Shown piece by piece: positions 1 through 48,446 of a stretch of 48,446 nt of DNA. The stretch lies in contig JAPPAV010000090.1 in the NCBI GenBank assembly GCA_026705345.1, forward strand, positions 1 through 48,446, written 5' to 3'. This stretch comes from Gammaproteobacteria bacterium. Lineage in GTDB: Bacteria; Pseudomonadota; Gammaproteobacteria; Pseudomonadales; Azotimanducaceae. How positions within the stretch are numbered: position 1 is the first letter of the stretch; each line of letters starts with the position of its first letter. The translations under genes were made by a program, and so were the position numbers. Under the pieces are notes generated by a model. The model was not told the DNA's origin, did no database searches, and saw only the letters and a list, made by a program, of their open reading frames with translations.

Positions 1-1569
1 GTAGACGCGCTCGTGCAGAGCGCCTTGGGCATCGCGCCAACCCTTGACCACCTGCACGCGGTCCAGGTTGGCGCCATCGGGGTCCTTGACGGCGTGGATC
101 AGGAATCGGGGCGCTTGGCCCGGCTCGGGGCCTGTCAGGTCACCGCCCATGGGCACACCCTTGCGGTACCCGATGGCGGCGAAGTCGGGTCGGTCGGCGT
201 CGGTCTCGGTGTAGTCCCAGCCGCCGAAGAAGCGCAGCCCGATGCGCGGACCGGTGGTCGCGTAGACCTCGCGGCGCTTGAATGCCGCGAACAGCGCCGC
301 CCGGGTATTGGCTTCGGCCCAGACGGCGGCGTAGCCGGAAGCCGCGTAGTCCGGCTGGGCCAACGCCCGGTATGGGTTCGGTTCGTAGCCCGCGAACTTG
401 CCCCAGTAGTTGCCGTCGTCGGCGGTGGCGAGGCCGTTGTGGGAGTCGCTGCTGCCGATCACGCCGAACTTGAACGGATTGACCCCGACATCGGCCGCAA
501 CATCCAGGCCTCGTTTGAGCGCGGGACGGACGTAGGAACCGGCGACCCGGGCGTCGGAAGGGTCGTCCGTGATGCCGGGACGCTCGAAGGTCTCGAAGTC
601 CGCGAACGGGTCGTCGGGCGACGCCAGCGGATGGGTCTCGCTGTCGCCCTTGATCTGCGTCACCTCTACGACGGGTTCCCGGTCGGCGCGCAGGGTGGCG
701 TAGGCCGCCGTCATGGCAGCACCGTCGAAAGTCACGTCGCTGAAGGTCCCGCCGCGGCTCAAGTTGCTGTTGTGCGGAATCGCGATGACGCCGCTCCCCG
801 TGCGGGCCTCGTATTCGGCGAGGTAGACCCACAGGTCCTCGGGGTTGGGACTGTCATATCCGGAGAAGGGCAGCACCTGCCGGGTTTGCTCGGGATCCCC
901 GGCGAACAAGACGTTGCGATGCAGCACGGGGGCGGTGTATTCGTATCCGACGAAGGTGGTGAACGTTCCGGGATCGTTGTGGCGTTCGGCGGCCTCGATG
1001 ACGGCATGCCAGACCTCCCGCCTGAAGGCGTCGTCGATGCCGTAGTCGCCGCTCCATGCCGCCTTCCCCGCCATCATCTCCTTGGAGAGGACATCGAAAA
1101 CGCCGGGATCCTCGGCGTTTACGACCGCGGCAGCCGATGGAACATCCGCGTAGAACCTGGCCCACCTCTGGCCGTCCTCCGTCGCCAGCAACCCCTCGTC
1201 GCCGCCCACGAGCCGGGGAAGGATGCCGACGTTCTCGGCGTGGTCGGAGATCATGAGGAAGTCCAATGGGCGGCGCAGCCTAGCGCGCTTGCCCCCGGTC
1301 GAGAGGACCTCCTCGCCCTTCGCGAACCGGTAGGCCTCCTCGGGCGTGGCTCGCGTACCCAGGCCGAAGGCGTCGGCGGACAGGTACGTGTGCACATGGG
1401 TGTCGCCCCAGTACACGGTGTCGGGATAGATGTGGCGGACGGTTGGCGCATAGGTGTCTTCGGCACCGATGCCGACGGCCGCGAGACCGCCGGCGACCAC
1501 CAGGGCGTGGACGGCTCTGCGGTACGACGCCACGCGCCGGGGTGCTAGGGAGGGATTCTCTCTCGGCAT
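1..1569 (-). CDS. DUF3604 domain protein (5' 523 codons; C-terminus beyond window)
   Basis: The minus strand is open from an ATG at 1569 to the window edge with no stop. After an arginine-rich start and a hydrophobic stretch (about residues 20-35, a possible export signal) come motifs of the DUF3604 family: WGDTHVH (54-60), SDHAE (108-112), an IPHNSN motif and a later GSSDSHNG motif. These His/Asp clusters resemble PHP-type metal-dependent phosphoesterases, so a metal site is likely, but no substrate is established for this family. Family members usually exceed 600 residues, so a modest C-terminal part is missing here. It is divergent from the isomerase gene starting at 1704. The plus-strand open frame across the same bases has no domain logic and was discarded. 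Family call is sure; function is unknown. Confidence 0.88.
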   Translation of the reverse strand, partial: MPRENPSLAPRRVASYRRAVHALVVAGGLAAVGIGAEDTYAPTVRHIYPDTVYWGDTHVHTYLSADAFGLGTRATPEEAYRFAKGEEVLSTGGKRARLRRPLDFLMISDHAENVGILPRLVGGDEGLLATEDGQRWARFYADVPSAAAVVNAEDPGVFDVLSKEMMAGKAAWSGDYGIDDAFRREVWHAVIEAAERHNDPGTFTTFVGYEYTAPVLHRNVLFAGDPEQTRQVLPFSGYDSPNPEDLWVYLAEYEARTGSGVIAIPHNSNLSRGGTFSDVTFDGAAMTAAYATLRADREPVVEVTQIKGDSETHPLASPDDPFADFETFERPGITDDPSDARVAGSYVRPALKRGLDVAADVGVNPFKFGVIGSSDSHNGLATADDGNYWGKFAGYEPNPYRALAQPDYAASGYAAVWAEANTRAALFAAFKRREVYATTGPRIGLRFFGGWDYTETDADRPDFAAIGYRKGVPMGGDLTGPEPGQAPRFLIHAVKDPDGANLDRVQVVKGWRDAQGALHERVY

Positions 1570-1703
1570 GGCGTTGCTGGTGTAGGCGATGGGGACACTG
1601 TAGCGCTTAGGCCACCCGGGCGGGGAGGGGCCGTGACGGAGTTAACCCAATTCGAGCGTTGGTGTGGTGGCAAACTAGGCGTCTCGGCAAGAACGGACCG
1701 ACC

Positions 1704-2603
1704 ATGCCAAAGGCACTGAAAGACCCGCTCGGACACTTCCTGTTGCTGGGGCTCGCCCTGTTCGCGCTCTTCGCCTGGGTGACCAGGGACGACGCATCGA
1801 GCGACGACAGGGTCATCGAGGTGGATCGCCCGGCGCTTCTTACCCACATCCAATACCACGCGCGTGCCTTTTCCCCGGATGTCGCGGCTGCCCATCTCGA
1901 TGGGATGTCGGACGCTGAACTCGACAGGATCGTCGACTCGTTCGTGCGGGAGGAAGCGCTCTACCGGGAAGCGCTCAGCCTCGGCATGGACCAGACCGAC
2001 CACGTCATCAAGCACCGGCTGGTGCAGTCCATCGAGTTCATCACGGACGACCTGGCATTGCGCACCACCGCGGTGTCGAACGACGAGCTCGAGACCTACT
2101 TCGAGGCGAACCGGGAACGCTACCGGATCGAACCGACGGTCACCTTCACCCATGTGTTCTTCAACAGCGAGCGGCACGGAGTGCAGGAAGCTCGGAACCT
2201 CGCGGACGAGAAACTCACCGAACTCAACCGGGACCGCGTGCCGTTCACCGACGCGCCGGGCCACGGCGACCGCTTCCTGTACCTCGTCAACTACGTGGAG
2301 CGCACCGAGGACCTCGTTGCCAGCCACTTCGGCGACGAGATGGCCGGTGCGGTCTTTGCGCTTGTCGCCGACGATGCCAACTGGGTCGGGCCTTTGACAT
2401 CCCGCTACGGTCAGCACCTGTTGCTCTTGACCGGCGCCACCGTGGAACGCAACCCGGAACTTGCCGAGGTTGAGGCGCGGGTTCGGGCCGACGCCGAGCG
2501 CGAGACGGCCGAAATGCGCCGCGACGCAGCCATCGACACCCTGGTCGGCACCTATGAAGTCCGCCGCCAAACGATTCGCAACCCGCCGGAGCCGAGCGGA
2601 TGA
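1704..2603 (+). CDS. PpiC/parvulin-type peptidyl-prolyl cis-trans isomerase, membrane anchored
   Basis: A 299-residue protein with one N-terminal membrane segment (about residues 11-25) followed by a periplasmic region. The middle carries a SurA-N-like helical part (FVREEALYREALSLGMD) and then a degenerate PPIC domain (about 115-250, including ETYFEANRERYR and TFTHVFF). Such proteins assist folding of exported proteins; the parvulin active-site pattern is weak, so it may act mainly as a chaperone. The frame is open further upstream to 1659, but the ATG at 1704 starts directly before the charged residues of the anchor. Its stop overlaps the start of the HupE/UreJ gene by four bases (ATGA), implying translational coupling. 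The pairing suggests this isomerase serves the membrane partner; that is inference. Confidence 0.8.
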   Translation: MPKALKDPLGHFLLLGLALFALFAWVTRDDASSDDRVIEVDRPALLTHIQYHARAFSPDVAAAHLDGMSDAELDRIVDSFVREEALYREALSLGMDQTDHVIKHRLVQSIEFITDDLALRTTAVSNDELETYFEANRERYRIEPTVTFTHVFFNSERHGVQEARNLADEKLTELNRDRVPFTDAPGHGDRFLYLVNYVERTEDLVASHFGDEMAGAVFALVADDANWVGPLTSRYGQHLLLLTGATVERNPELAEVEARVRADAERETAEMRRDAAIDTLVGTYEVRRQTIRNPPEPSG

Positions 2604-3607
2604 GCTTGGCGCGCATAGCGAGTCTCCTCGCGCTTGTCGGCGCCTGCGCGGTGCAGGCCCACGACGTCCGTCCGAACACGGTGCGGATCGTGGAGACCGC
2701 CGAGCATGTCTACAGCGTGGCGTGGAAGGTCCCGGTAAGCGTGGCGGTGGACTCGCTGCCGTACCCGAGGTTGCCGCCAGACTGCACATCGGGCGAGGCA
2801 CCGACATGGCGGTCGACGGGCGGCGCGTACCTCGGCCAGCAAACGTATCGATGCGCCAGCGGCCTAGCCGGCCGAACCGTCGGCATCGCCTATCCCGGCA
2901 TCAATCCGTCCCTGCGCACGATCTACACCGTCGCGCTCGGCAACGGGACGGAGCACATTCGCATACTGGGCCCCGACGAGGACGAGTGGATGGTTCCGGC
3001 AACGCCCGAGCCGTTCGCCGTTGCCCTCGAATACACCTGGCACGGCGTCGTGCACATCTGGATCGGCGTCGACCACCTGCTGTTCGTCGCCTGCCTGATG
3101 TTCATCGCCCGCACGCCGCGCCGGCTGCTGCTGACCATCACCGGGTTCACCGTGGCGCATTCGATCACGCTGGCCTTGTCGGCTCTCGAGCTCGTGCGTG
3201 TGCCGACGCCGCCCGTGGAGGCGACAATCGCTCTGAGCGTGGTGTTCCTCGCTTGGGAGATTGCCCGCAACCGCCCGGAGTCGCTGACGCATCGGCTGCC
3301 GGTGGTGGTGTCGGTGGCGTTCGGGCTGCTGCACGGGTTCGGCTTCGCGACCGTGCTGCGCGAAGTCGGCCTGCCGTCCACCGAACTGCCCGTCGCACTG
3401 CTGTTCTTCAATGTCGGGGTCGAGATCGGCCAGATCCTGTTCGTGGCGGCGCTGTTCGCCGGCTACGCGCTGTTGCGTGTCCTGATGCGGCAATCGACCG
3501 ATGGGAACGGTCGCCACGCGCTGCGCCTGGCCGTCCCGGCAAGCTACGTCATCGGCACGGTGGCGAGTTTCTGGATGATCGAGCGCATCGCTGGCTTTTG
3601 GGGATGA
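2600..3607 (+). CDS. HupE/UreJ-family membrane protein
   Basis: A 335-residue protein with a signal peptide (about 1-20, ending near VQAHD), a periplasmic domain of about 115 residues and then six or seven membrane helices. The membrane part has the family signatures GVDHLLF, VAHSITL, GLLHGFGFA and FNVGVEIGQ, with histidines inside helices as in HupE/UreJ proteins linked to nickel or cobalt handling. The family's transported substrate is not settled, and no hydrogenase or urease genes are in the window. It begins inside the stop codon of the upstream isomerase gene and so is probably made from the same message. The next gene is convergent, ending only a few bases away at 3611. Confidence 0.85.
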   Translation: MSLARIASLLALVGACAVQAHDVRPNTVRIVETAEHVYSVAWKVPVSVAVDSLPYPRLPPDCTSGEAPTWRSTGGAYLGQQTYRCASGLAGRTVGIAYPGINPSLRTIYTVALGNGTEHIRILGPDEDEWMVPATPEPFAVALEYTWHGVVHIWIGVDHLLFVACLMFIARTPRRLLLTITGFTVAHSITLALSALELVRVPTPPVEATIALSVVFLAWEIARNRPESLTHRLPVVVSVAFGLLHGFGFATVLREVGLPSTELPVALLFFNVGVEIGQILFVAALFAGYALLRVLMRQSTDGNGRHALRLAVPASYVIGTVASFWMIERIAGFWG

Positions 3608-3610
3608 CGA

Positions 3611-4798
3611 TCAGCCGCCGGCGTCGAAGGGCAGGACACGCCGCAGGTAGTCGTCGAAGAGTGGAACGGTAAAGGCGGTGTCGCCATGGGCGGGACTGTA
3701 GACCATGCCCTTGGCGATGAGTTTCGCCCTGGTCGGCGCAACCGCTCGCACGGACCGGCCAAGCGTCTCCGCCACGTCTCCGGATCGATGCGGCCCGCCG
3801 CCCCGTTCGGCCATGGCTCGGAGATAGCGCTTCTCAGAGGGCGTTAGCCGATCGAACCGCGCTCGGAAGAAGCTGGCGTCCAACTCGGCCGTCGCTTCCT
3901 GGCTTGCCACTTCCACGTCGACCAGGGTGACCGGTGAAGAAGCAGCGCAGTCCCAACAGTGTTTGCCCCACTCCTGCAGGAAGTACGCGTAGCAGACCGT
4001 TTCCCGGAGCACCATTGACAGGGCATCCGGTTGGAATGCCACACCGAGGCGTTTTGCAGGCGCTTCAATTGCCAAACGGGCCGCATCCTCAGCCAGCGGG
4101 CCGATTTCTGGGAACGAGAAGAGTCGCTCCGCATAGGACTTGGCCGATGCCGTACGGGCAACGAGTTGGGGAAGGCCGGCACCGACCAGCACGACGGGCA
4201 ACTGCCGCTGGGCGGCGCGGTGAAGGGCGGCGATGAGCGCGGCCAACTCGGACTCGTCGACGTATTGGAGTTCGTCGACGAACAGCGCCACTGCGGTGTC
4301 CTGCGTGCGAGCGGCCTCCCCGACTGACTCCAGCAGTGCCGTCAAGTCCGCAGCAAAGTTGCCGCTGTCCGCGAGGCCGGGTTCGGGTGCCACGTCCAGA
4401 CTGATGTTGATGTCGTCGTTGCCGATCTTGACTGCGCCGACAAAACCAGCCAGGGCCCTCAACGATCGGCGAACGGCTTGGTTTGCCGCCGCCCGGCGGC
4501 TGAGTCGAACGAGGGCGGCGTGCAACGGCGCCGCAAGTAGCGCGGGCAGCCGTAGACCTTCGGGCGCCTCGAGTTCGATCGTGGTGAAGCCGCGACAACG
4601 GGCGTCTTGGCAGATCCGATTCAGCAATACCGTCTTGCCGACTCCCCGCAGTCCGACCATGAGCACGCTCTTTGCGGCTAGGCCACGCCGGATGCGGTCG
4701 AGCGTGATGGCGGTCGACTCGATCAACTCGTCGCGACCAGCCAGTTCGGGCGGTGGAGTGCCGGCGCCCGGGGCGTAGGGGTTGTTTCTGGGGTCCAT
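3611..4798 (-). CDS. AAA-type ATPase with C-terminal winged-helix-like region
   Basis: A 395-residue protein starting with a proline-rich segment (NPYAPGAGTPPPELAGRDEL) typical of a bacterial AAA_16/Orc-like ATPase family. Walker A is GLRGVGKT (49-56), Walker B is VALFVDE (169-176), and VVLVGAG (202-208) looks like sensor 1. The C-terminal 90 residues (LTPSEKRYLRAMAE onward) look like a winged helix that reads DNA or a partner. Nothing shows the biological role; relatives are often standalone genes near mobile or defence loci. The start codon lies inside one of two 31-bp direct repeats (4795-4825, 4851-4881) that could be operator sites, so self-regulation is plausible. Fold is sure, function unknown. 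Confidence 0.8.
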   Translation of the reverse strand: MDPRNNPYAPGAGTPPPELAGRDELIESTAITLDRIRRGLAAKSVLMVGLRGVGKTVLLNRICQDARCRGFTTIELEAPEGLRLPALLAAPLHAALVRLSRRAAANQAVRRSLRALAGFVGAVKIGNDDINISLDVAPEPGLADSGNFAADLTALLESVGEAARTQDTAVALFVDELQYVDESELAALIAALHRAAQRQLPVVLVGAGLPQLVARTASAKSYAERLFSFPEIGPLAEDAARLAIEAPAKRLGVAFQPDALSMVLRETVCYAYFLQEWGKHCWDCAASSPVTLVDVEVASQEATAELDASFFRARFDRLTPSEKRYLRAMAERGGGPHRSGDVAETLGRSVRAVAPTRAKLIAKGMVYSPAHGDTAFTVPLFDDYLRRVLPFDAGG

Positions 4799-4881
4799 TT
4801 CAACCGAAGTTAACCAAGGTTAGCGTCAAACGCAAACTTTCGGTGGGGCTCCATTTCAATCAAAGTTATCCCAGGTTATCG
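4795..4881. promoter_or_regulatory. Two 31-bp direct repeats with palindromic cores, possible operators
   Basis: Copies lie at 4795-4825 and 4851-4881, 56 bp apart start to start, matching at 26 of 31 positions. Both start CCATTTCAA and share AAGTTA and AGGTTA. The core of the first is a perfect inverted repeat, TAACC-AA-GGTTA (4811-4822); the second is imperfect (4867-4878). The first overlaps the ATG of the ATPase gene on the minus strand; both lie just before the mgtE frame on the plus strand. The layout fits paired operator sites for the divergent genes, but the regulator is unknown. Confidence 0.5.
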
Positions 4882-4916
4882 AAAACGGCTAACTTCACGC
4901 GCCCGAAGGGTGCCCG

Positions 4917-6353
4917 TTGGACTTCTATGCCGTCACGGACTCGCAAACCGAAACGGCGATAATCGTTCGGCCAACTACTCTCAGGGTGGGACGGACTCAA
5001 GTGGAAATCGCGGAACTCGAGCCGGCGGCGCGGCTCAAGACCCTGGTCGCCGACGACCCGGGCGCCATCGACCGTTACCTGGCGACGCTCTCGGGCGCGG
5101 ACGTGGTGCGTGCCATGTTCCGCCTCGAGTCGGCCGAACGCCACGCCATCCTGGTGGCAGTGGAGCCGGAGACGGCGGCGGAGTTCATCGAGGACGTGCC
5201 CGACGAGGTCGCCGCCGACCTGATCGAAGCCCTGCCGGTGGACCAGGCGGCGTCCATCGTCACGGCGTTGCCGAGCCACGAACGGGCGGACGTACTGGCC
5301 GAGGTCGAAGACGAGGACATGGATCGCATCCTCGGTGCGATGGCCCCGGAGTCGGCGCGGGAAGCCCGCGAACTACTGAGCTACCCGCCCGAGTCGGCCG
5401 GTGGCCTGATGGTGCGCCAGTACCTGGGGTTCCCGGCACCCGCCACCGCCCGGGAGGTTCTGATGGAACTCACATCCGGTGTTCGCGACCTCTCCCGGGT
5501 CCTGCTCCAATACGCCTACGTAGTCGAATCGGACGGGTTTCTTGCGGGCGTGGTGCGGACCCGCGACCTCGTGGCGGCTTCACCCGGAGCGATGATCGGC
5601 GCGCTAATGAGCCGTCCTACGGCTGTCAACGCCGAGGCGGACTTGGCGACGGTCGACGCCTGCCTCGAGGAGTCGGAGGTGCTGTCGTTGCCGGTGACCG
5701 ACGATGCCGGCCGGATGCTCGGCGTCGTCGAGCGGGAACACGTCGACGACGCCCTCGTCGAGCGCGCCACCGACGACCACCTGAAGTCCCAAGGCATCGT
5801 CGGTGGCGAAGAGTTGCGCAGCATGCCGCTGGCCAAGCGCTCCGGCCGGCGTTTGTCGTGGCTGTCCGTCAACATCGTCCTGAACATGATCTCGGTGAGC
5901 GTGATCGCGTTCTTCGAGGAGACGCTCGCGGCGGTGATCGCACTCGCCGTGTTCCTGCCCATCGTGTCGGATATGAGCGGCTGTTCGGGAAACCAGGCCG
6001 TGGCGGTGAGCATGCGCGAGTTGACGCTGGGCGTTGTGAGTCCGCGCGATACGCTCCGGGTGTGGTGGCAGGAGGCCAAGGTGGGTGTATTGAACGGCCT
6101 TGCCCTCGGCGTGCTGCTTGGCATTGCGGCGTGGTTGTGGAAGGGCAATCCCGCCTTGGGTGCCGTTGTTGCGGCGGCGCTGGCCGTCAACACCGTGGTC
6201 GCGGTCTCCATCGGCGGCACCGTGCCGTTGTTGCTGAAACGCCTCGGTGCCGATCCCGCGGTAGCGTCGGGCCCGGTGTTGACCACGGTCACCGACATGT
6301 GCGGATTCTTCCTGGTGCTCGGAATCGCGACGCTCGCGCTGGGGTGGTTGTAA
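4917..6353 (+). CDS. mgtE: MgtE-family magnesium transporter
   Basis: This 478-residue protein has the full MgtE layout: N-terminal superhelical domain (about 45-165, ending near YPPESAGGLMV), a CBS pair (about 170-290), a plug helix, and five membrane helices (about 315-478). The membrane part contains PIVSDMSGCSGNQAVAVSMREL and the helix-5 motif TTVTDMCGFF whose aspartate corresponds to the ion-selecting residue. The cytosolic domains close the pore when Mg is plentiful. The longest frame uses a TTG at 4917; in-frame GTG codons at 4986 and 5001 are alternatives, the latter with a purine-rich GGTGGGA about 8 bases upstream, so the first 28 residues are uncertain. The gene ends nine bases before the convergent RES toxin gene. 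Confidence 0.9.
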   Translation: MDFYAVTDSQTETAIIVRPTTLRVGRTQVEIAELEPAARLKTLVADDPGAIDRYLATLSGADVVRAMFRLESAERHAILVAVEPETAAEFIEDVPDEVAADLIEALPVDQAASIVTALPSHERADVLAEVEDEDMDRILGAMAPESAREARELLSYPPESAGGLMVRQYLGFPAPATAREVLMELTSGVRDLSRVLLQYAYVVESDGFLAGVVRTRDLVAASPGAMIGALMSRPTAVNAEADLATVDACLEESEVLSLPVTDDAGRMLGVVEREHVDDALVERATDDHLKSQGIVGGEELRSMPLAKRSGRRLSWLSVNIVLNMISVSVIAFFEETLAAVIALAVFLPIVSDMSGCSGNQAVAVSMRELTLGVVSPRDTLRVWWQEAKVGVLNGLALGVLLGIAAWLWKGNPALGAVVAAALAVNTVVAVSIGGTVPLLLKRLGADPAVASGPVLTTVTDMCGFFLVLGIATLALGWL

Positions 6354-6362
6354 CGACCGCAG

Positions 6363-7076
6363 CTACGCCACCCGGTACACCGGTGAAAAGTCCCGCACCT
6401 CGCTGATCGTCAAGACACGATGCACGGTCGCGCCGTTCCAGCAATACCGGTATAGGGTGTCACGAGATGGAATCGACACGGCGTTTGGCCGAAATACGCC
6501 GACGCACTCGCCTCCCTGGCGCCTAGCACTCGGGTACAAGAACCCCCAAGCGGCCGCGTGTCGACGTTCGCGACCGTACGCCTGGCAGATGGGCCAGGTC
6601 TCCAGCGACGGTTGGCGAAGATGCCCGAAGTCCGCGCCGCGCAGATCTTCCAGCGGTTTGTCTACCACGCCCACGTAGCCTTGCATGTCGAATTCGAAGG
6701 GAGCCTCGTGGGTAGCTCGGAGGTGGCGCTCGGAGTGGAATACGGTCTCCGCAATGGCGGTTTCGCGGTCGAGACCCGCGTAGAGCATACCGTAGGAGCC
6801 GTCGCTGAACCGACTGGGTTGGCCCAGGGCGGCAAAGGGAGCCATTCGCACCGCCGCGCCGGATTGCCGAGGAGGCGGCCGCTGAGAAGTCGAAAGGCGC
6901 GTTGAAGAGACGAGTGTGTCGTCGGCTATCGCCGCGACCTCCCGGGCCGCCTCGCGGTCATCGGGGCTCGAGAACATCTCCGGAAGTGGCTGGTGATCGT
7001 TGTTGACGCGCACGAGCCGAGTCCACCGGCGATGAATCACTCCCAGATCGAGCGGAGGAGCCAGTTGCTCAGGCAT
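6363..7076 (-). CDS. RES-domain toxin (NAD+-depleting type)
   Basis: A 237-residue protein with a RES domain: RFSDGSYGMLYAGLDRETAIAET (89-111) holds the family's Arg, Tyr and Glu, and the third signature residue is Ser183 in YPSARRQGGE. Characterised RES toxins break down NAD+ (phosphorolysis in the MbcT type) and stop growth unless bound by their partner. There is an N-terminal extension of about 75 residues with a charged, proline-rich linker. It follows the antitoxin gene with an 8-bp overlap (7069-7076), the usual RES/Xre order with the antitoxin first. The key residues look intact, so the toxin is probably functional. Confidence 0.87.
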   Translation of the reverse strand: MPEQLAPPLDLGVIHRRWTRLVRVNNDHQPLPEMFSSPDDREAAREVAAIADDTLVSSTRLSTSQRPPPRQSGAAVRMAPFAALGQPSRFSDGSYGMLYAGLDRETAIAETVFHSERHLRATHEAPFEFDMQGYVGVVDKPLEDLRGADFGHLRQPSLETWPICQAYGRERRHAAAWGFLYPSARRQGGECVGVFRPNAVSIPSRDTLYRYCWNGATVHRVLTISEVRDFSPVYRVA

Positions 7077-7464
7077 TCCAAGACTCGAGCAATCGCCGAA
7101 CTTGATATAGATGCTCGACGCGCCCGAACAGCATGACCTCGAGTGCGGATCGACCGCCGAAGGCTTCGTTCGGGCGCTTCACCCAGGAATTGGCCCGATC
7201 TGGAACGGGGAGAAGGACATGTGTCGCCTCCCTGATGCCGATGAGAACGCTGATCCGCTCCAGGGTGTCGTGGGGAAGGTGCGCAACGTGTCCGGATCGC
7301 CAGCGGTAGAACGTCCGTTCGCTGGGGTTGCCGAGGAGGGTGATCTGTTGCTGGCGACTCAACCCCCACTCGGTGGCGAGCCGGAAGAACATCTTGGTGG
7401 CCACGGCGTTCGTGCGGGATCGGTCGCCGATGTCCGCTCGCATCTTTGATGAGTTGGCCGCCAC
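7069..7464 (-). CDS. Xre/MbcA/ParS-type antitoxin
   Basis: A 131-residue protein with an N-terminal helix-turn-helix (LATEWGLSRQQQITLLGNPSERTFYRWRSG) and a C-terminal toxin-binding domain of the MbcA/ParS/Xre (DUF2384) type, ending NEAFGGRSALEVMLFGRVEH...VRRLLESW. It neutralises the RES toxin and, in studied pairs, represses its own operon. The longest frame uses a GTG at 7464; an ATG at 7443 (MRADIGDRSR) is an equally good start and leaves both possible operator repeats outside the coding region. Its 3' end overlaps the toxin start by 8 bp. Genes on both sides look like housekeeping genes, so the pair is a small insert in ordinary sequence. Confidence 0.87.
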   Translation of the reverse strand: MAANSSKMRADIGDRSRTNAVATKMFFRLATEWGLSRQQQITLLGNPSERTFYRWRSGHVAHLPHDTLERISVLIGIREATHVLLPVPDRANSWVKRPNEAFGGRSALEVMLFGRVEHLYQVRRLLESWNA

Positions 7465-7520
7465 TAGTTTGCCATTTCAAGGTAGTTGTGTTCATCTTCT
7501 GCCATTTGGCGCACCTAGTG
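7462..7520 (-). promoter_or_regulatory. Probable operator region of the RES/Xre pair
   Basis: Two copies of TGCCATTT start at 7470 and 7500, exactly 30 bp (about three helical turns) apart. They are flanked by an inverted hexamer, CACTAG at 7462-7467 and CTAGTG at 7515-7520. Symmetric half-sites upstream of an Xre antitoxin are the expected form of an autoregulatory operator. No convincing -35/-10 pair was identified. Confidence 0.45.
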
Positions 7521-7603
7521 CAAGCGGCAAGCGGCCCGGATGTGGCTACAAGCTGCGGTTCGTCGTGTAACAATCACGGGACTGGCTCCTGGGCTGAATC
7601 GAC

Positions 7604-8311
7604 ATGACCAATACCTCCCGACGCACCGTGATCGCCATGTCCGGCAAGGTGTTGCTGGCGCTTGCCGCCTCCGGGCCCATCGCCCGCGCCGTCCTGGCCG
7701 GGGAATCGGAGTCCGTGAGTTGGGAACGATTTCTCGAGTTGTGCCACGAGCTATCCAAATCGCAGTTTGTCCCGAGCTGGAATCAAGACACCTACACGAG
7801 GGAAGTCGAGGGGCTTGTGCGACGGTTGAAACTGGATGACCGCAAGATCGTCGAGTACATCGATCGCTACCAGAACCTGAACCTGGACTTTCCCGAAATC
7901 CGCAGGATGTACCACGAGCGTCAGTTCCAGGTTTCGCTGCTGGACTTCGAGCCTGGCGAAGAGATCCCGCTGCACGATCATCCGGACATGACCGGCGTGG
8001 TCTATTGCACGACGGGCCGGATCGTTGTCGACCACTACGACAAGCTCACAGAGACCGCCGAGAACGGCAATCCCCTGCTGAGATTCGAGCGTCATCTCGA
8101 GATGACCGCCGGGGACACCGCCACGCTCACCGCGACGAGGGGCAACATCCACGTGCTGAATGCGTTGCGGTTCACCCGCATGATCGATGTGTTCACCCCG
8201 CCCTACGACCGCGACCGCGTGAGACGATCGAGGTACTACGACATGGACTCGACCCCCTACCTCGGTCGCGATGGCGTATTCGAAGCCGAAGCGTCCGTCA
8301 GCCCCGTCTAG
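7604..8311 (+). CDS. PCO/ADO-family cupin thiol dioxygenase-like protein with Tat-like signal
   Basis: A 235-residue protein whose second half is a cupin of the cysteamine dioxygenase/plant cysteine oxidase (ADO/PCO) family: PLHDHPDMTGVVYCTTG (122-138) gives His124 and His126, and NIHVL gives His183, the expected iron triad. Family enzymes add O2 to a thiol to form a sulfinate. The N-terminus reads SRRTVI followed by a hydrophobic run of about 20 residues, close to a twin-arginine export signal; characterised family members are cytosolic, so an exported version is unusual. Upstream it is divergent from the toxin-antitoxin pair; downstream is a repeat-rich gap. Substrate unknown. Confidence 0.78.
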   Translation: MTNTSRRTVIAMSGKVLLALAASGPIARAVLAGESESVSWERFLELCHELSKSQFVPSWNQDTYTREVEGLVRRLKLDDRKIVEYIDRYQNLNLDFPEIRRMYHERQFQVSLLDFEPGEEIPLHDHPDMTGVVYCTTGRIVVDHYDKLTETAENGNPLLRFERHLEMTAGDTATLTATRGNIHVLNALRFTRMIDVFTPPYDRDRVRRSRYYDMDSTPYLGRDGVFEAEASVSPV

Positions 8312-8385
8312 CGTTCTTGAGGCGGCGAAGGGGACAGAGCCATCGCGCTGTGTCGGTTGTTCCCATGGCGTCGGTTCGAAGGCGC

Positions 8386-8463
8386 GGGACGGGACAAGCC
8401 CGTCCCCTACGGACCGCCCCGGTACGCGGCGGAGCCCCGTAGGGGCGGGGCTTGTCCCCGCCC
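8386..8463. repeat. Inverted pair of dispersed hairpin repeats
   Basis: Two copies of a 26-bp hairpin repeat face each other at 8386-8411 (minus sense) and 8438-8463 (plus sense). Read in the repeat's sense each starts CGTAGG and forms arms around a CTTGT loop: GGGACGGG with CCCGTCCC in the first, GGGCGGGG with CCCCGCCC in the second. The arm difference is compensated on both sides, so the stem is kept. The pair resembles the head-to-head REP pairs of enterobacteria. The rest of the 213-bp gap before the Anbu gene holds nothing recognised. Confidence 0.8.
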
Positions 8464-8524
8464 GCATCGTCGCGGCGTGGCAGAGGCGTTGACGACACAG
8501 GGCGGGTGAAGTAAACAGGTATCG

Positions 8525-9304
8525 ATGACCTATTGTCTGGCGATACGCGTCGACGAGGGCCTCGTGTTCGCCTCGGACTCGCGTACCAACGCCGGGGCGG
8601 ACCACATCAGCACCTTCAGCAAGATGCACCGCTTCGGTGGCGAGGGCGAGCGGACGCTGACATTGCTGTCGTCCGGCAATCTGGCCACCAGCCAGGGCGT
8701 GGTCAGGCGAATCCGGCGCGACATTCGCTCCTCCGCCCGAACCAACCTCACGAACGTGGAAGATCTGCAAGCCGCAGCCGAGTACGTGGGCGGGGTCAGC
8801 ATCGAGGAACAGGAGAAGCACCGCGGCGTGCGGCCGGGCGCCAGCACGGAGGAGTTTGTGCCGGAAGCGTCTTTCATCCTGGGCGGCCAGATCCGGGGGG
8901 GCCGGCCCGGCATCGAGCAGATCTATCCGGAGGGGAATTTCGTTCGGGCATCGGCCTCCACGCCGTACCTGCAGATCGGCGAGGTCAAGTACGGCAAACC
9001 GATCCTCGACCGCATCATCACCCGTCGTACGACGCTGGATGCCGCCATGAAGTGTGCATTGGTATCCATGGACTCGACGATGCGCAGCAACGCGACGGTT
9101 GGGCCACCGGTGGAATACCACGTCTACCGCGCCGACACGTTCTCCCCCGGAACCCACCACCTGCTCGAGGAGGACGACGAGTACCTGCTTGGCCTGCGCA
9201 GAATGTGGGCGGAGAACATCCGCACGGCTTTCGAGAACCTGCCGAGCGCACCCGTCGCTCGGCAAGACGAGACAACGGTACAGATTCCCCGACGCATCCG
9301 TTGA
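8525..9304 (+). CDS. Anbu-type proteasome-like peptidase
   Basis: A 259-residue Ntn hydrolase that matches Anbu (COG3484) from its first residue. MTYC leaves Thr as N-terminal nucleophile once Met is removed; the partner Asp is in FASDSRTNAG (Asp18) and the Lys in STFSKMH (Lys33). Further family motifs are LTLLSSGNLATSQ and the aromatic/acidic GEVKYGKPILDRI. Anbu forms open helical rings whose physiological substrate is not settled. It normally sits with an alpha-E protein, an ATP-grasp protein and a transglutaminase-like protein; none is present here, so this is an orphan copy. The next gene, 143 bp downstream, is a fatty acid methyltransferase. Confidence 0.9.
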   Translation: MTYCLAIRVDEGLVFASDSRTNAGADHISTFSKMHRFGGEGERTLTLLSSGNLATSQGVVRRIRRDIRSSARTNLTNVEDLQAAAEYVGGVSIEEQEKHRGVRPGASTEEFVPEASFILGGQIRGGRPGIEQIYPEGNFVRASASTPYLQIGEVKYGKPILDRIITRRTTLDAAMKCALVSMDSTMRSNATVGPPVEYHVYRADTFSPGTHHLLEEDDEYLLGLRRMWAENIRTAFENLPSAPVARQDETTVQIPRRIR

Positions 9305-9333
9305 AGTTGCGACCCCCGTGAGCATAGCGCGCA

Positions 9334-9386
9334 GAAGTTCCGCGTTAGAGGAACTTCCAACGCGCCCGACAGGGCGCGCCCGCGCC
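9334..9386. repeat. Inverted repeat plus GC-rich palindromic repeat (second dispersed family)
   Basis: GAAGTTCC (9334-9341) and GGAACTTC (9350-9357) form an 8-bp stem with an 8-base loop. Directly after, at 9359-9386, lies a palindromic GC-rich element beginning AACGCGCCCGACAGGGCGCG. Near copies of that element occur at 29271 and, rearranged, at 45857. The first hairpin lacks a T-run, so it is not a standard terminator for the Anbu gene. Confidence 0.5.
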
Positions 9387-9447
9387 TTGACGTGACCGTC
9401 GAATCCGACAAACTCTCTCGAACAAGACGCAAAGGGCGTGGATTGAG

Positions 9448-10770
9448 ATGATCAAGGCATTTGCGAGCCGCCTCGTGCGGAGCGTGATAGAGAGCATCGG
9501 CGCTGCGACGCCGTTGCCGTTTCGGGCGGTGTTTCCCAACGGCATGGAAATCACCGGCGGTCGCGGCGAGCCCGAGGTGACCATTCGCATCAAGTCGGTG
9601 CGCGCCGCGCTCAGGACCGTGATATTCGGCCATGTGGGTTTCCTCGAGTCCTACTTCGACGGCGAGATCGATCTCGAAGGGGACCTGCGCAAGATCATGG
9701 CCATCGGCTTTTCGTCCGGTTTCGACGAGTCGAGCGGGATGCTCGTCAAGATTCGCAACCGCTGGCACGGCCTCCGGTTCAACAACCGTACCGGCGCCAG
9801 CCCCAAGGAAAACGCGCGATTCCACTATGGGCTTGGGGCAGAGTTCTACTCCAAGATGCTCGACGATCCCTACCTCATGTACACGTGCGCCTACTACCAG
9901 CAGCCCGAACAAACCATCCTTGAGGCCCAGATCGCCAAGATGGAACACGTCGCGCGCAAGGTACGCCTCGAACCCGGCGAGCGGGTCATCGACATGGGCT
10001 GCGGTTTCGGTGGCTTCATGTTCTACGCGGCCGAGGAGCACGGTGTGCACGTCACGGGAGTCAACACCACCACCGAGCAGGCGGACTGGGTCAAGGCGAA
10101 GATTGCCGCCAAGGGCCTGGAGAACCAAATCACCATGCACGAGGCGGATGTCCGCCAAGGCTTCGGTGTATACGACAAGGTGGTCTCCATCGGCGTTCTG
10201 GAACATGCGGGCCGCCACCAGTTGCGCGACCTGATTCGGGCCCACGCGAATGCGCTGAAACCCGGCGGGCTGGGGCTCATCCACTTCATCGGCCATGTCG
10301 GGGACCGGGATACCGACTTCTTCATCCGAAAGTACATATTCCCCGGGGGTTGGATCCCCAGCCTCTCGAAGGCGATCGATGCCATGGAAGCCGAGGGACT
10401 CGAGATTCTCGATGTCGAAAACCTGCGTCGGCACTACGCCCTGACACTGGACGCGTGGACCGAGAAGTTCGACGCCAACTGGGAAACAATCCGGGCCATG
10501 GATACCGACCGTTTCGATGAACGGTTCCTGCGCATTTGGCGGACGTACCTGATCGGTTGCGCGGAGATGTTCCGGTCGGCGAATAGCCAGACCAACCTGT
10601 TCCAGGTCCTGTTCAGCAAGGGCAACGTCGACACCGAGTCCTACCCGATGACGCTTGAACACCTTTACGAGGAAGAGCCCTCAGCCGGGGAGCGCGAGGG
10701 GCTTGCCCCTCGCAAAGAAGAACCCCGCCGTTCGGCCGGGGAATCTTCGGCGCCGCGGGCAGCCGGATGA
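9448..10770 (+). CDS. Cyclopropane-fatty-acid-synthase-like SAM methyltransferase
   Basis: A 440-residue protein of the CFA synthase family. Visible are HYGLGAEFY (127-134), YTCAYY (145-150), the SAM loop VIDMGCGFGG (180-189), SIGVLEHAG (247-255, with the bicarbonate-site Glu252) and KYIFPGGWIPSL (295-306). It transfers methyl from SAM to a double bond of a phospholipid acyl chain. Because it overlaps by four bases with a DWARF1-type FAD oxidoreductase gene, the product may be a 10-methyl or related branched acyl chain, as made by the TmsB/TmsA (BfaB/BfaA) pairs of actinobacteria, rather than a cyclopropane ring. Residues from about 408 are low-complexity and contain a hairpin repeat at DNA level, so the tail is probably not functional. 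Confidence 0.88.
   Translation: MIKAFASRLVRSVIESIGAATPLPFRAVFPNGMEITGGRGEPEVTIRIKSVRAALRTVIFGHVGFLESYFDGEIDLEGDLRKIMAIGFSSGFDESSGMLVKIRNRWHGLRFNNRTGASPKENARFHYGLGAEFYSKMLDDPYLMYTCAYYQQPEQTILEAQIAKMEHVARKVRLEPGERVIDMGCGFGGFMFYAAEEHGVHVTGVNTTTEQADWVKAKIAAKGLENQITMHEADVRQGFGVYDKVVSIGVLEHAGRHQLRDLIRAHANALKPGGLGLIHFIGHVGDRDTDFFIRKYIFPGGWIPSLSKAIDAMEAEGLEILDVENLRRHYALTLDAWTEKFDANWETIRAMDTDRFDERFLRIWRTYLIGCAEMFRSANSQTNLFQVLFSKGNVDTESYPMTLEHLYEEEPSAGEREGLAPRKEEPRRSAGESSAPRAAG
10694..10713. repeat. Hairpin element inside the 3' end of a coding sequence
   Basis: GCGAGGGG, a CTTG loop and CCCCTCGC form a perfect 8-bp stem here. It lies inside the last 27 codons of the methyltransferase gene, where the protein becomes low-complexity. 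The CTTG loop and the balanced arms resemble the dispersed hairpin family, although the flanking CGTAGG is missing. Confidence 0.6.
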
Positions 10771-12128
10771 TCGACGCCGGCGAATCGAACGCCGCCGCCG
10801 ACCACGATCGTCGAGCCCGGGCATTCGCGGATGCCCTAGCCCGGGCTTGCGCGCAGGACGGCACTGAACGGACGCTCGACAAGCCGTTGTCGAACCTGTT
10901 CCGAGACCGCGCGGTCAAGGAGCAAGGGCTACCCGCGGGCGAATTGGTCCATGTGCTGGATGTGGATGCGGGTGCGGGCTGGGCCGATGTGGAAGGCATG
11001 ATTCCCTACGACGCGCTCGTCGACGCCACCTTGCCCCACGGGGTTATGCCGCGGGTCGTACCGCAGCTCAAGTCCATTACGGTCGGCGGCGCGGTGGCGG
11101 GCATCGGCATCGAGGCCACGTCGTTCCGTCACGGACTGGTCCACGAAACCGTCGTCGAAATGGACGTGGCCCTTCCGGACGGGCGGATCGTCACGTGTAC
11201 GCGCGACAACGAGCATGCCGGCCTCTTCGCCGGTATGCCGAATAGCTACGGCACCTTGGGCTACGCCACCCGACTGCGTATCGAGACGATGCCGGTGAAG
11301 GACCGCGTCGAGGTTCGCCACCGACGATTCGCCGACCGCCGCGAGTTCTTCAACGCGCTCGAGGCGGCCTACGACGACGACATCGACTTCCTCGACGGCG
11401 TGGCGTTCGCCGCCGACGATCTCGTGCTGACCACCGGGCGGTTCGTCGACACGGCCGAGCGTACGAGCGACTACACATTCGAAGACATCTACTACCAGTC
11501 GTTGCGTACGCGCGAGAAGGACTACCTTACGGCCCGGGACTACATCTGGCGGTGGGACACCGATTGGTTCTGGTGCTCCAAGAACCTCGGTGCTCAGCAT
11601 CCCTTCGTTCGCCGGCTATTGGGACACGAACGCTTGGGGTCCCGGTTCTACCAGCGCGTCATGCGCTGGAACAGCCGTTGGCGTCTGCTTGAGATCGCGG
11701 AACGGCTCGGCGGCTATCGCCGGGAATCGGTCATCCAGGATGTCGACCTGCCGTTGGCGACGGCGCCGGACTTCCTCCAACTGTTCATCCGCGAGATCGG
11801 TATCCTGCCGGTATGGGTCTGTCCGGTCCGCAACCGGTCCGGGGCGTCGTCACCGTTGTTTCCCGCACCGGCCGACCGGTACGTGAACTTTGGATTCTGG
11901 GACACCCTGCGCTTCCAAATCGGCTATCCCCATGGGCACTTCAACCGCATCGTTGAAGACGCCGTAACCGACTTGGGGGGCATCAAGTCGCTTTACTCGT
12001 CCTCGTTCTATCCTGAACGGGAATTCCATCGCATCTACGGCGGTGACGCGTACCGGGAGCTGAAGGAGACGTACGATCCCCAGGGCGCACTGGGCGAGCT
12101 CTACGAGAAGTGCGTGCGTGCGCGTTGA
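10767..12128 (+). CDS. FAD-binding oxidoreductase, DWARF1/DHCR24-like; probable partner of the fatty acid methyltransferase
   Basis: A 453-residue flavoprotein. The FAD-binding half shows KPLSNLFRDR (39-48), LVDATLPHGVMPRVVPQLKS (85-103), the glycine-rich TVGGAVAGIGIEATSFRHG (105-123) and YGTLGYATRLRI (161-172). The C-terminal half (WRWDTDWFWCSK, then RYVNFGFWDT) resembles the DHCR24/DWARF1 family and the TmsA/BfaA oxidoreductases, which reduce a 10-methylene acyl intermediate to a 10-methyl chain. Its ATG overlaps the methyltransferase stop (ATGA), so the two are translationally coupled, but the order is methyltransferase first. The reaction is inferred from the pairing; sterol or aldonolactone substrates cannot be excluded. 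It ends 11 bases before a convergent membrane protein gene. Confidence 0.8.
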   Translation: MIDAGESNAAADHDRRARAFADALARACAQDGTERTLDKPLSNLFRDRAVKEQGLPAGELVHVLDVDAGAGWADVEGMIPYDALVDATLPHGVMPRVVPQLKSITVGGAVAGIGIEATSFRHGLVHETVVEMDVALPDGRIVTCTRDNEHAGLFAGMPNSYGTLGYATRLRIETMPVKDRVEVRHRRFADRREFFNALEAAYDDDIDFLDGVAFAADDLVLTTGRFVDTAERTSDYTFEDIYYQSLRTREKDYLTARDYIWRWDTDWFWCSKNLGAQHPFVRRLLGHERLGSRFYQRVMRWNSRWRLLEIAERLGGYRRESVIQDVDLPLATAPDFLQLFIREIGILPVWVCPVRNRSGASSPLFPAPADRYVNFGFWDTLRFQIGYPHGHFNRIVEDAVTDLGGIKSLYSSSFYPEREFHRIYGGDAYRELKETYDPQGALGELYEKCVRAR

Positions 12129-12138
12129 ATCCCGAGGG

Positions 12139-12708
12139 CTATTTCCCCGGCTTCGGCGCGTAGTAAAGCGCGATGCAGGTGAGAATCTGCCAAGCCAGGT
12201 GTCCCACGACGTACTCATCGGTCAGTTCGTTGAGCCATTCAACGCAGACAGCCGCGCCGCCGAGGCCCCCGGCCGTGCAGAGCGCGGCGAAGGAAACGGG
12301 CGAGAAGCGTAGCGTCCCCAACGTCATAACCAGGCATCCGAGGCCCGCAGCGGTCACCACGCCGGCCAGCGCCGTGGTTGCGACGCAGCTGTCCAGGGGG
12401 CTGGCGTATATCGTGAAGTTCACGCCGATCCAGTAGCTGACCGCCCCGGCCAACGCGAATATTGCCGCGCGGGCACCGCTGGACGTGGACGGAAGGTACC
12501 GGTACAGGACCAGGGCGGCGTATATGGATCCCGTCGCCCACATGGCCAACCATTCGTGCAGGTCTCCCCACGCCGTCGGCAATGGCGTCGCCCCGTCGCC
12601 GTTTGTCGCGTCGACCAAGATGTACCATGCCGCTGTCGACACGACCGCGAGAAGTACGCACTGATCTAGGCCAGCGCGTTCCAACGTTCTGACGTACCGG
12701 TCGAGCAT
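12139..12708 (-). CDS. Hypothetical integral membrane protein
   Basis: A 189-residue protein with about five or six membrane helices (roughly 16-32, 48-69, 80-102, 106-128, 135-155 and 165-184) and short loops. I recognise no family. Possibly notable are charged or polar residues near membrane segments, DLHEWLAMW (49-57) and VVGHLAWQILTCIALYYAP near the C-terminus. It starts at an ATG at 12708 and is divergent from the cnoX gene, convergent with the FAD oxidoreductase gene. Confidence 0.65.
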   Translation of the reverse strand: MLDRYVRTLERAGLDQCVLLAVVSTAAWYILVDATNGDGATPLPTAWGDLHEWLAMWATGSIYAALVLYRYLPSTSSGARAAIFALAGAVSYWIGVNFTIYASPLDSCVATTALAGVVTAAGLGCLVMTLGTLRFSPVSFAALCTAGGLGGAAVCVEWLNELTDEYVVGHLAWQILTCIALYYAPKPGK

Positions 12709-12818
12709 TCCGGATCCGAGCGTTTGGTCGCGAACCCAATCTGCGCCAAGTACGGGGTCAAGTCAACGCGCGAGCCGACCCAATCCGTGCTTCAGCCGCC
12801 GCGAGACGGTCAGACTGC

Positions 12819-12824
12819 TAGAAT
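12819..12824 (+). promoter_or_regulatory. Possible -10 element before the thioredoxin/TPR gene
   Basis: TAGAAT is placed 27 bases before the ATG at 12851, within a GC-rich gap, and a purine-rich GGTTAGGT lies just before the start. No good -35 hexamer was found at the right distance. Confidence 0.3.
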
Positions 12825-12850
12825 CCGCTGACTCCGGTTCTGGGTTAGGT

Positions 12851-13702
12851 ATGGACAACCCGTCGATTTTCGAAGTCGAACTGCCGTCGTTCCAGGACGA
12901 CGTCGTCGAACGGTCCAGGCAGGTTCCCGTCGTGCTGCTGTTCTGGACGGAACAGGTGGCACCCGCCGCGGAAACCAAGGCGACCCTCACGCGATTGGCG
13001 CACCAGTACCAGGGCAAGTTCGCGCTGGCACTGTCCGACATCGCGAAGGACCAGACCCTGGCCCAGCAACTGCGCGTACAGGGCATCCCCAGCATTCGGG
13101 TCGTCAAGGACGGTCAGCTTGCCGATCAGATGGAAGGTCCCCAGGGCGAGAACGTCTTGCGCCAACTCGTCGACCGCTTGACGCAATCGCCCGCCGACGC
13201 GCTCAAGTCGCAGCTAGGTCACTATCTCGACATCGAGGACTACGACGGAGCCCTCGCCGTTCTCAAGGAGGCGATCGCCGCGGAGCCCAACAACGCGGGG
13301 TTCAAGGTCGAGTGGGCCGACGTGCTGTTGTTGAGAGGCGACGTCGATGGCGGTCGCACCGTGCTGGGCACCATTGGGGAGGAGGCGGATGAACGCGAAC
13401 GTCCCGCAACCCGTTTGGAGATTCTCGAGGAGGCGGCGGGAATGGGAAGTCTTCGGGATGCGCTGGCGCAAACCGAGGCGGACGGTAAAGACCTCGACGC
13501 GCGTTACCGGGCCGCCGTTCTGCTTGCGTCGGAACGTCGCTACGAGGAGGCGTTGGAGGAGGCCATGGCTATTCTCCGGCAGGATCGAACGTACCGGGAG
13601 GACGTCGGACGCCTGACGATGATCCGCATCATGGCGCTGATGGGGAAGGGGTCGGAGGTTGCCAAACGCTACCGTCGCCGGATGTTCAATTTCCTTCATT
13701 GA
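12851..13702 (+). CDS. cnoX: CnoX/YbbN-type thioredoxin-fold plus TPR chaperone, cysteine-less
   Basis: A 283-residue protein with an N-terminal thioredoxin fold (about 1-110) and C-terminal TPR-like helices (about 115-283: SQLGHYLDIEDYDGALAVLKEAI, then ERRYEEALEEAMAIL). This is the layout of the E. coli chaperedoxin CnoX (YbbN), a holdase that passes clients to DnaK and GroEL. The active-site segment is FWTEQVAPAAE (31-41), where E. coli keeps one cysteine; here there is none, and the whole protein has no cysteine. The cis-Pro is kept (GIPSI). It therefore cannot form mixed disulfides and must act only as a chaperone. No operon partners are close. Confidence 0.87.
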   Translation: MDNPSIFEVELPSFQDDVVERSRQVPVVLLFWTEQVAPAAETKATLTRLAHQYQGKFALALSDIAKDQTLAQQLRVQGIPSIRVVKDGQLADQMEGPQGENVLRQLVDRLTQSPADALKSQLGHYLDIEDYDGALAVLKEAIAAEPNNAGFKVEWADVLLLRGDVDGGRTVLGTIGEEADERERPATRLEILEEAAGMGSLRDALAQTEADGKDLDARYRAAVLLASERRYEEALEEAMAILRQDRTYREDVGRLTMIRIMALMGKGSEVAKRYRRRMFNFLH

Positions 13703-13840
13703 ACCGAAACAATTGGGCTGCGTTGTTAGCGCCCACTAACCTAGTGGCCGAGTCGTTATGCACATGCGAACCGAGGGTTGTGGCACGACCGGTTGGCGCC
13801 TGCCTCACTTGGTGTCGGCGGTAAGTTGCTCGATAAATAA

Positions 13841-13951
13841 TTGAAAATAAAGGATTATTTTGTCTATCTTGGTGGAAACGATCGGGTTTTGGGGATTGCC
13901 GGGGACACTGACGCCACCGGAGGGGAGAAGTTATCCCAAAAGTTATCCACA
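13841..13951 (+). promoter_or_regulatory. AT-rich upstream region with two DnaA-box-like sites
   Basis: The 257-bp gap before the glutamine synthetase homologue contains the most AT-rich run of the window (about 13826-13870). TTGAAA (13841-13846) and TATCTT (13865-13870), 18 bp apart, could be a promoter. Further on, TTATCCCAA (13931-13939) and TTATCCACA (13943-13951) stand 12 bp apart; the second is a perfect match to the DnaA-box consensus. No dnaA, dnaN or gidA gene is close, so a role in regulation is more likely than a chromosome origin. Confidence 0.4.
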
Positions 13952-13959
13952 GGCTGGAT

Positions 13960-15342
13960 GTGATGATGGAACCGAATGAGCACCCTGAAATCGACACGAA
14001 GATCGCGGAGTACGAATCCCGTGGCGCAGGCCAAGCCATGCTCGGTTTGGCGGACATCGACGGCGTACTGCGCGGCAAGTACGTGGGCCTCGACAAGCTC
14101 AAGAGCCTGTTCGTCAAGGGCGGCGGGTTCTGCGACTGCGTATTCGGCTGGGACGTGGACGATCAACTCTACGACGGGGGGGCGGTCACGGGGTGGCACA
14201 CCGGGTTCCCGGATGCTCGCTACCGGTTGCTCGTGGACAGTGAGCGCACCCTGCCGGAGTCGGGAGTCCCCTATTTCATCGGCGAGTTCGCCGCACAGGA
14301 CGGCGGCGACCACGCCGTATGTCCCCGCACGCTGTTGCGGCGGGTCCTAGCCCGGGCGAGTAGTGCCGGACTCTTGGCGAAGGCCGGTTTCGAGTACGAA
14401 CTGTTCGTGTTCGACGAGGATCCCGATAGCGTCCGCGACAAGGGCTTCCGCGACCTGCAACCCCTGACACCGGGCAACTTCGGCTACTCGGTGCTGCGCG
14501 CCTCGGCCAACTCGGAGATCTTTCGGGGGCTCATGGACTACTGCACCGATCTCCGCCTGCCCTTGGAGGGGCTGCACTGCGAAACGGGACCGGGTGTTTG
14601 GGAGGCGGCGCTCGCCGCGGCCGAGGGCATGGAGGCTGCCGACCGGGCAACGTTGTTCAAGACATTCTCGAAGGGTTTTTTCACGAAGCGTGGCGCGATG
14701 GCGACATTCATGGCCAAGTGGTCCATGAACTATCCGGGTCAAAGCGGGCACTACCACTTCTCCTTGCTGGACGAGGAGGGGGTCAACGTGTTTGCCGACC
14801 CCGGTTCCACAGACGTTCCGGATCGCGCCCGTTGGGCGCTCGGTGGCCTGATTCGCTACGTGCCCGAGTTCCTGCCGATGCTGGCGCCCACCATCAACAG
14901 CTTCACCCGCCTCGTCAAGGGCGCGTGGGCACCGACCGCGGCGACATGGGGTATCGACAACCGGACTGCGGCGTTCCGGTTCATTCCCGGCGATGAGAAG
15001 AGCCAGCATATCGAGTGTCGCGTGGGGGGAGCCGACGGCAATCCGTACCTGGCCTCGGCAGCGACCATCGGGGCGGCCATCCTGGGTATCGAACAACGGA
15101 TCGAGCCGCCCGACGGCGTTTCGGGCAACGCCTACGATGTGGAAGACGGCCTCCCGGCCGAGTGGCGGTTCGCCCCGACGCTTCGGGACGCGGCGATTCG
15201 ACTTGGCGGGTCGCGGCCTGCACGGGAACTTTTCGGCGACGTGTTCGTCGATCACTATGTGGAAACAAGACTTTGGGAGTCCCGGGAGTACGAACGCCAC
15301 GTCAACGACTGGCAGCTTGCCCGCTACCTAGAGATCATCTAG
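13960..15342 (+). CDS. Glutamine synthetase family protein (non-GlnA type)
   Basis: A 460-residue protein with both GS domains. The catalytic part shows the metal/ATP residues of the family: FEYELFVF (near 142), GVWEAAL, GQSGHYHFSLLD, NSFTRLV, TWGIDNRTAAFRF and IECRVGGADGNPYLA. Overall it resembles the type I GS-like enzymes that join glutamate to amines or other acceptors (as gamma-glutamylpolyamine synthetase does), not the housekeeping GlnA. The start lies among GTG-ATG-ATG at 13960-13968; which is used is unclear. An amidotransferase gene follows after 17 bases, so the two are likely co-transcribed and may make and then process a gamma-glutamyl compound. The acceptor is unknown. Confidence 0.85.
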   Translation: MMMEPNEHPEIDTKIAEYESRGAGQAMLGLADIDGVLRGKYVGLDKLKSLFVKGGGFCDCVFGWDVDDQLYDGGAVTGWHTGFPDARYRLLVDSERTLPESGVPYFIGEFAAQDGGDHAVCPRTLLRRVLARASSAGLLAKAGFEYELFVFDEDPDSVRDKGFRDLQPLTPGNFGYSVLRASANSEIFRGLMDYCTDLRLPLEGLHCETGPGVWEAALAAAEGMEAADRATLFKTFSKGFFTKRGAMATFMAKWSMNYPGQSGHYHFSLLDEEGVNVFADPGSTDVPDRARWALGGLIRYVPEFLPMLAPTINSFTRLVKGAWAPTAATWGIDNRTAAFRFIPGDEKSQHIECRVGGADGNPYLASAATIGAAILGIEQRIEPPDGVSGNAYDVEDGLPAEWRFAPTLRDAAIRLGGSRPARELFGDVFVDHYVETRLWESREYERHVNDWQLARYLEII

Positions 15343-15359
15343 CAGGTCGGGGAAGTTCG

Positions 15360-16061
15360 TTGCGTCTAGGGATCCTGCAGGCCGATCACGTGGATCCCGA
15401 GTGCCGCGCTCGCTTCGGCGACTACGCGGACATGTTTACCGTCGCGCTGGGCGACGCGTTGGATTCCCGCACGTCGTTCGAGTTCTTCGATGTTCGCCGG
15501 GGTCACTATCCCGACGGTGTCGGCGACTGTGACGGCTACCTGATCACCGGCAGCCGGGCCAGCGTCTACGACGACGAACCATGGATAGCCCGGCTCAAGG
15601 ATTTCGTTCGGGAGCTGAACGAGACCCGGTCCAAGACGGTGGGCATCTGCTTTGGGCACCAGTTGGTCGCGGCATCCTTGGGCGGCGTAGTCGACCGGGC
15701 GAAGGTGGGCTGGGGTGTCGGCGTGCATACGTGGGACATCGTCGACGACGAGCCCTGGCTGCGCCCCCGGCTCCGCGAGATCCGCCTCTTGGCAAGCCAT
15801 CAGGACCAGGTTGACGTGTTGCCCCGGGGTGCCAGGTTGCTTGCGGCGAGCAACTTCTGCCCGAACGCCGCCTTCGCGATCGAGAACCACGTATTCGCAG
15901 TGCAGGGACATCCCGAGTTCACCCGGGACTACGCCAGGTTTCTGATGTGCCGACGGCGCGAGGCGTTGGGCGGTGCCTTCGGCCCCGGCGTGCGGTCATT
16001 GGACGAGCCGACGGACGAAGCCGTCGTCGCGCAGTGGATTGCCGCCTTCCTGGCGGCGTAA
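15360..16061 (+). CDS. Class I glutamine amidotransferase-like protein
   Basis: A 233-residue stand-alone GATase of the GuaA-N-like type. The nucleophile is Cys97 in GICFGHQLVA, and the His/Glu pair is in VQGHPEF (His184, Glu186); LITGSRASVYDD (61-72) is the usual oxyanion-side segment. Such proteins hydrolyse gamma-glutamyl bonds, including removal of glutamate from gamma-glutamyl amines. I take the TTG at 15360 as start because it has GGTCGGGGA just upstream and begins the beta strand (LRLGILQADH); the frame is open much further upstream but there it overlaps the synthetase gene. Placement after a GS-family gene suggests a shared pathway. Confidence 0.83.
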   Translation: MRLGILQADHVDPECRARFGDYADMFTVALGDALDSRTSFEFFDVRRGHYPDGVGDCDGYLITGSRASVYDDEPWIARLKDFVRELNETRSKTVGICFGHQLVAASLGGVVDRAKVGWGVGVHTWDIVDDEPWLRPRLREIRLLASHQDQVDVLPRGARLLAASNFCPNAAFAIENHVFAVQGHPEFTRDYARFLMCRRREALGGAFGPGVRSLDEPTDEAVVAQWIAAFLAA

Positions 16062-16090
16062 CTACCCTACCGTTGGGAGGCGGCGGCCCG

Positions 16091-16315
16091 TTACGCCGTG
16101 TGGTCGATCTCGTTCTGCGCCGGCAGCAGGATCCACGCCACGAGGTAGGCGGCGACCACGATCTTCGGGGACAGGACGGCGAGAATGACGAGGCCGGCGC
16201 GCAGGAACTTCGGGTCGATGCTGAGCGTGCGGCCGAATCCCGCGCAGACGCCGCCGAACCAACCGCTGTGCGTATCGCGGGCCAACCGGTTTCGGATCCG
16301 ATCAAAGCTGGACAT
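16091..16315 (-). CDS. PspC-domain membrane protein
   Basis: A 74-residue protein consisting of one PspC domain: charged N-terminus (FDRIRNRLARD), the signature GWFGGVCAGFGRTLSIDPKFLRAGLVI (19-44) and hydrophobic segments to LLPAQNEID. PspC acts in envelope stress signalling in the inner membrane. The frame is open 66 codons further, but that part is out-of-frame sequence of the upstream gene; the ATG at 16315 fits family length and begins 14 bp before that gene's stop. A sigma-54-like promoter lies upstream of the pair, which matches the sigma-54 control known for psp genes in E. coli. No pspA, pspB or pspF is in the window. Confidence 0.83.
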   Translation of the reverse strand: MSSFDRIRNRLARDTHSGWFGGVCAGFGRTLSIDPKFLRAGLVILAVLSPKIVVAAYLVAWILLPAQNEIDHTA

Positions 16316-16553
16316 TGCCGTTGCGCTCCAGGGTCTGGTCAATGCCCGCGACCGGGACCGGGGTTCGTGCCCAGCAATGCTGGGACGTTTCGGTTTCGGG
16401 CTGCTCGACGACCTCGTTTGCCAGGTGGGCATCGTGAGTCGTCGGCTTCTCTTCGCCATCGGCGAATAGGCCGAAACCCGCCATGACAATGACGAGCAGC
16501 GCGATTGCGCCAAGCGTCGCTCTCGGGGTACTGATGCGTGAGATTCTGGTCAC
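16302..16553 (-). CDS. Small single-span membrane protein upstream of PspC
   Basis: An 83-residue protein with a GTG start at 16553, a positively charged N-terminus, one membrane segment (about 13-30: LGAIALLVIVMAGFGLF) and an acidic, then polar tail ending in TLERNGNVQL. No family was recognised. Its 3' end overlaps the pspC start by 14 bp and it is the first gene after the sigma-54-like site, so it probably belongs to the same stress operon. Coding is supported by the layout and by the signal-anchor pattern, not by similarity. Confidence 0.6.
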   Translation of the reverse strand: MTRISRISTPRATLGAIALLVIVMAGFGLFADGEEKPTTHDAHLANEVVEQPETETSQHCWARTPVPVAGIDQTLERNGNVQL

Positions 16554-16600
16554 GATGTTCTCAACTGTTGTTCTCAGAAAATGAGGGTTCTCTACCGGTT

Positions 16601-16617
16601 TTCAAGAGACGTGCCAA
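16601..16617 (-). promoter_or_regulatory. Sigma-54 (-24/-12) like promoter for the PspC pair
   Basis: On the minus strand the bases read TTGGCACG-TCTC-TTGAA. The sigma-54 consensus is TGGCACG, four bases, then TTGC(A/T); the only mismatch in the -12 box is A for C. The implied start of transcription is near 16590, about 37 bases before the GTG at 16553. The surrounding AT-rich gap (16554-16791) also has two ACCGGTT motifs, at 16594-16600 and 16634-16640. Confidence 0.5.
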
Positions 16618-16791
16618 CATAAATTTTCTTACAACCGGTTGATTTGAAAGACATCGGTAAAGTAAGTTCAATCGATGGGCCAACTTCCTTGGTGGTTTTG
16701 GCCACGAGGGCTGGCGAATTTCGCCGCGCCGCTCGGTATTCGATAGACTCCGCCGCCACACCCACTGAACCACTTGCGAGGACCTGATCCC

Positions 16792-18432
16792 ATGGCCATG
16801 CAACATACGCCGCTCGTCATGTCGCGACTCATCGACCGGGGCGCCACGGTGGCACCGGACGTCGAGGTCGTCACGGCGACCCAGGGCGGCCCCCGGCGCC
16901 AGTCCCTGGCCCAAACCCGGGACCGGGCGCACCAGTTGGCGCACGCGCTCTACGACTACGGCATCCGGCCCGGCGATCGCATCGGCACCTTTATGTGGAA
17001 CGGCTCGCGTCACCTGGAGGCCTACCATGCCGCTGCGGGCATGGGTGCGGTTCTGCATACCATCAACCTTCGCCTATCGCCGGATGATCTCGCCTACATC
17101 ATCGGCCATGCCCAGGACCGGCTGATCATTGCCGACGCCGACACGTTGCCGATCCTCGAGTCGCTCAAAGGCCGCCTTCCGTCCGTGGAGCTAGTCGTGG
17201 TTGCCGTGGAGGAGGGATTCGAGGACTGGACGACCGGCGTTGCGCCGGCCGCGGACTACGAGGAATTCATCGCCGGCAAGCCCAGGCGTTACGAGTGGCC
17301 GGACCTCGACGAGAACGCCCCCCTCGGGCTTTGCTACACCAGCGGAACCACCGGCAATCCGAAAGGCGTCGAGTACGAACATCGCTCCCAGTATCTGCAC
17401 ACCATGGCGCAGTGCATGACCGACTCCATGGGTCTCTCGGCCACGGACACGGTGTGCGGCGTGGTGCCGATGTTCCACGCCATGGGCTGGGGCGTTCCCT
17501 GGTCGGCGCTGATGCTCGGCTGCAAGCAGGTGCTGCCGCACCGGTTCATGGATCCGGAGCGGCTTGTGGAACTCATGGCGCGGGAGAAGGTGAGCCTTTC
17601 GGCCGCGGTGCCTACCATCTGGCAGGGCGTGAAGGCGGTCATCGAAGCGAATCCCGACGCCTACGACCTTTCGTCGCTTTCTAGGCTCACCTGCGGCGGT
17701 TCCGCACCGCCGAAGTCCTTGATCCGCTGGTACCACGATGCACTGGGCGTGGAGATGATCCAGGGTTGGGGACTCACCGAGACCAGTCCGCTGGCGACGT
17801 TGTCCCGCCGGCTCATGAAGCACAAGCACCCGTCGCTGTCCCTGGACGAGCAGTTGGAGAACGTCGGCAAGGCGGGCCAGCTCATGCCGGGTCTCGAAGT
17901 CGGTATCTTCGACGAGGACTTCAACCGCCTGCCCCACGACGGCGAGACCGTGGGCGAGATACTCATACGCGGCCCCTGGATCTGCTCCGCGTACTACGAG
18001 GATCCGCGACCTGAGCGCTTTCACGGCGACTGGCTGATCACCGGCGACGTCGGCACGATCGACCCGGAGGAGTACCTCATCATCGCCGACCGCTCCAAGG
18101 ATCTCGTCAAAAGCGGCGGCGAGTGGATCTCGTCGGTGGACCTCGAGAACCACATCGTCGCCCTCGACGGCATCGCCCAGGCCTGCGTCGTCGCGCAGCC
18201 GCATCCCAAGTGGGACGAACGCCCGGTGGCGCTCATCGTCCTCACCGACGGGGCCGAGGTGTCGCCCGATGCGATCCTCGAACATTGCACTGGCCGCTTC
18301 GCCAAATGGCAGTTGCCCGACGACGTGCTTTTCGTGGACAGCGTTCCGCTGACCTCCACGGGCAAGATGGACAAGAAGGTGGTGCGTGCCGACCTCGCGG
18401 GGAAGGGCTACGTGTTGCCGGATTTGCGGTAG
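16792..18432 (+). CDS. Long-chain fatty acid CoA ligase (AMP-forming)
   Basis: A 546-residue member of the acyl-activating enzyme family: the P-loop YTSGTTGNPKG (182-192), the A5 motif QGWGLTETSP, GDWLITGDVG with GDVG aspartate, the hinge KDLVKSGGEWIS and the C-terminal acylation lysine in STGKMDKKVVR. It activates a fatty acid with ATP and CoA. The WISS ending of the hinge motif and MFHAMGWGVPW are common in medium- to long-chain ligases. ATG at 16792 is chosen over the TTG at 16774; GAGGA lies about 10 bases upstream. It is preceded by the AT-rich gap shared with the PspC pair and followed by hairpin repeats. Confidence 0.9.
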   Translation: MAMQHTPLVMSRLIDRGATVAPDVEVVTATQGGPRRQSLAQTRDRAHQLAHALYDYGIRPGDRIGTFMWNGSRHLEAYHAAAGMGAVLHTINLRLSPDDLAYIIGHAQDRLIIADADTLPILESLKGRLPSVELVVVAVEEGFEDWTTGVAPAADYEEFIAGKPRRYEWPDLDENAPLGLCYTSGTTGNPKGVEYEHRSQYLHTMAQCMTDSMGLSATDTVCGVVPMFHAMGWGVPWSALMLGCKQVLPHRFMDPERLVELMAREKVSLSAAVPTIWQGVKAVIEANPDAYDLSSLSRLTCGGSAPPKSLIRWYHDALGVEMIQGWGLTETSPLATLSRRLMKHKHPSLSLDEQLENVGKAGQLMPGLEVGIFDEDFNRLPHDGETVGEILIRGPWICSAYYEDPRPERFHGDWLITGDVGTIDPEEYLIIADRSKDLVKSGGEWISSVDLENHIVALDGIAQACVVAQPHPKWDERPVALIVLTDGAEVSPDAILEHCTGRFAKWQLPDDVLFVDSVPLTSTGKMDKKVVRADLAGKGYVLPDLR

Positions 18433-18483
18433 GGACAAACGTTGGGGAGAACGTGGTGAAGGCCCTGCCGTGGTACGGCGTCG

Positions 18484-18563
18484 GGGACACCCTTGTGGTG
18501 TCCCGTCCTAGTCGAACCTCGGCGTCGCCGGGTGGCAACGGGCCCCACAAGGGTCGCCCCTAC
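18484..18563. repeat. Two dispersed hairpin repeats in inverted arrangement
   Basis: A perfect stem-loop lies at 18484-18504: GGGACACC, loop CTTGT, GGTGTCCC. A second copy, 18540-18563, is in the opposite sense and imperfect (GGGCGACC, CTTGT, GGGGCCC, then flanked by GTAG). The stem of the first differs from the other copies of the family on both arms at once, keeping the pairing. They fill the gap between the convergent CoA ligase and dihydroorotase genes. Confidence 0.72.
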
Positions 18564-19891
18564 CGGGCGAACTCGAGCGCGACGCCCATGGGCACGTCGT
18601 GCAGCCTACCGTCGACGTAGGCCAGGTTGCCGTTGACGAACGTATGCGTGATCCGGGAACGGAACGTGAATCCCCGAAACGGGCTCCAGCCGCACTTGGC
18701 GTGCACGGGTTCTTCGTCGACCACGGTGTGCGCGTCCGGGTCGATGACCGTGAGGTCGGCCCAATAGCCCTCTCGGATGTAGCCCCGTTCGGCGATCTCG
18801 AACAGAGTGGCCGGGGCATGGGCGGTCTTCTGAACGACCTGTTCGATGGTGAACTCCCCGGCCTTGACGTGCTCGACGAGACTCAACAGGGCATGCTGGA
18901 CCAGAGGTAGACCAGCAGGCGCGTCGATAAACGGGGCGGCTTTCTCCTCTGCAGTGTGAGGCGCATGATCGGTGGCGATGACATCGATGCGGTCCTCGAC
19001 GACGGCGTGCCGCAGCGCGAGTTGATCGGCCCGGGTCTTCACCGCCGGGTTGCACTTCAAGTCGTTTCCGAGGGGTCCGTACCAGCTGTCGTTGAAGAAC
19101 AGGTGATGGACGCAGGCTTCCGCCGTGATCCGTTTTCCCGAGATCGGTCCAGGTTCGAACAGGTCCATTTCCCGCGCGGTGGTCAAATGCAGGACGTGCA
19201 GCCGGCTGCCGTGGCGTTTGGCCAGCGAGACGGCGAGGGAGGATGACTTGTAGCAGGCTTCCTCCGATCGGATCTCTGGGTGTTTTTCGATGGGGACCGC
19301 GTCGCCGAACTCGGCGCGTGCAGCTGCCTCGTTGGCGAGGATGGTGGGGGTGTCCTCGCAGTGTGTGGCAATGACGAGCGGGCAGGATGCGAAGATGCCC
19401 TCCAGCGTGTCGGGATCGTCGACCAGCATGTCGCCGGTGGAAGCGCCCATGAAGACCTTGACCCCGCAGGCCTTGGTGACGTCCACGGCCTTGATGGCCT
19501 CCAGGTTGTCGTTGGTGGCGCCGAAGTAGAAGCCAAAGTTCGCCAGCGAACGACCGGCCGCCCGGGTGTGCTTGTCGAGCAACGCGCCGGGGGTGACCGT
19601 CTGCGGCACGCAGTTCGGCATCTCCAAGTAGCTAGTGGTACCGCCCGCGACGGCGGCCCGGGACTCCGTTGCGATGTTTGCCTTGTGCTCGAACCCCGGT
19701 TCGCGAAAGTGCACCTGGTCGTCGATCATCCCGGGCAGCAGCCAGGCACCGCCGAGGTCGATTTCCCGGGCACCGGGCTTCGTAGTACCGGTGCCAATGC
19801 GTTCGATGCGGCCGTCGTGAATCACGACATCGGCCTCGAAACTGCGGCCTTCATTGACGACGGCGGCGTTCCTCAATATCCACGATGCCAC
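18560..19891 (-). CDS. pyrC: Dihydroorotase
   Basis: A 443-residue amidohydrolase that closes carbamoyl-aspartate to dihydroorotate in pyrimidine synthesis. Zinc and substrate residues are all seen: DDQVHFREPG (His61), the carboxylated Lys145 in GVKVFMG, THCED (His177), VLHLTTARE (His235) and TDHAPHTAEEK (Asp308). Length and motifs fit the class I (Bacillus/Thermus-type PyrC) group. The frame is open to a GTG at 19903, but the GTG at 19891 has GGGAG five bases upstream and is preferred. A perfect TATAAT lies at 19921-19926 on the minus strand. No other pyrimidine gene is adjacent. Confidence 0.9.
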   Translation of the reverse strand: MASWILRNAAVVNEGRSFEADVVIHDGRIERIGTGTTKPGAREIDLGGAWLLPGMIDDQVHFREPGFEHKANIATESRAAVAGGTTSYLEMPNCVPQTVTPGALLDKHTRAAGRSLANFGFYFGATNDNLEAIKAVDVTKACGVKVFMGASTGDMLVDDPDTLEGIFASCPLVIATHCEDTPTILANEAAARAEFGDAVPIEKHPEIRSEEACYKSSSLAVSLAKRHGSRLHVLHLTTAREMDLFEPGPISGKRITAEACVHHLFFNDSWYGPLGNDLKCNPAVKTRADQLALRHAVVEDRIDVIATDHAPHTAEEKAAPFIDAPAGLPLVQHALLSLVEHVKAGEFTIEQVVQKTAHAPATLFEIAERGYIREGYWADLTVIDPDAHTVVDEEPVHAKCGWSPFRGFTFRSRITHTFVNGNLAYVDGRLHDVPMGVALEFAR

Positions 19892-19920
19892 GGCGACTCC
19901 CACTTAAGGCGTGAACCCCG

Positions 19921-19926
19921 ATTATA
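19921..19926 (-). promoter_or_regulatory. -10 element of the dihydroorotase promoter
   Basis: Minus-strand TATAAT sits in the context CCCTATAATC, about 30 bases upstream of the start. The same context occurs upstream of the amidase gene (36338-36343). The -35 region is not convincing. Confidence 0.45.
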
Positions 19927-19978
19927 GGGTTGCCGGGTACCGTTGAGGCCGTTCGCCTGACACGGATAATGTAACGGC

Positions 19979-20644
19979 ATGGATCTGCGCTACGTTGCCG
20001 TCTTCGTCTGGGTCTTCAGTTGGCTCGGCATGTTCGTCGCCTACGCGGCCTCGGCGGCCGGCGGCCATCTGGAGGCGTGCGTGCCGCACATCTCGGGTTG
20101 TGCCAGCATCAGCGCCAGCGGCCGCTACGGCTGGGGCTACTTCATCTTCAAAGCGTTGATGATCCCCGCAGGGGTTTTCTTCGCGGTGTACTGGATGCTG
20201 TGCGAGCGCTGGCTCGACGCCTGTGGGGACACGCGTATCGGTTGGCGCCGTGCGCTGCTCGTGGTGGGTATTGTCGGTGCGGCTTCGTTCGTGCTCTATG
20301 CGACCTTCCTGGGACACGAAGGCGACTTGTACCGTGCGCTGCGCCGCTACGGCACCATCGTCTTCTTCGGTTTCACCTACGTCGCCCAGCTGATCCTGGT
20401 CTACCGGGCGCAGGCGTTGTTCGGCAAGACCGTGCTCGTCAGAACCAAGGTGGCTCTCTGCGTGTTCATGTTGGCCGAGGGACTCGCGCTGGAAGCGTTC
20501 ACCTATTTCATCGACAACGACGCATGGCTCGAGAGCATGACCGAATGGCATGCCGCAACGGCACTCTCGTTCTACCCCTTCGTGACTTGGCTACTATGGC
20601 GCAAGACCGGGTTCGTCGTTGACTTCGGTCGCGCACAAGGCTAG
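19979..20644 (+). CDS. Frag1/DRAM/Sfk1-like six-helix membrane protein
   Basis: A 221-residue protein with about six membrane helices. After the first helix comes a short outer loop with EACVPHISGCASISASGRYG, reminiscent of the conserved PxIS segment in the Frag1/DRAM/Sfk1 family; the later YFIDNDAWLESMTEWHAATALSFYPFVTWLLW matches its C-terminal pattern. Eukaryotic members act in lipid or autophagy processes; the bacterial role is unknown. It is divergent from dihydroorotase and convergent with the helical-repeat gene. Family call is tentative. Confidence 0.55.
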   Translation: MDLRYVAVFVWVFSWLGMFVAYAASAAGGHLEACVPHISGCASISASGRYGWGYFIFKALMIPAGVFFAVYWMLCERWLDACGDTRIGWRRALLVVGIVGAASFVLYATFLGHEGDLYRALRRYGTIVFFGFTYVAQLILVYRAQALFGKTVLVRTKVALCVFMLAEGLALEAFTYFIDNDAWLESMTEWHAATALSFYPFVTWLLWRKTGFVVDFGRAQG

Positions 20645-20701
20645 CGCGTACTCGCGAGTACGTGAAGCCGAAGACCCGGGACATGGGGGCATCGGCACCG
20701 C

Positions 20702-22531
20702 CTAGCGATCCAAGCCGGCCGCCGCCCGGTATTGTTCGGCCCGTTCCTCGTCGTGGTCCTCGAAGTGCCCGGCAAGGACGTAGGCGGCGCGTGTTCTCGA
20801 CTCCGCGTCTTCGATCCGGGCGTACAGGTCTTCCGCGAGCGCCGCATCCGCAAGCGATGCGTCGTGCTCGACCAGCTGGACGATGGCGACCCGAGTGGCG
20901 GCGTCGCGTTCAGGTCCCGGCGGCACCTCGTCGATGAAGGCGACCGCTGCCGAGGGATCGACCGCCACCCACGCGGCGACGGGCGAAGACATCAGCGATA
21001 GGAACTCAGCTCCGGGTCCCAGCAGATAGCGGGCCGCGCGTTCCGGATCGGACTGGGACCAGCCGTGAAGGATTCCTTCCATGGCTTGGGTACGGGCCTG
21101 CGCGTCGCGTATGCCGGCGAACAGGTCCAGTGCAACGGTCGGCGAGTGGTTGGCGAGTGAATACATGAGAGGGCCGACCGACTGCCGGCGGGTCTCGACG
21201 CCTTGCGACCACAGCCAGGCGAAAGCGCCCCGTGCGTCCTGCCGTGCGAGGGGGTGGAGGACATGCGCGATGTGGCGCTCGCGAAGTTCATCGGGGGTCG
21301 TGTCGAGCCAAGAGGCGGCGGCCTGTGGGTCGTCGCCCGCCCACCGCACGAGCACGCCGCGCAGCGCGCGCCGCAGCGGTTCACCGGCGAGGTCCGAAGA
21401 CGCCAACCAGGTCGCGGCGGCTCCGGGATCCCGTCCCGCCCAGATCGATGACAGCTCCCAGTAGAGGGCCTCGGCGACTTCCGCGTCGTCGACCTCGGCG
21501 ACAGCCTTGATCGCCGCCTCTGGGTCGCGCCGAGCCCAGGCCAAGAGCGTGACGGCGATGACCCGCCGCTTGCCAGTGGCATCGAGGCCGGTGGCGAGTT
21601 GGAGTGCTTGGCGGGGCGAGGTCTGGGCGAGGAACTCCGCGGCCTCCGCCAGGAGTGTGTCGCGTTGGGGGGATGCCGGCTCGGCCAGCGCCCACGCGAT
21701 GGCAGCGTCCCGGTCCGCATCCATCCAGTGGCGCATCAGCGCCGTGCGCAAATATCTGGCAGTTGTCTGATCCGGCATCGCGGCAACTGCTGCCATCGCT
21801 GCGTGCGGGTCGCGGTCGATCCACTCGTTAGCGATCCGCCGAAGCACGGCGTTCTGTTCCTGTCCCGCCGACATCTGCGCCAGCGCATCTCGCCAAGCGA
21901 GGGCTGGATCCGAGCGCATGGTTGTCTCCGCACGCAGCCGGCCGAGGACCGGCTCGATGGAGAAACGCGCCGCGATTGCGCGTTGTTCGACGGTGGGAAG
22001 GTCGTCGCGGGCGATCAGCACGGCAATGGCGGCGTCTCGACGCTGCCGATCGGGCAACGTTTCCGCTTTGTCCAGGGCGCCGTCGTGGTCGATCTCCGCC
22101 CAGTGTTCCAAGACTGTTTGAACGTAGCGTTCCTGATCGGGCCCCCCGCGCGCCAGAACATCGGCCAACGCGCGTTCCGGGTCGAGTTCGACAAAGCGGG
22201 AGTAGATGATGGTCCTTGCTGCGGTGGCGTCGTGACTGCTCGGCAGTGTCCCGGCCTCGGCGAGCAGGCGTTCGAGCGACGGGATGTCGGCATCGGCTAG
22301 GAGTTCGTAGAGGGCTGCAGTCTGCCGGAAGTTGCCGGGCAGGCGCAGGGTATCGTCTAGCGTGGTTGCCACCGCAACATCCGTGTCGAGGCGTGCCGGC
22401 GCAGGCGAGTCCGGAGCGGTTGCCCGGACAGGTGGGGGCGCGTCGACGGGCAGAGTTACCCAGGCCAGAACCAGGCCGATAGCCACCCCTGCGGCCAGAC
22501 CTGCAAAGCCAATCAGTATCCGAGTCGCCAT
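20702..22531 (-). CDS. Membrane-anchored alpha-helical repeat protein
   Basis: A 609-residue protein with one N-terminal membrane anchor (about 4-26), a proline-rich linker and then about 14 degenerate helical repeats of 33-38 residues. The recurrent unit is W-x(2-4)-DP-x-AA-x(2)-W/A-x-A, for example WIDRDPHAAMAAVAAMP, WAGRDPGAAATWLAS, WAGDDPQAAASWLDT and WSQSDPERAARYLLG. This forms an alpha solenoid, probably in the periplasm, likely a protein-binding scaffold. I recognise no catalytic motif. It starts 13 bases after the stop of an acyl-CoA ligase gene on the same strand, so the two may form an operon. Confidence 0.75.
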   Translation of the reverse strand: MATRILIGFAGLAAGVAIGLVLAWVTLPVDAPPPVRATAPDSPAPARLDTDVAVATTLDDTLRLPGNFRQTAALYELLADADIPSLERLLAEAGTLPSSHDATAARTIIYSRFVELDPERALADVLARGGPDQERYVQTVLEHWAEIDHDGALDKAETLPDRQRRDAAIAVLIARDDLPTVEQRAIAARFSIEPVLGRLRAETTMRSDPALAWRDALAQMSAGQEQNAVLRRIANEWIDRDPHAAMAAVAAMPDQTTARYLRTALMRHWMDADRDAAIAWALAEPASPQRDTLLAEAAEFLAQTSPRQALQLATGLDATGKRRVIAVTLLAWARRDPEAAIKAVAEVDDAEVAEALYWELSSIWAGRDPGAAATWLASSDLAGEPLRRALRGVLVRWAGDDPQAAASWLDTTPDELRERHIAHVLHPLARQDARGAFAWLWSQGVETRRQSVGPLMYSLANHSPTVALDLFAGIRDAQARTQAMEGILHGWSQSDPERAARYLLGPGAEFLSLMSSPVAAWVAVDPSAAVAFIDEVPPGPERDAATRVAIVQLVEHDASLADAALAEDLYARIEDAESRTRAAYVLAGHFEDHDEERAEQYRAAAGLDR

Positions 22532-22543
22532 GGCGGTGTCCGC

Positions 22544-24094
22544 CTAGACGATCCGGCTACCGGTTTTGCCCCAGTACTCGTCCTTCAACAGCCGCTTGTA
22601 GAGCTTGCCGGTGGGTAGGCGCGGCAGTTCGTCGCGGAAGTCCACGCTCTTCGGGCACTTGTAGTGCGCGATGTGCTCGCGGGCGTAGGCGATCAGTTCG
22701 GTTTCGAGGCCGGCGTCAGCCGCCACGCCCTCCACCGGCTGGACGACGGCCTTAACCTCCTCGCCCATCTCCGGGTTCGGCACGCCGATCACGGCGACGT
22801 CCATGACCTTCGGATGCACGATCAGTGCGTCCTCGATCTCCTGGGGATAGATGTTGACGCCACCGGAGATGATCATGAACGTGGCGCGGTCGGTTAGGTA
22901 GAGGAAGCCCTCTTCGTCGACGTAGCCGACGTCACCGAGCTTCGACCAGTTGGCATGGTGGGGATGCTGTGCCTCCAGGGTCTTCTCGGGATCCTTCAGA
23001 TACTCGAAGGGCATCTCCGGCAGCTCGAAGTAGATGATGCCCGGCTCCCCGGCGGGAAGCTCGGTGCCGTCCTCGTCGCAGATGTGGATCACGCCCATCA
23101 GCGGGCGACCGACCGTGCCGGGGTGGGCGAGCCATTCGTCCGGCGTGCAGTGCGTGAAGCCGTTCAGCTCCGTGCCGGCGTAGTACTCGTAGAGGATTGG
23201 CCCCCACCAGTCCAGCATCTGCCGTTTCACTTCCTGGGAAATGGGTGCGGCCGCGTGGATGGCCACCTTGTGGGACGTGAGGTCGAAGCCGCTTCGGTCT
23301 GCTTCGGGAAGTTTCAGCATGCGAGTGAACATGGTCGGCACCCACTGGCTGTGGGTGACCTTGTGGTCCTCGATGGCCTGGAGCGCGTGGACGGGGTCGA
23401 ATCGGGGCATCACGACCGCCGTACCGCCCAATGTCTGTACGATCTGGCAGAACCCTAGCGGAGCGGCATGGTAGAGCGGGGCGGGCGAGAGGTAGACGGC
23501 ATCCTGGTCGACTCCCCACACCATGTTCAGCAGACCAACCGTCTCGCCGGGTTCGGTGATGGACGTCTCGGGCAACGGCCGCAGGATGCCCTTGGGTCGG
23601 CCCGTCGTGCCGGAGCTGTACAGCATGAATCCGCCGGCGGGTTCCTCGTCGAGGGGTTCGGCTGGGTAGGCGGCGATGGCATCCTCGAAGTCGTCGAAAC
23701 CGTCGACGGTGCCGTCGACCATCAGGTAGGTTTCGCAGTTGGGTGCGTACGCCGATACCTCGCCTGCGACATCGGCCACGCCCAGGGAGGCGACGAGTAC
23801 CGACGACTCGGAGTTGTCCACGATGTAGCCGGCTTCTTCGGTGGTGAGATAGCGGTTCACGGTGGTGAGATAGAGGCCGGAACGAAGTGCAGCCCAGACC
23901 ACGTCGAAGTAGACGAGGTGGTTCTCCATGAAGATGCTGACGTGGTCGCCGCGCCGCAGCCCCCGGTCCCAGAAGAACTGCGCGAGCCGGTTCGAGCGGT
24001 CGTTCAATTCGCCGAACGTACGCACCGCCCCCGTGCCCGTTTCGACTGCCGCTGCCTTGTCCGGGAATACCGTCGCCCAATGTCCTGGATACAT
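22544..24094 (-). CDS. Acyl-CoA synthetase (AMP-forming), second copy
   Basis: A 516-residue acyl-activating enzyme: P-loop YSSGTTGRPKG (159-169), EYYAGTELNGFTHC as A5 region, GDVGYVDEEGFLYLTDR, MIISGGVNIYPQEIE and LPRLPTGKLYKRLLKDEYW with the catalytic lysine. The NGFT variant of the A5 motif and the short length suit a fatty or aromatic acyl substrate group different from the ligase at 16792. Start ATG at 24094 is well placed. It is followed on the same strand by the helical-repeat protein after 12 bases. Confidence 0.9.
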   Translation of the reverse strand: MYPGHWATVFPDKAAAVETGTGAVRTFGELNDRSNRLAQFFWDRGLRRGDHVSIFMENHLVYFDVVWAALRSGLYLTTVNRYLTTEEAGYIVDNSESSVLVASLGVADVAGEVSAYAPNCETYLMVDGTVDGFDDFEDAIAAYPAEPLDEEPAGGFMLYSSGTTGRPKGILRPLPETSITEPGETVGLLNMVWGVDQDAVYLSPAPLYHAAPLGFCQIVQTLGGTAVVMPRFDPVHALQAIEDHKVTHSQWVPTMFTRMLKLPEADRSGFDLTSHKVAIHAAAPISQEVKRQMLDWWGPILYEYYAGTELNGFTHCTPDEWLAHPGTVGRPLMGVIHICDEDGTELPAGEPGIIYFELPEMPFEYLKDPEKTLEAQHPHHANWSKLGDVGYVDEEGFLYLTDRATFMIISGGVNIYPQEIEDALIVHPKVMDVAVIGVPNPEMGEEVKAVVQPVEGVAADAGLETELIAYAREHIAHYKCPKSVDFRDELPRLPTGKLYKRLLKDEYWGKTGSRIV

Positions 24095-24237
24095 CGACCG
24101 CCCCTTGACTCAGATTCCTTGAGGCGAGGCTAACAGCGGCGCACTGGTGGCGGCAATTGGCGCCAGGGCACGGGAGGGCTTGCCGCGTGCAGAGCAATTC
24201 CGACAAACTCGGACTACAGGACCGACGGGGACTAGCC

Positions 24238-24687
24238 ATGAAGACGGTACACGACGTGATGCAGCACAAGCTGCGCGGCGGGGGCAACGGCGATGTGTTC
24301 TCCATCGCGCCGATCGCGAGCGTCTACGAGGCAATCGAGATGATGTCGGACTGCCACGTGGGCGCATTGCCGGTCATGATCGACGACAAGCTGGTGGGCA
24401 TCGTTTCCGAGCGCGACTACGCACGCAAGGTCATCCTCAAGGACAAGTCATCCAAGCAGACCCGGGTCTCGGAGATCATGACGAGGGAAGTCATCACCGT
24501 GGCGCCACGCGATAGGGTGTCGGCGTGCGTCGACCTGATGACCAATCATCACATCCGGCACCTGGTCGTCGTGGAGGAGGGCGTGGTCACGGGCATGCTG
24601 TCGCTGCGCGACCTCTTCAACGAGATCATCGACGAGCAGTCGGAGACGATCGGCCAACTCGAGGGCTATATTCGGGGCGGGCAGTAA
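24238..24687 (+). CDS. CBS-domain pair protein
   Basis: A 149-residue protein consisting of two CBS domains (about 20-75 and 85-140): VFSIAPIASVYEAIEMMSDC, VGIVSERDYARKVI, then MTREVITVAPRDRVSACVDLM and GMLSLRDLFNEII. Such small proteins bind adenine nucleotides or SAM and regulate a partner. The frame is open to 24157, but the ATG at 24238 has GACGGGGA upstream and begins the domain. No partner gene is adjacent. Confidence 0.85.
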   Translation: MKTVHDVMQHKLRGGGNGDVFSIAPIASVYEAIEMMSDCHVGALPVMIDDKLVGIVSERDYARKVILKDKSSKQTRVSEIMTREVITVAPRDRVSACVDLMTNHHIRHLVVVEEGVVTGMLSLRDLFNEIIDEQSETIGQLEGYIRGGQ

Positions 24688-24716
24688 GGGACGGAACCAA
24701 GCACCGTTGGAGAGCG

Positions 24717-24890
24717 CTACTTCCGAGGGACGTAGATCAGCTGGCCATCCCGCACTTCCAGTTTGCCGAAGGGATCGTTGTCGCTGCCGCAATGGGGATT
24801 CCAGCCGGATTCCACCTCCACCAGGTAGTCGTTCGGCGGGCCACCATCGACTAGCGTTCGAACCCCGTGCGGACCAATCGTGTCTCCGCG
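24717..24890 (-). pseudogene. Possible orphan coding remnant (about 55 codons)
   Basis: The minus frame ending at 24717 reads like real protein for its last 50 or so residues: TLVDGGPPNDYLVEVESGWN, then PHCGSDNDPFGKLEV and RDGQLIYVPRK. Further upstream in the same frame the sequence turns into arginine-rich shadow of the TonB-domain gene, and no usual start codon opens the good part. It lies directly after that gene's stop but in another frame. It may be the lost 3' part of a gene or a frameshifted extension. No family recognised. Confidence 0.3.
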
Positions 24891-24901
24891 GCCAGTTCGT
24901 C

Positions 24902-25993
24902 CTACGACTGGGTCAGCGCGAACGTCGTTCCCGGGTTGCCCACGAGTTCTAGCTGGCACCGGTTCCAGCCGCCGGCGACCTTGTACTTGACGTCGGGCTG
25001 GAACCGGAAGAACACGTAGCCCGTCCAACAACGTAGTTTGATCTCGGCGATGTCGCCTTGGACGGCGTCGATTGAGAATTCGTCCTTGAACAGGTGGTAG
25101 CTCCACGAGGTATTCTCGCCGAAGTCGCCCGGCACGGTATAGGCACGGTCGTCCGCGCGGAGCGCTTCGAGTTGGTCGACCACGGTTTGCAGCGCCTCGA
25201 TCACCGGCTCCTCCAGGTTCATCACCTTCAGCATGCGGTACGTGCGAACGGCTCTCTCGTAGTCGCCTGTTTCGACCAACAGCATGAACCGCGCCCGTTG
25301 GCAGTTCACCAGCAACTCCTCGGGCAAATTCTTTTCTGCGAATTCCTGCGCGACGGCCCGGTCCAAGGCGTGCAATTGCTGATGCTTGTCGCCCCACTTC
25401 TGGTAGTAGTTGAACTTCGCGATATGCAGGTAGGCATCCTCGTAGAGATTGAGCCGGGTGCCTTTTTCGAGGGACGCCACGTACTCTTCGGCTTGTTCGC
25501 GATCCCCCTCTGCAATGGCGCGCATGGCGTGCTTGTAGAGTCTGAGGAACCAGGCACCGGCACCTTTCGATCCCCCTTCGAGCGCGAAGACGTACTGCTG
25601 CGATGCTCCGGCATCGGCGGGCTGCCCGTCGATCCGGGCGGGTTCGAAAGTCGACTTCTTCAAAGCGCGGATGGCCGCCATCTCGAAGAGGGGGTCGCCC
25701 ATGGATCGGGACACCGAGATCTCGTAGGCCTTGCCTTGGGGGTCCACCATGAACTCCAGTCGAACCCAGCCTTCGCGGTTCTTCACAAGCGCTTGACGGG
25801 GATAGACGGGAGTCGCCAGTTCCTTGCGATGGGGCGGCACGTAGAGGTCAAGCGCAACTGCCTCCTCGTGGACCTCGGAAGCGCTATCGACTTCGGTCTC
25901 GGACGCCCGGATGTGCGAAGTGCAAAGGGCAAGCCCGAGTCCGATGGCGCAGATCTGCGCGGGGTAATGGCAGGACATGCGCATCGTGGGCAC
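24902..25993 (-). CDS. TonB C-terminal-domain protein with TPR-like region
   Basis: A 363-residue exported protein: signal peptide (about 1-30), a TonB C-terminal-type domain (about 60-137: TPVYPRQALVKNREGWVRLEFMVDPQGKAYEISV, FEMAAIRALKKSTFEPAR), then helical TPR-like repeats (about 145-270) and a small beta-rich C-terminal domain ending VELVGNPGTTF-like. It lacks the proline-rich spacer and inner-membrane anchor of true TonB, so it is a periplasmic relative of unknown role. Start is a GTG at 25993; ATG codons at 25984 and 25978 are alternatives. It follows the carboxylase gene by 24 bases on the same strand. Confidence 0.75.
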   Translation of the reverse strand: MPTMRMSCHYPAQICAIGLGLALCTSHIRASETEVDSASEVHEEAVALDLYVPPHRKELATPVYPRQALVKNREGWVRLEFMVDPQGKAYEISVSRSMGDPLFEMAAIRALKKSTFEPARIDGQPADAGASQQYVFALEGGSKGAGAWFLRLYKHAMRAIAEGDREQAEEYVASLEKGTRLNLYEDAYLHIAKFNYYQKWGDKHQQLHALDRAVAQEFAEKNLPEELLVNCQRARFMLLVETGDYERAVRTYRMLKVMNLEEPVIEALQTVVDQLEALRADDRAYTVPGDFGENTSWSYHLFKDEFSIDAVQGDIAEIKLRCWTGYVFFRFQPDVKYKVAGGWNRCQLELVGNPGTTFALTQS

Positions 25994-26017
25994 CGTTGGC
26001 CGCTTGGGACAGGAACT

Positions 26018-29000
26018 CTACCAAGTATCGACGTACGGGCGCTTCTTTCCCGTACGCGGCGGTACCGGCGGCAGGCACTTCATGCCGCTGGCGATGAATG
26101 CCCGGGTATCCGCCGGATCGATGACGTAGCGGGCGCCAGAGTTGATGGCCCGGGCCGACTCGTAGCCCTGGGCGACCCGCCGCTCGTAGGCGGCCTTGCG
26201 CTCCTCGGGATCCTCGATCGCCGCCAATTCCCGGCGGGCCGAGAGTTTCACGGCCCCGTCGATGTTCATGCCGGCGAACTCGGCGGTTGGCCATGCCACC
26301 GTAAGGAACGGGACGGAGGAGGCGCCGCCGATCATCGCCTGCACGCCGAGACCGTAGGCCTTGCGCACCATGATCCCGAACATCGGCGCGGTGCAGTTGG
26401 CGCCGATGTTGAAAAGCCGGACCGAGTGACGCACCAGCGCCGTCCGCTCGTGGTCCGGCCCCACCATGATTCCCGGACAGTCCATGAACACGACGACGGG
26501 GATATCGAAGGCGTCGCACAGTTGGAAGAACCTCGCACCCTTGTCCGCGCCGGGACTGTCCACCGCGCCGGCCAGGTGCGCGGAATTGTTGGCGACCACC
26601 CCCATCGGCTGGCCCTCGACGCGGATGAAGGCGGTGATGACGCCGATGCCGAACTCCTTGCGGATCTCGAGCACCGAACCCTCGTCGGCCAGCGTTTCGA
26701 TGATGTCGCGCATCTCGTAAGCCCGCACGCGGTTCTCCGGAATAATGTGTCGCATGCGGCGCTGATCCGGCGATTCCCAGTCGCAGACCGGCCCCTGGAA
26801 ATAGGACAGGTACTGCTTGACGGCACGGACCGCGGCCGCATCGTCCTCGACCACGATGTCGACGTCGCCGTTCTCCACCTGGAACGTCATCGAGCCCAGA
26901 TCCGCCGCGGTGTGGGAACCCATGCCGCTCGCTTCGACCACGGCCGGCCCGTTGCAGCCGATGGTCGAGTTCTCGGTGGCGATGATGACGTCGCAGCAGG
27001 CCAAGAGCGCGGCGTTCCCCGCGAAGCAGTCCCCGGTACTGACGCCGACCAGCGGCACCAGCCCGGAGAGCTTGGCGAAGTCCGTGAAGACGCTGGCGTC
27101 CATGCCGACGCCGCCGACATTGCCGTAGGGTTGTCCCTCGCCCTCCGAGAACAGCACGAGAGGCACGCGCCAGTCGTGTACCAGTTCGTGCACCTGTTCC
27201 TGGCGATAGTGGCCGTGGGTATAGGAGGCCACAGGGTAGTTGCTGTGCACGACGGCCACCCGAGCGCGTTCCTCGCCGAGCAGGTCGGCGTTGACGCTCC
27301 CGAATCCCATGATCGTGCCGCCGTCCACCGACCCGGCCGCCGGCGGGCCGAACTCCCGGAACGACCCGTTGTCCAGCAGGTCGTCGAGGTTCTCCCGGGC
27401 GGTGCGTCGGCCTTTCCCGTGCAGCGTGTCTACCGCGTCTGCGCGCGATACGTCGAGTGTTCTCTCGATCCAGTCGTTGACTTCCGTGAGGTCGCCGCGG
27501 ATCAGATCGAGGTCCATCCCGGCATCGGCGCCGATGGCACCGCCTTCGACTTCCGTCTCGTGGATGAACACGATTGGATAGCCCTCGCGTACGACATCGC
27601 CTTGCGCCATTGAGACGGCGCAGACGACGCCGTTGCGGTCGGCGCGGATGTCGTGCTGCAGCTTCATGGCCTCGACCACGGCGACCGCCTGGCCGACGCG
27701 GACCTCGTCGCCGACGGCTACGTCGATCCCGACGATGGTGCCCTGCATCGGCGCCACCAGTCCCACGGATCCCTCCGGGCCGACTGCCTGTTCCGCCTGT
27801 GTTGCGATGACCGCCTGTGGTTCGTACCCGGTAGGTGTGACGAATCGGCGCGGGTCGCTGGCGGCGGCGAGGCCCGCCATGTGCTCGTCGACGAACCGGG
27901 TGTGGACGTTGCCGGCGACGAAGTCGGGATGGCTCAGGATGGCCTGCAGGAAGGCGATGTTGGTCTCGACCCCCTCGATGCGGAACTCGCTGAGCGCGCG
28001 CGAGGTCCGCGCCACGGCGTCGGAAAAGTCGTTCGACGGCGAATGCCCGACCACCTTGGCGAGCAGCGAGTCGAAGGCGAGGCTGGTCTCGTAGCCGGCG
28101 TAGCCGAAGCCGTCGGTGCGCACGCCCGGCCCGCTCGGCGCCTCGTAGGCGAGAAGCGTGCCGGCAGCCGGCAGAATGGCGCCGTCGGCGCGCACCGTCT
28201 CCATGCACACCCGGGCCTGCACCGCATAGCCGCGCGTGTCGATCTTGTCGAGGCCAAGCTCCGCGATCGTCGCGCCCCGGGCCAGCTGCAGCTGCGCCCG
28301 GACGATGTCTACCCCCGTGACCTCCTCGGTCACGGTGTGTTCGACCTGCAGCCGCGCGTTCGTCTCGATGAAGGCGAACGACGCCTCGCCGGAGACGTCG
28401 AGGAGGAACTCGAACGTCCCGGCATTGCGGTAGCCGACGCTGCCGGCGAACCGCACCGCGGCGTCGACAATCGCCTCGCGCAGTTCGTCCGCGAGCCCGG
28501 GCGCCGGCGCCACCTCGACGATCTTTTGGGAGTGCCGCTGGACGCTGCACTCGCGCTCGCCGAGATGGGCGATGGCGCCCTCGGCGTCGCCGAGGATCTG
28601 CACCTCGACGTGGCGCGCCCGCCCGATGAACTCCTCGACGTAGAGGTCGCCGTTGCCGAACGCGGCCAGCGCCTCCGCCCGGCAGCGCTCGTAGGTCGCC
28701 GCCACCTCGCCGGCGTGGGCGACCCGGCGCGAGCCGCGGCCGCCGCCGCCGCCCACCGCCTTGATCATCATGCCGCGGCCCTCGCCAAGGACGTCGAAGA
28801 ACGCCGCCGCCTCGTCGACGGACACGGGATGGTCGATGCCGCGGATGACCGGCACCCCGTTGTCGGCCGCCGCGGCCCGGGCCCGCGTCTTGTCGCCGAA
28901 CAGCTCGAGGGTCTCGATGCGCGGTCCGACGAAGGTCACCCCCGCCGCGGCAGAGCGCCGGGCGAGTTCGGCGTTCTCCGCCAGGAAGCCGTAGCCGGGA

Positions 29001-29227
29001 TGCAGCGCGTCGCAGCCGGTGTCCACGGCGGCCGCGACGATCTGGTCGATGTCGAGGTACGCCGCCGCGCCGATGCCGTCGAGGGTCACCGCCTCGTCGG
29101 CCTTGCCGCTGTGCAGCGAGCCGGCGTCGTCCGCCGGCGCCACCGCCACCGTCGGCACGCCGAGTTCCGCCGCCGCCCGCATGATGCGGATGGCGATCTC
29201 GCCTCGGTTCGCCACCAAGAGCTTCAC
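26018..29227 (-). CDS. Single-chain acyl-CoA carboxylase (BC-BCCP-CT), canonical biotin site
   Basis: A 1069-residue enzyme with all acetyl/propionyl-type carboxylase parts in one chain: biotin carboxylase (about 1-450; KAVGGGGGRGSRRV, HVEVQIL, ETNARLQVEHTVTEEVTG), biotin carrier (about 490-560) with the canonical AMKL motif at Lys522, and carboxyltransferase (about 590-1069; LSGLVPLVGVSTG, NSTIGCNGP, FMDCPGIMVGPDHE). This is the layout of the long-chain acyl-CoA carboxylase (LCC) described from mycobacteria, which carboxylates acyl-CoAs from short to long chain. The GTG at 29227 with GGAGA upstream is the likely start; the frame continues through repeats to 29338. It follows a paralogue on the same strand. 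Confidence 0.9.
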   Translation of the reverse strand: MKLLVANRGEIAIRIMRAAAELGVPTVAVAPADDAGSLHSGKADEAVTLDGIGAAAYLDIDQIVAAAVDTGCDALHPGYGFLAENAELARRSAAAGVTFVGPRIETLELFGDKTRARAAAADNGVPVIRGIDHPVSVDEAAAFFDVLGEGRGMMIKAVGGGGGRGSRRVAHAGEVAATYERCRAEALAAFGNGDLYVEEFIGRARHVEVQILGDAEGAIAHLGERECSVQRHSQKIVEVAPAPGLADELREAIVDAAVRFAGSVGYRNAGTFEFLLDVSGEASFAFIETNARLQVEHTVTEEVTGVDIVRAQLQLARGATIAELGLDKIDTRGYAVQARVCMETVRADGAILPAAGTLLAYEAPSGPGVRTDGFGYAGYETSLAFDSLLAKVVGHSPSNDFSDAVARTSRALSEFRIEGVETNIAFLQAILSHPDFVAGNVHTRFVDEHMAGLAAASDPRRFVTPTGYEPQAVIATQAEQAVGPEGSVGLVAPMQGTIVGIDVAVGDEVRVGQAVAVVEAMKLQHDIRADRNGVVCAVSMAQGDVVREGYPIVFIHETEVEGGAIGADAGMDLDLIRGDLTEVNDWIERTLDVSRADAVDTLHGKGRRTARENLDDLLDNGSFREFGPPAAGSVDGGTIMGFGSVNADLLGEERARVAVVHSNYPVASYTHGHYRQEQVHELVHDWRVPLVLFSEGEGQPYGNVGGVGMDASVFTDFAKLSGLVPLVGVSTGDCFAGNAALLACCDVIIATENSTIGCNGPAVVEASGMGSHTAADLGSMTFQVENGDVDIVVEDDAAAVRAVKQYLSYFQGPVCDWESPDQRRMRHIIPENRVRAYEMRDIIETLADEGSVLEIRKEFGIGVITAFIRVEGQPMGVVANNSAHLAGAVDSPGADKGARFFQLCDAFDIPVVVFMDCPGIMVGPDHERTALVRHSVRLFNIGANCTAPMFGIMVRKAYGLGVQAMIGGASSVPFLTVAWPTAEFAGMNIDGAVKLSARRELAAIEDPEERKAAYERRVAQGYESARAINSGARYVIDPADTRAFIASGMKCLPPVPPRTGKKRPYVDTW

Positions 29228-29270
29228 GCGTTTGTCTCCAACCACGTGGAAAGCCCGTCGGGGCGACCCA

Positions 29271-29352
29271 AACGCGCCCGGCAGGGCGCGCGGTCGCCCG
29301 CGCATTCGGCGTGGAGGTGCCGGCTCGGGCGGGGACAAGCCCCGCCCCTACG
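29271..29352. repeat. Two dispersed repeats between the carboxylase paralogues
   Basis: At 29271-29303 lies a copy of the GC-rich palindrome AACGCGCCCGGCAGGGCGCG also seen at 9359. At 29327-29352, in minus sense, lies the 26-bp hairpin repeat (GGGCGGGG, CTTGT, CCCCGCCC, with CGTAGG flank). Together they fill most of the 165-bp gap between the two carboxylase genes and would be transcribed if the genes form one operon. Confidence 0.75.
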
Positions 29353-29392
29353 GCGCATCGCCAACGTGGGTGTCAAACTCCTCCCCATACCG

Positions 29393-32300
29393 CTACCAGG
29401 TATCCACGTTGGGTCGTTTCTTTTGGGTACGCGGCGCGGGTTTCGGGATGCTCTCGAGCCCTTGCGCGATCCAGGCGCGGGTGTCCGCGGGATCGATGAC
29501 ATCGTCGATGCCGTAGTTGGTGCCGCCGGAGTTGACGGCGCTCGCCCGCTCCACGTGGGCATCGATCAGACGTTCGTAGATGGCCTGCCGCTCGTCCTCG
29601 TCGTCGACGGCATGAAGCTCCTCGCCGAACATCAACCTGACCCGGCCGTCGATGGTCATGTCCGCGAACTCGGCGCTGGGCCAGGCAACGGTGAAGAACG
29701 GTTCCAGCGAGCTGCCGCCGCACATGGCGCGGACTCCCATGCCGTAGGCCTTCCGTATCACCACGCCGAACATCGGCGTGGTCATGTTGGCGCCGGTGAC
29801 GAACAGCCGGCCGCAGTGCCGGAGCAGCGCGGTGCGTTCGTATTCCGGGCCGGGCGCGATGCCGGGACAGTCCATCAGCGACAGCACGGGGATGTCGAAG
29901 GTGTCGCAGAGCTGGAGGAAGCGGGCACCCTTGTCCGCGGCATCGCTGTCGATGGCGCCGGACAGGTGCTTCGGGTTGTTCGCGATCAGTCCTAGGGGTT
30001 TGCCTTCGATGCGGATGAAGGCCGTGATGATGCCCACCCCGAAGGCTTCGCGGATCTCGAGGATGGAGTCCTTGTCCACGAGCGTTTCGATGACTTCGCG
30101 CATGTCGTAGAGCTCGTTTCGGTCCTCCGGGACGATGCTGCGAAGGCGGCGTTGATCGGGCGCGTTCCAGTGCTGGACCGGACCTTGGAAGTAGGACAGG
30201 TATTTCTTCGTGGCATCGATTGCTGTCTCGTCATCCTTGACGAGGATGTCGACCACGCCGTTGGGCACCTGGAACGACATCGGGCCGACTTCCTCGGGCG
30301 TATAGATGCCGAGGCCTCCGCCCTCGATCATGGCGGGTCCGCCGAGGCCGATGGTGGAGTTCTCCGCAGCGATGATGACGTCGCAGGACGCCAGCATGAC
30401 CGTGTTGCCCGCGAAGCAGCGCCCCGAATTCACGCCGACCAGGGGGACGAGACCGCTGAGTTCGCAGAGTTTCGTGAACGTGTAGGAGTCCACGGGAACC
30501 CCGCCGCCACCGCGTCCGGCCACGTCCACCGAGCCGGCCCGGGACCGCGGAGGGGCGTCCCCGGGGTTGCGAAGTCCGGCCTCAACGGCAATGTCCCTGG
30601 CCTCGGCCCGCTCGCCGCCGCTGATGCCGGGCCGGCCGCCGCCGCCCTCGGCGAACAGCACCAGGGGCAGCCGATATCGCCCGGCGAGTTCGTAGATCCG
30701 ATCTTGCTTGTAGTGCCCTCGGCCACCTTGGGTGCCGGCCACGACCATGTAGTCGTAGTGGACGGCGACGGCGCGTGACCGATCCGCTTCGAACAGATCC
30801 CCGTTGATATGGCCGATGCCCATGACGAGGCCGTCGGCCTGGGTGGTCTCCCGGAGCCATTGCTGCTTCTGCCAGCTTGCCGCGGTCACTAGGGGTCCGT
30901 ATTCCCGGAACGTGCCGTCCATCAAGTGCTCGATGTTCTGCCGCGGGCTGCGTTGCTGTTTCGCATGCCTTCTGGCGATCTTCTCGGACCGGAAGTCGTC
31001 CTCGATGTAGGCACGCCGCTCGTCGACCTGCGCAAGGTCGCTTCGGCGGGCGTCGAGATCCGTTTCGGCGGCGGGTTCGGCCCAGTTGCCCTCGACCCCC
31101 GATTCGCTGATCAGGACCAGCGGGTCGCCGACGCGGACCCGGTCACCGGATGTGACGAAGACCGCATCGACCGTGCTGCCCTGTTCCGCGCGCACGACGT
31201 GATCGAGTTCCAGCGAATTGATCGTAACCATGGGTTGGCCCGCGAGCACCTCGTCGCCTTCGGCGACGTCGACGGACATGACCGCGCCGGGAACAGAGGC
31301 CGGCAGCGTGAACGGTCCGGTCGGCTCGGGCTTGTCCTGCTCGGCTTCCTGTGACTTCACCTGGGTGTCGTGCTTGAAGAGAGCGAGTGGGTCTTGGGCA
31401 TCCTCGACCCGTGCACCGGCATAGCCATCCTCGGTTCTCGCCGAATCGTGGCCCGCTGGCGTGACGAACCGGCGTTGGTCGCCGGCGGCGGCGAGGTCGG
31501 CCATGTGTTCGTCGACGAACCGGGTGTGCACCTTGCCGGCGGCGAAGTCGGGATGGCCTAGGATGGCCTGCAGCAAGGCGATGTTGGTCTCGACGCCCTC
31601 GATGCGGAACTCGCTGAGCGCGCGCGAGGTCCGCCCGACGGCATCTGTGAAGTCGTCCGACGGCGAATGCCCGACCACCTTGGCGAGCAGCGAGTCGAAG
31701 GAAAGGCTGGTCTCGTAGCCGGCGTAGCCGAAGCCGTCGGTGCGCACACCCGGCCCGCTCGGCGCCTCGTAGGCGAGGAGCGTGCCGGCAGAGGGCAGGA
31801 TGGTGCCGTCCCCGCGCACCGTCTCCATGCACACCCGGGCCTGAACCGCATAGCCGCGCGTGTCGATCTTGTCGAGCCCGAGTTCCGCAATCGTCGCGCC
31901 CCGGGCCAGCTTCAGCTGCGCCTGCACGATGTCCACGCCGGTTACTTCCTCCGTCACGGTGTGCTCGACCTGCAGCCGCGCGTTGGTCTCGATGAACGCG
32001 AACGACCCGTTCCCCGCCTCGCCGGAGACGTCGAGGAGGAACTCGAACGTGCCGGCGTTGCGGTAGCCGACACTGCCGGCGAACCGCACCGCGGCGTCGA
32101 CGATCGCCTCGCGCAGTTCGTCCGCGAGCCCGGGCGCCGGCGCCACCTCGACGATCTTCTGAAAGTGCCGCTGCACGCTGCACTCGCGCTCGCCGAGGTG
32201 GGCGATGCCGCCCGCGGCGTCCCCGAGGATCTGCACCTCCACGTGCCGCGCCCGCCCGATGAACTCCTCCACGTACAGATCGCCGTTGCCGAACGCGGCC

Positions 32301-32860
32301 AGCGCCTCGGCCCGGCAGCGCTCGTAGGTCGCCGCCACCTCGTCGGCGTGGGCCACCCGGCGCGAGCCGCGGCCCCCGCCGCCGCCCACCGCCTTGACCA
32401 TCATGCCTCGGCCGTCGGTTAGGGAATCGAGGAACGCCGCCGCCTCGTCCACGGACACCGGATGGTCGATGCCGCGGATCACCGGCACGCCCGTGTCGGC
32501 TGCCGCCGCGCGGGCCCGCGCCTTGTCGCCGAACAGCTCGAGGGTCTCCACGCACGGACCCACGAAGGTCACCCCGGCCGCGGCAGAGCGCCGGGCGAGT
32601 TCGGCGTTCTCCGCCAGGAAGCCGTAGCCGGGATGCAGCGCGTCGCAGCCGGTGTCCACGGCGGCCGCGACGATCTGGTCGATGTCGAGGTACGCCGCCG
32701 CGCCGGTGCCGTCGAGTGTCACCGCCTCGTCCGCCTTGCCGGTGTGCAGCGAGCCGGCGTCGTCCGCCGGCGCCACCGCCACCGTGGGCACGCCGAGCTC
32801 CGCTGCGGCCCGCATGATGCGGATCGCGATCTCGCCGCGGTTCGCCACCAGGAGTTTCAT
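29393..32860 (-). CDS. Single-chain acyl-CoA carboxylase paralogue lacking the biotinyl lysine
   Basis: A 1155-residue paralogue of the next gene with the same BC-BCCP-CT order. The biotin carboxylase half is about 93% identical to its neighbour by my count (33 differences and a 3-residue insert in about 475). In the carrier domain the motif reads TINSLELDHVV where the neighbour has VVEAMKLQHDI: residue 551 is Glu (codon GAA, 31208-31210) in place of the biotin-carrying Lys. The CT part (LVGVNSGRCFAGN, MDCPGIAPGPEYE) is complete but has an in-frame insert of about 36 residues near 30505-30628. It may work with the carrier of the paralogue, or be altered in function. The ATG at 32860 starts at the same residue as the family. 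Confidence 0.9.
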   Translation of the reverse strand: MKLLVANRGEIAIRIMRAAAELGVPTVAVAPADDAGSLHTGKADEAVTLDGTGAAAYLDIDQIVAAAVDTGCDALHPGYGFLAENAELARRSAAAGVTFVGPCVETLELFGDKARARAAAADTGVPVIRGIDHPVSVDEAAAFLDSLTDGRGMMVKAVGGGGGRGSRRVAHADEVAATYERCRAEALAAFGNGDLYVEEFIGRARHVEVQILGDAAGGIAHLGERECSVQRHFQKIVEVAPAPGLADELREAIVDAAVRFAGSVGYRNAGTFEFLLDVSGEAGNGSFAFIETNARLQVEHTVTEEVTGVDIVQAQLKLARGATIAELGLDKIDTRGYAVQARVCMETVRGDGTILPSAGTLLAYEAPSGPGVRTDGFGYAGYETSLSFDSLLAKVVGHSPSDDFTDAVGRTSRALSEFRIEGVETNIALLQAILGHPDFAAGKVHTRFVDEHMADLAAAGDQRRFVTPAGHDSARTEDGYAGARVEDAQDPLALFKHDTQVKSQEAEQDKPEPTGPFTLPASVPGAVMSVDVAEGDEVLAGQPMVTINSLELDHVVRAEQGSTVDAVFVTSGDRVRVGDPLVLISESGVEGNWAEPAAETDLDARRSDLAQVDERRAYIEDDFRSEKIARRHAKQQRSPRQNIEHLMDGTFREYGPLVTAASWQKQQWLRETTQADGLVMGIGHINGDLFEADRSRAVAVHYDYMVVAGTQGGRGHYKQDRIYELAGRYRLPLVLFAEGGGGRPGISGGERAEARDIAVEAGLRNPGDAPPRSRAGSVDVAGRGGGGVPVDSYTFTKLCELSGLVPLVGVNSGRCFAGNTVMLASCDVIIAAENSTIGLGGPAMIEGGGLGIYTPEEVGPMSFQVPNGVVDILVKDDETAIDATKKYLSYFQGPVQHWNAPDQRRLRSIVPEDRNELYDMREVIETLVDKDSILEIREAFGVGIITAFIRIEGKPLGLIANNPKHLSGAIDSDAADKGARFLQLCDTFDIPVLSLMDCPGIAPGPEYERTALLRHCGRLFVTGANMTTPMFGVVIRKAYGMGVRAMCGGSSLEPFFTVAWPSAEFADMTIDGRVRLMFGEELHAVDDEDERQAIYERLIDAHVERASAVNSGGTNYGIDDVIDPADTRAWIAQGLESIPKPAPRTQKKRPNVDTW

Positions 32861-32883
32861 TGTGTCCCCGCTTCAAACACGTC

Positions 32884-34698
32884 CTAGTCCCTCGCCTTCT
32901 CCGGCACGTCACGCCATACCCACTTGCCGGCCGCTTCGGTGAGGACATTGAACGCGTCGTCGGTGGTCTGGAACACCCGCCCGCTTAGCCACTCGTCGAC
33001 CGCAACGTGTTCGAGTTGGTCGCGAACTGGCCCCTTGATCTCGCAGAGATGCATCGCGACGCCCCGGCGGGCGAGGCGATGAGTCAGGCGCTGGAGCATT
33101 TCGAGCCCGGTGGTATCGATGAAGTTGACGGCGCTCATGATGATAAGCAGGTGTTCGACCGCCTGCCCACCGTCGGAATCCCCGTCCTCGGGCATGCCCT
33201 CGGGATTGTCGACCAGTTCCGCGAGACGGCTCTCCAACGTGTCGGCGTTGGCGAAGTAGAAGCTCTCATCGACCCGGGCCGCTACCAGGTGTGGCCAGGT
33301 GCGGACCTCGTAGCGCTTGACGTTGCGAAAGTGGGGCGTGTCGCCGAGTCTGCCCACGACGGCGATGTGCGGCCGTGCGGAGCCGCGCATGAAAAGCACG
33401 ACCGAAATACCGACACCGATCAGCAACCCGGCTTCCACGCCCGCGAGCAAAACGCCGGCAAAGGTTGCGAAGTGGGTCAGGACATCGCCCCGATAGAAGC
33501 GCCAGTCGCGGACCACGGAACGGAAGTCGGCAAGTTCGTAAACGGCTACGATGACGACGGCGGCGAGGACCGCGTGCGGTAGATTCGCGAACAGGGGCAT
33601 CAGCCAGAGCAGCGTCAGGACGATGATGACCGCGCAGACCAGGGCGCTCGCCGGTGTCCGGGCGCCCGACGCGTAGTTTACGCTTGATCGCGAAAAACTC
33701 CCGGCCACCGGATAGGCACCCGACAGCGATGCGCCGATGTTGGCCGCGCCGAGGGCCAGCAGTTCCTGGTGGCTGTCGATTCGCCGTCGTTGGCGGGCGG
33801 CCAGCGTCTTGCCGATGGAGTAGCTCTCGACGAAGGCTACGAGGGCGATGAGCACCGCGTTGGGCGCGAGATCCCACCACAACCGTGCGTCGAGTAGTGG
33901 CAGCGTGAACTCCGGCAATCCGGCGGGAACGCTTCCCACCACACCGACATCGAGTCCGAAGCCGGCGACGACGGCGGTGCCGAGGACGGTGACCAACACC
34001 GGGCCGGTGCGGCCGAGCGCGTGGCGAACATCCCCGTCACCCGCAACTCTAGCGCCGGATCGCACCAAGGCAGGCCCCCACCTGCGTACAGCCGCCATCA
34101 GAAGCAGACTTCCGACGCCGAGCGCGATGGCAGTGGGATTGACCTCCCCGACGGACCGGACAAGCAGGGCCATGCGATCCAAGGCACCATCGTCCAGCCG
34201 CGAAGTCGTTGCGATCCCGGTGAGCGGGGCGAGTTGACTGATGATGATGACGACCGCCGCCCCGTTCACGAATCCCGAAATCACCGGATGGCTCAGCAGG
34301 TTGACGATACCGCCCACCTGCAGCGCCCGAAGGAGGATCAGGATCAGGCCGACCTGGAGACTCAACACGGTCGTGATGCCCAAGTAGGCGTCGGAATAGG
34401 CGGCGGCATGCTGACCGACGGTCGATGCGACCATGAGCGCGGCGATCGCGACGGGCCCGACGATCAACTGCCGGGATGAACTCAACAGCGCGTGGATCAC
34501 CATCGGGGCGAGACAGGCGTAAAGGCCCGCTTGGGCAGGCAGGCCGGCAAGCAACGCGTAGGCGACGGCTTGCGGGACGGTGAGCATACCGACGGCCACC
34601 CCGGCCACGACGTCGTGGGGCAGGTCCTCGCGTCGGTACGAGCGCGCCACCTCGATGATGGGTAGGTAGTTCGACAGGTCCTTGATGCCGTCCCCCAT
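32884..34698 (-). CDS. SulP-family anion transporter with STAS domain
   Basis: A 604-residue transporter: a short cytosolic N-terminus, then 12-14 membrane helices (about 25-435) with the SulP signature region VAVGMLTVPQAVAYALLAGLP and PVAIAALM, and a C-terminal STAS domain (about 465-590) with LIIMSAVNFIDTTGLEMLQRL. SulP proteins carry sulfate, bicarbonate or other anions. A bicarbonate role would suit the adjacent carboxylases, which need it as substrate, but this is inference. It is upstream of the carboxylase pair on the same strand, with a 23-base gap. Confidence 0.9.
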   Translation of the reverse strand: MGDGIKDLSNYLPIIEVARSYRREDLPHDVVAGVAVGMLTVPQAVAYALLAGLPAQAGLYACLAPMVIHALLSSSRQLIVGPVAIAALMVASTVGQHAAAYSDAYLGITTVLSLQVGLILILLRALQVGGIVNLLSHPVISGFVNGAAVVIIISQLAPLTGIATTSRLDDGALDRMALLVRSVGEVNPTAIALGVGSLLLMAAVRRWGPALVRSGARVAGDGDVRHALGRTGPVLVTVLGTAVVAGFGLDVGVVGSVPAGLPEFTLPLLDARLWWDLAPNAVLIALVAFVESYSIGKTLAARQRRRIDSHQELLALGAANIGASLSGAYPVAGSFSRSSVNYASGARTPASALVCAVIIVLTLLWLMPLFANLPHAVLAAVVIVAVYELADFRSVVRDWRFYRGDVLTHFATFAGVLLAGVEAGLLIGVGISVVLFMRGSARPHIAVVGRLGDTPHFRNVKRYEVRTWPHLVAARVDESFYFANADTLESRLAELVDNPEGMPEDGDSDGGQAVEHLLIIMSAVNFIDTTGLEMLQRLTHRLARRGVAMHLCEIKGPVRDQLEHVAVDEWLSGRVFQTTDDAFNVLTEAAGKWVWRDVPEKARD

Positions 34699-34794
34699 GG
34701 CGCGCCCGTTCAGCTTGGCGGGTGGCGGACGTTACCGCTCGCCCGAACAAGACCGCCATTGTAGCCGCACGGCACTCGGCGGCCGGGGAAGGAT

Positions 34795-34820
34795 CGTAGG
34801 GGACGGGCTTGTCCCGTCCC
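34795..34820 (+). repeat. Dispersed hairpin repeat
   Basis: Copy of the 26-bp family with the GGGACGGG, CTTGT, CCCGTCCC stem-loop and a CGTAGG lead. It lies between the amidase stop and the SulP start on the minus strand. Its arms match the copy at 8386 and differ in a paired way from the GGGCGGGG type. Confidence 0.82.
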
Positions 34821-34849
34821 GCGCGTTGCGGCAAGCGGCCGGGATCCGT

Positions 34850-36295
34850 CTAGGCGTATCCCGGGGGCGGCGTGAATCCCCCAAGTTCCCGGGCCATCAG
34901 CCGCGCGAATTCGATGGTCGTGTGGTCCTTGAACTCGCCGCTCACCGCCTGCAGGCCGATGGGCAGGCCGCCCTTGGACAGACCGGTTGGAAACACCGTG
35001 CTGGGCAGATGGGCGACGGTGACGAGGCCCGACCAGAAGACCTGCTGGAAGTAGTCCTGGCTCTCGTTGTCGACGATGAGATGCCGGCCGAAGTATTCGC
35101 CGTGATCGTGGGCGAAGGCGTCGGTGGCCATCTGCGGACACAGGAGGATGTCCCAGTCCTCGAAGAAGGCCTGCCACGCCTTGCGCAGTTCGTAGCGATG
35201 ATTGCTGTAGAGCAGCCATTCGCCGTGTTCCTGGACGCCGAAGCGCACCACAGTGCCGGCAAGGCTGTCGTCCACCAACCCTTGGGCGCGCGCTTGGCGC
35301 AGCCCGACTTTCTCTTCCTCGGACAGGGTGGCCGCGATCACGCCCCAGAGTAGGCTCGTATAGGCCTCGAAACTCCGTTCGATATCGATCGCCGGTAGCG
35401 CGTTGTCGGATACGGTCGCGCCGAGGCGCGCGAGCAGATCGCCGACGTGCTGGACACGGTCGGCCATCTCCGCCGCCACCGGGGCGAAATCATGGTTGGG
35501 AAGAATCGCGACTCTGAAGTCGCCCAAGCAGGCCTTGTCCGGTCGTGGAAGATTCAACTGCCACCCGTTGCCGTCCGTGCGGCCGGGTCCGGCAACGATG
35601 TCGAGAGTCAGCGCCAAGTCCTCGGCGCAGCGGGCCATGGGGCCAACCACCGCGATGTCGGCAGGGGCGAGGACACCCGGCAGCGCGTGCCCCTCGTCGC
35701 TGACGATGCCCCAGGTCGGCTTGTGGCCGTAGATGCCGCAAAAGTGGGCGGGATTGCGAATGGAACCGCCGATGTCGGAACCCGCTTCGAGGCCGGTCAG
35801 GCCTGCGGCCAGTGCTGCTGCCGACCCGCCGGATGAACCGCCGGGCGTACGCGTCAGATCCCAGGGATTGTTGGTGGTTCCGTAGATCACATTGAAACTC
35901 TGGAAGTCCGCCAGATTGAGCGGAACGTTGGTCTTGCCGAAGAAGACGGCGCCCGCAGCCTTCAGGCGGCGAACCGAGTCGGCGTCCTGCGTGGCGACAT
36001 TGTCGCGGAACTCGGGAATGCCCCAGGTCGTCGGCAGCCCTTCAACGTCATAGGCTTCCTTGATCGTCATCGGTACGCCGTGGAGCGGCCCGACATCGTC
36101 GCCGCGGGCGAGCGCCGCATCGGCCGCCTTCGCCGCCTCCCGGCCGCGCTCGAAATCCCGGACCACGACGGCATTGATGTCGCCGTCGTAGCGTTCGACC
36201 CGATCGATGTACTGGTCGGTGACTTCGAGGGCGCTGACCGCCTTGCTCCGGATGGCGGCGGCGATGTCGGTGGCCGTGGCGAATGGATCTGTCAT
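34850..36295 (-). CDS. Amidase signature family enzyme
   Basis: A 481-residue amidase with the Ser-cisSer-Lys triad: Lys79 in MTIKEAYD, cis-Ser in PGGSSGGSAAALAAGL (about 154-155) and nucleophile Ser178 in GSDIGGSIRNPAHFCG. It hydrolyses carboxamides; the substrate is not evident. No gatB or gatC is near and the length and C-terminal half differ from GatA, so a catabolic or detoxifying role is likelier. The frame is open to 36373, but the ATG at 36295 fits the family. A perfect minus-strand TATAAT (36338-36343) lies about 45 bases upstream. It is divergent from the SGNH hydrolase. Confidence 0.87.
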   Translation of the reverse strand: MTDPFATATDIAAAIRSKAVSALEVTDQYIDRVERYDGDINAVVVRDFERGREAAKAADAALARGDDVGPLHGVPMTIKEAYDVEGLPTTWGIPEFRDNVATQDADSVRRLKAAGAVFFGKTNVPLNLADFQSFNVIYGTTNNPWDLTRTPGGSSGGSAAALAAGLTGLEAGSDIGGSIRNPAHFCGIYGHKPTWGIVSDEGHALPGVLAPADIAVVGPMARCAEDLALTLDIVAGPGRTDGNGWQLNLPRPDKACLGDFRVAILPNHDFAPVAAEMADRVQHVGDLLARLGATVSDNALPAIDIERSFEAYTSLLWGVIAATLSEEEKVGLRQARAQGLVDDSLAGTVVRFGVQEHGEWLLYSNHRYELRKAWQAFFEDWDILLCPQMATDAFAHDHGEYFGRHLIVDNESQDYFQQVFWSGLVTVAHLPSTVFPTGLSKGGLPIGLQAVSGEFKDHTTIEFARLMARELGGFTPPPGYA

Positions 36296-36337
36296 GTTCC
36301 GTCCCGGCGGGCTTGCAGGCGATGGTCCCCGACCGGG

Positions 36338-36343
36338 ATTATA
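36338..36343 (-). promoter_or_regulatory. -10 element of the amidase promoter
   Basis: Minus-strand TATAAT in the context CCCTATAATC, the same as before dihydroorotase. No strong -35 box was recognised. Confidence 0.42.
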
Positions 36344-36385
36344 GGGTCGTTGCGTGCTGGTCGAACGAACCATTGGGAGGAGCCC

Positions 36386-37078
36386 GTGCCTAGAGGAATT
36401 GCCATCGCTTTGGTGCTGCTGACGACTGCCGCCGCCGCCGAATACCCGGACCCCGAACGATTCCGCGCGGCGATCGACGCCTTCCTCGCGGCGGACGCGG
36501 AGTCACCGCCGCCGAAGGGCGCGGTCGTCGCCACCGGCAGCTCCAGCATGCGCGGGTGGCACGGCCGCATCGCCGAGGACTTGGCCCCGCTCACCATCAT
36601 CCCGCGCGGCTTCGGCGGCAGCAATATGAAGGACGTTCGCCACTTCCTCGACGAACTCGTGCTACGCCACGAACCGCGTGCCGTGTTGCTCTACGAAGGC
36701 GACAACGATGCCGCTGCAGGCGCGACGCCGGAGGAGATCCTGACCCACTTCGACGCCATCTCCGCGGGCATCCACGAGGCATTGCCGCGGACCCGGATCT
36801 ACATCCTGGCGGTGAAGCCGAGCATCCGCCGCTGGAACCTCTGGGACACCATGTCGGCCACCAACGCCATGCTTGCCGACCGGGCCGCGAAGGATGCGCG
36901 CCTCACCTTCATCGACATCGCGACCCCGATGCTCGGCGAAGACGGCAAGCCGCTGCCGGAGATTTTCGTCGCCGACAACCTGCACATGAACGGCGCCGGC
37001 TACGACATCTGGCGGGACGCCGTGCGCCCGATCCTCGTGGACGCGGAAGTGGGCCACGAGGTCATGGACCAGGACTGA
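36386..37078 (+). CDS. Exported SGNH/GDSL hydrolase
   Basis: A 230-residue protein with a signal peptide (1-18, ending TAAAAE) and an SGNH fold: block I ATGSSSMRGW (49-58; Ser nucleophile), block II Gly in GFGGSNM (75-81), block III YEGDND (103-108) with the Asn, and block V DNLHMNGAGYDIW (197-209) with Asp and His. Such enzymes are periplasmic esterases or acetyl-hydrolases. GTG at 36386 is the start: TTGGGAGGAG lies just upstream, one of the clearest ribosome sites in the window. The longer open frame upstream crosses the divergent amidase gene. Confidence 0.85.
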   Translation: MPRGIAIALVLLTTAAAAEYPDPERFRAAIDAFLAADAESPPPKGAVVATGSSSMRGWHGRIAEDLAPLTIIPRGFGGSNMKDVRHFLDELVLRHEPRAVLLYEGDNDAAAGATPEEILTHFDAISAGIHEALPRTRIYILAVKPSIRRWNLWDTMSATNAMLADRAAKDARLTFIDIATPMLGEDGKPLPEIFVADNLHMNGAGYDIWRDAVRPILVDAEVGHEVMDQD

Positions 37079-37117
37079 GACGCAATATGGCGTGAGGAAT
37101 CCCTGCGCTTGGTGTAG

Positions 37118-40046
<2,929 letters not shown>

Positions 40047-40100
40047 GCTGCCGCATTTTGCCGCGGCTCCCGCCGGGCGCGCTGTCCGCGGGCGATAGGC

Positions 40101-41684
40101 TTACGGGCTGTTGCGACCTTCCCTTGCGCTGTCCCGGGCGTTTCGTGCCACCCAGGCAATCAGCAACAGCACGGGAATGCCGATAACCGCCGTGCCGACG
40201 AAGAATGCCGGGTAGCCGACCGCGTCGACGATCGTACCCGCATAGCCGGAGAGCAGTTTCGGGAACAACGTCATCAGCGAACTGAAGATCGCGTACTGCA
40301 TGGCCGTGAACGAGATGCTGGTGAGGCCCGACAGGTAGGCGATGAAGGCCGCGCCGGCGAGGCCGGTTGAGAGGTTGTCGGCGGCGACTACGAAGTAGAG
40401 CATTGGCACCTGCCCGGGCGATGTCGCGAGGGCAACAAACAGCAGGTTGGTGGCGGCCGCCAGGACCGCGCCCAGCATCAGTACGCGCATCACCCCGAAC
40501 TTGACCGCAAGCCACCCGCCGAGGAAACCGCCGAGGATGGTCATCCAGAGTCCGAATACCTTCGCGGCGGTCGCGATAGTCTCCTTCGTGTAGCCCATGT
40601 CGATGTAGAAGACGTTTGCGATCGCGCCGAGGACCATGTCGGAGACGCGATAGAAGCCGACCAGCAGCAGCACGACGAACGCGGGCCGCCCATACCGGGC
40701 GAAGAAGTCGGCTACCGGGGCGACGTACGTGTCCTGGACCATCTCCCGCTGGACGACGCCGGTAGCCACGGCCAGACGTGCGACCGCGAGTGCCACCACG
40801 ACGGCGATTCCGAGCCGGGCGGCTTGGCAGATGAATCCGGGCAAACCGCCGGGGAGACCGGCGTCCGTCAGCCACTTGGTGGTGAGTTCCACGGTCCCGC
40901 CAAGGGACACGAACGCGACGACGAAACTGGTCGCGATCAAGGCGAATAGCAAGAGGAACCGAGCGTAGTCGACGGTGCTGTGGAGGTAGGAGGACACTTG
41001 GCGACGGACCGGTTCGGCAACCACCAGCGTTGTCACGACGCCGAGGAGCATGGCGGCCGACATGCACAGATAGGTGTATTTCCAGGCGTCGTGTGAGTAT
41101 TGCTCTGCTGTCGTCCCGAACCCCGAAGCGAGATAGAGCGCCACCGCACCGGCCACGAGCATGCCGCAACGATAGCCGGCTTGGTAGGCGGCGGCCAGCA
41201 TCGCCTGCATGGGCTCCTCGGCGGCTTCGATCCGGTAGGCGTCGATGACGATGTCCTGGGTTGCGGAGGAGAAACCCAGTGCCACGGCGGCGAGGGCCAT
41301 GATGGCCAGTCCACCGGACGCGGTGGGATCGGTGAACCCCATCCATGCGATTGCGCCCATGACGGCAATCTGGGCGACGAGCATCCATCCTCGGCGTTGC
41401 CCGAGATACCGGGTTAGGAAGGGTACCGGTAGCTTGTCGACCAGCGGTGCCCAGACGAACTTGAAGGAGTATCCGAGCGCGGCCCAAGCGAAGTAGGTGA
41501 CCGCTGCCCGCTCTACGCCGGCTTCCGTCAGCCAAATCGACAGGGTCCCGAATATGAGCAGGTAGGGGAGTCCCGCGGAAAACCCTAGGAACAGAAGGGC
41601 GGCGACCTGGGGATGCAGGTAGGCGGCGAAGGCTGCACGGGAAGACGCCCCGGTTGCTCCGACGGCACCTGGTGCGACGTCCAC
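40101..41684 (-). CDS. AmpG-like MFS permease
   Basis: A 527-residue transporter with about 12-14 helices. The N-terminal part (FLGFSAGLPYLLIFGTLSIWL, AWAALGYSFKFVWAPLVDKL, QRRGWMLVAQ) and the loop with SSATQDIVIDAYRIE are characteristic of AmpG, which imports anhydro-muropeptides for cell-wall recycling and ampC signalling. The DNA reads from a GTG at 41684. It lies upstream of the relic on the same strand and downstream of the cytochrome oxidase operon, separated by only 35 bases, so readthrough is possible. No ampD or ampR is near. Confidence 0.88.
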   Translation of the reverse strand: MDVAPGAVGATGASSRAAFAAYLHPQVAALLFLGFSAGLPYLLIFGTLSIWLTEAGVERAAVTYFAWAALGYSFKFVWAPLVDKLPVPFLTRYLGQRRGWMLVAQIAVMGAIAWMGFTDPTASGGLAIMALAAVALGFSSATQDIVIDAYRIEAAEEPMQAMLAAAYQAGYRCGMLVAGAVALYLASGFGTTAEQYSHDAWKYTYLCMSAAMLLGVVTTLVVAEPVRRQVSSYLHSTVDYARFLLLFALIATSFVVAFVSLGGTVELTTKWLTDAGLPGGLPGFICQAARLGIAVVVALAVARLAVATGVVQREMVQDTYVAPVADFFARYGRPAFVVLLLVGFYRVSDMVLGAIANVFYIDMGYTKETIATAAKVFGLWMTILGGFLGGWLAVKFGVMRVLMLGAVLAAATNLLFVALATSPGQVPMLYFVVAADNLSTGLAGAAFIAYLSGLTSISFTAMQYAIFSSLMTLFPKLLSGYAGTIVDAVGYPAFFVGTAVIGIPVLLLIAWVARNARDSAREGRNSP

Positions 41685-41719
41685 GGGCTTACCCTAGAAC
41701 GCCGGGCTGGTAGCGAAGA

Positions 41720-42100
41720 TCAGTGGTGCCCGAGCGTGTCCGCGGGCGATAGCGCGACCGGGGCGACCTCCGCGCCGAAGTACACGACCCGGGTGAGCCA
41801 AGTGTAGTCCGACTCCCAGGCCATCAGCCCGACGAGCACCAAGAGTACTCCCGGTGGCAACAGCAGCGCGTAGATCAGTGCCAGCCGTTCCCACTTCAAG
41901 TGCATGAAGACGGCGACGATGTAGCCGGCCTTTAGGAACATGAAGACGAGTATCAGCGCCCAGCGCAGTTCCATGGTGCCGACGTCGTAGCCGACCTGGA
42001 AGAAGTCGATGAGGTAGGAGCCCGCGCTGATGACGAACAACAGCCCCCAGATCCAGAAGTAAAGGGCGAGCGGATGCTGCTGGCCGACGTCCGATGACAC
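41720..42100 (-). CDS. Cytochrome c oxidase subunit IV (caa3 type)
   Basis: A 126-residue protein with three membrane helices (about 14-33, 46-67, 74-95) and the conserved FLKAGYIVAVFMHLKWE motif of bacterial subunit IV (COX4_pro/CtaF group). The subunit stabilises the oxidase core. GTG start at 42100. It is the last gene of the oxidase operon; 15 bases separate it from subunit III. Confidence 0.87.
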   Translation of the reverse strand: MSSDVGQQHPLALYFWIWGLLFVISAGSYLIDFFQVGYDVGTMELRWALILVFMFLKAGYIVAVFMHLKWERLALIYALLLPPGVLLVLVGLMAWESDYTWLTRVVYFGAEVAPVALSPADTLGHH

Positions 42101-42115
42101 GTGACTTACCTCAAG

Positions 42116-42784
42116 CTACCAAAGATAGAAGAACGCGAAGATGAACACCCAGACGAGGTCGACGAAGTGCCAGTAGAGGCCCGTGATTTCGACGATCTCG
42201 AAGTTGGTGTTGTCGTAGTAGCCCCGCCAGACGCGGTAGGAAATGATGATGAGGTACACCACGCCTGCGGACACGTGCAGGCCGTGGAAGCCCGTGATCA
42301 TGAAGAAGCAAGAGCCGAACTGGGCGGCACCCCAGTCGTTCCCCCAGGGTCGAACGCCCTCTTGAATCAGCTTGGTCCACTCGAACGCCTGCATGCCGAC
42401 GAACACGGCGCCGAAGAACGCCGTGGCGAGCATGAAGATGACCGCCTTCTTCTTGTCCCGCCGGTAGCCGTAGTTCACCGCCAGCGCCATGGTGCCGCTC
42501 GACGTGATGAGGTCGAAGGTCATGATGGCGATCAAGAGCAGCGGTACGGTGGTGCCGAAAAGGGTGAGCGAGAACACCTCGCTGGGGTTCGGCCACGCCT
42601 CCGCGGTGGTCGCCCGGACGGTCATGTAGCTCGTCAGGAAGATCGAGAAGATGAACGTGTCCGAGAGTAGGAAGATCCACATCATCGCCTTGCCCCAGGG
42701 CACGCCCTTGAAGGTGGTGATGTCCGAGGACCAGTCCTCGGCGATCGACTTGAGGCCGGTGGATTCCGCCGTTGCTTCGGCCAT
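42116..42784 (-). CDS. Cytochrome c oxidase subunit III
   Basis: A 222-residue protein with five helices, the short form of subunit III found in caa3-type oxidases. Visible are WIFLLSDTFIFSIFLTSYMTVR, LAVNYGYRRDKKKAVIFML, FMITGFHGLHVSAGVVYLI with the conserved His-Gly-Leu-His, and the C-terminal YWHFVDLVWVFIFAFFYLW. It follows subunit I directly with a 33-base gap; the copper chaperone CtaG (Cox11) that often separates these genes is missing. Confidence 0.93.
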   Translation of the reverse strand: MAEATAESTGLKSIAEDWSSDITTFKGVPWGKAMMWIFLLSDTFIFSIFLTSYMTVRATTAEAWPNPSEVFSLTLFGTTVPLLLIAIMTFDLITSSGTMALAVNYGYRRDKKKAVIFMLATAFFGAVFVGMQAFEWTKLIQEGVRPWGNDWGAAQFGSCFFMITGFHGLHVSAGVVYLIIISYRVWRGYYDNTNFEIVEITGLYWHFVDLVWVFIFAFFYLW

Positions 42785-42817
42785 TGAGGTTCCTTAGCTC
42801 CTGTCTCGTCTGTTTGG

Positions 42818-44560
42818 CTAGGCTTGCGCCTTGCGCGGTACGTCCTGCGGGATGAAGTCCTTTTCCTCGCCCGGCACGCTGTAGTCGTACGCCCAGCGAT
42901 GCACGGTGGGAAGCGACTCGCCCCAGTTGCCGTGCACGGGCGGGGTCTGCGGGGTGCGCCACTCCAGGCTGTTCGCCTCCCAGGGGTTGTCGCCCGCCTC
43001 CCTGCCGCGCCGATAGCTGACGATCAGGTTGTAGATGAACAGGAACTGCGCGATGCCGACGATGTACGCCGTGATCGTGATGCTCTGGTTCAGGATATCC
43101 ATGCTCTGCGTCAGGATCGCCGACTCGCCGACGTTGTACTCGTAGTAGCGCCGGGGGATCGCCAGGAAGTGCATCGGGAAGTAGATGGCGTAGGTGCCGA
43201 TGAAGGTGATCCAGAAGTGAATCCGGCCGATGGTGTCGTTGAGCATCCGCCCGGTGATCTTGGGATACCAGTGGTAGATGCCGCCGAAGATCACGAGGAT
43301 CGGCGCGACGCCCATCACCATGTGGAAGTGGGCGACCACGAAGTAGGTGTCCGACAGGGGCACGTCGACGATCACGTTGCCGAGGAACAGTCCGGTGAGC
43401 CCGCCGACCACGAAGGTGAGCACGAAGGCGATGGCGAACAGCATCGGCACCGTGAAGCGGATGTTGGCCCGCCACAGGGTGAGGGTCCAGTTGTACACCT
43501 TGATGGCGGTCGGCACCGCGATGATCAGCGTCGTGGTGGCGAAGAAGAACCCGAAGTAGGGGTGCATCCCGGCCACGTACATGTGGTGCGCCCAGACGAT
43601 GAACGACAGTCCGCCGATGGCGACGATGGCCCAGACCATCAGCCGGTAGCCGAAGATGTTCTTGCGGGCATGCACCGAGATGAGGTCGGAGACGACGCCG
43701 AACGCGGGCAGCGCGACGATGTAGACCTCCGGATGGCCGAAGAACCAGAACAGATGCTGGAACAGCAGCGGGCTGCCGCCCTGGTAGTCCTCGCCCGCGT
43801 CGAAGGCGGAGTTGATCGCCGGCATGAAGAAACTGGTGCCGATCAGGTTGTCGAGCGTCATCATGATTGCACTGACGAACAGCGCAGGGAATGCCAGGAG
43901 GCCTAGGACCGTGGCCATGCCGATGCCCCAGATGGACAGCGGCATGCGCATCATCGTCATGCCCCGGGTACGGGCCTGCAGGATGGTGGTGATGTAGTTG
44001 AGGCCGCCCATGGTGAAGGCGACGATGAACACCGCCAGCGACGCCAGCATGGTCAGGATGCCCCAGTCGGCCCCCGGCGTACCGCTCAGGATGGCCTGGG
44101 GCGGGTAGAGCGTCCAGCCGGCGCCGGTTGGACCTCCCAGTGTGCCGGGAAAGAGATAGCCGGCCATCAGGATGAGTACGCTGGCGAGATACACGTGGTA
44201 GCTGATCATGTTGACGAACGGGAACACCATGTCCCGGGCGCCCAGCATGAGCGGCACGAGGTAGTTGCCGAAGCTGCCGAGCAGGAACGCTGTCAGCAGG
44301 TAGATCACCATGATCATGCCGTGCATGGTGACCGACTGGTAGTAGATATCCGGCGTGATCCACTCGACCGCGCCCGGGAACCCGATCTGCGTGCGCATGA
44401 TCCAGGACAGGACCAGTGCCACGAGTCCCACCGCGACCGCGGTGATCCCGTACTGGACCGCGATCACCTTGTGGTCCTGGCTGAACCAGTACTTGGTGAT
44501 CCAGGAGTGTGGATCGTGAAGCGGGATGGCTTCCTGATACGGTATTTCTGCCTGTGCCAT
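42818..44560 (-). CDS. Cytochrome c oxidase subunit I
   Basis: A 580-residue, 12-helix haem-copper subunit. Haem a and a3/CuB ligands are His80 (TMHGMIM), His276 and Tyr280 with Glu278 (FFGHPEVY), His325-His326 (WAHHMYVAGM), and His411/His413 (VVAHFHMVMG). Proton channel residues are present: Asp110 of the D channel and Lys354 of the K channel (PTAIKVYNW), which makes it an A1-type oxidase. It reduces O2 to water and pumps protons across the inner membrane. It lies between subunits II and III in an operon. Confidence 0.95.
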   Translation of the reverse strand: MAQAEIPYQEAIPLHDPHSWITKYWFSQDHKVIAVQYGITAVAVGLVALVLSWIMRTQIGFPGAVEWITPDIYYQSVTMHGMIMVIYLLTAFLLGSFGNYLVPLMLGARDMVFPFVNMISYHVYLASVLILMAGYLFPGTLGGPTGAGWTLYPPQAILSGTPGADWGILTMLASLAVFIVAFTMGGLNYITTILQARTRGMTMMRMPLSIWGIGMATVLGLLAFPALFVSAIMMTLDNLIGTSFFMPAINSAFDAGEDYQGGSPLLFQHLFWFFGHPEVYIVALPAFGVVSDLISVHARKNIFGYRLMVWAIVAIGGLSFIVWAHHMYVAGMHPYFGFFFATTTLIIAVPTAIKVYNWTLTLWRANIRFTVPMLFAIAFVLTFVVGGLTGLFLGNVIVDVPLSDTYFVVAHFHMVMGVAPILVIFGGIYHWYPKITGRMLNDTIGRIHFWITFIGTYAIYFPMHFLAIPRRYYEYNVGESAILTQSMDILNQSITITAYIVGIAQFLFIYNLIVSYRRGREAGDNPWEANSLEWRTPQTPPVHGNWGESLPTVHRWAYDYSVPGEEKDFIPQDVPRKAQA

Positions 44561-44630
44561 CGGTCTCTCCGTAAGGGGTCCGAGCCTTTAAGGGTCTAGT
44601 CTACGTCAATGTCCGTTCGGCCACCGCCGG

Positions 44631-45773
44631 TCACGGGCCGACAGGGGCGTCTGCGGGCGCGTCGACGGACTCCTTCAAGAGCGCGACCAAGGCTTGGATC
44701 TCGTCTTCGGTCACGGTCTCCTCGTCGTAGGCGATCATGGCCGGCGAGAACCCCTCGACGATCTTGAGGGCGGGTTCGCGGATCGATTCGACGAAATACG
44801 CCTCGTCCACCGTAGCGGTGGTGCCATCCGCCAGTTGTCGCGTGGTATTCCACAGGTTCAACCAGGAGGGCCCCACCACGGCCGATCCATCCAGCGAGTG
44901 GCACGCGTTGCAGCCTTCCGCCGCCCAGATTTCCCGACCGCGTTTCGCTTCCGGACTCATCGCATCGAGCGCGGTGGCCGCCTGCACGTCCGCCCAAGTA
45001 GGCTGCGTGCCGAGCCAGGATCGGAAGTCCTCCTGGGTATCGACTTTCACCCAGCCGCGCATGGTGTAGTGGCCCCTGCCGCAGAGTTCGGCGCAGACGA
45101 CTTCGTACGGCTGGTCCTGAATGCGCGTTGGTGTGAACCAGAAATAGGTGATCATCCCCGGCACGGCATCCATCTTGGCGCGGAACTCCGGCACCCAGAA
45201 GTCGTGCAGCACGTCGTTCGAGCGCAGGAGGACCTTGTAGGCCTGGTCGACGGGGAGATGCAGCGTGTTGCCCTGTACGAGCACGTCGTCGTCGCCGTTG
45301 GGGTCCGCCATGTTCATGCCGAAGCTGTTGTCCGCGTCGATGTTGTCGACGTGGACGGTGCCGAACTTGCCGTCCTCGCCGGGGAAGCGGAACGCCCAGC
45401 CCCACTGCTTGGACAGCACCTCGACCTCCTGCACGTCGTCGGGCGGATTGACGAAGTCGTTCCAGACGATGAGCCCCGGTGCCAGCATGGCCACCACGCC
45501 GATCGTGGTGACGATGGTCAACCACCACTCCAGTTTCGGGTTCTCCGGCTCGTAGTCGGCGCGGGCGTCGGCGCGGTAGCGGAATTTCCACGTCGTGTAG
45601 ACCATGAACAGGCCGATCACGACGAACACGATGCCGCAGATCCAGAAGGTGAGTATCACCGTGAAGTCGATGTAGCCCCAGTTGGAGGCGATCTCCGTGA
45701 ACTGCCACGGGCTGAAGAACGACAACAGCACCGAGACGATGACGATGATGAGGAGAAAGATCGCTACCGCCAT
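44631..45773 (-). CDS. Cytochrome c oxidase subunit II fused to cytochrome c (caa3 type)
   Basis: A 380-residue protein: membrane helices (about 3-20, 36-60 and 85-105), a cupredoxin domain with the CuA ligands His190 (LHDFWVPEF), Cys227, Glu229, Cys231, His235 and Met238 (CAELCGRGHYTM), and a C-terminal cytochrome c domain with CNACH (288-292). Fusion of cytochrome c makes this a caa3 type oxidase. Subunit II normally has two membrane helices; the first segment here is extra and not a typical cleaved signal. ATG at 45773 with AGGGGC upstream. It is the first gene of the operon. Confidence 0.93.
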   Translation of the reverse strand: MAVAIFLLIIVIVSVLLSFFSPWQFTEIASNWGYIDFTVILTFWICGIVFVVIGLFMVYTTWKFRYRADARADYEPENPKLEWWLTIVTTIGVVAMLAPGLIVWNDFVNPPDDVQEVEVLSKQWGWAFRFPGEDGKFGTVHVDNIDADNSFGMNMADPNGDDDVLVQGNTLHLPVDQAYKVLLRSNDVLHDFWVPEFRAKMDAVPGMITYFWFTPTRIQDQPYEVVCAELCGRGHYTMRGWVKVDTQEDFRSWLGTQPTWADVQAATALDAMSPEAKRGREIWAAEGCNACHSLDGSAVVGPSWLNLWNTTRQLADGTTATVDEAYFVESIREPALKIVEGFSPAMIAYDEETVTEDEIQALVALLKESVDAPADAPVGP

Positions 45774-45856
45774 GTTGCCCCTGTCCTGGCTTGAGTGTTG
45801 CTATTAAGGCCGCGCACGGCAGACGTCACACACACCCGCCGTATCCAGCGGGGTGC

Positions 45857-45882
45857 AACCGCGCCTTGACGGGCGCGCCCTG
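45857..45882. repeat. GC-rich palindromic repeat, rearranged copy
   Basis: AACCGCGCCTTGACGGGCGC followed by GCCCTG resembles the second repeat family (9359, 29271), with parts in different order. It lies in the 283-bp gap between the oxidase operon and the aquaporin gene. The rest of that gap has an inverted GATCCTC / GAGGATC pair (45933 and 45957 regions) and no other recognised feature. Confidence 0.4.
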
Positions 45883-46056
45883 CTCCGTTGTTCAGCACCG
45901 TGGTTGACTGCTTCCCTCAAAACGATCCTCCCGCCGATCGTTGTAGAGGATCCGGGAAGACGGCGGGAATTGTCCGACAAAGCCGACGTTGGTTCAAGCG
46001 CCGGTCATGTCCGCGTCGTACACTGATCCGCTTTGTTTGAATCGGCGGACGCCACA

Positions 46057-46728
46057 ATGCCCGCGATTTCCCGCAGGCTAGTTGCCGAGGCCCTCGGTAC
46101 GCTGCTGCTGCTCGCCACGGTGATCGGTTCCGGCATCATGGCCGAGAATCTCGCCGGCGGGAACGACGCCGTGGCCCTGCTCGGCAACACGCTTGCCACC
46201 GGCGCGATCCTGGCGGTGTTGATCACCACGCTAGCGCCCCTCTCGGGCGCCCATTTCAATCCAGCCGTCACCGTGGCTTTCCTGATACGCCGGGAGATCG
46301 ACGCCAAGACCGCGGCGGCCTACGTGGGCGTTCAGGTCCTCGGTGGCCTCGCGGGTGCCGTGCTGGCGCATGCCATGTTCGACGTGGACCTGTTGCAGAT
46401 CTCGACAAAGGCGCGAACCGGGATGGGTCAATGGCTCGCGGAAGGTGTCGCAACCTTCGGCCTGATCGCGACTATTCTCGCAACCTTGAAGGCACGGCCG
46501 ACGGCGGTTGCCGCCATGGTCGGCCTCTACATCAGCGCCGGCTATTGGTTCACCGCGTCCACTTCCTTCGCCAATCCGGCGGTGACCATTGCCCGGTCGT
46601 TCACGGATACGTTCAGCGGCATAGCACCGGCCGACGCGCCGGCGTTCATCGCCGCCCAGTTCGTGGGCGCCGCGGCCGCCACCGGTCTGATGGCATGGCT
46701 GCTCGGCGGAAAACGGCGAGACACTTGA
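46057..46728 (+). CDS. MIP/aquaporin-family channel
   Basis: A 223-residue channel with six helices and both NPA boxes: HFNPAVTVAF (67-76) and SFANPAVTIARSF near residue 170. The arginine of the selectivity filter follows the second NPA. The residues around the filter suggest a glycerol- or metalloid-type or water channel; the substrate is not clear. The ATG at 46057 is preferred to a TTG at 46033 because the sequence MPAISRRLVAEALGT begins the first helix as in relatives. It stands alone, divergent from the oxidase operon. Confidence 0.87.
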   Translation: MPAISRRLVAEALGTLLLLATVIGSGIMAENLAGGNDAVALLGNTLATGAILAVLITTLAPLSGAHFNPAVTVAFLIRREIDAKTAAAYVGVQVLGGLAGAVLAHAMFDVDLLQISTKARTGMGQWLAEGVATFGLIATILATLKARPTAVAAMVGLYISAGYWFTASTSFANPAVTIARSFTDTFSGIAPADAPAFIAAQFVGAAAATGLMAWLLGGKRRDT

Positions 46729-46760
46729 CGCCTTTGCCAACGACGGTGAAGACGACGGGT

Positions 46761-46786
46761 CGTAGGGGCGGGGGTTGTCCCCGCCC
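46761..46786 (+). repeat. Dispersed hairpin repeat
   Basis: Copy with GGGCGGGG and CCCCGCCC arms and a GTTGT loop in place of CTTGT, led by CGTAGG. It is followed by a run of seven or more G. It lies 32 bases after the aquaporin stop. Confidence 0.8.
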
Positions 46787-46869
46787 GGGGGGGAAACGGG
46801 ACGGAGAGCGTCGCCCGTGGGCCCTCTCGTCAGGTGTTAACATCCTGCCTCTAACCAAGGAGGACCACC

Positions 46870-47418
46870 ATGAAACACGGTCGATTCGCCCTGCTGGGCG
46901 TTCTTTTGGGCTTTGCCCTTGGCGCAAATGCCGGCGAACTCAAGGTCGGCGACAAGGCTCCCGACTTCAATCTCGAGTCGACCCACGGCGGCACCTACCA
47001 ACTCGGCGACAAGCCGGTGGTGCTTGCCTGGTTCCCGAAGGCGTACACCCAGGGTTGCACGGTCGAGTGCCAGTCTCTGGTCGAGAAGGGCCACCTGATC
47101 GAGGCGTTCGACGTCGACTACTTCATGGTCAGCTGCGATCCCATCGAGGACAACAAGGGGTTCGCGGCGAAACACCACGCCGAGTTCCCCATGCTGTCGG
47201 ATCCCACCAAGGAGGTCGCCAAGGCCTACGGCGTGCTGAACGAAGGCTGGGGCGTGCCCAACCGGCACAACTTCTACATCGGCGCCGACGGCATCATTCT
47301 CGCCATCGACCGCAAGGTCAACGTGGCCACCGCTGCGGAGGACATCGCCGCTCGGTTGGCCGAACTGCAAATCCCGAAGGTCGCCAAGGAAGCGGCGGAA
47401 ACCGCGAGCGACACCTGA
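46870..47418 (+). CDS. Exported peroxiredoxin (PrxQ/BCP-like)
   Basis: A 182-residue thiol peroxidase with a signal peptide (1-21, ending ANAGE). The peroxidatic Cys63 and a second cysteine, Cys67, lie in AYTQGCTVECQSL, a close-spaced pair like the helix-alpha2 pair of PrxQ proteins though one residue tighter than in E. coli BCP. The C-terminal half, VSCDPIEDNKGFAAKHHAEFPMLSDPTKEVAKAYGV and NRHNFYIGADG, matches the AhpC/TSA fold. It removes peroxides in the periplasm. AAGGAGGA lies five bases upstream of the ATG, a strong ribosome site. Confidence 0.9.
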   Translation: MKHGRFALLGVLLGFALGANAGELKVGDKAPDFNLESTHGGTYQLGDKPVVLAWFPKAYTQGCTVECQSLVEKGHLIEAFDVDYFMVSCDPIEDNKGFAAKHHAEFPMLSDPTKEVAKAYGVLNEGWGVPNRHNFYIGADGIILAIDRKVNVATAAEDIAARLAELQIPKVAKEAAETASDT

Positions 47419-47477
47419 TCGGTCGACGGCGGACGCATGTCCGCCGTCTTGGACCCGCGCAGCACTAGGAGAACGCC

Positions 47478-48446
47478 ATGAAGGCCGTCATGGTCATGTA
47501 CGACTCGCTGAACCGGCACATGCTGCCGAACTACGGCTGCGACTGGACCCTGGCGCCCAACTTCGTCCGGCTCGGCGAACGCGCGGTCACCTTCGACAAC
47601 CACTACGTGGGCTCCATGCCCTGCATGCCTGCCCGTCGCGAACTGCACACCGGTCGGCACAATTTCCTGCACCGCTCCTGGGGGCCGTTCGAGCCCTTCG
47701 ACGACTCGACTTTCACGATCCTCAAGCAGAACGGCGTCTACACCCACCTGGTCTCGGACCACTACCACTATTGGGAGGACGGCGGCGCCACCTATCACCA
47801 TCGCTATTCGAGTTGGGTGAACGTGCGTGGCCAGGAGGGCGATGCGTGGAAGGGCGAGGTCGCGGACCCTGAGATCCCGGAGCACCACGGCCGGATCGTG
47901 CGCCAGGACTGGATCAACCGGAAGTACATGGACCAGGAGCACCTGACGCCGCAGGCGCGGACCTTCGCCGAGGGCCTCGAGTTCCTCGAGACCAACCGCG
48001 ACCAGGACAACTGGTACCTGCAGATCGAAACCTTCGATCCCCATGAGCCGTTCTTCACGTTGAAGCAATGGAAGGACCGCTACAACTACGAATGGGACGG
48101 GCCTCATTTCGACTGGCCGTTATACGAACGGGTGAGCGAGGATCCGGATGCCGTCGAGTACCTTCGCTACCAGTACGCCGCGCTATTGACCCAGTGCGAC
48201 CACTACCTGGGCCGTGTCATCGACTTCATGGACGAGCACGACATGTGGCGCGACACCATGCTGCTGGTGGTCACCGACCACGGCTTCCTGCTCGGCGAGC
48301 ACGACTGGTGGGGCAAGGCGCGCATGCCCTGGTACAACGAGACCGCGCACATCCCGTTCTTCTGCTGGGATCCGCGCACCGGGGTCAAGGGCGTCCGGCG
48401 GCGTAGCCTCACCACCACGATCGACGTCGGCCCGACCCTGCTCGAC
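47478..48446 (+). CDS. Sulfatase (5' 323 codons; C-terminus beyond window)
   Basis: The plus strand is open from an ATG at 47478 to the window edge. It has the sulfatase fold: metal-site start (VMVMYDSLNRHML), the formylglycine signature CMPAR (49-53) with Cys to be oxidised, LHTGRHNF, SDHYHYW, ETFDPHEPF and TDHGFLLGEHDWWGK. Cys in C-x-P-x-R requires a formylglycine-generating enzyme, which is not in the window. Substrate is unknown. AGGAGAACGCC lies before the start. It follows the peroxiredoxin by 59 bases. Confidence 0.9.
   Translation, partial: MKAVMVMYDSLNRHMLPNYGCDWTLAPNFVRLGERAVTFDNHYVGSMPCMPARRELHTGRHNFLHRSWGPFEPFDDSTFTILKQNGVYTHLVSDHYHYWEDGGATYHHRYSSWVNVRGQEGDAWKGEVADPEIPEHHGRIVRQDWINRKYMDQEHLTPQARTFAEGLEFLETNRDQDNWYLQIETFDPHEPFFTLKQWKDRYNYEWDGPHFDWPLYERVSEDPDAVEYLRYQYAALLTQCDHYLGRVIDFMDEHDMWRDTMLLVVTDHGFLLGEHDWWGKARMPWYNETAHIPFFCWDPRTGVKGVRRRSLTTTIDVGPTLLD

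Follow-up and report, generated by a model that had tools for sequence, protein, structure and literature searches.

The window, by which we mean the whole analyzed stretch of 48,446 nucleotides, holds two adjoining genes on the same strand that both encode single-chain acyl-CoA carboxylases of the LCC type, here called chains E and K. Chain E has lost the lysine to which biotin is attached; chain K retains it and has an altered N-terminal half of the carboxyltransferase (CT) domain. The constraint on E and K is reciprocal, in a checkerboard-like manner across the carrier domain and the two CT halves. As E has no biotin site and K an altered CT N-half, the two chains probably work together, and we consider it reasonably probable that the biotin of K serves a CT site using the N-half of E in a mixed complex.

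Gene pair and domain architecture

According to Pfam, both chains have the domain order biotin carboxylase (BC), biotinyl carrier and CT in one polypeptide (Table 1). The solved LCC 4RCN has the same order in a single chain, and both chains resemble it over their full length (9e-275 for E and 1.3e-255 for K); it is also the best fold match of the AlphaFold2 model of chain E. LCCs are described as homohexamers, with a domain order given as CT first (PMC6491548), contrary to the alignment with 4RCN, which puts BC first. Chain K counts 1069 amino acids from a GTG at 29227, and an upstream TTG start is possible.

The CT N-half of chain E contains an insert of around 40 residues directly after EGGGGRPGISGGE (window 30503-30625), the sequence of which is variable. 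Some insert occurs at this position (residues 746-786) in six of 22 other aligned copies. A frameshift behind these residues was considered and discarded, as the stretch recurs as an in-frame insert in orthologues, shorter in one of them (G035).

Table 1. Features of the two carboxylase genes, with positions in the window.
Feature	Position	Strand	Basis
Chain E, LCC-type acyl-CoA carboxylase, 1155 aa, carrier without Lys	29393..32860	-	ORF, Pfam, 4RCN alignment
E BC domain (residues 1-451), with few of the family-invariant residues missing	31508..32860	-	Pfam, alignment
E linker; residues 480-495 include the family motif DPLA, which chain K has lost	31376..31423	-	alignment
E biotinyl carrier domain, residues 518-585; still recognized, fast evolving	31106..31309	-	Pfam, rates
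Glu551 codon GAA at the biotinyl-lysine position of chain E	31208..31210	-	
E CT N-half, residues 632-905; GTQGG, EGGGGRPG, GGPAMIEGGGLG and PEEVGP intact; slow evolving	30146..30967	-	
Long insert within the CT N-half of E (about residues 746-786); K has none	30503..30625	-	alignment
E CT C-half, residues 906-1155; faster evolving than that of K, e.g., RKAYGMGVRAM	29396..30145	-	
Chain K, paralogous single-chain carboxylase, carrier with Lys, CT N-half altered	26018..29227	-	
K BC domain	27884..29227	-	94% protein identity to BC of E
K Lys522 codon in EAMKLQH (predicted biotin attachment)	27662..27664	-	
K CT N-half: EGEGQP for EGGGGR, NGPAVVEASGMG for GGPAMIEGGGLG, AADLGS for PEEVGP	26756..27415	-	alignment
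K CT C-half; slowest part compared, tree length 0.94	26021..26755	-	

Loss of the biotinyl-lysine in chain E

The earlier note had reported a glutamate in chain E facing the biotinylated lysine of its neighbor, and this is confirmed: on the minus strand the codon 31210-31208 is GAA, residue 551 of the 1155-aa ORF, and the two carriers align as NSLELDH in E and EAMKLQH in K, the latter with Lys522 (27662-27664). The biotinylatable lysine (AMKM type) of LCCs is present in K and missing from E. A second motif of this type, which would have spoken against the loss, was not found in chain E, where strings matching [ML]K[MLI] occur only at residues 1 and 316, the latter inside the BC domain.

The glutamate could have been unique to this genome or shared by a clade. 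Our working alignment comprises 62 chains (17 E, 26 K and 19 other LCC), for which E orthologues were drawn from searches of the genus and the family and from a named genome collection. The loss of the lysine turned out to be a clade feature. It is absent from all 17 E orthologues, with Glu (n = 14), Gly (n = 2) or Asp (n = 1) in its column and an acidic residue at the carrier tip in 15 of them, and it is kept in all 26 K chains and all 19 other LCC chains. In a second set of 107 distinct copies, whose taxa overlap those of the working alignment, the lysine is absent in 16, present in 90 and not covered in one. Every E orthologue with a readable carrier lacks it. A sequencing error or an oddity of a single genome is ruled out, since Lys-less orthologues come from other assemblies. 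No further loss was seen among the copies aligned, which for the class and the phylum (samples of 369 and 398 genomes) were drawn from at most 30 loci per search; rare losses may occur elsewhere in these groups.

The carrier of E is nonetheless still recognizable as a domain. It matches the Pfam biotinyl/lipoyl domain PF00364 at residues 525-584 (E-value 4.3e-7, compared to 7.3e-14 for chain K), and three further E chains are recognized as well, with that of G003 just below the curated cut-off. In the AlphaFold2 models the carrier strands of E follow the same order as those of K, with Glu551 at the hairpin tip (residues 550-552, pLDDT <50). Both single-chain models were built from 30 similar sequences and are of moderate quality (mean pLDDT 66.7 and 77.4), so only strand patterns were taken from them.

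All 17 E loci of the named collection are from metagenome-assembled genomes, 15 labeled Gammaproteobacteria or Pseudomonadales and two Chloroflexi. Of the Chloroflexi-labeled contigs (L093 and L094), L093 also carries K; mis-binning or horizontal transfer may explain them. The SAT2910 assembly (L096 and L097; see also L162 and L163) contains two E/K pairs, one of which has K first and a Gly at the lysine column.

An altered CT N-half in chain K

The BC and CT parts of chain E had been judged complete, which holds for its BC domain and CT N-half. The accompanying view of the neighbor as a normal copy does not hold, as the CT N-half of chain K lacks family-invariant residues. The motifs GTQGG, EGGGGRPG, GGPAMIEGGGLG and PEEVGP are kept by E and the other aligned LCC copies and changed in K. 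In the working alignment, all 17 E chains and all 19 other LCC chains have EGGGGR, and none of the 26 K chains does; in terms of the CT N-half motifs that are invariant in the family (EGGGGR, GGPAMIEGGGLG), E is a regular LCC and K is not. The linker motif DPLA, too, is kept by E and lost by K. In the second set (n = 107), 16 copies lack the lysine and have EGGGGR, 22 have the lysine and an altered motif, 67 have both and two are partly covered. No copy lacks both.

The same contrast appears when all columns that are invariant in 21 other copies are scored for deviating cells, with gaps ignored and one distant copy (L005) excluded. In the CT N-half, 41 of 603 cells deviate in E and 287 of 878 in K; in the CT C-half, the counts are 83 of 603 for E and 56 of 869 for K. 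Both BC domains are little affected (20/963 in E; 39/956 in K), and twelve BC positions that we take to be catalytic from E. coli biotin carboxylase are identical in E, K and an ordinary copy. Of the CT N-half columns that are invariant in the other copies, 23 are changed in half or more of the K members, two of them also in E.

The altered residues are conserved among K chains, including those of G181 and G091, two genomes in which E was not found, and near-pair dN/dS for the CT N-half is 0.03-0.22 in K (0.01-0.07 in E). Given this purifying selection and conservation, the CT N-half of K may have another activity. In four CT proteins outside the LCC type, the Gly740 column holds Thr, Thr, Gly and Ala, so a changed motif does not have to make the site inactive.

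Reciprocal substitution rates

Tree lengths were determined on a fixed tree over 16 E/K pairs, with 40 site bootstraps; ranges extend from the second-lowest to the second-highest value. The carrier has a tree length of 6.78 in E and 1.29 in K (E/K 5.3; 3.9-7.3). In the CT N-half the order is reversed, with 1.45 for E and 2.75 for K (K/E 1.9; 1.4-2.3), and in the CT C-half it is E again that evolves faster (2.33 compared to 0.94; E/K 2.5, 2.0-3.2). The interaction between CT half and chain is 4.7 (3.4-6.5). All 16 pairwise comparisons agree in direction for the carrier and both CT halves; within the N-half, the sub-part of residues 790-905 runs in the opposite direction in one of the 16.

Seven branch-disjoint comparisons, chosen only after the 16 had been seen, agree in direction as well (7/7 for carrier, N-half and C-half). 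Their pooled amino acid differences are 189/472 in E and 43/475 in K for the carrier, 164/1903 and 277/1563 for the CT N-half, and 274/1745 and 98/1692 for the CT C-half. dS is saturated in several of the 16 comparisons, for which amino acid differences were used as well. The CT C-half of E, though relaxed, is still under constraint as judged by dN/dS. Ordinary LCC copies serve as a reference: their halves evolve equally (N/C ratio of 1.03 in seven comparisons), compared to a ratio of 0.55 for E and 3.05 for K. Dividing carrier by C-half gives 1.9 for ordinary copies, 2.5 for E and 1.6 for K; the signal of the E carrier is thus clear relative to K and modest relative to ordinary copies.

Homogenization of the BC domains

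As read from DNA identities and trees, the BC domains are homogenized within many genomes and the CT parts are kept apart. In the window, the BC domains of E and K share 87-96% DNA identity per 50-codon bin and 94% at the protein level. Over the first 450 codons, E and K of the same genome are 99-100% identical in DNA in seven of 14 pairs and 91-100% identical in G015, a pair from a three-contig genome. After codon 500, identity falls to 42-78% in these homogenized pairs (the seven, G015 and the window). In G009 the DNA identity is 73-86%, and three deep pairs are not converted; L093, with its truncated E, stood outside this judgment. The identities of 99-100% may in part be an artefact of assembly or repeat consensus. 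That G015 and the window are mosaics speaks for a real homogenization.

The trees give a matching picture, as far as branching order is concerned (support values were not inspected). In the CT tree, sequences group by chain: the E clade is sister to the K clade, and the branching of one largely mirrors that of the other. In the BC tree, nine of 13 pairs have E and K of the same genome as sisters; the window pair falls in one tight cluster with its close relatives, and the three deep pairs stand apart.

Distribution of E and K

Among 206 genomes of the family, E occurs in 16 (15 by search and, in G068, a fragment at the end of a contig), spread over five genera and including deep branches, and none of the 16 E matches of this search contains an internal stop. 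K was found in 25 family genomes. Fifteen of the 16 E genomes also have K, 13 on the same contig and two on another contig; in the remaining one (G221), the contig stops within the BC domain of the following gene.

The reverse does not hold: in 10 of the 25 K genomes, searches to 1e-20, also elsewhere in the genome, did not find E. In three of these (G181, G091 and G010, the last only 74% complete), the flank upstream of K is intact and is not E, which shows that K can exist without E. In the other seven, the contig begins inside K, between residues 12 and 506 and in four cases at 427-461, close to where the BC repeat ends. The same break is seen in G002 and G003, where E sits on another contig. 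A lost E is possible in all seven. E thus appears to need K, and K is not always accompanied by E. In G181 and G091, the C-half of K diverges more from other K chains than in the three paired copies compared, and their BC domain falls inside the E/K cluster of the BC tree, which is weakly consistent with E having been lost later. Nine of the 10 K genomes in which E was not found contain one or more LCC copies with both the lysine and EGGGGR (none was seen for G078), and K may there have another partner, such as an intact LCC chain, or another function.

A conserved operon with a neighboring CoA ligase was considered and rejected, the window and its sister RHO3 being the only loci to have a flanking family in common; this comparison covers the seven of 14 loci with clear flanks. 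K-type chains with a non-E upstream flank are located at L152:2438-5734, L153:4013-7348 and L210:3-1970.

A proposed mixed complex of E and K

The earlier note had proposed that E might borrow the carrier of its neighbor. This is probably correct as far as it goes and fits the presence of K in 15 of 16 E genomes, yet it is incomplete: the opposite loss in the CT domain of K had gone unseen, as had the homogenized BC domains and the reciprocal constraint. We suggest that a single duplication of an LCC-type carboxylase gene of the single-chain kind gave rise to E and K, that the two form a co-evolving pair, and that chain E acts in a mixed oligomer with chain K. Biotin would be carried by K only and used by E as well. 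It would be carboxylated by the BC domains, which are retained in both chains and presumably kept alike by gene conversion, and the carboxyl group would then be passed on at a CT site using the intact N-half of E, with an acyl-CoA as the likely substrate. CT domains dimerize head to tail, and both protomers contribute to the sites (PMC4833862). An E:K dimer would consequently have one good site, composed of the N-half of E and the C-half of K, and one poor or dead site, composed of the N-half of K and the C-half of E. The reciprocal rate pattern is as expected of such a dimer with one live site. The half-site geometry, the assembly, the biotinylation of K, the low activity of its N-half and the acyl-CoA substrate are what we infer from the sequences.

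A stricter version, which we put forward only tentatively, holds that two copies with complementary losses build one carboxylase with a single live CT site per dimer. K would supply biotin and the CT C-half and E the CT N-half, and gene conversion would equalize the shared BC domain as the complementary halves stay distinct. Mutual need of this kind is at odds with the 10 of 25 K genomes in which E was not found, including the three in which the flank upstream of K is intact. Where E is missing, K would have to act otherwise, possibly together with a different intact LCC chain.

These same genomes suit a different explanation, in which both chains have working CT sites for different acyl-CoA substrates, with K self-sufficient despite its changed CT N-half and E riding on the biotin of K in a mixed oligomer, which would add a second substrate. 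The conserved altered residues of K, in G181 and G091 as well, and the dN/dS of its N-half agree with it, and a mixed CT core has been suggested in mycobacteria (PMC4347857). We regard it as rather unlikely: 23 otherwise invariant N-half columns are changed in at least half of the K chains (two also in E), the N-half of K evolves 1.9 times faster than that of E, and the relaxed C-half of E against that of K, the slowest part of all, is left unexplained.

E may instead serve in regulation or assembly, with its non-biotinylated carrier tuning K or acting as its scaffold, comparable to the plant BADC proteins, which lack the biotinylation motif and are proposed to aid assembly or inhibit (PMC11926652). 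That the carrier domain is kept without its lysine, with an acidic tip residue in 15 of 17 chains, would suit such a role. E, however, retains the motifs of its CT N-half, and its BC domain lacks few of the invariant residues. Its CT N-half is also slow to change and its carrier changes fastest, which makes a purely regulatory role improbable. A biotin-independent activity, as a decarboxylase or as a carboxylase without tethered biotin, is very improbable: biotin-independent malonate decarboxylase likewise has the CT fold (a weak NCBIfam match), but E keeps a BC domain homogenized with that of K and stays beside a biotin-type partner. Finally, E is hardly a decaying duplicate heading for loss; the missing lysine, the fast carrier and its absence from the search results of many K-bearing relatives could be read so, but its 16 matches are free of internal stops, its CT N-half has a dN/dS of 0.01-0.07 in near pairs, and it persists in five genera and in deep branches.

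Comparison with known carboxylases

Plant BADC proteins are separate, noncatalytic subunits that have neither a BC nor a CT domain. Chain E does have both domains (Pfam), is full-length with an intact CT N-half, and has a partner with the opposite loss. The resemblance, an analogy only, lies in its being a carrier-domain paralogue without the biotinylation lysine; in the heteromeric acetyl-CoA carboxylase of plants, such paralogues without the motif bind in the complex (PMC11926652). In the mycobacterial system of AccA3 with AccD4/AccD5 and AccE, one biotinylated alpha subunit serves several CT paralogues and a mixed complex has been suggested (PMC4347857). There, alpha and beta are separate, and we found no full-length chain with a Lys-less carrier described. 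The acetyl-CoA carboxylase of Chloroflexus aurantiacus has the BC paralogues BC1 and BC2, with a fused biotin carrier in BC1 only (PMC11077971); BC2 lacks the carrier domain altogether, in contrast to E, which retains the domain without its lysine. In 4RCN, EAMKMQH and EGGGGRPG occur in one chain, and here they are split over E and K. In the open-access literature, we found neither two full-length single-chain carboxylases with complementary losses nor a bacterial non-biotinylated carboxylase paralogue.

If the proposed complex exists, E and K would be a natural example of two full-length multidomain enzymes with reciprocal losses, which the substitution rates resolve to the level of half-domains, and gene conversion would act only on the BC domain that they share. 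The pattern would predict which CT halves lie opposite one another in the dimer, and E would be a bacterial counterpart of the plant BADC proteins. Such pairs would also risk being annotated as two independent acyl-CoA carboxylases though they make one.

Other open reading frames and LCC-like copies

The window includes two further long minus-strand ORFs without a Pfam match at 1e-8, at 20705-22531 (609 aa; repetitive-looking by eye) and 38262-40046 (595 aa). The genome to which the window belongs (G000; contigs C8, C71, C4 and C115) encodes at least five LCC-like chains including the E/K pair, and the remaining copies are 61, 51 and 39% identical to chain E.
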